Origin: Spirulina subsalsa FACHB-351
GTDB taxonomy: Bacteria > Cyanobacteriota > Cyanobacteriia > Cyanobacteriales > Spirulinaceae
NCBI RefSeq assembly: GCF_026130165.1
Contig: NZ_JAIHOM010000056.1
Span: forward strand, 1-33,142
Direction: 5' to 3'
DNA length: 33,142 nt
The position numbers and the translations under genes were made by a program. The number at the start of each line of letters is the position of its first letter. Within the stretch, counting starts at the first letter, position 1. Below the pieces are notes generated by a model. It was not told the origin of the DNA. It searched no databases and saw only the letters and a program-made list of their open reading frames with translations. Below, in pieces: positions 1 through 33,142 of this stretch.

Positions 1-110
1 CCATTATAACACACTTAATAAAACTGGCAAGGCTCATTAAGTGTTGACGCTTCGCGGGTTACATACTGTTTTTCTTTTCATCCCCGTCCTAAAGTATCGG
101 GGCTTTCAAG
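1..110 (+). mobile_element. Probable IS200/IS605-like right-end remnant
   Basis: A short hairpin (CCCCG at 82-86 pairing with CGGGG at 98-102, loop containing CCTAAAG) is followed by TTTCAAG at 104-110. Small GC-rich hairpins with a CCTAAAGG-type loop and a nearby TCAA cleavage tetranucleotide are typical of IS200/IS605 ends. The hairpin supplies the last residues and stop codon of the broken cas4. No transposase ORF is visible in the remaining 80 bases, so any tnpA or tnpB would lie to the left of the window. The family assignment is inference from the hairpin and the junction with cas4. Confidence 0.4.
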
Positions 111-458
111 AAAACATGATCGGTAAAGCTGGATACTATTCGCCAGACGTTGGCGGCGGGGGCCAGATTTGTACTCTACGGGATAGGGGAGATCATCCTC
201 TCCAAACTCCACCACATCGGCAATTCCCCGCCATTGGTATTTATGGGAGCAAAGAGAAAGCGATCGCTCCACCCGCACCCCATCCACCACCTCACTGGTA
301 GCAGAATCCGCCCGCTCATGAACCCGATGTCCCCGCAATGTATAAATATTATCCTCAAAGGTTTGTTCAACATGAATTAAGGCACATTGACGGGGACAAA
401 AAACATAATGTTGTAACACACTAATCCACAGATAATCCTCAGTATTTTGTTCACTCAT
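78..458 (-). pseudogene. cas4: Truncated CRISPR-associated nuclease Cas4 (type I-C)
   Basis: The 126-aa product from ATG 458 matches the N-terminal half of type I-C Cas4, a RecB-like nuclease that trims prespacers with Cas1-Cas2. Visible are the first cysteine motif FCPRQC (about residues 20-25), the RGIADVVEF strand with D81, and the VEYKSG strand carrying E95 and K97 of the PD-(D/E)XK site. Similarity ends near IQL (residues 109-111). The remaining residues read into an IS-like hairpin and stop. The C-terminal half, including the three cysteines that complete the Fe-S cluster, is missing; full-length relatives are about 200 aa. A longer frame reaches 530, but its first 24 residues read through a GTAGGTTGGGT repeat, so 458 is preferred. 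It is last in the cas operon, where cas1 and cas2 would normally follow. Probably non-functional in adaptation. Confidence 0.85.
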
Positions 459-503
459 CGCTATTCCGTAGGTTGACAATTTTCTAGATATGAAGCGAGG
501 GAT

Positions 504-535
504 GTTGGGTTTCGCTCCCGCTCCACCCAACCTAC
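504..535 (-). repeat. GTAGGTTGGGT-type interspersed palindrome, copy 1
   Basis: Read on the minus strand, this is GTAGGTTGGGT, then a GC-rich loop, then AACCCAAC, a widespread cyanobacterial intergenic repeat with complementary ends. It sits between cas7c and cas4. A fragment (GTAGGTTG) recurs at 469-476, just upstream of the cas4 start. It may form a hairpin in the operon mRNA. Confidence 0.8.
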
Positions 536-583
536 AGATCCCTAACGATAACCTCCCCTTGGCGATTTTCTATAACCCGCCAA

Positions 584-1708
584 TTAAACTAACTCCGTTA
601 ATGTCACCCCCTCGGGTAAATCATCCTGATTGACTACCACCTCATAATCCTTAAACGAGCGAGGCGTATTATTTGGAGACTCCACTGTAATCCGATCAAA
701 TAATTGATGAGCCGGAGCATTTCCTAACCGCTTGTCATGGGAAAAAATATACAATCCCCGTAACGCCATCAACCCTCGACTCGCGCTCCGATCTAACTCC
801 CACATCCCTTGAATCGCCTGCCAAAATAAAGCTAAATCCTCCTCCGTTACCCCCGTTTGTTGTGCCAAAAATGGCGAAAAGAACCCAAAACCTCGATACA
901 AACCATAGGGAATTTGCGTTTTCCGTCCCATGGTTTGTAAATTAACCCGATCCTCCTTCGCCTCCGTAACAGCCATGCGGGTAATCGACCAATCCAAGGG
1001 CAAAACCGGATCAATGGAACGAGCAAAAGTTAACTGCACCGGCCCCCGCACCTGACCCGCATTTAACCCCGTACTCATGACTGCTCCAAACATTCGCACA
1101 TCATAAAAATTAGCACACATCCACTGTTTAGCCGTCTCGATATTTTTACCCGTTTTTGCAGGCTTGCCTGATTTTTTCACCAAAGCCTCAACAAATTTTT
1201 TCGCTACTTTCCAATCGCTAAATTCCTCCAAATCCTTATACTCTTCCTTCAATTCATCAGTAGAAAGTTCCCCACTATAAGTCAAAGTAGAAACAACATT
1301 ATCCCCTTCCTCTTCATCTTCAATGGCAAAAGCTGAAGGTAATTCATCGGCTAAATTACGCAAAGCTGTAAGGACTTTTTCCTCTTTAATCACCTCAGAA
1401 ACAGGTTCACTCACAGGCAAACCTGAACCAACATAAGCCCGGCGAATTTGCTCATTAAGAACCCCGTGGTGTTCCACAAAAATTTTCAGCCGCTCTTTTT
1501 CCGCTTCCGTTGCTTCATACTCACTATAAACTTCAACATAATTCCGCACCTTCCGTTTTAAACAAACATCCGTCACCAAACCCTGCATGGTTTCTGCATC
1601 AGTCCGAGGTAAATTACCCCCATCCGGGTCCCCATTGGGGTTGCCATCCAACACATCAAAAAGCAAAACAAAATCATGACGGCGGTTTGGATCGGTATAA
1701 ATAGACAT
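584..1708 (-). CDS. cas7c: CRISPR type I-C Cascade backbone protein Cas7c (Csd2)
   Basis: Cas7c polymerises along the crRNA to form the backbone of the type I-C surveillance complex. The N-terminus (HDFVLLFDVLDGNPNGDPD) is the hallmark of the Csd2/Csh2 family, and the ARSIDPVLPLDWSITRMAV and QTMGRKTQIPYGLYRG stretches in the second half are also family-typical. I start at ATG 1708: a GAGGAAAG ribosome-binding site lies about 7 bases upstream, and the upstream extension of the frame (to 1792) translates a repeat element. The product is 374 aa, somewhat longer than many family members, with an acidic central insertion at about residues 110-175. It follows cas8c by about 160 bases, a gap largely taken up by a repeat. 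Confidence 0.95.
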   Translation of the reverse strand: MSIYTDPNRRHDFVLLFDVLDGNPNGDPDGGNLPRTDAETMQGLVTDVCLKRKVRNYVEVYSEYEATEAEKERLKIFVEHHGVLNEQIRRAYVGSGLPVSEPVSEVIKEEKVLTALRNLADELPSAFAIEDEEEGDNVVSTLTYSGELSTDELKEEYKDLEEFSDWKVAKKFVEALVKKSGKPAKTGKNIETAKQWMCANFYDVRMFGAVMSTGLNAGQVRGPVQLTFARSIDPVLPLDWSITRMAVTEAKEDRVNLQTMGRKTQIPYGLYRGFGFFSPFLAQQTGVTEEDLALFWQAIQGMWELDRSASRGLMALRGLYIFSHDKRLGNAPAHQLFDRITVESPNNTPRSFKDYEVVVNQDDLPEGVTLTELV

Positions 1709-1761
1709 GGAATTTCTTTCCTCAATAATTACAAACAGTTCAATACAATTCAAAGCCTTTC

Positions 1762-1791
1762 GTAGGTTGGGTAAAGCGACAGCGCAACCCA
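1762..1791 (+). repeat. GTAGGTTGGGT-type interspersed palindrome, copy 2
   Basis: GTAGGTTGGGT at 1762-1772 is followed by a short GC-rich centre and CAACCCA at 1785-1791, the same repeat family as at 504-535. It lies in the cas8c-cas7c intergenic gap, upstream of the cas7c ribosome-binding site. Confidence 0.8.
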
Positions 1792-1869
1792 ATAATTCAC
1801 CATTACCAACCTTTCAAAATTCCTAATTAATCAAAAAAGCTTGATTTTTGTCAAAAAATATGATATAAA

Positions 1870-2304
1870 TCAGGACTTATTTTGATTCTTTTTACTCCTT
1901 GCCTGCCCATTATTATGGGCGCGTTGATGATAGTAACCCAGGGCGAAAATACTTTGTTGCTGCATCGTAAAACTATGGGGAAAATGCCCCTGATCTGGTT
2001 GGATATGACTGTAAATTTCCTCCAGTTGCAATTGTAAATTGTGATGGGCTCCAGGCTGGTTTTTCCGAATTTTGCTGAGGTGGGCCTGTGCGCCTTGGAT
2101 TAACACCCCCATCACCTTCCCCGGTGTGGTGGACATAGCCCCGTAGTAGCGATCTACTAGGGTGGCGTTGATGTCTTTCCCTAATGCTGTGCGCTGGATT
2201 TGTTCCAGTTGTGCGAGTAGGCGGCCGCAGTGGTAGGCGGTGAGGTCAGGGCCTTCTAGGGGGGGCTGTAAATTCAATTCAGCCATCGATTCAGTTTCAT
2301 TCAT
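1870..2304 (-). CDS. cas11c: Internal small subunit Cas11c, in frame within cas8c
   Basis: In type I-C systems the small subunit Cas11 is known to be made from an internal start near the 3' end of cas8c. Here an in-frame ATG at 2304 is preceded by AAGGAA with a 9-base spacer, a good Shine-Dalgarno in the middle of a coding region. Translation from it gives 144 aa, the size expected for Cas11c, beginning MNETESMAELN and covering the helical C-terminal part (CGRLLAQLEQIQ, DRYYGAMSTTPG). A second in-frame ATG six codons on is the alternative. The function in binding the non-target strand is inferred from the family. Confidence reflects that no expression evidence is available. Confidence 0.7.
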   Translation of the reverse strand: MNETESMAELNLQPPLEGPDLTAYHCGRLLAQLEQIQRTALGKDINATLVDRYYGAMSTTPGKVMGVLIQGAQAHLSKIRKNQPGAHHNLQLQLEEIYSHIQPDQGHFPHSFTMQQQSIFALGYYHQRAHNNGQARSKKNQNKS

Positions 2305-3636
2305 GGGGATAATTTCCTTAAACGTGAGGTAAAGCTTAATGAACGCGGCGCGGGGATGGGTCATTTTATGGTCTTGATCGACCCGAATCCGCCGCACAAC
2401 ACTGGCTAACAGTTCATCGGGTAGCGGTTTCCCCTGCAAGGCGGCGAAAAACAAAGCGGTGGGCATTCGGGGCAACATTTCCTTGCTCACATCCCGATAG
2501 GTAGAGGCGGCTAGGGCGTAGAGGCCAAAGAGTTTAGGATCTTCTCCCGTGGGACTCACTACCTGTTGCGCCCGAAACCACCGACCGAGGTTTTCTCGGA
2601 CTTCGGCGAGGGTGATATTGAGCCAACTGCGGACGACGGTGCGGGCGTTGTTGGCGGTGAGGGCAAGGGCATAAAAGCGGTCTTGTTCCAGTTGCTCTAA
2701 GGCGGTGACATTGGGCTGTTTTTTTAGCCCCGCGATGAGGTCTTTCACTTGAGCTTGGGCCTGTTCATCACTGGGTTTATCTAAGAGGCTAAAGAGATCA
2801 AATCCTGTGGCTTCTTTTGTCCACCAGGCATAAACGGCTTTATCGCTGATGCGGAGGTGAGAATCCCGGTCTTTGAGCAGGTGATTGAGGGCTTTGGCGA
2901 AGGCTTCTCCGGCATCGCGGGAAATGGGGGAGGTGAGGGAGTTGGCGAGGCCGTAGGATTCAAAGGCCTTGGAGTTGGCGGAAACTAAGGCGGTGCCGGA
3001 TGCTTGACCGCCGGGGACTCCTTTAATGGTGAAGGGGAGTCGTTGCTGGACGGGGCCATAGTGGCCGGAGACTAAACACCAGCCGAGATGTTCTGCTGCT
3101 TCTGTTCCCCCGGTATGGTTTGCCCAAAATTGCTGGATGGCGGTCAATTGGGCTTTGTCTTCGGCGGGGATGACGGGGCCGCTGGGGGTCATGACTTGAA
3201 AGGTGATGACCATGCTGGGGTCGAAGTCGGGGGGGAGGAGATGGCGATCGCGCTCCGGTTCCCAGCCATCCAAAAATTTAACAATTGCTTCAACCACTGG
3301 CAATTGAGTAGACTCAGCGCAAAGACGAGCTAGATCCTTAAACTGGGCATGACATTGGGCAATGCGATCGCGTTTTGATTTGGCTTTAGGGATTCCGAGA
3401 ACATATTCCCCAGTATCAGCAAGGAGTTTGGGACTAATGCCGGAACTGCGATTAATATGGGGCAGAATTTTCGGCGCTCCCCGTTTGTTTTTTTTATCTC
3501 CCAGGGGAGTGAGGAGATCACCCCGGAGTTGACCCTCTAGGGTGAGACTAATCAGCCAACGGACAGGGGAGGGACCATACATGGCGGGGGTAGGGTCGAT
3601 GCGCTGGGCATAGTCAGCGAGGGCTTTAAGGAGCAT
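1870..3636 (-). CDS. cas8c: CRISPR type I-C large subunit Cas8c (Csd1)
   Basis: Cas8c is the large subunit of the type I-C complex, involved in PAM recognition and Cas3 recruitment. The 588-aa length and the N-terminus (MLLKALADYAQRIDP, then GPSPVRWLISL) match Csd1, as do the C-terminal LGRLLA-like segment (CGRLLAQLEQIQ) and the DRYYGAMSTTPGKV motif. The start is 3 bases after the cas5c stop with little Shine-Dalgarno signal of its own, which suggests translational coupling. The last quarter also encodes Cas11c from an internal start at 2304. A HIP1 site falls within the gene at about 3363. The C-terminal tail is rich in K, N and Q, as expected for a nucleic-acid-binding end. Confidence 0.95.
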   Translation of the reverse strand: MLLKALADYAQRIDPTPAMYGPSPVRWLISLTLEGQLRGDLLTPLGDKKNKRGAPKILPHINRSSGISPKLLADTGEYVLGIPKAKSKRDRIAQCHAQFKDLARLCAESTQLPVVEAIVKFLDGWEPERDRHLLPPDFDPSMVITFQVMTPSGPVIPAEDKAQLTAIQQFWANHTGGTEAAEHLGWCLVSGHYGPVQQRLPFTIKGVPGGQASGTALVSANSKAFESYGLANSLTSPISRDAGEAFAKALNHLLKDRDSHLRISDKAVYAWWTKEATGFDLFSLLDKPSDEQAQAQVKDLIAGLKKQPNVTALEQLEQDRFYALALTANNARTVVRSWLNITLAEVRENLGRWFRAQQVVSPTGEDPKLFGLYALAASTYRDVSKEMLPRMPTALFFAALQGKPLPDELLASVVRRIRVDQDHKMTHPRAAFIKLYLTFKEIIPMNETESMAELNLQPPLEGPDLTAYHCGRLLAQLEQIQRTALGKDINATLVDRYYGAMSTTPGKVMGVLIQGAQAHLSKIRKNQPGAHHNLQLQLEEIYSHIQPDQGHFPHSFTMQQQSIFALGYYHQRAHNNGQARSKKNQNKS

Positions 3637-3639
3637 GAT

Positions 3640-4335
3640 TTAAAGGGGTTGAGGGGGGATGGTGAGGATGCCTTGTTCTAAACGGGCTGCGAAGAAGCGA
3701 GGGCGGGCATTCCCGGAGATGATGCGACGGCCTTGGGCATCTTGTTGACGGTATTGAATGGAGCCTTTGGGGGCGGGCTGAAATTCAAGGTCATAGAGCA
3801 TTAAGCCCAGTTCATCGCTGCGATTAATGGCTTGTTCTTGTCCGGTGGGGGGTTCAAAGAAGGCGCTAAATTCCCGGGTGCCGAAGTAGGGCTGATGGTG
3901 GCATTGACCGCGCTGCACTCGACGACGGAATTGGTCGCGATATTTGGCGATGTTCTCCGTAGCGTGGGCTTTTAAATAAATCTGGGCTTCGATGAGATAG
4001 GCGACATTGCGTAGACCGAGGGTATGACGTTGAGCGCGATCGCCATCGGCAAAATACCCCCCGACTCCGGTTTTTGCCCAACTCTTGGCACTACTTTCAC
4101 TCTGGCAGTTATTCACTTCATTCCGCCAGATAGAGAAGTGTTGAATGGGGGTGAGGACATGGATTTTTTCGATGCGATAGCCCATTTCCGGTTTCCAGAA
4201 AATGGCTTCGAGAATCCCCCGTGCTGCGCTGGGGGTGATCACATCGTAACTAATGCGCTCTACTTTAAATTCCGGTCGGGTAAAGCAGGCAAAGTCGCCG
4301 TAGACTTTAAGCGTGAGGGGTGGACAAAGGCTCAC
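3640..4335 (-). CDS. cas5c: CRISPR type I-C crRNA endoribonuclease Cas5c (Cas5d)
   Basis: In type I-C, Cas5 replaces Cas6: it cleaves pre-crRNA and caps the 5' handle. Family landmarks are LTLKVYGDFACFTRPEFK near the N-terminus, ITPSAARGILEAIFWKPEM (residues about 33-51), and a C-terminal PKGSIQYRQQDAQGRR region followed by FFAARLEQGILTIP. The product is 231 aa, normal for Cas5d. I choose the GTG at 4335 because AAGGAT sits 8 bases upstream; the longer frame would need a TTG at 4362 without a ribosome-binding site. The catalytic tyrosine/lysine/histidine positions cannot be fixed without an alignment. It lies upstream of and nearly touching cas8c. Confidence 0.93.
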   Translation of the reverse strand: MSLCPPLTLKVYGDFACFTRPEFKVERISYDVITPSAARGILEAIFWKPEMGYRIEKIHVLTPIQHFSIWRNEVNNCQSESSAKSWAKTGVGGYFADGDRAQRHTLGLRNVAYLIEAQIYLKAHATENIAKYRDQFRRRVQRGQCHHQPYFGTREFSAFFEPPTGQEQAINRSDELGLMLYDLEFQPAPKGSIQYRQQDAQGRRIISGNARPRFFAARLEQGILTIPPQPL

Positions 4336-4531
4336 TGTACTGATCCTTAACGAATGGGACAAGGAAAGGTGAAAAAGGAGCTTTCCTCTTTCTTCCTCTT
4401 CCGAGAAAGGGGGGATAGTAGACTAGGACGGTTTCCCTTGAACCGCCATCCCTAGGATTTAAGCAACAACCCAACGGGGCTAAATTTCGGAAATTTGGCT
4501 CAATATCCAAAGTTTACGTCACAAATTCCAC

Positions 4532-4570
4532 GGAACAGGGAACAGGGAATAGGGAATAGGTAATAGGGAA
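4532..4570 (+). repeat. Heptameric short tandem repeat (GGAACAG/GGAATAG)
   Basis: Five consecutive 7-base units (GGAACAG twice, GGAATAG twice, GTAATAG) are followed by GGAA. This is the cyanobacterial STRR type of repeat, located in the cas3-cas5c gap. On the coding strand it reads as TTCCCTA/TTCCCTG units. The rest of the gap (4336-4531) shows no gene. Confidence 0.9.
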
Positions 4571-4604
4571 TTTCTCCCCTGCTCCCCAAGTTATTCAGCC
4601 AGCA

Positions 4605-6839
4605 CTAAATAATCAAATCAAAGGGATCACGCTGGATGGGTTCACCTTGCCATTGAATCCCCACTAACTCATCATAGCCCCCTGTCCATTCCCACAGACC
4701 GGGAATCACTTCTTGGCGATTCTCTTCGTTTTGATTGAACTGCCAAGGGAATAGATTCACCAGATAAGCTTGTAAACGACGGCGAGTTTCTCGCCCCACC
4801 CGACCCTGAGAGCGCATCTGAGCTAAAATCTTCCCACTCTCCCCATAATTCACTACCACCGGAATGGTCTGATCTTCAATCAGGGAAAACTGAGCCACCC
4901 CCGGATAATTGAGCTTTTTCCGTTCCCCTTGAATCTCTTGGCCGGGGGAGAAATCCACCTGTTGATAGAGTTCTTGGAAATAGCGCAGAAAGAGGTCTGG
5001 GGTATGGAGGGCATCCATTTCTTCCGGACTGAGGTAGTTTTTCGCCACAGCGTAGGCCGTTTGATAGAGGCCACGGGGACTCCCTCCCTCTTGGGGTTCA
5101 AAAATAATCACCTGACCGCGATCGCGCTTTCCCTCTCGATTACACCGCCCGGCCGCTTGTACAATCCGGTCTAAGGGTGCGATCGCCCGATACACCACCG
5201 GAAAATCCAAATCTACCCCCGCCTCCACCACCTGAGTAGACACCACCCAACAGGGCAACCCCTCCGCCAAGCGTCGTTTCACCACCCCCAACACCCGCCG
5301 ACGATGAGCGCCACAGAGCAACGTCGAGAGATGAAACACCCCCTCACCGGGAAACTCCGCCGCTTCTAGGGCTTCTAACACCCCTAACGCATCCTTGCGC
5401 GTATTAACAATCATTAAAGCCTGTTGAGCCGACCGTGCTTGTAAATCTGCCATTAAATCCGACCAAGACCAAGCCCCCGACCGTCGGATATAATCCACCC
5501 GTTTTAAGCGCTGGAAGTGCCTCTGAGCCTCAGCAGGCGGCACAATATCCGTAATTTGGTCAAATCCTCCTACATAGGGGTTAGTCCCCTCAAACGCGGG
5601 CTGAGTCGCCGTACAGAGAACCAGCGTCACCCCGTAATATTTCACCAACTGCCCCAACACATCCAAAATCGGATCTAAGAGAGGAATGGGCAAAGTTTGC
5701 ACCTCATCCAACACAATCACACTGTTCACCAGATTATGCAGTTTCCGGCAAGGCATGGGGCGATGAGCAAACAGACTATTAAACAACTGCACCGTTGTCG
5801 TGACAATTAAAGGGGCATCCCAATTTTGCGCCACCAAACGAGCTTGAGCATAGCCAGACCGGGCATCTTCATCCCGCCAATCTTCCTTGAAGCCCTCCGG
5901 GGAAATCGCGCTGTGATGCTCTAAAACCGCCATTTCTCCCAAGGGGGCGAAAATATCCCGATAGACCTGGACCGTCTGTTCAATAATGCTGGTATAGGGT
6001 ACCGCAAAAATCACCCGACGCTGACCATATTCGCAAGCATGATTTAACGCAAACGCCAAACCACTGCGGGTTTTTCCCCCTCCCGTCGGCACACAGAGCC
6101 GAAAAACCCCCGGCTTTTGTAAGGCCTGAGCGCAACAATAATCATAAACCTCCCGCCGGACTTGATTCACGGGAGTATCTGGCACCTTTTCCATCAAGGC
6201 CGCTTGTTCATGGGCTAACTGGGCTTGGAGTTGGGGCAGGGTGAGGGGAATATCCCGTTGTGCCGTCTGTTCTGGGTTAAAATGCTGTTCCGTGTCCAGA
6301 TGATCCCCATCAATCAGGCAGGAAAAGAGCAAGCGCAGGAACAATTCAGCCCGCAAGGGATCCCGTTGATGGGCAGTCATCTCTTGAGCGAGAGTTGGGG
6401 GGGCTGTTAGATTAATCCCTGCCGCCTCTGCCCGTTTTAACACCTCTTGATAATCCGTCGCTGTGCGGTCAGGATTGCGCCCTTGGAGTTTGACCCCAAG
6501 TGAATCAAAAGCAGGTAGGCCGCTATGATGCCCATAAATCAGGGCGGCGAGGGGTGGAAACTCTTGGGCGGCTAACTTTGCCCCATGAATCGCATGGGGA
6601 ACGGACTTGGCTTTTTTATCTCCCCGATGGCATCCTTGCAAATAGGCTTGAAAGTCGGGATTATACTTGCCTAAATCGTGCCACAGTCCCCCATAATGCC
6701 CTACCGTGGGAGCGCCCAAAAGGGTCGCAAATTCGGCCGTGCGTTGGGCTACTTGAACCAGATGGGCTTTTAAATCATGCCACTGTTGGGGACGGTTGGG
6801 GGAGGGGGTATGGGCGACAGGATGGGATGGGAGAGTCAT
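4605..6839 (-). CDS. cas3: CRISPR type I-C helicase-nuclease Cas3 (HD plus DExH)
   Basis: Cas3 unwinds and degrades target DNA after Cascade binding. An N-terminal HD nuclease domain shows GLWHDLGKY, HAIHGAKLA, YGHHSG and DGDHLDTE. It is followed by a superfamily 2 helicase with Walker A PTGGGKTRSG, DEVQ in VILDEVQTLP, STQVVEAGVDLDFP (motif V) and QAAGRCNREG (motif VI). All catalytic landmarks look intact. From ATG 6839 it is 744 aa. An upstream ATG at 6896 extends the frame, but through low-complexity GGGAGTCAGGAG-like repeat DNA and without a Shine-Dalgarno, so 6839 is preferred. The gene is first in the operon. No convincing promoter was identified in 6840-7001, which holds repeat-like sequence. 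Confidence 0.95.
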   Translation of the reverse strand: MTLPSHPVAHTPSPNRPQQWHDLKAHLVQVAQRTAEFATLLGAPTVGHYGGLWHDLGKYNPDFQAYLQGCHRGDKKAKSVPHAIHGAKLAAQEFPPLAALIYGHHSGLPAFDSLGVKLQGRNPDRTATDYQEVLKRAEAAGINLTAPPTLAQEMTAHQRDPLRAELFLRLLFSCLIDGDHLDTEQHFNPEQTAQRDIPLTLPQLQAQLAHEQAALMEKVPDTPVNQVRREVYDYCCAQALQKPGVFRLCVPTGGGKTRSGLAFALNHACEYGQRRVIFAVPYTSIIEQTVQVYRDIFAPLGEMAVLEHHSAISPEGFKEDWRDEDARSGYAQARLVAQNWDAPLIVTTTVQLFNSLFAHRPMPCRKLHNLVNSVIVLDEVQTLPIPLLDPILDVLGQLVKYYGVTLVLCTATQPAFEGTNPYVGGFDQITDIVPPAEAQRHFQRLKRVDYIRRSGAWSWSDLMADLQARSAQQALMIVNTRKDALGVLEALEAAEFPGEGVFHLSTLLCGAHRRRVLGVVKRRLAEGLPCWVVSTQVVEAGVDLDFPVVYRAIAPLDRIVQAAGRCNREGKRDRGQVIIFEPQEGGSPRGLYQTAYAVAKNYLSPEEMDALHTPDLFLRYFQELYQQVDFSPGQEIQGERKKLNYPGVAQFSLIEDQTIPVVVNYGESGKILAQMRSQGRVGRETRRRLQAYLVNLFPWQFNQNEENRQEVIPGLWEWTGGYDELVGIQWQGEPIQRDPFDLII

Positions 6840-7001
6840 AATTTGGGAATAGGGAAGCAGGAGGGAGGGGGAGTCAGGAGTTGCGAGTAATGTCATTGCG
6901 TTCGCGCAGCGTTCCGTAGGAAGGTACGAAGCAACTTAGTTGGGGAATTATTCCCTATTCCCTTGTTAAGTCTAGCATTCGGTTTTTTCAGCAGACCCTA
7001 C

Positions 7002-7319
7002 TTAGAGGCAAGACTTGATCAAATCATCCAGCTTCTCTTGAATTTCTTCCATGGTTTGTTCTCCCTGACTTTCCAGCCCCATTGCCATTAATAACCGTCC
7101 CAACTGAATAGCATCATCAGGCTGCAAAATAAAGCCAATTTCTTCCACAGAATTCAAAACACAGGGCAATTTTTCTGAATTTTTAGCAGCAAAAGTAGCA
7201 TGAATTTCTGAACCTAATTTAGAAACTTGTTCTCCTGTTATAGTTAGGCTAGTGATATTACTCATTAAAGTAATAGCTTGGGTTTTTAAGGGGTGAGTAT
7301 GGGAAGTTTTTGAGGTCAT
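7002..7319 (-). CDS. Unrecognised 105-aa protein downstream of arsR
   Basis: I do not recognise this family. It is acidic, apparently soluble, with no transmembrane segment or signal peptide, and has two cysteines (in KLPCVLN and the C-terminal KSCL). The second half (LQPDDAIQLGRLLMAMGLESQ, then EEIQEKLDDLIK) looks helical. AGGA lies 8 bases before ATG 7319; a later ATG at 7265 has no ribosome-binding site. It is the last gene after sqr and arsR on the same strand, 66 bases past the arsR stop, and a 9-base inverted repeat lies in that gap. Its position suggests a role in the sulfide/metalloid response, but this is only context. Confidence 0.65.
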   Translation of the reverse strand: MTSKTSHTHPLKTQAITLMSNITSLTITGEQVSKLGSEIHATFAAKNSEKLPCVLNSVEEIGFILQPDDAIQLGRLLMAMGLESQGEQTMEEIQEKLDDLIKSCL

Positions 7320-7351
7320 AATTTTCCTAGGGTTGGATGTGATTTTTCTAT

Positions 7352-7388
7352 TGAATAACTGATTTTTTACAAAAGAATTAGTTATTCA
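7352..7388 (-). promoter_or_regulatory. Inverted repeat TGAATAACT/AGTTATTCA, possible operator
   Basis: Perfect 9-base arms at 7352-7360 and 7380-7388, extendable inward by ATT/AAT after one mismatch, overlap the arsR stop codon and precede the 105-aa gene. No uridine tract follows on the minus strand, so an operator or mRNA hairpin is likelier than an intrinsic terminator. AT-rich dyads of this type are typical ArsR-family sites. Confidence 0.5.
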
Positions 7389-7670
7389 TTTGGTGAGTTG
7401 CTCATGACAGAGGGCTAAAATTTCTGGATTGACAATGCGATAATAACGACAAATTCCATCTCTTCGGCAAGCCACAATTTTGGCAATTTTCAAGAGTTGT
7501 AAATGCTTAGATACATTGGCTTGATTCAGTCCGGTCATCTGACAGATCTCAGTAACGTTACGCTCCTCTTGACAAATTGCTGCTAAAATTTGTAACCGAC
7601 TGGGTTCACTTAGGGTCTTAAAATGGTCAGCAAGTTGCTCAAAAATGGGGGGAGGAAGGTCGGTATTCAT
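7386..7670 (-). CDS. ArsR-family winged-helix repressor
   Basis: The 94-aa product has the ArsR architecture: FKTLSEPSRLQILAAI (helices 1-2), the recognition helix TGLNQANVSKHLQLLK, and the beta-wing VACRRDGICRYYRI. Members repress metal, arsenic or sulfide genes and release DNA when their cysteines bind or oxidise. The classic ELCVC arsenite motif is absent: at its place is NVTEIC, with one cysteine. Five cysteines are present (in AAIC, EIC, VAC, GIC and ALC). ATG 7670 is chosen over an in-frame TTG at 7682; neither has a strong Shine-Dalgarno. It lies 112 bases downstream of sqr on the same strand, which resembles the Synechocystis arrangement in which an ArsR-type repressor (SuoR) controls sqr. 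The inducer here is unknown. Confidence 0.92.
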   Translation of the reverse strand: MNTDLPPPIFEQLADHFKTLSEPSRLQILAAICQEERNVTEICQMTGLNQANVSKHLQLLKIAKIVACRRDGICRYYRIVNPEILALCHEQLTK

Positions 7671-7735
7671 GACTCGATACAAAGAAGGTTAGTTTGGCAA
7701 AAATGCGAACAAAGAAAGGATAAAATACGCCATAC

Positions 7736-7759
7736 TTGAATACAGAAAAATGAATTCAA
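7736..7759. promoter_or_regulatory. TTGAAT-N12-ATTCAA dyad, candidate ArsR operator
   Basis: Perfect 6-base arms TTGAAT (7736-7741) and ATTCAA (7754-7759) lie in the gap between the sqr stop and the arsR start. The core TGAAT/ATTCA is shared with the dyad at 7352-7388 on the other side of arsR. Autoregulation is an inference. Confidence 0.4.
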
Positions 7760-7782
7760 TTTGTTGATGAGCAGATTTCTAT

Positions 7783-9096
7783 TTATCCCGAAATCGCACT
7801 CCGTAATTCTTGCTGTTCTTGGGGGGAAAGATGCTTGACTAAAGATACCCCAAATAAAAGTTGTAATCCCAATTTTTCAAACCAAGGTAAGCCCATCCCA
7901 AAGCGCATTTTGAGCATAAAATATTCTTCAAAAATGGCTTTAGTCCAATTCACCCAGGGCCCTTTCAAGGCAGTAGAATAACGGCGTTGTCCGGTGGTGG
8001 GGTCTGGAATGACGGGAACAGCCATGTATGCAATGCCTGTATTGCCAAATTCAGCGAAACAAAGGGCTTCTAGGGTGGGGGTGGTGGGTTTTGCTTGGAT
8101 AATCCCTAGTTCTATAGCAATATTGTGAGCAACAGCTACGGCCATGGCTTCAGCCATTTCGCCACTTTTTGGCAGACCCATGGGGATGGGGGTTTTTTCC
8201 GGTTGGGTTAAATGGACGCTGACTCCAACAGCGTAAATTTGGGGAAATTTCGGATGATGATAGGTGGGGGTGACGGGGATAAATCCTTTCTCAGTGCCAA
8301 GTTGAGGTATGTCACGGATGAATTTTGCCCCCAGAAAAGAGGGAAGAATCATGGCATAGTCTGAGAAGATGTGTTGACCATTGCCCAGGGTGATTCGGTT
8401 GGGGTGAACTTCCGCAATTCGAGTATTATCAAGGGTTTTAATGCCTCGTTCTTCGAGTAAAGAAACGGTGAGTTCACGGGCGTTTTTCACTCCACCAACT
8501 CCTAAGTGTCCAGTGTAGGGTTCTGGGGTGATATAGGTGAGGGTGGCTTTGTCTCGGAGGCCTCTCCGTCGCAGTTCCCAGTCGGCCATCAAAATAAATT
8601 CATAGGCGGGTCCAAAACATCCGGCTTCTGGGGCGGCCCCGACGACGAGAGACCCTGGGTTTTCGAGGAACTTTAACCACCCTTGGCGGGCCTGGAGGGC
8701 GTGTTCTGGGGTACAAACGGAGTGACTATATCCCCCGTGAGGCCCAAGTCCAGGAATCGCGGCAAGGTTGAGGGATGCCCCTGTGGCAATAACGACATAA
8801 TCATACTGGAGGGTTTGACCATCGGCGGTGGTGATGCGTTGGTTGTGGGGGTCGAATTGGGTGACGCGACTGGGGATGAAGTTTAAGCCATGTCGTCGGG
8901 CGAGTTTGGGGAGGTCTAATTGGACGTGGGATAAGGGTTTCAGGTCTAATGCGACGCGAATTAAACCGGGAATAAAGGTGAATTTAGACTGTTCAGAAAT
9001 CAGAGTGACTTGGTGTCGGGTGGGCAGTAAGTGCCGTAATTCGTAAGCCGCAGGGAGTCCACCTAATCCTGCACCAATGACTACAACGTGCGCCAT
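7783..9096 (-). CDS. sqr: Sulfide:quinone oxidoreductase
   Basis: SQR oxidises sulfide to sulfane sulfur and passes electrons to membrane quinone. The 437-aa protein has an N-terminal FAD-binding VVVIGAGLGG motif, a second dinucleotide-type segment ending in VVIATGAS, and three cysteines in diagnostic settings: C128 (HSVCTPEH), C160 (EAGCFGPAYEF) and C346 (EALCFAEFGNTG). The first two occupy exactly the positions known for Acidithiobacillus SQR, and the third corresponds to its redox Cys356. The C-terminus (LPWFEKLGLQLLFGVSLVKH) is amphipathic and suits membrane attachment. GGAG lies 11 bases before ATG 9096. It is first in the sqr-arsR-105-aa unit and divergent from the DUF302 gene. NADH dehydrogenase-2 is excluded by the cysteines. 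Confidence 0.93.
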   Translation of the reverse strand: MAHVVVIGAGLGGLPAAYELRHLLPTRHQVTLISEQSKFTFIPGLIRVALDLKPLSHVQLDLPKLARRHGLNFIPSRVTQFDPHNQRITTADGQTLQYDYVVIATGASLNLAAIPGLGPHGGYSHSVCTPEHALQARQGWLKFLENPGSLVVGAAPEAGCFGPAYEFILMADWELRRRGLRDKATLTYITPEPYTGHLGVGGVKNARELTVSLLEERGIKTLDNTRIAEVHPNRITLGNGQHIFSDYAMILPSFLGAKFIRDIPQLGTEKGFIPVTPTYHHPKFPQIYAVGVSVHLTQPEKTPIPMGLPKSGEMAEAMAVAVAHNIAIELGIIQAKPTTPTLEALCFAEFGNTGIAYMAVPVIPDPTTGQRRYSTALKGPWVNWTKAIFEEYFMLKMRFGMGLPWFEKLGLQLLFGVSLVKHLSPQEQQELRSAISG

Positions 9097-9219
9097 ATCT
9101 ATATTTCTCCTGAATTAAAGGCAATGTTGATAGGTCGGGAGACAAGATGGGTTACGGTTAACTGTCTCCTTGAGGGGTTTAAGTCTTATTTAACTAATCT
9201 ACTGACTGATAATATAATA

Positions 9220-9248
9220 ATGTTAATGAAAGCTACTGCATTTGTCAA
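9220..9248 (-). promoter_or_regulatory. Predicted sigma70 promoter of sqr
   Basis: On the minus strand TTGACA (9243-9248) is separated by exactly 17 bases from TAACAT (9220-9225). The predicted transcript begins near 9213, about 115 bases before the sqr start. ACTAATCTACT (9193-9203 on the plus strand) lies just downstream of the predicted start. Confidence 0.5.
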
Positions 9249-9318
9249 CCTTTTTTTGAGAGAGTCTGCGTCAGGGACTGAAGACGGGTGGAAAAGCCTT
9301 CTGATGGGTAAACCAAGA

Positions 9319-9348
9319 AGGTGGGGGACGGATGAGGCTCTCCCACCT
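9319..9348 (+). repeat. Strong hairpin in the sqr/DUF302 intergenic region
   Basis: AGGTGGGGGA (9319-9328) pairs with TCTCCCACCT (9339-9348) over 10 base pairs including one G-U, with a 10-base loop. AACCAAGAA directly precedes it, which is the complement of the TTCTTGGTT that follows the hairpin at the right edge of the window. It may therefore be a decayed IS200/IS605-like end. It separates the two divergent promoters. Confidence 0.5.
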
Positions 9349-9425
9349 GGCGTAGCCGAGGTAGGGGAATGCGTCGCTAATTTTGTTCAAGAAGGCGAGT
9401 GATCAAAAATTGATTATAAAACCTA

Positions 9426-9454
9426 TTGACTAATCTACTAATTGGTTATATAAA
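9426..9454 (+). promoter_or_regulatory. Predicted sigma70 promoter of the DUF302 gene
   Basis: TTGACT (9426-9431), a 17-base spacer and TATAAA (9449-9454) form a near-consensus promoter. ACTAATCTACT (9429-9439) overlaps the end of the -35 box and the spacer, and recurs in the sqr promoter region. The predicted start at about 9461 coincides with the first ATG, so translation probably begins downstream at 9512. Confidence 0.6.
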
Positions 9455-9511
9455 TTAATTATGGACTCTGTTGAGTCTAATCAAACTGACAACACCAAGA
9501 CTTTCTCCTCT

Positions 9512-9904
9512 ATGTATCACATCAGCAAATTTGTACCTCTTGCCTTTGATGACGCGATCGCGCAAGTCACCGAATGTTTGCAACAAGAAGGATTTGGCAT
9601 CCTCACCGAAATTGACGCACAAGCTGCGTTTAAGAAAAAACTGGACGTTGACTTCCGCAAGTACCGTATTTTAGGGGCCTGTCACCCCCAAATTGCCTAC
9701 CAGATGCTGCAAACCGATGATAAAGCCGGAACCTTGTATCCTTGCAATGTTGTGGTACAAGAACACGAGGATGGTCAAGTTGAAATTTCTGCCATTGAAC
9801 CCCTCATGATGTTTTTAAGTTTGCATAGTCCCAAGGCGAAGGAGATTGCCCTGGAAGCGAGTCAAAAAATGCAAGCGGTGATGTCTCGTTTACCAGAAAT
9901 GTAA
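9512..9904 (+). CDS. DUF302 family protein
   Basis: The 130-aa product has the DUF302 pattern: FDDAIAQVTECLQQEGFGILTEID, then the conserved ILGACHPQIAYQML and LYPCNVVVQE segments, each with a conserved cysteine. DUF302 proteins are small, single-domain, cytoplasmic and of unknown biochemistry, and are frequently found beside sulfur-oxidation and thiol-stress genes. A first in-frame ATG at 9461 would add 17 hydrophilic residues, but it sits on the predicted transcription start, and the domain begins at MYHISKF, so 9512 is used. Neither start has a Shine-Dalgarno. It is first of three plus-strand genes, 52 bases before the permease, and diverges from sqr. Confidence 0.85.
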   Translation: MYHISKFVPLAFDDAIAQVTECLQQEGFGILTEIDAQAAFKKKLDVDFRKYRILGACHPQIAYQMLQTDDKAGTLYPCNVVVQEHEDGQVEISAIEPLMMFLSLHSPKAKEIALEASQKMQAVMSRLPEM

Positions 9905-9956
9905 ATTTTCCTGGAGCATTCTGTTCCTTAGATACCCCTTTTCTCTTCATTCTGCC

Positions 9957-10940
9957 ATGTGGAAATTTTTATTTGCCCTTCAACAAAACTTGATTTGGTC
10001 TATTCCCATTAGTATGATCGCGGGGATCATTTTTGGTCTGGTGGTCGATCCTTCGTTCTTAAAAGCGGGAATTATTCCTCTGACCTTCCTCATGGTGTAT
10101 CCCATGATGATTAATTTACAACTCAATAAAGTCTTTATGGGAGGGAGTCTTCGCCTACAATTAGTCACCCAATTGATTAATTTTGGCATTATTCCCTTTC
10201 TGGCTTTTGGGTTAGGAAAAATTTTCTTTCCCGACCAGCCATTAATTGCTCTAGGACTGCTCCTCACTTCCTTATTGCCTACCAGTGGCATGACCATTTC
10301 TTGGACAGGATTTGCGAAAGGGAATCTGAATGCTGCAATTCAAATGACTGTCATTGGACTCATTGCAGGATCTTTAGCCACTCCTTTCTATGCAAAATGG
10401 TTGATGGGAACTGTGATTGAAATTCCCTTACTGGATGTTTTCAAACAAATTGTCATTATTGTTTTTCTCCCGATGTTATTAGGTTTTGTCACGAAACAAG
10501 TCCTCATCGCAACCGTGGGAGAAAGTAAATACAATAAAAACTTGAAACAAAAATTTCCCGTTTTCTCCACTATCGGCGTTTTAGGAATTGTCTTTGTTGC
10601 CTTAGCATTAAAATCTCAATCGATTGTCTCTCATCCCGCCAATTTGTTGACTTATTTTGTTCCCTTAATTCTGATTTATGGCATTAACTTTATCTTGAGT
10701 ACCGTTGTGGGTAAAGCTTTATTTGAACGAGGAGATGCGATCGCGCTGGTTTATGGCACTGTCATGCGAAACCTCTCCATTGCTCTCGCCATTGCCATTA
10801 GCGTCTTTGGAACCCAAGGAGCAGAAATTGCCCTGATCATTGCCATGGGGTATATCATCCAAGTGCAAGCCGCCGCCTGGTATGTCAAATTAACCGATCG
10901 CATCTTTGGCGCGCCTCTCCCTGAAGTTGAAATGAGTTAA
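9957..10940 (+). CDS. BASS/ACR3-superfamily permease, substrate uncertain
   Basis: The 327-aa integral membrane protein has about ten hydrophobic segments and resembles the bile acid:sodium symporter/arsenite exporter superfamily. It starts WKFLFALQQNLIWSIPISM and has an internal LLPTSGMTISW segment where ACR3 arsenite pumps carry APCTAMV followed by W. The membrane-embedded cysteine considered essential in ACR3 is replaced by Thr/Ser here, and there is no cysteine anywhere in the protein. Such proteins are commonly annotated arsenic resistance protein. The lack of the cysteine and the sqr/DUF302 neighbours make a sulfur compound or organic anion a real alternative (inference). It is followed after 13 bases by the MBL gene, in one operon. 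Confidence 0.85.
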   Translation: MWKFLFALQQNLIWSIPISMIAGIIFGLVVDPSFLKAGIIPLTFLMVYPMMINLQLNKVFMGGSLRLQLVTQLINFGIIPFLAFGLGKIFFPDQPLIALGLLLTSLLPTSGMTISWTGFAKGNLNAAIQMTVIGLIAGSLATPFYAKWLMGTVIEIPLLDVFKQIVIIVFLPMLLGFVTKQVLIATVGESKYNKNLKQKFPVFSTIGVLGIVFVALALKSQSIVSHPANLLTYFVPLILIYGINFILSTVVGKALFERGDAIALVYGTVMRNLSIALAIAISVFGTQGAEIALIIAMGYIIQVQAAAWYVKLTDRIFGAPLPEVEMS

Positions 10941-10953
10941 AGAGACTCTCCCC

Positions 10954-11820
10954 ATGATTTCCTCCCTAGCCCTCACCGTTTTAGTCGAAAATACAGTGAA
11001 CAGACCTGGACTCCTGGCAGAACACGGTTTGTCGATCCTCGTCGAAGTCCCAGAACTCCCCCTGCGTTTGCTGTGGGATACCGGGCAAGGTCAAGTCTTG
11101 CTGCACAATGCCCGACAGTTAGGCATCTCCTTGGATGATTTAGACGCGATCGCACTCAGTCATGGCCACTACGACCACACCGGGGGACTCCTCTCCCTCC
11201 TCTCTCATCATCCCCCCCAACGTCTATATCTCCATCCTGATGCCTTGAAGCCCAAATATAGTCCGAGGGGCAATATTGGCAGTCCTCTCAATGAAGCCCA
11301 ACTCCAAGAGTGGGGTTGTTCCATCCTCTGGACCTCAACCCCTACCCCTCTAGCTCCCGGCATTCATCTAACCGGTCCCATTCCCCGACAACACCCCCTA
11401 GAGGATGCCGGAGGGCAATTTTGGCAAGACTCCACCCAGGAAACCCCAGACTCCCTCTGGGATGATCAGGCGCTCTTTCTGGAAACCCAACAGGGAATAG
11501 TCGTGATTCTAGGCTGCGCCCATGCAGGGGTGATCAATACCCTCAACTATATTGCCCAACTCACCGGACAACAGACCGTTTATGGAGTTATTGGTGGAAT
11601 GCACCTCCTCAATGCCTCTCCGGAACGCATTCAAGCTACCCTAGAAGCCTTAGCCCAATACCAAGTCCAGATCGTTGGCGCGAATCACTGTACCGGAATC
11701 CACGCGATCGCCGCCCTACAATACCAAGGACGCGGAATTTATTATCCCTGTAGCGTCGGAACCCACCTCCTCCTGCCCAATCTTGACAAGTTAAGGCTTT
11801 TCTCCTCTTGTCAAGGTTAG
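10954..11820 (+). CDS. MBL-fold metallohydrolase (COG1237-like)
   Basis: The 288-aa protein carries the metallo-beta-lactamase signature SHGHYDHTGG (H70, H72, D74, H75), a further metal-ligand segment LGCAHAGVINT and a late GANHCTG histidine. This set fits the COG1237 subfamily, sometimes named as the methanopterin-pathway RFA-P synthase relative, whose bacterial role is unsettled. It begins 13 bases after the permease stop and should be co-transcribed with it and DUF302. It is not the persulfide dioxygenase type by motif spacing, although the sulfide context makes a thiol ester or persulfide-type substrate worth considering. The last 13 codons are formed by a palindromic repeat (CTTGACAAG...CTTGTCAAG), so the natural C-terminus may have been altered. 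Confidence 0.88.
   Translation: MISSLALTVLVENTVNRPGLLAEHGLSILVEVPELPLRLLWDTGQGQVLLHNARQLGISLDDLDAIALSHGHYDHTGGLLSLLSHHPPQRLYLHPDALKPKYSPRGNIGSPLNEAQLQEWGCSILWTSTPTPLAPGIHLTGPIPRQHPLEDAGGQFWQDSTQETPDSLWDDQALFLETQQGIVVILGCAHAGVINTLNYIAQLTGQQTVYGVIGGMHLLNASPERIQATLEALAQYQVQIVGANHCTGIHAIAALQYQGRGIYYPCSVGTHLLLPNLDKLRLFSSCQG
11782..11815. repeat. CTTGACAAG/CTTGTCAAG inverted repeat at gene end
   Basis: Perfect 9-base arms (11782-11790 and 11807-11815) lie inside the last codons of the MBL gene. A degenerate second copy follows (TTTGACCAG, then TTGTCAAG) between about 11842 and 11877, and TTGACAA occurs again at 11901. Together they look like a short tandem array of related palindromes. Confidence 0.7.
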
Positions 11821-11877
11821 ATCCTATTCCCGATTCCCCAACTTTGACCAGTTAAGCTTGTGTACATTTTGTCAAGT

Positions 11878-11920
11878 CCCATAAATAGCGTTTCATAAAT
11901 TTGACAACGCTATTTATGGG
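11878..11920. terminator. Bidirectional terminator-like hairpin between MBL gene and sfsA
   Basis: Perfect 13-base arms CCCATAAATAGCG (11878-11890) and CGCTATTTATGGG (11908-11920) enclose a 17-base loop. The hairpin lies between two convergent genes. No long U-tract follows on either strand, so efficiency is uncertain. Confidence 0.65.
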
Positions 11921-11977
11921 GTATTCAATTTCGGACACAACCGCATTTTCCCGACTCCCCGAGTTATTCAGCAGAGC

Positions 11978-12709
11978 CTAGAGTAATAATTCTGCTAAAC
12001 CTAAGAAATAAAGCCCTTCAGGAGTGACTTGAAAACGATAGGGATAAACTTCTACCCCTTGATGATAGGCCTGACGCAGTAACTCCCCATACTTCGGGTC
12101 GGTACTATCACCGGGGGCAAATTGTTCACAGTCTCCCCGATTAATAAAATACACAATCGCGGCCTTGGCTTCTCCTAATACGCCCATTAAATCCCCGAGG
12201 TGTTTTTGTCCTCGGGTGGTGACTGTATCGGGAAAAACGGCAATCTGTCCCTGAGTCCAGGTGACGTTTTTCACTTCTAAATAAAGGGGGGGGTGATCTT
12301 CTGTGGAGGTGAGGAGAAAATCTACGCGACTTTTACCTTGGCTACCATATACGACTTCTCGCCGGACGGTATCATACCGGGAGGCAAGTTCTGGGAGTTG
12401 TTTTTGTTCGAGGAGCGATCGCATTACCCGATTGGGTAAACCTGTATTGACTCCTACCCATGTCGTCTGTGGATGCTCCACTTGAATCATTTCCCAAGTA
12501 TAGGCTAGCTTCCGTTTGGGGTTATCACTGCGCGATACTTGCACTAGACTCCCCACAGTACAAACATCCGTCATCGGTCCGGTATTGGGACAGTGAGCGG
12601 TAATCACTTCCCCCGAGGTCAGTTCAATCTCAGCAAAAAACCGTTTGTAGCGTCGGACTAAAATTCCCGCTTCTAAGGGGGGATAGGTATAAATCAGGGG
12701 GGAGGACAT
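11978..12709 (-). CDS. sfsA: SfsA family DNA/RNA nuclease-like protein
   Basis: SfsA was named for sugar fermentation stimulation in E. coli and has an OB-like nucleic-acid-binding N-terminus and a PD-(D/E)XK-like nuclease fold. The 243-aa protein shows the family landmarks YKRFFAEIEL, HCPNTGPM, TWVGVNTGLPNR, SRVDFLL, LEVKNVT (the E-x-K pair), FPDTVTTRGQKHL and GEAKAAIVYFINR. ATG 12709 is chosen over an in-frame TTG three codons upstream. It is transcribed away from dxr, with a 128-base gap between the starts, and converges on the MBL gene across a strong hairpin. The cellular role in cyanobacteria is not known. Confidence 0.95.
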   Translation of the reverse strand: MSSPLIYTYPPLEAGILVRRYKRFFAEIELTSGEVITAHCPNTGPMTDVCTVGSLVQVSRSDNPKRKLAYTWEMIQVEHPQTTWVGVNTGLPNRVMRSLLEQKQLPELASRYDTVRREVVYGSQGKSRVDFLLTSTEDHPPLYLEVKNVTWTQGQIAVFPDTVTTRGQKHLGDLMGVLGEAKAAIVYFINRGDCEQFAPGDSTDPKYGELLRQAYHQGVEVYPYRFQVTPEGLYFLGLAELLL

Positions 12710-12837
12710 GAAGACCAAAAATTCAGGTTCAATATCTCTGCATTCTACCCCCTTCGGTTATCCGAAAACCTGACATAATCCCCCTTAATAATCTAAAGTG
12801 ATTATTAAATTCTTTTGAGTAAAGGTTATAAAAATCA

Positions 12838-14028
12838 GTGAAAGCTATAACAATTCTTGGTTCAACGGGGTCTATCGGCACCCAAACCCTTGATATTGTC
12901 CAGCAATATCCTGAACAATTCCGGGTGGTGGGATTAGCGGCCGGTCGCAATGGGGAATTATTGGCCGAACAAGTGCGCCAGTATCGCCCGGAAATTGTGG
13001 CAATTCAAGATGAGTCTAAGTTAGAGGAGTTACAAGAGGCGATCGCCACTCTAGATTATACCCCCATTGTTTTATCGGGACAGGGAGGCGTGGTCGAAGT
13101 CGCCCGCTATGGAGACGCGGAAAGCGTTGTCACGGGGATTGTCGGCTGTGCGGGACTCTTACCCACCCTAGCGGCCATTGAAGCGGGAAAAGATATCGCC
13201 CTGGCTAACAAAGAAACCCTTATCGCAGGGGGTCCGGTGGTCTTACCCCTCGTGGAAAAACATCAAATCAAACTCCTCCCGGCCGATTCTGAACATTCCG
13301 CCATTTTCCAATGTTTACAAGGGGTTCCCGAGGGGGGCCTACGCAAAATCATTTTAACCGCCTCTGGGGGCGCATTCCGGGATCTTCCTGTGGAACAGTT
13401 AGCCCAGGTGACGGTGGCCGATGCCCTGAAACATCCTAACTGGTCAATGGGGCGTAAAATTACCATTGACTCGGCCACCTTGATGAATAAGGGTTTAGAA
13501 GTTATTGAAGCTCATTATCTCTTTGGGGTCGATTACGACGACATTCAAATTGTTATCCACCCTCAAAGTATTATTCACTCTCTGATTGAAGTTCAAGATA
13601 CCTCGGTTTTAGCCCAATTGGGCTGGGCGGATATGCGTTTACCCCTGTTATATGCCCTCTCCTATCCTGAACGCATTCACACCAACTGGGAACCTTTAGA
13701 TTTAGTCAAAATCGGCAGCTTAACCTTCCGAGAACCGGATCATCATAAGTACCCCTGTATGCGTTTAGCCTACGAGGCGGGACGGATTGGGGGGGCAATG
13801 CCTGCGGTTCTCAATGCAGCCAATGAACAAGTTGTGGCGTTATTTTTAGAGGAAAAAATCCGCTTTTTAGAGATTCCCCGTTTAATTGAACAAGTGTGCG
13901 ATCGCTTTTCTGCCCACAACACCACCCACCCCACCCTAGAAGACATTCTAGAAGCCGATCGTTGGGCAAGGCAAGAAGCCTTAGAAATGATGAAAACCCT
14001 AGAAAATCCCCTAGTCTCTGTGGGGTAA
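12838..14028 (+). CDS. dxr: 1-deoxy-D-xylulose 5-phosphate reductoisomerase
   Basis: Dxr performs the committed step of the MEP isoprenoid pathway, converting DXP to MEP with NADPH and a divalent metal; in cyanobacteria this feeds carotenoids, phytol and quinones. The 396-aa sequence has the NADPH motif GSTGSIG (residues 8-14), [12 protein letters not shown], the metal/substrate segment [21 protein letters not shown], the flexible loop [21 protein letters not shown] with EAHYLF, and [12 protein letters not shown] near the C-terminus. All look intact. It starts with GTG at 12838 and has only a weak ribosome-binding site. Length is normal. Confidence 0.98.
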
Positions 14029-14101
14029 ACCCTCTCGGAGCGCCGAAACACCATGAAAAACACAATTATCAGTTATCAATTGCCCCTTCCCATACCGTCC
14101 C

Positions 14102-14320
14102 ATGCCCACTGATTTAATTGTCCTCATTGCTGCTTTACTCATTACTTGGCTAGTTTTCACTTGGTTAGTCAAAGTGTTAAAAGCTAGTGTGAAAACTGCC
14201 CTCGTGATTGCCGGAGTCGTGCTATTGTTACAATTTTTCTTCGGCATTGACCCCCAAGAACTCTGGCGACAAATTACGGAACTGCCGCAAATTCTTCAAT
14301 CTCTGTTCAATCCTGAATAA
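14102..14320 (+). CDS. Small conserved membrane protein, 72 aa
   Basis: The product is mostly hydrophobic: LIVLIAALLITWLVFTWLV (residues 5-23) and TALVIAGVVLLLQFFFG (about 32-48) are two membrane-spanning candidates joined by a short basic linker, followed by an amphipathic tail (PQELWRQITELPQILQSLF). It resembles small cyanobacterial membrane proteins of unknown function. It begins 73 bases after dxr on the same strand and is followed by a terminator-like hairpin, so it may be in the dxr transcript. No function is claimed. Confidence 0.75.
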   Translation: MPTDLIVLIAALLITWLVFTWLVKVLKASVKTALVIAGVVLLLQFFFGIDPQELWRQITELPQILQSLFNPE

Positions 14321-14337
14321 TCTCTCACGACAAAATA

Positions 14338-14357
14338 AAGTCCGCCGAAGCGGACTT
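14338..14357 (+). terminator. Terminator-like hairpin after the dxr unit
   Basis: AAGTCCGC (14338-14345), loop CGAA, GCGGACTT (14350-14357): a perfect 8-base-pair stem with a stable tetraloop 18 bases after the 72-aa gene. The downstream uridine content is modest (GTAATATCT). It would also serve the converging 80-aa gene. Confidence 0.7.
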
Positions 14358-14429
14358 GTAATATCTAATGCTAAAGTGGTTTTGAACTTCAGGATGTTAT
14401 GGTGAGTCTGATTTCCCTCTCTCCTTGGA

Positions 14430-14672
14430 TTACGAACTCGCGCAAGAAATGGCTGAGATTTCATCAACAATTTGGATATGACCTAAACGAATACCCCGCA
14501 GCAAACGATCAATATATAATCGTTCATCCTGACCTAACGAGTTCCCTAAAAGTGCTGCCATTAAACCATAACGGTCAGCTAAAGTAAGTTTTCCAGATTC
14601 GCTAACTTGAGCATACAAGTCGGAAAAAGCGCCTGGCAGGAGCAGGGGAAAGTCACTGCTTATTTTGTTCAT
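14430..14672 (-). CDS. Small conserved hypothetical protein, 80 aa
   Basis: The product, starting MNKISSDFPLLLPGAFSDLY, is a soluble, probably helical protein with the segments GKLTLADRYGLMAALLG and DERLYIDRLLRGIRLGHIQIVDEIS. It looks like a small cyanobacterial family of unknown function. ATG 14672 has GGGGA about 9 bases upstream; a GTG one codon earlier is the alternative. It converges with the dxr unit. No function can be given. Confidence 0.65.
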   Translation of the reverse strand: MNKISSDFPLLLPGAFSDLYAQVSESGKLTLADRYGLMAALLGNSLGQDERLYIDRLLRGIRLGHIQIVDEISAISCASS

Positions 14673-14751
14673 CACAGTTCCCCTTTGATGTTATAATAAG
14701 GTTTTGCATTTTCAAACCTGCAACCCCCGGACAGTAGGGCTAAAGACCTTA

Positions 14752-14784
14752 CAGGTTCAAATTAGAACCGGAAATTAGAACCTG
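14752..14784. repeat. CAGGTTC/GAACCTG inverted repeat with internal direct repeat
   Basis: Arms CAGGTTC (14752-14758) and GAACCTG (14778-14784) enclose a direct repeat of AATTAGAACC. It lies in the 328-base gene-free stretch 14673-15000, upstream of both the 80-aa gene (minus) and the VOC gene (plus). Role unknown. Confidence 0.5.
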
Positions 14785-14848
14785 ATCAGATAACACGGTT
14801 TAAAAATTTTGTACCTTATATAAATTATTTCTTAAGGTTGACAAAAAA

Positions 14849-14910
14849 CTTGTGATATGGGGCTGAATCTCTTGTGATTATTGTCAGAATCACCTGTGAT
14901 CTCAATCACT
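14849..14910 (+). promoter_or_regulatory. Three CTTGTGAT repeats at 22-base spacing with a CRP-like site
   Basis: CTTGTGAT occurs at 14849 and 14871 and CCTGTGAT at 14893, exactly 22 bases apart, about two helical turns each. The first two units also share GAATC at the same offset. The last unit forms TGTGA-N6-TCACT (14895-14910), one base from the CRP/SyCRP1 consensus. TTGACA at 14838-14843 lies just upstream. It precedes the VOC-recombinase gene pair. Confidence 0.5.
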
Positions 14911-15000
14911 GCTTTTGCTACTATTGAAAGCTGTCCCCAAATCATCAGGAGAGGGGAGGGAGTTAGACCGTTCAGAGGAAGGTTGTTGAGGAACTTGGTG

Positions 15001-15366
15001 ATGAAGATTTTAGAATGTTTACACACGGCGATATTAGTATCCGATTTAGAGCGAGCGCAAGACTTTTATCAGGGAATTCTCGGTCTTGCGCCAGTGGATC
15101 GGGTGCTAAAGTTTCCGGGAATTTGGTATCAAGTGGGTCAGTATCAAATTCATTTGATTGTGAGTCCAGATTTTCAAGCCTCATTACAGGAGGAGGCTAA
15201 ATGGGGGCGCAATAGTCATATTGCCTTCTCAGTGGACGATTTAGAGGCACTGGCGAAGGGTTTAGAGGCCCAGGGGTATAGTTATCAAAAAAGCGCCTCG
15301 GGACGGGCGGCGCTGTTTGTTCGAGACCCCGATGGGAATGTTGTGGAAGTGAGTCAAAGTGCCTGA
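15001..15366 (+). CDS. VOC (glyoxalase/dioxygenase fold) family protein
   Basis: The 121-aa protein is a single vicinal-oxygen-chelate domain: a first beta-alpha-beta half HTAILVSDLERAQDFYQGILGL and a second half beginning SHIAFSVDDLEALAKGLEAQG, ending FVRDPDGNVVEVSQ, where the terminal E is a usual metal ligand, as is the H of HTAIL. Substrate is not predictable; relatives include glyoxalases, dioxygenases and fosfomycin-type resistance proteins. ATG 15001 has GAGGAA 9 bases upstream; the frame extends 40 codons further up but through the repeat-rich regulatory stretch. The recombinase starts 9 bases downstream, so the two are likely co-transcribed. Confidence 0.9.
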   Translation: MKILECLHTAILVSDLERAQDFYQGILGLAPVDRVLKFPGIWYQVGQYQIHLIVSPDFQASLQEEAKWGRNSHIAFSVDDLEALAKGLEAQGYSYQKSASGRAALFVRDPDGNVVEVSQSA

Positions 15367-15375
15367 ACCATTGCC

Positions 15376-16692
15376 ATGAGAATTGTGGCTTATCTCTATA
15401 GCAACCTGTTGTTAGAAACGCCCCCAGAGGAGGAGATTTGGGGGCTGGAAGTGGATCAGGTTTATCAGGATGTGGGGATGGGGGAGTCTCGGCCACAACT
15501 GGAGAGTTTATTAGAGGAGAGTGGGATTAATCCACCCGATTATCTACTGGTGCGACGCTTGGCGGAGTTAGGAGAGGACTTAGAAAGTGTGGGTCGTGCG
15601 ATCGCCCTTTTAGAAAGCTACGGCGTGGAAATCATCGTCACCGAAGACGTTTACACCACCTCCTCCCCTCCCCCCAAAGCCGCCTTACTGCAACTGTTAG
15701 CCCACCTGCAACGAGAACAACGGAGTCGTCGTCTACGGCAAGGTCACGCCCGCAACCGTCTCCAAGCCCTGCCTCCACCCGGAAAAGCCCCCTATGGCTA
15801 CCGTCGGGGCAAAGACCGCTATATTTTAGACCGTAGCACCGCCCCCGTGGTCAAAGACTTTTTTGAACGCTTTCTGCTCTTTGGTTCCCTGCGCGGTGCC
15901 GTGCGGTATCTTGAGAAAAAATACGGCAAAAAAATTGCCGTTTCCACCGGAAGACGCTGGTTAACCCATCCCGTCTATCGGGGCGATACCGCCTACCGCA
16001 ACGGCGAGATTATCCCCCAAACCCACACCCCCCTAATTTCCTCCGAAGAAGCCGCCCAGATTGACCGTTTATTGCGTCGTAACCGCCCTTTAGCCCCCCG
16101 CAGCGCCAGCGCCCCCCGTTCCCTAGCGGGTTTAGTCTTCTGTTCCCATTGTCAATCCCCCACCACCATCACCCGCGTTACAAGTCGGGGCAAGTCCTCA
16201 GAGTATCTCTATTTACGCCCCCTCCACTGTCCCCAGCACCCCAAGTGTAAAGCCTTCCCCTATCAGGAAATTCTCAAATTCACAATTCAGCGCATTTGTC
16301 AAGACCTTCCCGCCGCCATTGCCGCCGCCCAAAGCACAGCCCCCCCCAGCCCAAAAGCCGCCATTCAAGGGGACATTGCCCGCAAGGAGGAGATATTAGC
16401 CCAACTGACCCAACTCGAAGCGACGGGGATTTTAGATCGAGATACGGCCAATTGGCGACGGTATCAGTTACGGAACGAAATCGCCCAACACCAAGCCCAA
16501 TTAGCCCAACTGCCTCCGGAAAACCTACAAAATATTGCCCAAGCTGTATCCTTGCCCCAGTTTTGGCTTGATTTATCCGAGGCCGAACGTCGTTTTTATT
16601 TCCGGGAATTCTTGGAGCAGATTGAGGTAGTGCGGGGAGAAAATGGGGCGTGGGAGGTGGAATTACTGTTTATTTTCCGTCGAATTCCCTAG
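15376..16692 (+). CDS. XisF-like large serine recombinase family protein
   Basis: The 438-aa protein has a resolvase-like N-terminus with a candidate nucleophile Ser9 (AYLYSNLLLE), a YLLVRRLAELGEDLESV segment aligning with the RLDRLGR region of resolvases, a recombinase domain (GKAPYGYRRGKDRYILDRS), a zinc-ribbon with CSHC and CPQHPKC (about residues 254-296) and a helical C-terminus rich in Q and A. It resembles XisF, which excises the fdxN element in heterocystous cyanobacteria. Several positions that are Arg/Asp in model resolvases differ here. No obvious attachment sites or excisable element were seen next to it. It follows the VOC gene by 9 bases, which is unusual for an element-borne recombinase. 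Confidence 0.85.
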   Translation: MRIVAYLYSNLLLETPPEEEIWGLEVDQVYQDVGMGESRPQLESLLEESGINPPDYLLVRRLAELGEDLESVGRAIALLESYGVEIIVTEDVYTTSSPPPKAALLQLLAHLQREQRSRRLRQGHARNRLQALPPPGKAPYGYRRGKDRYILDRSTAPVVKDFFERFLLFGSLRGAVRYLEKKYGKKIAVSTGRRWLTHPVYRGDTAYRNGEIIPQTHTPLISSEEAAQIDRLLRRNRPLAPRSASAPRSLAGLVFCSHCQSPTTITRVTSRGKSSEYLYLRPLHCPQHPKCKAFPYQEILKFTIQRICQDLPAAIAAAQSTAPPSPKAAIQGDIARKEEILAQLTQLEATGILDRDTANWRRYQLRNEIAQHQAQLAQLPPENLQNIAQAVSLPQFWLDLSEAERRFYFREFLEQIEVVRGENGAWEVELLFIFRRIP

Positions 16693-16776
16693 TTTTGGTC
16701 TGTTGTGGCTTGTGAACTTCAATGAGGCTCAGAAATGAGAAAATGAGAGGATTCACCTCGGTTACAGGGTAGGTTT

Positions 16777-17688
16777 GTGACAACTATGCAAATTTCTGAG
16801 TATTCCATTCCCTTCATTGGCGAAGAAAGTCAAGCCCCTTACAAACAGGCTAAGGTGGTATTGTTGCCTGTTCCCTATGAATTGACGACAACCTACCGCA
16901 AAGGCTGTGAAACCGGACCAGAGGCGATTTTAGCGGCCACGGATCAACTGGAATTTTATGATGTGGAGTTGGGCAAAGAGGTAGTCTTTGAGACGGGGGT
17001 TTTTGTCCATGATGCGATCGCCGATACCCGACAACCCCATCATCAGTTAACCCCTGATTTAATGGTGGAAGAGGTGAAAGCCAAGATTTCTCATCTATTT
17101 GCCGATGGGAAGTTTGTGATCACCTTGGGGGGAGAGCATGGCATTACGGCGGGTGTAGTAGCAGGTTATCAACAGGTTTTAAGTGAACCCTTTACAGTCG
17201 TTCAGATTGATGCTCACGGGGATATGCGCCACAGCTATCACGGGTCAATTTATAATCATGCTTGCGTCATGCGGCGAGTCTTAGAAATGGGTTTACCCAC
17301 CTTACCCGTAGCCATTCGCAGTATTTGCCAAGAGGAAGCGGATTTAATTGCTGAGAAAGACATTCCGGTAATTTGGGCCCATGAGATTGTTCAGTCACCG
17401 GGGGATTGGATTGAAAAGGCGATCGCACAAATCCAAACCCCTCGCGTCTTTATCACCATAGACCTCGATGGCATGGATCCCGCTTGTATGCCCGGTGTTG
17501 GCACCCCTCAACCCGGCGGCCTCGACTGGTATCAACTCACCGCCTTTTTACGCCAAGTATTTTTGACCCATGAAGTGATTGGCTGTGATGTCATGGAATT
17601 AGCTCCCCTTACAGAATCAGTCGTTTCTGAGTTCACAGCCGCCAAATTAGTGCATAAGTTAATCGGTTACTATAGCGATTCTAAATAG
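16777..17688 (+). CDS. speB: Agmatinase/ureohydrolase family enzyme
   Basis: The 303-aa protein belongs to the arginase/agmatinase family with all manganese-ligand motifs: LGGEHGITAG, QIDAHGDMRHSYHGS and TIDLDGMDPACMPGVGTPQPGG. Agmatinase hydrolyses agmatine to putrescine and urea. Length and the PFIGEESQAPYKQAKVVLLPVPYELTTTY-type N-terminus fit the shorter cyanobacterial SpeB rather than the longer guanidine hydrolase group. Guanidinase or guanidinobutyrase activity cannot be excluded from sequence. The start is GTG 16777 with AGG just upstream; ATG 16786 is the alternative. It stands alone between the recombinase and a repeat-filled gap. Confidence 0.9.
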   Translation: MTTMQISEYSIPFIGEESQAPYKQAKVVLLPVPYELTTTYRKGCETGPEAILAATDQLEFYDVELGKEVVFETGVFVHDAIADTRQPHHQLTPDLMVEEVKAKISHLFADGKFVITLGGEHGITAGVVAGYQQVLSEPFTVVQIDAHGDMRHSYHGSIYNHACVMRRVLEMGLPTLPVAIRSICQEEADLIAEKDIPVIWAHEIVQSPGDWIEKAIAQIQTPRVFITIDLDGMDPACMPGVGTPQPGGLDWYQLTAFLRQVFLTHEVIGCDVMELAPLTESVVSEFTAAKLVHKLIGYYSDSK

Positions 17689-17715
17689 GGTTCGTAGTTG
17701 CGCTTGGGCGCCCAA

Positions 17716-17782
17716 TCGGGAGTCGGGAATCGGGAGTCGGGGAATTAAGAATTATTCCCTATTCCCTATTACCTATTCCCTA
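17716..17782. repeat. Two arrays of heptameric short tandem repeats
   Basis: Four TCGGGAG-type units (17716-17743: TCGGGAG, TCGGGAA, TCGGGAG, TCGGGGA) are followed 11 bases later by four TTCCCTA-type units (17755-17782, one reading TTACCTA). This is classical cyanobacterial STRR DNA filling the gap between two convergent genes, speB and the deacetylase. Confidence 0.9.
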
Positions 17783-17838
17783 GCCCCACGAGTAGAGTTA
17801 TATGCCTAACGGCACGCTTCGCGTACAGCAAGCCCTAG

Positions 17839-18738
17839 TCAATCTTGCCCTTGTAATTCCAACAATTGGGGAACCGTAACAAACTCATAACCTTGTTGAC
17901 GCAAACCCTCAATAATTTTAGGCAAAGCCGCCACCGTTGTCCGATGATCTCCTCCCCCATCATGTAACAACACAATTCCCCCCGGAGTAGCATCCTTAAG
18001 AACCGTTTCTGCTATCACTTCCGCCGGAGGTTGAGGGTTACTATCGGGGGCAATTTGTGACCACATGACAATCCCATAGCCCTGTTTTTTGGCATAATCC
18101 GCCACACCATTATTTAACACTCCCCCCGGAGGACGAAAAAGCATCGTTTTCATCCCCGTAATGTCATAAATCATTTTCGCGGTGTCGTCTACTTCTTGGG
18201 CGGCTTCAGTGGGACTCATGCGATGATAGCGATGATTGACAGTATGATTGCCAATAGCATGACCTGCGGCGACCACTTTTCTCGCCGTTTCTGGGTACAT
18301 TTGCAACGCTTGTCCTATCCAGAAAAAGGTCGCTTTAATGTTATTTTGTTCTAGGATATTCAGAACTTCCTCAGTCTGAGTTCCCCAAGGGCCATCATCA
18401 AACGTTAGAGCAATTACCTTGTCAGATTTTGCCCAATTATTCCCGTAAATGACCTGACCTTGGAAACGGCTAGGTATGCTAATAATAAACCAAGAATCTG
18501 CATCACTCCACTGATTAAAAACAGAAGTTAACCCATCTCCAGCAGTCGGAATATTAGCCGACTTAAAAGGTCGAGAAATGGTAGAGTTTAGGCGAGGTAG
18601 AACAGTAAATCCCAAGGCTAAGATACCCAATCCTAAACCCAGACCTAAGAGATTCTTTCCCGACAGAATAGAGGTTTTTTTGCGTTTAATCCGATAGGGG
18701 TCTGACCATCTGCTGCGTCGTGTCCCGTAGGTTTTCAT
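17839..18738 (-). CDS. Membrane-anchored polysaccharide deacetylase (NodB domain)
   Basis: A basic N-terminus (RRSRWSDPYRIKRKK) and one hydrophobic segment (LLGLGLGLGILALGFTVL, about residues 30-47) anchor the protein with its catalytic domain outside the cytoplasm. The NodB domain shows TFDDGPWGTQ (catalytic and metal Asp), HTVNHRYHRM (metal histidines), FRPPGGVLNN and VLLHDGGGDHRTT. This family removes acetyl groups from peptidoglycan or other N-acetylglucosamine polymers. The product from ATG 18738 is 299 aa; the frame continues to a GTG at 18795. A GGAGG lies too far from 18738 to decide the start. Substrate is inferred only from family. Confidence 0.92.
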   Translation of the reverse strand: MKTYGTRRSRWSDPYRIKRKKTSILSGKNLLGLGLGLGILALGFTVLPRLNSTISRPFKSANIPTAGDGLTSVFNQWSDADSWFIISIPSRFQGQVIYGNNWAKSDKVIALTFDDGPWGTQTEEVLNILEQNNIKATFFWIGQALQMYPETARKVVAAGHAIGNHTVNHRYHRMSPTEAAQEVDDTAKMIYDITGMKTMLFRPPGGVLNNGVADYAKKQGYGIVMWSQIAPDSNPQPPAEVIAETVLKDATPGGIVLLHDGGGDHRTTVAALPKIIEGLRQQGYEFVTVPQLLELQGQD

Positions 18739-18890
18739 AAACTTTCGCTTGTGCCTCCAAGATAGTGCGGAAAATAAGGGGGATAGCTCACTCACTCGTT
18801 CTGCTCAAATCCCCTGCCCGAGTTGGATTAAAGAAACCCGGTTTCTAGAAGCAGGGCGATTTAAGGGGATTTGACATCATGACTCAAGAG

Positions 18891-19091
18891 TTAGCCATCA
18901 GGAAATTGCCAACAGGCGATATATTCTAACTTCTGGCTCTGACAAGCTGGGCAGGACACATTTCGATGAGAATCAACCCATTCTTCTCCGCAGTCGCGAC
19001 AATGACAGAAAATATTATGGCGGTTGGCGATCGCGATTTTTTGCCGCCATTCTGCAAAGATGGCTTGATCGGAGTTGGAAAATTCGCTCAT
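18891..19091 (-). CDS. Small zinc-ribbon protein, 66 aa
   Basis: From ATG 19091 (GGGAG 11 bases upstream) the product is 66 aa with two cysteine pairs, FCHCRDCGEEWVDS and VSCPACQSQK, a compact zinc-ribbon, preceded by a helical stretch (QAIFAEWRQKIAIANRHN). Function unknown; zinc-ribbons of this size often mediate nucleic acid or protein contacts. The frame is open to 19196, but the extension is proline-rich and lacks a ribosome-binding site. It diverges from the GTPase gene. Confidence 0.75.
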   Translation of the reverse strand: MSEFSNSDQAIFAEWRQKIAIANRHNIFCHCRDCGEEWVDSHRNVSCPACQSQKLEYIACWQFPDG

Positions 19092-19226
19092 GATAGAAGA
19101 CTCCCTGAGTTGGAGAAAGTTGCTGGGTGGGTTAAGGGGTTGTTTGGTTATAACAGGGGATGGAGGGAGTTGTAGCGATGCGTCATTTTTCGTCACAATT
19201 AGAGAAAAAGCACGTAGATTAATTTT

Positions 19227-20510
19227 ATGACAGAAGAACCTGTGAGCAATGTTCCTGAAACGGTGGAAGAAGATGGCGAGGGGAAAATCAAGCCTCGTCA
19301 GGGGCGTTTAGAGGCTTTTGGGATGCGTGTGGGGGAGTTTTTAGGCAATACAACTCAGGTGGCTCAACGAACGTTACGCTGGTTTACGGTGAGTGAGGAA
19401 CGGGTGGCGGAAATTTTGGCGGCTGTGCGGGAGGAGTTACCTACGACGGAGGCGCTGTTAATTGGTAAACCTCAAGCGGGGAAAAGTTCCATTGTGCGGG
19501 GGTTAACGGGGGTTTCGGCGGAAATTGTCGGGCAGGGGTTTCGTCCCCATACCCAAAATACTCAACGTTATGCCTATCCGTCGGAGGAGCTTCCGTTATT
19601 GATTTTTACCGATACGGTGGGTTTAGGGGATATTAATCAGAATACGGAGGGGTTGATTGATGAGTTGCTGGGGGATTTGGCGCAGGAGACGAAACGGGCG
19701 CGGGTGCTAATTTTGACGGTGAAAATTAATGATTTTGCGACGGATACGTTACGACAGATTGGGGAAAGGTTACGGAAACAGTATCCGATGGTGCCTTGTG
19801 TGTTGGCGGTGACTTGTCTCCATGAGGTGTATCCGGGGGCGCTGGTGGAGCATCCGCCCTATCCGCCGGATTTGCCGGAGGTGGAGCGGGTTTTGACGGC
19901 GATTCAAGGGGATTTTGCGGGGTTATGCGATCGCACTGTCTTACTGGATTTTACCCTAGAAGAAGATGGCTTTACCCCGGTGTTCTACGGTTTGGAGGCC
20001 TTGCGGGATACCTTGGCGGATCTGTTGCCAGAAGCGGAAGCTAAGGCGATCTATCAGTTGTTGGATGAGGGGGCGGGGGAACAGTTGGGGACTCTTTACC
20101 GGGATGTGGGGCGGCGCTATATCTTGGCGTTTTCGGTGATGGCGGCGACGGTGGCGGCTGTCCCGTTACCCTTTGCGACGATGCCTGTTTTAACGACGTT
20201 GCAGGTGTCTTTAGTGGGGGTTTTAGGGCAATTATACGGTCAAACGCTCACGCCTTCTCAAGCGGGGGGTGTGGTCAGTGCGATCGCCGGAGGATTTTTA
20301 GCCCAAGCCATTGGCCGTGAGTTAATTAAGTTTATCCCCGGTCTAGGCAGTGTGGTTGCGGCCTCCTGGGCCGCTGCCTATACTTGGGCGTTAGGGGAGG
20401 GCGCTTGTGTTTATTTTGGCGATTTGATGGGGGGGAAAAAACCGGATCCCCAAAAGATTCAAGGGGTGATGCGGGAGGCGTTTGATGCCGCAAAGCAACG
20501 GTTTAATTGA
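19227..20510 (+). CDS. GTPase with C-terminal DUF697 membrane domain
   Basis: The 427-aa protein has a P-loop GKPQAGKSS (residues 80-88), a switch II DTVGLGD (129-135) and a C-terminal DUF697-type hydrophobic domain with two or three membrane segments (YILAFSVMAATVAAVPLPFA, GGVVSAIAGGFLAQAIG, LGSVVAASWAAAYTWAL). This architecture is common in cyanobacteria, where such dynamin/Era-like GTPases are associated with membranes; specific roles are unknown. The G4 position reads AVTCLHE rather than NKxD, so guanine specificity may be altered. Its base composition is richer in G on the coding strand than its neighbours. It stands alone. Confidence 0.9.
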   Translation: MTEEPVSNVPETVEEDGEGKIKPRQGRLEAFGMRVGEFLGNTTQVAQRTLRWFTVSEERVAEILAAVREELPTTEALLIGKPQAGKSSIVRGLTGVSAEIVGQGFRPHTQNTQRYAYPSEELPLLIFTDTVGLGDINQNTEGLIDELLGDLAQETKRARVLILTVKINDFATDTLRQIGERLRKQYPMVPCVLAVTCLHEVYPGALVEHPPYPPDLPEVERVLTAIQGDFAGLCDRTVLLDFTLEEDGFTPVFYGLEALRDTLADLLPEAEAKAIYQLLDEGAGEQLGTLYRDVGRRYILAFSVMAATVAAVPLPFATMPVLTTLQVSLVGVLGQLYGQTLTPSQAGGVVSAIAGGFLAQAIGRELIKFIPGLGSVVAASWAAAYTWALGEGACVYFGDLMGGKKPDPQKIQGVMREAFDAAKQRFN

Positions 20511-20595
20511 AATCCCCAAAAGAAGGATTCCTGTTTGTCCTGTGGAATGTCGCAGGTTTGGATCTCCATGTAACAACAAAAAACGTGGCGACATT

Positions 20596-20629
20596 AAAAA
20601 AAAACACCCCCTTTTCTTATACAGGAGTG
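20596..20629 (-). terminator. Intrinsic terminator of the AGCS symporter gene
   Basis: On the minus strand CACTCC pairs with GGGGTG (six base pairs including one G-U that would be a mismatch on the plus strand), followed by a run of nine T (20596-20604). It lies about 40 bases after the symporter stop, as expected for a Rho-independent terminator in that direction. Confidence 0.8.
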
Positions 20630-20666
20630 GTTTAGATGAAAAAGTGGCCTGACTATGATTAAGTTT

Positions 20667-22196
20667 TTAAGATTGACCGGGGGTGTAGGTTCTCATTTCT
20701 CCTGAGTCTAAACGGTTCATATAATCTTTTAAATCCCGCCACACTTTGCCCGAGAGGAAATAAGCACCAATGAGGTTAGGGAAGGCCATGGCTAATAACA
20801 TCCCATCACTAAAATCAATCACTGGACCGGGGGCGGCAATTGACCCTAAGAAGGTGGCAAAGAGGAAGAGAACTTTATAAACAATCATGACTCGTCCTCC
20901 GGTGAGATAGTCCCAACAGCGCTCGCCATAGTAGCCCCAAGAAATCATAGTCGAGAAGGCAAAGAGGAAAACGGCGATCGCTAAAATGGCCGGAAACCAA
21001 GGAATCGCACTACCAAAGGCGGCTGAGGTCAATTCGGCACCGGCTCCCTGTTGACGCAAGTCTTCAAAAGCCGGATCATTATAAGCCCCGGTAATGACAA
21101 TGACGAGGGCGGTCATATTACAAACCAAAACGGTATCAATAAAGGGTTCTAATAAGGCGACAATGCCCTCCCGCACCGGTTCCTCGGTTTTGGCGGCGGA
21201 GTGGGCGATCGCCGCGGAGCCAATCCCGGCCTCGTTGGAAAAGGCGGAACGTCTTAATCCTTGGGCAATGACCCCCACAATGCCCCCTTGTACTGCTTGG
21301 GGATTAAAGGCTTCTGTAACAATAGTGGCGATCGCACCGGGAATTGCTGTAATATTCACCAGCAGGATAAACAACGCCGCCACCACATATAAACCACACA
21401 TGGCCGGCACCACAGCCCCAGCCACCTGACCAATGCGTTCCACCCCCCCAATAATCACCAACCCCACTAAACCCGCGAGAATCAAACCATAGAGCCAAGG
21501 GGGGAGAAAGGGTAAAATGCGAGAAACCGCCCCATAGGACTGGTTGGCCTGAAACATATTTGCCCCCCCAAAAGCCCCAAAGATACAAAACACAGAAAAA
21601 ACAATGGCCAATACTCTCCCCAAAGTCCCTTGACCCATTTCCGCTAAACCTCGGGACAGATAACGCATCGGACCACCGGAAATTGTGCCATCGGGATTCA
21701 CCACCCGGTACTTTTGCCCGAGGGTACATTCAACAAATTTACTGGTCATACCGAAGAGTCCCCCCACCGTCATCCAGACTACTGCACCGGGGCCTCCCAC
21801 ACTGACGGCGATCGCAACCCCCGCAATATTCCCCAATCCCACCGTCGCCGACAAGGCCGTTGCCAACGCCTGAAAATGGGACACTTCCCCCTCATCTTCG
21901 GGATCATCATACTTCCCTCGCACCACATCCACCGCGTGCTTAAAAGCCCGAATATTGATAAACTTCATGCGGATCGTGAAAAACACCGCCCCCGTAATCA
22001 GCCACAGCACAATAAACGGAAATCCTGTCCCCGCATCAAACAACAAAACCCCAAAAACTACATTATTGACCAACCAAGTGAAACCCTCACTCAGGCTGTC
22101 CAAAAGCCCCGGCGTTGCGGTACCATCTTGAGCTAAGGCCGAAACCTGAGTTCCCACCAGCACCAAGACAAAATAAATCCATAGTTTACGTCTCAT
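20667..22196 (-). CDS. Alanine/glycine:cation symporter (AGCS family)
   Basis: The 509-aa membrane protein imports alanine or glycine with Na+ (family knowledge). It starts with a signal-like hydrophobic segment (WIYFVLVLVGTQVSALAQ) and has about ten further membrane segments. Family motifs are present: ALSATVGLGNIAGVAIAVSVGG, SKFVECTLGQKYR, GGPMRYLSRGL, SNEAGIGSAAIAHSAAKT and STMISWGYYGERC. It is followed by a good intrinsic terminator and is divergent from the universal stress protein gene across an AT-rich 160-base gap. The exact substrate is not determinable. Confidence 0.95.
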   Translation of the reverse strand: MRRKLWIYFVLVLVGTQVSALAQDGTATPGLLDSLSEGFTWLVNNVVFGVLLFDAGTGFPFIVLWLITGAVFFTIRMKFINIRAFKHAVDVVRGKYDDPEDEGEVSHFQALATALSATVGLGNIAGVAIAVSVGGPGAVVWMTVGGLFGMTSKFVECTLGQKYRVVNPDGTISGGPMRYLSRGLAEMGQGTLGRVLAIVFSVFCIFGAFGGANMFQANQSYGAVSRILPFLPPWLYGLILAGLVGLVIIGGVERIGQVAGAVVPAMCGLYVVAALFILLVNITAIPGAIATIVTEAFNPQAVQGGIVGVIAQGLRRSAFSNEAGIGSAAIAHSAAKTEEPVREGIVALLEPFIDTVLVCNMTALVIVITGAYNDPAFEDLRQQGAGAELTSAAFGSAIPWFPAILAIAVFLFAFSTMISWGYYGERCWDYLTGGRVMIVYKVLFLFATFLGSIAAPGPVIDFSDGMLLAMAFPNLIGAYFLSGKVWRDLKDYMNRLDSGEMRTYTPGQS

Positions 22197-22356
22197 TCGG
22201 CAATTGATACGTCATGTATTGATAACAACGCTCCCAAAATAACCACCTTTTTGACCAGAAAGTGTTAATCATAAACATTTTTTTTACAAAATCTATGATA
22301 TACAATTAAATTATTATTTAAGCAAATAGGCAAAAGTAAAACAAAAATCATTACTT

Positions 22357-22785
22357 ATGAGTTTATTTACCACCGATCGCGTCCTCGTTCCCATTGACTT
22401 TTCAGACGAGTCCTTTCAAACCCAAGCAGAAACCTTAGACTTTGTACAAGATCCCACCCAGCTCCATATTATTCATGTTCTCCCCCATCTCAACCCCGCA
22501 GAACCCGGCATGGCTTGGGGAACAATTGATGATCAAACTCGCAAAGAAAATGTTTTAAAACATCTTCATAGTCGTTTACCCAATGCAGAACAAGAGGGGG
22601 TAACTTTTCATGTTGCTGTAGGAGATCCCAGTTCAGAAATTATTGACTATGCCAAAGCTCAAAACATCACCTTAATTGTCATTTCTTCTCATGGCTTTAG
22701 TGGCTTAAAACGCTTTTTATTAGGGTCAGTCGCTGAACGAATTGTCCGCCATGCCCCTTGTCCTGTTTTAGTCAGAAGGCATTAA
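22357..22785 (+). CDS. Universal stress protein (UspA family)
   Basis: The 142-aa single-domain protein starts VLVPIDFSDESF and ends with the ATP-binding signature G-x2-G-x9-GS (SHGFSGLKRFLLGSVAERIVRHAPCPVLV), placing it in the ATP-binding UspFG/MJ0577 group. These cytoplasmic dimers accumulate under stress or starvation; the target process is unknown. The 160 bases upstream are very AT-rich and should hold its promoter and that of the divergent symporter gene. Confidence 0.95.
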   Translation: MSLFTTDRVLVPIDFSDESFQTQAETLDFVQDPTQLHIIHVLPHLNPAEPGMAWGTIDDQTRKENVLKHLHSRLPNAEQEGVTFHVAVGDPSSEIIDYAKAQNITLIVISSHGFSGLKRFLLGSVAERIVRHAPCPVLVRRH

Positions 22786-22863
22786 TCAAAATCCACTCCC
22801 ACAACAGGAAGAAAACGGGAATTGACCGTGATGAAGTTTAAACGGCTACAAATCACCGAAAGT

Positions 22864-25158
22864 TTACCAGTTGGCTAATTGATGTTGAATAGTTGTTAGG
22901 GGAACTTGATAGAAATAATCCTGTTTAAAGTGGGCTTCCTCAATGGCTTCTAAGAACAAATTTAACGCTATTCTCTCAGGAGTAAGGGGCGGCCAATAGT
23001 CATCAATAGCTATCATGTCCCCCTCACGCACCACAGAAAAACCAATCTCTTCTAAAGCCGTTAAACCTAATCCAACAATTTGTAAATTTAAGGCTAATTT
23101 TTCGCCGATTTGTGATAACTGAACTTGTTTCCTGGTGCGGAAGAGATACTTAGCCATGCCTTGTAGTTGCTGCCAAATTTGGTGAGAGTTGAGGGGAGGA
23201 GGAGACGGATAAGCTAAAGCTAGTTTGCAAGACGCTGACAGAGCGTCACGATGGGATAATAAAAGCTCATCCCAACTTGATGGACAAGTGATTAATACCG
23301 TGCAATTTTCCGAGGGATTTAGGTTAAACGCTTCCCCTCGATAATCGACAATCCATTCCCCCTCCATTGCCTCTGGGTAAACAGACACTTCTCGAACATC
23401 AATCAAACGCACTTGATAGCCTTTTTCTGTGAATTTTTCACTAGGATTAAAGTCCAATTCCACTAAAGCATCATAGCGTTTTTGTTCTGAAAGTTCTGTA
23501 CTATAGTGTCCCCACCAAATGCCAGAAAATCCTCTCATATCTGATGAGTCACAAATCTGGAAAGTGGTTTTAATATACTTCACATTTTTATCTATATTCT
23601 GGTTAAATAACCGACGAAACCAGCAATTTTTAATCAACAATCTAGGCACAGGATTCCCCATGCCACAGGGTTCTAATACAGCCAATTCTCGAAATAATTT
23701 TTTCCCTAAATCGGCAACTGTTACCACTAAATCCGCTTGAATTTTAGGTTTTAATAGATTGATTTCGGGAAACTTGTGCCGCATTTCTTGTTCAAGAGAT
23801 TCTTTAAAGAGAGCTAAATTTTCTACCTGAATACTTAATCCGGCCGCGTAGGGATGACCTCCAAAGCGGTGCATTAAATGCTGTTGACTGGCGAGTAATT
23901 CATAGAGATCAATTCCTTGAATAGAACGGGCTGAACCTTTGGCAAAACCAGATTCTTGCTTCTGTTCTTCTGTACTTAAAAGAATGGTGGGGCGATGGTA
24001 TTCTTGGGCAATTTGTCCGGCGACTAATCCTAACACACCCACAGACCATTGAGGATCATCTAGGATAATAATAGGGGTAGTTGATAGGTCAATTTGAGCC
24101 AGGCGTTTTTTAACCGCTTCAACTACACTATTTTGTAGTTCTTTGCGTCGAGTATTGGCAAGTTCTGCTTCTTGAGCTAATTTTTGACAGTGTTCTGGGT
24201 CTGAATGGGTTAACAGTTCAACAACATATTCTGCGTTACCATAAATGCGACTAACGGCGTTAATACGAGGGCCTAAACCAAAGGAAATATCTGTCACGCG
24301 ATCGCCATTTCCTTGACAAAGTTCCAGTAACTTCGCCACACCGGGGCGTGTCGGGGTTTTAACTTGGGTTTTTAACTGTTTAATCCCCCGTTTAGCTAAG
24401 TAACGACAATCCCCTTTAAGGGCGACTAAATCGGCAATTAAACCAATGGCGACTAAATCTAAAAGTTCCTCTAAGGGTTTTTGGGGAATCTCTGGAAAAG
24501 CCTCATATAAAGCTTCGATTAATTTATAGGCAACAGCCACCCCCGATAAATGATAAAGGGGGTGTTCTTCGTGGAAGTAACGAGGATTAATAATGGCCGC
24601 CACAGGAGGACGTTCTGGGGGTAAAGTATGATGATCTGTAACAATAATATCAATGCCCCAAGCTTGAGCTTGTATAATTTCCGTCAGGTTCGTGCTTCCG
24701 GTGTCACAGGTGACGATTAATTGTGTGCCTCCTTGGGCTAATTTTTCGATGCCCGGGAGATTCAAACCATGAGATTCTGTTAAGCGATTAGGGATATAAT
24801 AATTTAGCTGCAAGTATTGAGCTAAAAACTGTCCTAATCCTTCCCAGAGGACACTGGTTGAGGTGACACCATCTGCATCAAAGTCTCCCCAAATGGTGAC
24901 TTTTTCCCCTCGTCCTCTTGCTTGTTGTAAGCGTTCAATTGCCCATTGCATCTCCTGACCAAATTCAAAGGGACTGGCGGGGGTATAATACCGATCTGGG
25001 TCTAAAAAAGGAGGCAAATCTTGGGGGTTTTGTATTCCCCGTTGCCAGAGTAATTGAGCGGCGAATTTTCCCTTAGAGTTAGGACAATATTGTTGAACAA
25101 TCTCTAGAAATTCGGGAGGGATTTCAACGGTGGGAGCAATTTGCCATTGTTGTTCCAT
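22864..25158 (-). CDS. recJ: Single-stranded-DNA-specific exonuclease RecJ
   Basis: RecJ degrades single-stranded DNA 5' to 3' in recombination and mismatch repair. The 764-aa protein has the DHH-phosphoesterase motifs DFDADG (92-97), TCDTGS, VTDHH (174-178), the hinge FGLGPRINAVSRI, the DHHA1 motif RFGGHPYAAGLS and an OB-like domain after it (CGMGNPVPRLLIK). It is about 190 residues longer than E. coli RecJ, with an extra C-terminal region (from about residue 590) typical of cyanobacterial and some Gram-positive forms. All catalytic aspartates and histidines look intact. It diverges from the TM0106-type nuclease gene. Confidence 0.97.
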   Translation of the reverse strand: MEQQWQIAPTVEIPPEFLEIVQQYCPNSKGKFAAQLLWQRGIQNPQDLPPFLDPDRYYTPASPFEFGQEMQWAIERLQQARGRGEKVTIWGDFDADGVTSTSVLWEGLGQFLAQYLQLNYYIPNRLTESHGLNLPGIEKLAQGGTQLIVTCDTGSTNLTEIIQAQAWGIDIIVTDHHTLPPERPPVAAIINPRYFHEEHPLYHLSGVAVAYKLIEALYEAFPEIPQKPLEELLDLVAIGLIADLVALKGDCRYLAKRGIKQLKTQVKTPTRPGVAKLLELCQGNGDRVTDISFGLGPRINAVSRIYGNAEYVVELLTHSDPEHCQKLAQEAELANTRRKELQNSVVEAVKKRLAQIDLSTTPIIILDDPQWSVGVLGLVAGQIAQEYHRPTILLSTEEQKQESGFAKGSARSIQGIDLYELLASQQHLMHRFGGHPYAAGLSIQVENLALFKESLEQEMRHKFPEINLLKPKIQADLVVTVADLGKKLFRELAVLEPCGMGNPVPRLLIKNCWFRRLFNQNIDKNVKYIKTTFQICDSSDMRGFSGIWWGHYSTELSEQKRYDALVELDFNPSEKFTEKGYQVRLIDVREVSVYPEAMEGEWIVDYRGEAFNLNPSENCTVLITCPSSWDELLLSHRDALSASCKLALAYPSPPPLNSHQIWQQLQGMAKYLFRTRKQVQLSQIGEKLALNLQIVGLGLTALEEIGFSVVREGDMIAIDDYWPPLTPERIALNLFLEAIEEAHFKQDYFYQVPLTTIQHQLANW

Positions 25159-25289
25159 AGTTGTAGTGAATCATTAAGGATTAATCGAGTCAACCTCACT
25201 CAATTTTATCAGTCAATTTTAAGGGAGTCGGAACGAAGTTCTCCAGTCGGGATGAAAATCTTTCCGTTCCTACCCACAACTTGAATAAA

Positions 25290-25303
25290 ATTGCTATAGC
25301 AAT
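25290..25303. repeat. ATTGCTATAGCAAT palindrome
   Basis: A perfect 14-base palindrome lies in the recJ/TM0106 divergent gap (25159-25407); a related GATCGCTATAGTATT follows at 25367-25381. Similar CTATAGCAATCC elements are dispersed in cyanobacterial genomes. The rest of the gap shows no gene. Confidence 0.6.
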
Positions 25304-25407
25304 CCTATTTGAGTTATAACCTTTTTGGCAATTGAACCCATATCGTCCTAGCACAACTGATTTCGGATCGCTATAGTATTAAAATATTAACCCTCAGATT
25401 CACTGTA

Positions 25408-26916
25408 ATGTTGTTAAATGACGAACTGTTGTTAGATTATCGGCGCTGTGAACGTCGCTCTTACTTAAATGTCTATGGTGACATATCCCAACGTGAACCT
25501 GAACGGGATTTTGTCCTGAAGCTGCGGAAAGAAAACCGCTTGCAGGTGATGGAGTTTTTAGCAGGTCGGGAACACTGCACCCCTGATTTTCCAAGCTCGG
25601 ATTGGCAGCTAGGAGCGAAGCAGACGGCTGAATGGATGGCTGAGGGTGTGAATTTAATTGAGCGGGGGGTTTTGTTGCTCCATGAGCCGATTTCTGGGGT
25701 GTTGGCGGAGTTGAATCCGGAAGGGGAGAGGGATTGGGATGAGGAGACGCTGGGGGAGTCGGTTTTTTTCGTTGGTCGTCCGACGCTGTTGGTGAAACAA
25801 CCGGGACAGTCTCGCTGGGGAGATTGGTCCTATACGCCTGTGAATATTCGCTTAGGGAAGCGCGCAAAACCGGAATATAAGATTATCTCGGCTTTTCATG
25901 CCTATTTATTGGAACGTTTGCAGGGGGAAAAACCCTTAGAAACGCAGTTAATCTTAAGAGATTTGGATTACTGCGGGGTGGATTTAACGGTGTGGTTTCC
26001 CCGTTTAGCGGAAACCTTGGCCGGGTGTTGGCAGATGTTAGAGGAAAAACGGGAACCGGAGGTGTTTATTTCTCGGCAACGCTGCGGTTTGTGTCACTGG
26101 CATTCCTACTGTCATGCGATCGCACAAACTCAACAACATCTCTCCCTTGTCCCCGGTGTCACCCCCAGTCGCTACGAAGAATTGCAGCAGTTGGGGGTTA
26201 ATAGCTTAGAAAAACTGGCTCATTTTACCCTGCCAGAAGTCACCGAACACATTGATTTCACCGTTGGGGAACAGTTGCAACTCCAAGCTCTGGCCTTGTG
26301 GGAAAAGCGAGCTATTTTGCTACCTCAAGCACCCTACCACTTTAAACAACAATTGCCCCAAAATACGATTGAACTGTATTTTGATATAGAAGCGGAACCG
26401 GAGCGCAATGTGGATTATTTACTGGGAGTTCTCTATGTTAACCACACCACTCAAACCCAAAAATTTTATACTTTTTTGGCGGAACAACCGGAGGATGAAC
26501 CGTTTATCTGGCATCAATGTTTAGCTTTGTTTGAACGTTATCCCCAGGCCCCGATTTTCCACTTTGCCGACTATGAGGTAGACACCGTAAAACGCTTGAG
26601 TCGCTCCTATGGTATCCCCTCCCAACCCTGGCGTCAGTTTCTCCAGCGCTTTGTAGATATTCACCACTGGGTTACAGCGTCAGTAGTGGCCCCAGTGGAA
26701 AGTTATTCTCTTAAATCTTTGGCCAAGTGGTTGGGGTTTGAATGGCGAGATCCCGATATGAGTGGGGATCAAACGGTGTGCTGGTATGATCAATGGTTAC
26801 AAAAAGGCGATCGCCATTATCTGGATGCCATTGTGCGCTACAACGAAGATGATTGTCGCGCTACTTATCATCTCAAAATGTGGTTACAGGAGTTTTTAAA
26901 CAGTCAAGGGTCCTAG
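25408..26916 (+). CDS. TM0106-family RecB-like nuclease with RNase H-fold C-terminus
   Basis: The 502-aa protein has the TM0106 layout: an N-terminal RecB-like domain with an Fe-S-type cysteine set (C14 in RRCERR and CGLCHWHSYC near residue 227), a helix-hairpin-like middle (VTPSRYEELQQLGVNSLEKLA) and a C-terminal RNase H-like 3'-5' exonuclease domain with YFDIEAEPE, FHFADYEVDT and YNEDDCRATYHL. The C-terminal acidic residues are intact. In the N-terminal domain the positions expected to be the PD-(D/E)XK residues read VGRPTLLV and PVNIRLGKR, that is T, N and R instead of D, D/E and K. Cellular function is unknown. A terminator-like hairpin follows directly. Confidence 0.88.
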   Translation: MLLNDELLLDYRRCERRSYLNVYGDISQREPERDFVLKLRKENRLQVMEFLAGREHCTPDFPSSDWQLGAKQTAEWMAEGVNLIERGVLLLHEPISGVLAELNPEGERDWDEETLGESVFFVGRPTLLVKQPGQSRWGDWSYTPVNIRLGKRAKPEYKIISAFHAYLLERLQGEKPLETQLILRDLDYCGVDLTVWFPRLAETLAGCWQMLEEKREPEVFISRQRCGLCHWHSYCHAIAQTQQHLSLVPGVTPSRYEELQQLGVNSLEKLAHFTLPEVTEHIDFTVGEQLQLQALALWEKRAILLPQAPYHFKQQLPQNTIELYFDIEAEPERNVDYLLGVLYVNHTTQTQKFYTFLAEQPEDEPFIWHQCLALFERYPQAPIFHFADYEVDTVKRLSRSYGIPSQPWRQFLQRFVDIHHWVTASVVAPVESYSLKSLAKWLGFEWRDPDMSGDQTVCWYDQWLQKGDRHYLDAIVRYNEDDCRATYHLKMWLQEFLNSQGS

Positions 26917-26978
26917 GGTGCGTCAGAGCGAATCCTCTGGATTACACAGAAATTAATCAAATCCTGACGCACCATTTT
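26917..26978 (+). terminator. GGTGCGTCAG hairpin with T-tract
   Basis: Perfect 10-base arms GGTGCGTCAG (26917-26926) and CTGACGCACC (26964-26973) are followed by ATTTTT. The hairpin begins immediately after the nuclease stop codon and lies between convergent genes. The loop of 37 bases is long for a terminator, and GTGCGTNA-ended repeats are common in cyanobacteria, so it may be a repeat co-opted as terminator. Confidence 0.7.
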
Positions 26979-27002
26979 TAAGCATTGGAAAACAAGAGCC
27001 AA

Positions 27003-27524
27003 CTATTGACCCATTTGAGCTTCCATCATTTGTTGAACCCGTTCTTGCAGGCCTTCATCTTGCTGAATCGTGTTATAAATTTCAGAGAAACGATCCGGAG
27101 CTAAACCTTCACTTTGTAGCGCGTTTTCCATTTGAGTTTGGGTACGCTGACGCAACGGTTCAATTTGAGCTACGATTGTATCTAACTTTTCTTTTTCTTG
27201 GTTCGTTAGCGCCGGAGTCGGTTCAGCTTGATTGCGAAAAGCTTCTAAAATAGCATTAAAACGCTCTGGAGTGAATCCTTGTTGTTCTACAATGGCTACG
27301 GCCGACTGACGAAAAGCGAGTTCAATTTCCCCTAGCTTTTGCCAAGCATTAACAAATTGTGCAAGTTCCCGCTCACTAATAGAGGTAGGACTCCCTTGAG
27401 CAATATAATGATTGACAGTTGTTTGCTCGGACGCTGCCACTGCCATCGGGGTAAGAATAGAGATTTGAAGACCCAGTATGACCGCCACTAGCGCGCTTCC
27501 GGTGCAAAATCTGTGTTTTAACAT
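27003..27524 (-). CDS. Secreted DUF4168 protein
   Basis: The 173-aa protein begins with a signal peptide (ALVAVILGLQISILTPMAVAA, cleavage probably after AVAA near residue 31). The mature part is hydrophilic and helical, with two repeated motifs of the DUF4168 type: VEQQGFTPERFNAILEAFR and LQSEGLAPDRFSEIYNTIQ. It resembles periplasmic helical proteins of unknown function in cyanobacteria and proteobacteria. It lies 59 bases after the dndD-like gene on the same strand, so read-through is possible, although no functional link is evident. Confidence 0.88.
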   Translation of the reverse strand: MLKHRFCTGSALVAVILGLQISILTPMAVAASEQTTVNHYIAQGSPTSISERELAQFVNAWQKLGEIELAFRQSAVAIVEQQGFTPERFNAILEAFRNQAEPTPALTNQEKEKLDTIVAQIEPLRQRTQTQMENALQSEGLAPDRFSEIYNTIQQDEGLQERVQQMMEAQMGQ

Positions 27525-27583
27525 TAGATAGGATTTTGTAACTACTTCCTTTCAGCTTATCGCGCTGATTCCCAATCGGCAAC

Positions 27584-29581
27584 CTAGAAAAAATAACCGG
27601 ATTTGATGGTGGTGCGTTGTTCCTTGGGATTGTATTCTAGGAGATATTCCCGAGCGATCGCATTTTGGTCCCGCAGTTGTTCCACTTCAGCCGCTCCAAT
27701 TTCCGTATCCGTGGACAATAAAATCACTTGATTGGACGCGGCCGGAAAATAGCGTTCCACCAAGTTATTCCGGTGGGAAGAGTCCAGACGACCTAGGGGG
27801 GTATCAATGGCAATGGGTAAGTTCTGACCAGAGACTCGCGCTAAACTCCATAAAAATGCGATCGCCAGCAACTGTTTCTCCCCCGCAGAAAGGCGATGTT
27901 TCGGCACAGCTTGACCCCGAGGATCATACAAAGAAATACGGAACGAGTCCACCTCAATCGCCACCCGATGGACCAAATCCGATTTATGGAGTAAATAACG
28001 AAAACATTCTGTCACCTCCATCTCTAACTTATTGAGTTTTTTCAGCGTTAACCGTTCCCGAAACAACGTCAACGTATTTTGAACTTTAGTCGCCGAATCA
28101 ATAAAATCCTGATTCACTTTTCGATCTAACGTTAATCGACTATAATCTTCTAACTCCTTTTTAAGTGTCTTAATCGTTTGACCTAACCCCTCAACTTGCT
28201 TTTTCTTATGCTCAATTTCCGTGACCATTTGAGATAAATTTTTTTGAGCCTCTTGTAACTCGATTTGCAACAGTTTATAAGCCTCTGGAGAAGCCGCCCT
28301 TTGCTTTTTCTGCTCTAAAGCAGTTAACTCTTCCAGTTGCTCATCTAACTCCCCTAATTGTTGCCTTGCCTGTTCCTTTTGACCCGGTAGTTTATGAGTT
28401 AAAACCCCATCCAGAGCCGCCAAGGTTTTAGCATCCACTTCTAACCAAGATTTAAACTCTGGATCAAGATCCTGCTTAATGAGTTCCTGTTCTTCTTGTA
28501 AAAAAGCTTGAATTTTTTTAAACTTTGCCGAAGGTAAAGCAATATCCTTTAAATAAGCCACTAACTTCTCATCCCGCTTTAATAACACATCCTGCGCAAT
28601 TAACGCATCCTTAACCCTTAACTCCTTTCTTCCCTGTTTATGAGCCGCTTCTAATAAAGGACTAATTAATACCAGAGGTAAAAAATCCCCCGCCAGTTGG
28701 ACTAAATTCTGTCGCTTTGCCTCAATTTGTTGGTTGATGTGCTTTTCCTCAACCGCCAATTCCATTTGTTCCGCCGCAATTTTCCCCCCCTCCGTCATAA
28801 ACCGATCCGACGCTTGTTGTTCCAGATATTCCGCCTTAATTTTCTCCCGTTCTAATCCCTTAACCTCTTGTTCTAGTTCCTCTTGTTCCTCACGAAGTTG
28901 ATCAATTTTTTGTTCTAACGCCTCAATAGTTTCTAACTCTTTTTTGCTCGCACTATTTTTGCGTTTACGATTAATCAATGTCTCTAAATCCGTCGCTAAT
29001 CGTTCCGCCAATTCTAACCCCAGTAACGATTCAATCGCCTCTACCACTTGGGAGGGAGGACTTTCCTGTTCTGCTAGTTCTTTAACCTGTTCCCCATCAA
29101 ATAAGAATAAATTAGAAATTCCCAAGGGTAAAATCTGCTCCACTCGTTCATCCCATGTTTTCGTCATGGTTTCCCCCAAAGATTTATCCCCCACCCATTT
29201 ATCCGTGATGATTTCTAGCTCATCTTTGCCATTTTTTGGGGAACGAGTCCAACGGCGACGAATGCGAAAGGTTACTTTATCATTGTCGTGAATATGTTCA
29301 AAAGCCAGTTCAATAACGGTTTCTTCTAAGTCTTTAACCTGCCGACTAACACATTGTTCTAAAAAATCACTATAGTTTAAATTGCCTCGGGTAGAACATT
29401 GAGCGCGTTGTCCATAAAAAGCCAGACGAATGGCATCCATGAGGGTGGTTTTTCCTCCCCCATTCATTCCTCCTAAAAGAATAATTGGCTTTAATTCTTC
29501 ATCATAGATGGGAGATAAATCAATCACCTGACGACCCACATAAGGTCCAAAATTTTGTAAAACTAATTCTTTAAATAACAT
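27584..29581 (-). CDS. dndD: DndD-like SMC/Rad50-type ATPase
   Basis: The 665-aa protein has an N-terminal ABC-type half with Walker A GGMNGGGKTT (37-46) and a FLFDGEQVKELAE segment. A long coiled-coil middle follows (about residues 200-500, rich in E, K, Q and L). The C-terminal half has the signature HRLSAGEKQLLAIAFLWSLA and the Walker B/D-loop IAIDTPLGRLDSSHR. The DTPLGRLDSxHR form is characteristic of DndD, the ATPase of the DndCDE phosphorothioation machinery. No zinc-hook CxxC is present. Neither dndB, dndC, dndE nor dptFGH genes flank it: its neighbours are a secreted DUF4168 protein and aquaporin. It could serve an unlinked dnd cluster or act as a solo SMC-like repair ATPase. Confidence 0.88.
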   Translation of the reverse strand: MLFKELVLQNFGPYVGRQVIDLSPIYDEELKPIILLGGMNGGGKTTLMDAIRLAFYGQRAQCSTRGNLNYSDFLEQCVSRQVKDLEETVIELAFEHIHDNDKVTFRIRRRWTRSPKNGKDELEIITDKWVGDKSLGETMTKTWDERVEQILPLGISNLFLFDGEQVKELAEQESPPSQVVEAIESLLGLELAERLATDLETLINRKRKNSASKKELETIEALEQKIDQLREEQEELEQEVKGLEREKIKAEYLEQQASDRFMTEGGKIAAEQMELAVEEKHINQQIEAKRQNLVQLAGDFLPLVLISPLLEAAHKQGRKELRVKDALIAQDVLLKRDEKLVAYLKDIALPSAKFKKIQAFLQEEQELIKQDLDPEFKSWLEVDAKTLAALDGVLTHKLPGQKEQARQQLGELDEQLEELTALEQKKQRAASPEAYKLLQIELQEAQKNLSQMVTEIEHKKKQVEGLGQTIKTLKKELEDYSRLTLDRKVNQDFIDSATKVQNTLTLFRERLTLKKLNKLEMEVTECFRYLLHKSDLVHRVAIEVDSFRISLYDPRGQAVPKHRLSAGEKQLLAIAFLWSLARVSGQNLPIAIDTPLGRLDSSHRNNLVERYFPAASNQVILLSTDTEIGAAEVEQLRDQNAIAREYLLEYNPKEQRTTIKSGYFF

Positions 29582-29802
29582 CTTTCTTTAACTGACGCTT
29601 CACCCAATTTTTTCCATCCTTGCCCACACCTTCACCACTTTACCTCAAAATGCTCTACGCACAAAATAGCAATTTTTACAAGTATTCTTTAGAATTTTTT
29701 AAAGATTTGAAAATGCGCTTTGTCCCTAAAATTAGGGTGGATTTTCTCGCTTTACAAAAAAACGTTTTCAAGTTTTTACTGGTTTTCATAAAAGGAGTCA
29801 CA

Positions 29803-30582
29803 ATGTCTCTGGTTAAGAAATGTGCAGCTGAGTGCATTGGTACATTTTGGTTGGTCTTTGGAGGCTGCGGGAGTGCCGTGCTGGCGGCGGCCTTTACGGC
29901 GGAGGCGGCCAAAATTGGAGGGAATACCCTGTTCCCCTTGGGGATTGGTTTGGTGGGGGTGTCTCTCGCTTTTGGTTTAACCGTGATGACGATGGCCTAC
30001 GCGATTGGTCATATTTCCGGCTGTCATCTCAATCCGGCGGTGTCTTTTGGGTTGTGGGCGGCTAAACGCTTTAATGGGGCGGAGTTGTTGCCTTATATTG
30101 GCGCTCAAGTCGCGGGCGGGATTTTGGGGGCGGTGGTGTTGTATATAATTGCCGCAGGCCAGCCGGGTTTTAGTTTAGCTCCCAATGGTTTGGCGGTCAA
30201 TGGGTTTGGGGATTTGTCCCCGGGGGGTTATGGTTTGATTGCGGGGTTTGTGGCTGAGTTTGTTCTCACTTTCATGTTTTTAATCGTGATTGTGGGATCT
30301 ACAGATCGTCGTGCGCCTGCGGGTTTTGCTCCGGTGCCGATTGGTTTGGCGTTGACGTTAATCCACCTCATTGGGATTCCGGTGACGAATGTTTCCGTGA
30401 ATCCTGCCCGGAGTTTGGGGCCGGCTTTGATTGTGGCGTTGTTTGGGGGAGGGACTCAGGCGATCGCACAAGTCTGGTTATTTTGGTTAGCTCCCATTCT
30501 AGGCGCGGTAGCTGCCGGGGGGTTATACCTCGCTTTGTTCACTGAACCGAAAATTGCGACTGAACCGAGTCTAGTTGATTAA
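29803..30582 (+). CDS. aqpZ: Aquaporin Z
   Basis: A six-helix membrane channel of 259 aa with the two pore motifs HLNPAVSFG (77-79 is NPA) and [11 protein letters not shown]. The selectivity-filter context ([19 protein letters not shown], giving H, T and R) is that of water-selective AqpZ rather than a glycerol facilitator. ATG 29803 is preceded by AAAGGAG, an excellent ribosome-binding site; the frame stays open upstream to 29620, but that part is not aquaporin-like. The gene diverges from dndD. The C-terminal tail is short and acidic. An inverted repeat just downstream (30588-30648) may terminate it. Confidence 0.97.
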
Positions 30583-30583
30583 C

Positions 30584-30770
30584 CCACTCCCCCGTTACAT
30601 CCAAATTGACCTCCAGCTGTTAATTGCGTTCCACAATCTAACGGGGGATTCTTCTTTCCACGAAGCAACTTGCTCTGACAGGATTGCAAAGAGCCAAAGT
30701 AGAGGTCATTTCTCCAGAAGCGTTTAACGAGTCTAGCCCGTAAGTTCCAGTATGCCCTACTGTACCTATT
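30584..30770 (+). mobile_element. IS200/IS605-like left-end remnant, no transposase
   Basis: TCCCCCGTTA (30588-30597) pairs with TAACGGGGGA (30639-30648) and is followed by TTCTT. The next 115 bases match, with gaps, the sequence at 33040-33142: shared blocks are GATTCTT, AGGATTGC, AAAGTAGAGG versus GCTAGAGG, and GTATGCCCTAC-GTA at the end. No tnpB follows in this copy; the FAD oxidoreductase gene starts 107 bases on. With the right-edge copy it defines a conserved end unit of about 120 bases. Family assignment is inference. The rest of the aqpZ-oxidoreductase gap shows no gene. Confidence 0.45.
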
Positions 30771-30876
30771 CCTGATTTGCAGGATATTGAGTGCAGCGAT
30801 CGCTGTACAATTGACTAGCCAAAACTGTTCTAATTAGAGACAATAACCCACACCCCATAACTCTCAATACATCAGC

Positions 30877-32607
30877 ATGACCACTCACCTAACCACTGAT
30901 CTCCTCATTGTGGGAGGAGGAAGCGGAGGAACAGCCGCCGCCCTACAAGCCGCCCGTCGGGGAGTCTCCACCATCCTAGTCAGTGAGGGGCCTTGGTTAG
31001 GGGGGATGTTAACCAGTGCCGGGGTAGCCGTACCCGATGGCAACGAGTTACTCGCCTTTCAAACCGGGATTTGGGGGCATTATGTGCGCACCCTGCAAAG
31101 CCAACTCAACCTAAACACCAGTTGGGTGAGTTTATTCGCCTACCCCCCCGCCCTCGGAGCCCAGATATTCGCCCAGTGGGCGGCGCAATGTCCCCGACTG
31201 CAATGGATTCAAGGACAAACTCCCCTCGAAGTCCATCGACAAGGCCAACGCATCACCGGGGTTCGTTTTACCGACTATGAAATTACCGCTCAAATTACCC
31301 TAGACGGCACAGAATTAGGGGATTTACTCGCCCTAGGAGAGATTCCCCACCGTTGGGGGTGGGAATGGCGCGGGGAGTTTAACGAACCGAGCGCGCCCAT
31401 GAGTGCTAATGAACTGACCCAACGCTATCCCGTCCAGTCTCCTACTTGGGTTGTGTTATTAGAAGATTATGGGCAACCTGCGCCCCCCATTGAGGCCGAG
31501 GGGGTAGATTTTAGTCCCTTTGTGGGGGCATGGGAAGGCTATGGCGGGGAAAAATTCCTCACCTATGGTCGCTTGCCCGAAAATTTATATATGCTCAACT
31601 GGCCACAACAGGGGAATGATTACGGGGAGCAGTTGGGGCGCTTAATTGAATCGGAAACAGCCCGACGACAATATGAGCAGGAAGCCCAACACCATAGTCG
31701 AGCCTTTGCCCGTTGGGTGCAACAGGAGTTAAATCCCCATCTGGGTTGGGCAAAAAACGCCTTTCCTGCCCCTTCTAACGGGGGGTTGGCTCTACACCCC
31801 TATTTCCGGGAAAGTCGCCGTCTACAGGGGGAAATCACGGTAATCGAGCAAGATATTTTACCCCAACCCTCCGGCACGGTGGCCGCCTTACCGATAGAAG
31901 GGGAACAGGTGAGTGCGATCGCCTTTGGTAACTACGCCAACGATCATCACTACCCCGGCCATGACTTCCCCCTACAACCCAAATCCCTACGCTGGGGTGG
32001 CCGTTGGACAGGGACCCCCTTCACCCTACCCTACGGTTGTCTGATTCCCGCCCAAACCGACGGCTTTTTAGTCTGTGAAAAAAATATCTCCGTCTCCCAC
32101 ATCGCCAACGGCTCCACCCGTTTACAGCCCACCGTCCTCAACCTCGGACAAGCCGCAGGCATGGCCGCCGCCCTCTGTATCGAGTTAAACTGTCAACCTC
32201 GGGACTTACCCCTACGCACCCTCCAAGAAGCCCTCCTAACCGATCCTACCGCCCCAGCCGCCCTCATTCCCCTGTTTAACCTCCCCCCCCATCATCCCGA
32301 CTGGTTACAGTGGCAACGGTACTATTTAGACCACCCGGAACAGTATCCCCTCAATGGCAACTGTCCCTGTTCTCCCTGTCCTTCCCCCAGCGTCGGGCAA
32401 TCTTATCTAGGGGATTTCCTTCGGCAGGGAGACAATGATTATCGTTTTACCCCCCTCCAGCGTCAGGAAACTTGGCAAGTGATCACCATTGATCCCTTAA
32501 TACAAGAAGAACTGTTAAATTGTCCCGATCATTCTCGTTTAACCCTGACCGGACAATATAATGCCAGTGGGGGCTGGTTATTGGTGAATCAAATACAGTC
32601 CCGTTGA
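30877..32607 (+). CDS. FAD-dependent oxidoreductase (FAD_oxidored family)
   Basis: The 576-aa protein opens with a Rossmann FAD motif LLIVGGGSGGTAAALQAARRG and the family-typical GPWLGGMLTSAGVAVPDG. Other landmarks are DGTELGDLLALGE, ESRRLQGEITV and LGQAAGMAAALC near residues 425-440, the usual second FAD contact of this family. The remaining C-terminus (about 130 residues) includes a proline/cysteine-rich NCPCSPCPSPS stretch and probably a separate small domain. Substrate unknown. It lies 17 bases upstream of the DUF1667 gene, and the pair is probably an operon. ATG 30877 is the first methionine of the domain. Confidence 0.88.
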   Translation: MTTHLTTDLLIVGGGSGGTAAALQAARRGVSTILVSEGPWLGGMLTSAGVAVPDGNELLAFQTGIWGHYVRTLQSQLNLNTSWVSLFAYPPALGAQIFAQWAAQCPRLQWIQGQTPLEVHRQGQRITGVRFTDYEITAQITLDGTELGDLLALGEIPHRWGWEWRGEFNEPSAPMSANELTQRYPVQSPTWVVLLEDYGQPAPPIEAEGVDFSPFVGAWEGYGGEKFLTYGRLPENLYMLNWPQQGNDYGEQLGRLIESETARRQYEQEAQHHSRAFARWVQQELNPHLGWAKNAFPAPSNGGLALHPYFRESRRLQGEITVIEQDILPQPSGTVAALPIEGEQVSAIAFGNYANDHHYPGHDFPLQPKSLRWGGRWTGTPFTLPYGCLIPAQTDGFLVCEKNISVSHIANGSTRLQPTVLNLGQAAGMAAALCIELNCQPRDLPLRTLQEALLTDPTAPAALIPLFNLPPHHPDWLQWQRYYLDHPEQYPLNGNCPCSPCPSPSVGQSYLGDFLRQGDNDYRFTPLQRQETWQVITIDPLIQEELLNCPDHSRLTLTGQYNASGGWLLVNQIQSR

Positions 32608-32624
32608 GTTAATCAATTGAGATC

Positions 32625-33005
32625 ATGACCTATTTAACCAACGAAGAACCGCAAACCAGCCATTATCTGTGCATTGGCTGTCCCATGGGCTGTCGTTTGG
32701 AAGTCGAAGAGGCAGAAGGCACGATTGTTGAAATCCGAGGCTTTTCCTGTAAACGGGGGGAACAATATGCCGCACAAGAACACAGAGAACCCCGTCGCAT
32801 GGTGACGACAACGGTACAGGTGGATAATGGTATTTGGGCGCGTTTACCCGTGAAAACCCGGGAACCCATCCCCAAGGATCGAGTCGTGGAACTGTGTCAA
32901 ACCTTGCGTCAAGTCAGGGTTCAGGCCCCTGTGACTTTGGGAGACGTGATATTACCCAATGCTTTAGGGTTAGGGGTGGATGTGGTGGCTTCTCGGAGCA
33001 TCTGA
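32625..33005 (+). CDS. DUF1667 cysteine-rich protein, probable redox partner
   Basis: The 126-aa protein has the DUF1667 pattern: a cysteine set [11 protein letters not shown] plus FSCKRG (C16, C19, C23 and C42) that could bind an Fe-S cluster or zinc, then [34 protein letters not shown] and a C-terminal [22 protein letters not shown]. In Firmicutes DUF1667 proteins are encoded beside GlpA-like FAD dehydrogenases. Here it follows an FAD_oxidored protein by 17 bases, so a shared electron-transfer complex is a reasonable inference. GAGAT upstream is a weak ribosome-binding site, which suggests coupling. Confidence 0.88.
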
Positions 33006-33017
33006 ACAGTAAACATT

Positions 33018-33142
33018 GACACTCCTCGGCCTAAAGGCACGAGGATTCTTGGTTCACAGACTCGCCATAACCTAGCAGGATTGCTCCAACCAGGCTAGAG
33101 GGCAAATCTCCCCAAGCTTTAGATCCGGTATGCCCTACCGTA
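33018..33142 (+). mobile_element. IS200/IS605-like left end at window edge
   Basis: A hairpin CCTCGGCC-TAAA-GGC(A)CGAGG (33024-33044) is followed by ATTCTTGGTTC, a sequence context frequent at IS200/IS605-family ends in cyanobacteria. The following 90 bases match the remnant at 30641-30770, both ending GTATGCCCTAC-GTA. The element runs off the window; a tnpB would be expected just beyond. Confidence 0.5.

Follow-up and report, generated by a model that had tools for sequence, protein, structure and literature searches.

A Probable Sulfide-Responsive suo Variant in a Cyanobacterium

The suo genes of Synechocystis sp. PCC 6803 were reportedly found by Nagy et al. 2014 to be induced by sulfide and arsenite. 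On plasmid pSYSM, chrA and a DUF302 gene form one arm, and the genes for sulfide:quinone oxidoreductase (SQR) and an ArsR regulator form the other. In the literature on this system, SuoR binds the common promoter region and represses both gene pairs, and SuoT operates in arsenite transport (PMC4307280). In the sqr1 region of Geitlerinema sp. PCC 9228, sqr is accompanied by ArsR, and a gene annotated as arsB follows downstream in a different operon (PMC5061849). The same paper raises the questions of how the switch to sulfide use comes about in cyanobacteria and of whether one regulator is common to sqr and the special psbA copies (PMC5061849). Sulfide islands of the Leptolyngbya/Waterburya type contain sqr, Rieske PetC, rhodanese and a permease, with psbA in some. 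The sox clusters of sulfur oxidisers also contain DUF302 genes (PMC5037610).

Here, a window of 33,142 nucleotides from Spirulina subsalsa FACHB-351 was analyzed. A sequence-only reading of the window had presented its divergent sqr locus as a candidate undescribed system, a claim that is not supported: the divergent layout is already known from suoS-suoR // suoC-suoT of Synechocystis, with the DUF302 gene corresponding to suoC. We consider it rather probable that the cyanobacterial suo (sulfide:quinone oxidoreductase) regulon is present here in a permease-bearing variant, which would respond to sulfide by the mechanism proposed below.

Gene Content of the Locus

The six genes that had been proposed were all recovered in an ORF check of the window, at 7002-11820 and in two divergent arms (Table 1). 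The first arm encodes a type I-like SQR, an ArsR regulator and the 105-aa protein X; the second encodes a DUF302 protein, a BASS-fold permease and a COG1237-type metallo-beta-lactamase-fold hydrolase (MBL). Gene identities, layout, conserved linkage and the operator sequence common to both arms were computed in this study.

Table 1. Features of the divergent sqr locus, with positions in the window
Feature	Position	Strand	Basis or remark
X, 105-aa protein, sqr-associated small family	7002..7319	-	homologues near sqr
suoR-like ArsR/SmtB regulator	7386..7682	-	HTH_5, HTH_metalloreg; 52% identical to Synechocystis SuoR
suoS-like sulfide:quinone oxidoreductase, type I-like	7783..9096	-	Pyr_redox_2; 57% identical to Synechocystis SuoS
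Operator copy 1	9191..9217	.	beside sqr promoter-like pair (9220-9248, -), overlaps + strand pair (9190-9218)
Operator copy 2	9427..9453	.	upstream of DUF302
suoC-like DUF302 protein	9461..9904, likely start 9512	+	PF03625 3.5e-24; 56% identical to SuoC
BASS/SBF-fold permease, in SuoT position	9957..10940	+	SBF PF01758, 1.5e-27
MBL-fold hydrolase, COG1237-type	10954..11820	+	nearest structures Tm1679 (3h3e), 2p4z

The SQR contains exactly three cysteines (Cys128, Cys160 and Cys346), each aligned to an SQR cysteine of the closest relative with a solved structure, the SQR of A. ferrooxidans (3sz0, E 1.8e-88). This bears out the claim that all three catalytic cysteines are present, as in a type I SQR; the nearest SQR structures are of type I. 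Five duplicate loci and the partial SQRs were left out of the SQR tree. The sqr gene is followed by the gene of the ArsR regulator, an assignment upheld by HTH_5 and HTH_metalloreg scores above their cut-offs, and Cys37, Cys72 and Cys92 of the regulator are conserved in an 18-row alignment that includes two duplicate-locus pairs and some fragments. Divergent to this pair, and in the orientation of suoC, lies the DUF302 gene, the single gene of its kind found in the host genome. The later of its two starts is the probable one, since alignments with most orthologues begin no earlier than about residue 11-18. Cys74 of its product is invariant in 33 of 33 rows of an alignment with at least two duplicate pairs.

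Protein X has no match in Pfam or NCBIfam, and its predicted model (pLDDT 76) has no PDB match below E 0.09. Its homologues occur in seven of 386 cyanobacterial genomes, all seven with sqr and five with X within about 1.2 kb of sqr; the original nine matches included two (G057 and G311) that were MarR-type on reading and were dropped. X is a real small family and is predicted to be a co-located accessory.

The MBL gene starts 13 bp downstream of the permease gene, and a dispersed repeat supplies the coding sequence for approximately the last 14 residues of its ORF. It had been counted as part of the joint system and turned out to be an occasional neighbour. As a core member it was rejected, being found in none of 34 sqr loci and none of five further ones; among the best 80 of at least 561 confirmed permease loci, it is present in three of the 29 cyanobacterial loci (one a fragment) and, by gene clusters, in two of the 51 others. 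Additional weak or moderate tblastn matches were obtained in loci L135 and L156, and the MBL may occasionally be tied to the permease. No support emerged for a function as persulfide dioxygenase: NCBIfam, which may or may not include an ETHE1/PDO-type model, gave no such match for the window protein, and the nearest structures are 3h3e and 2p4z.

A Cysteine-Free Permease in the SuoT Position

The permease had been described as having a BASS/ACR3 fold, and the first half of this description holds. Its SBF domain is joined by a predicted ASBT-like fold (model pLDDT 84; Foldseek E 4e-10; query-normalised TM-score 0.80-0.82 to the ASBT structures 3zux and 4n7w), a combination that places it in the BASS/SBF superfamily. 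The ACR3 half does not hold, as the score against TIGR00832 (92.3 bits) misses the cut-off of 282.8. ACR3 uses a membrane cysteine, and the permease was rejected as an ACR3 because it scores below the cut-off and has no cysteine at all; a true ACR3 is encoded elsewhere in the host genome (421 bits). Arg258, Arg271 and Asn272 are invariant.

For the wider family, the best 80 of at least 561 confirmed loci were used, comprising 29 cyanobacterial and 51 other loci; no permease ORF was obtained from L159. Cysteine-free sequences account for 58 of the 80, that of the window included. The family is strongly conserved in bacteria and archaea, many listed members come from anaerobic lineages by name, and no assigned cargo was found for it. 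Within the same best 80, permease and DUF302-like proteins are paired in eight of the 51 non-cyanobacterial loci, six of them archaeal, and a single SQR-like gene (28% identity) lies near a permease in those 51, which implies permease functions that are independent of SQR.

Distribution and Linkage

The permease is present in 12 of 386 cyanobacterial genomes, 11 of which have sqr (Fisher 8e-12, kinship ignored); a 13th candidate (G007, 33% identity) was dropped. In nine of these 11 genomes, that of the window included, permease and sqr lie within 6 kb of each other; in G116 they are on different contigs. G011 has a split permease and no sqr. The permease is missing (at E 1e-40) from 24 of the 35 sqr genomes and is thus dispensable for SQR. 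A search of one other genome of the genus showed that it lacks sqr. Linkage of the two arms, the preset test on which the sequence-only reading was to fall, is kept in other genomes. Moreover, among the 386 cyanobacteria, permease and X are almost restricted to sqr genomes, and one operator sequence is present on both arms. In genome G085, ChrA occupies the slot of the window permease. The proteins encoded in the sulfide islands include rhodanese, YgaP-like TM, TauE and Sulf_transp/DUF6691 proteins.

An Operator Common to Both Arms

The two arms share the operator ATATAACTAnnTAGTTATAT. With a matrix trained on 18 other loci, from which the window and the near-copy loci L050, L088 and L099 were left out, the segment 9432-9451 of copy 2 scored highest in the 33-kb window (17.6, versus 9.3 for the next independent match), which places a putative regulator site in the promoter region between the arms. 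Copy 1 is outside the 15 best matrix matches and was recognised as the twin of copy 2. A pattern built from both copies, with at most three mismatches, recovered only these two in 5.26 Mb and none in the control. A degenerate operator pattern gave four matches in the own genome versus seven in the control and thus defines no genome-wide regulon. By the Synechocystis precedent, the operator may be the SuoR site. As to the promoters, claimed to be well formed, the two best promoter-like pairs (10/12) face away from each other at 9190-9248, yet the seven promoter-like matches in the region do not exceed those in shuffles (mean 7.4, sd 3.2). An inverted repeat with operator-like half-sites, outside the 15 best matrix matches, was also seen between arsR and X at about 7352-7395.

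Two 8-mers each occur in 16 of 22 intergenic regions, the maximum in 20 base shuffles being six. Among 27 held-out sqr upstream regions (L050 closely resembles a training region; L072, with a truncated sqr, was left out), 16 score at least 16, where 0.011 is expected per region (12 matches in 516,644 background positions), and the site is the best of its locus in 18. The other 11 regions comprise five below 6 (L041, L044, L058, L066 and L069) and six at 12.1-15.5. In five of five further genomes, the highest-scoring match of the locus stands right before sqr (15.7, 15.7, 17.8, 20.2 and 27.2). In G286, where about 2.2 Mb separate the two arms, each arm has its own site. Further sites lie ahead of psbA and rhodanese genes in the close relatives L094, L098 and L103 and ahead of YeeE-type genes in L082 as well as L113, and a site stands directly before psbA in only three of six psbA-bearing loci. 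No site scoring at least 14 was found in 10 of 29 scanned loci, some of them on short contigs (L075 and L085, which are one place, L078, L079, L087, L090, L093, L106, L107 and L109); in this group, DUF302 accompanies the permease in L087 and L107, and sqr and DUF302 are divergent in L093. The permease of G116 likewise has no operator site nearby. As the operator is common to both arms and to many relatives, regulation of the gene set is directly testable, and the responding genes can be predicted.

Proposed Mechanism and Alternatives

For a suo variant of this kind, we infer the binding of ArsR to the operator, its ligand, the DUF302 step, and the cargo and direction of the permease. The ArsR protein, as SuoR orthologue with three conserved cysteines, would repress both arms via the two operator copies between sqr and the DUF302 gene, and these cysteines would be the point of attack for sulfide, its oxidation product or arsenite, the reaction releasing the protein from the operator. 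SQR would then oxidise sulfide, pass the electrons to plastoquinone and make sulfane sulfur, which the second arm may export or process. DUF302 would carry or process cytoplasmic sulfane sulfur via its invariant Cys74, and the permease would move the inorganic sulfur anion so produced (thiosulfate, sulfite or short polysulfide), most likely outward, with the MBL as an optional operon neighbour. On a broader and tentative view, DUF302 and the cysteine-free permease might constitute a two-gene transport unit for sulfur anions (sulfane sulfur, sulfite or thiosulfate) in archaea, sulfate reducers and cyanobacteria. In the cyanobacteria, one SuoR operator would couple this unit to SQR and, in certain lineages, also to a copy of psbA, and would thereby provide anoxygenic photosynthesis with a sulfide switch.

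The cargo may instead be arsenite or thioarsenite, as is reported for SuoT (PMC4307280), with SQR and DUF302 aiding arsenite use or detoxification. The distant likeness of the permease to ACR3, ArsA-type ATPase genes in seven of the best 80 of at least 561 permease loci, and a 37% identical haloarchaeal protein annotated as an arsenic resistance protein are consistent with such an arsenic module. However, the score far under the ACR3 cut-off, the separate true ACR3 in the genome, the lack of the cysteine on which ACR3 depends, and the recurrent neighbours (DUF302, rhodanese and other sulfur genes) argue against it, making it unlikely; the cargo would be a sulfur anion rather than arsenite.

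We are similarly doubtful that the permease carries a small organic or inorganic anion needed under anoxia, for instance bicarbonate or an acid resembling pantoate, and that it shares regulation with SQR merely through the role of sulfide as a signal of anoxia. The BASS fold, the nearest structures (ASBT homologues, one with pantoate), weaker SbtA matches, the presence of psbA and Rieske genes in part of the sulfide islands, and the retention of the permease in many organisms without SQR at the permease locus (among the loci listed) would fit this idea, whereas the recurrent DUF302, rhodanese and YeeE-type neighbours point to sulfur. That the second arm is close to sqr by chance or island hitch-hiking seems very improbable: the patchy distribution, the sqr-less genome of the genus and the rare MBL linkage would fit it, but the same operator on both arms, the held-out prediction, the separated arms of G286 and the recurrence of linkage across families count against it.

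Comparison with Known Systems

The sqr1 region of Geitlerinema sp. PCC 9228 is comparable by description, with sqr and ArsR alike, and its DUF302 gene is reportedly on another scaffold. The Leptolyngbya/Waterburya-type islands share the SQR, DUF302 and permease families and the operator with the window, which, unlike them, has no Rieske, psbA or rhodanese gene between DUF302 and permease. At the protein level, the permease has the same predicted fold as the ASBT/BASS transporters (3zux and 4n7w) at about 20% identity, and its invariant Arg271 pairs with Gln in 3zux; to the ACR3 arsenite efflux transporter it is only distantly alike. The closest system is suoS-suoR // suoC-suoT of Synechocystis sp. 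PCC 6803 plasmid pSYSM (NC_005229), which has the same divergent arms, proteins 52-57% identical, and the same operator type in its common region (pSYSM being one training region). The place behind arsR is taken by X in the window and by DUF3365 and DUF3122 genes in pSYSM; relative to the suo locus, the MBL is an addition. As a cysteine-free SBF-fold permease takes the place of the ChrA-type SuoT behind suoC, the locus is a variant of suo rather than a full member.

Genes of the locus

All six genes of the two arms are present where the sequence-only reading had placed them (Table), and its family assignments are borne out for SQR, ArsR, DUF302, the SBF-fold permease and the metallo-β-lactamase-type (MBL) hydrolase, the last having 3h3e and 2p4z as its closest structures. 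X matched no family in family-model searches. SQR contains three cysteines in all, at 128, 160 and 346, and each aligns to a cysteine of A. ferrooxidans SQR. As for the well-formed promoters proposed between the arms, two promoter-like pairs do stand back to back, but the match frequency of the region is no higher than in shuffles.

Table. Features of the window around the two arms
Feature	Coordinates	Strand	Remark
ORFs, presumably further cas genes	78-4362		
cas3	4605-6896		directly adjoins sqr arm
X (105 aa)	7002-7319	-	
Inverted repeat with operator-like half-sites	7352-7395		between arsR and X; candidate operator or terminator
arsR	7386-7682	-	
sqr	7783-9096	-	
Promoter-like pairs	9190-9248		
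Operator copy	9191-9217		sqr side
Dispersed repeat, second	9332-9392		between operator copies; at least 9 further places in genome
Operator copy	9427-9453		upstream of DUF302
Top operator-matrix match	9432-9451		
DUF302	9461-9904	+	start likely at 9512
SBF-fold permease	9957-10940	+	
MBL hydrolase	10954-11820	+	
Dispersed repeat, ~45 bp	11776-11820		encodes last ~14 residues of MBL ORF; at least 32 further matching places in genome
ORF, presumably serine recombinase	15376-16692		

Conserved linkage in cyanobacteria

Among 386 cyanobacterial genomes, SQR of the window type occurs in 35 and the permease in 13 (12 once one 33% match is dropped); sqr is present in 11 of these 12 (Fisher 8e-12, an indicative value as the genomes are related). 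Co-occurrence within 6 kb was found for sqr and the permease in 9 of the 11, window included. The 34 other sqr neighbourhoods contain DUF302 in seven cases and the permease in eight, plus one permease fragment, and MBL in none, which removes MBL from the constant members of the proposed set. It is likewise absent from the neighbourhoods of five further sqr genomes (all those of a later search that lay outside the first sample), three of which carry DUF302 and the permease divergent to sqr. X is found in 7/386 genomes, all with sqr, which is near X in five. The permease gene of genome G286 (locus L074, 8628-9602) has an internal TAG, and that of G011 (L076, 9125-12506), a genome without window-type sqr, is split and has an operator-like site upstream (score 17.5).

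Shared operator

ATATAACTAnnTAGTTATAT half-sites are common to 22 sqr-DUF302 intergenic regions, that of the window included, and each of two 8-mers is present in 16 of them, compared with no more than 6 across 20 base shuffles. A matrix built from 18 regions, with the window left out, gave its top match in the whole window upstream of DUF302, scoring 17.6 vs 9.3 at the next independent place. The twin on the sqr side was recognised by its likeness to this copy, not by the matrix, and the pattern derived from the pair has no other match in the 5.26-Mb genome with up to three mismatches. Of the 27 regions upstream of sqr that were held out, 16 reach a score of at least 16 (0.011 expected per region), six lie between 12.1 and 15.5 and five below 6; in 18 of the 27, no other place in the locus scores higher than this site. 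The locus-best match lies just upstream of sqr in all five fresh genomes (15.7 to 27.2), and G286, whose arms are ~2.2 Mb apart, has its own site at each arm. A locus scan found a site of at least 14 in 19/29 loci and none in 10. Such shared matches, at the level of sequence, support a putative single regulon for both arms, with exceptions.

Sites also precede YeeE-type genes (L082, L113) and, in the closely related L094, L098 and L103, psbA and rhodanese. These three loci are islands of Leptolyngbya PCC 7375, Adonisia and Heron Island J, where psbA, Rieske petC, rhodanese, TauE and an MBL protein lie near a window-type permease; the PDO-like label on the MBL protein is our own reading, its sole match being Lactamase_B.

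The permease and its neighbourhoods

The permease model has a predicted ASBT fold (pLDDT 84; Foldseek E 4e-10). The SBF/ASBT part of the earlier BASS/ACR3 assignment stands, and ACR3 identity is rejected, the score falling under the ACR3 cut-off. The window permease is cysteine-free. Its relatives, the best 80 of at least 561, share 58-78% identity over the best segment; no cysteine occurs in 58 (~4.3 expected from neighbouring ORFs), and Arg258, Arg271 and Asn272 are invariant in all 80. In the permease tree, 29 of 30 cyanobacterial rows group together (support 94); the Cyanobium copy is separate, on a long branch.

A named-genome scan for the permease, its best 80 of at least 561 loci comprising 29 cyanobacterial and 51 other loci by record title, gave neighbour counts by gene clusters, many contigs being short. 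SQR is near the permease in 21/29 cyanobacterial and 1/51 other loci, rhodanese in 14/29 and 6/51, and MBL in 3/29 and 2/51; DUF302 (19/29), Rieske (17/29) and psbA (6/29) were counted in the cyanobacterial loci. DUF302-like proteins adjoin the permease in 8/51 non-cyanobacterial loci of these best 80, six archaeal by title. Their Pfam likeness is weak (E 0.0016, below cut-off, one member tested), and profile searches and hhalign (probability 93) show DUF302 likeness; Cys74 is invariant in 33/33 DUF302 rows, these proteins included. DUF6858 genes adjoin the permease in five non-cyanobacterial loci (L116, L117, L121, L123, L138). DUF302 genes also occur in sox clusters (PMC5037610).

Proposed mechanism

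On the arrival of sulfide, SuoR, the ArsR regulator, would leave both operators; SQR would oxidise sulfide and feed electrons to plastoquinone, DUF302 might handle the sulfane sulfur, and the permease might export a sulfur anion. An arsenite reading of the locus is unlikely in our judgement. In its favour, a review gives the transporter SuoT of Synechocystis a role in arsenite transport (PMC4307280); against it, a true ACR3 is encoded elsewhere in the window genome. ArsR Cys37 is conserved in 16 of 18 rows, and Cys72 and Cys92 in 15 each (fragments or duplicates are among the rows); by this conservation all three are candidate sensors of persulfide or arsenite.

Comparison with known systems

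A literature search mostly covering non-subscription papers, and blind to unnamed motifs, returned no report of a cross-domain DUF302-permease pair, of the permease swap or of an operator reaching psbA. A Geitlerinema genome paper (PMC5061849) describes an ArsR accompanying each sqr, with DUF302 encoded at another place. It also puts an arsB downstream of sqr1, though in a separate operon, and notes that other genomes have special psbA copies close to sqr. This arsB, judged by its description, could be a window-type permease.

The system had been put forward as undescribed; its divergent plan is already known as Synechocystis suoS-suoR // suoC-suoT. A review describes the two as divergent clusters, with SuoR binding the shared promoter region and repressing both, and SuoC of unknown function (PMC4307280). 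On plasmid pSYSM, one arm consists of chrA and DUF302, while SQR and ArsR make up the second; the window proteins are 57% (SQR-SuoS), 52% (ArsR-SuoR) and 56% (DUF302-SuoC) identical to those of Synechocystis. The ChrA slot of pSYSM is occupied by the SBF-fold permease in the window, whereas genome G085 retains ChrA there. In the SQR tree, the two ChrA loci cluster together (support 91), nested amid permease loci; this only suggests that ChrA replaced the permease in those two, because many rows were collected via the permease. The window locus follows the already-known suo plan, with the permease in the place of ChrA as its new part.
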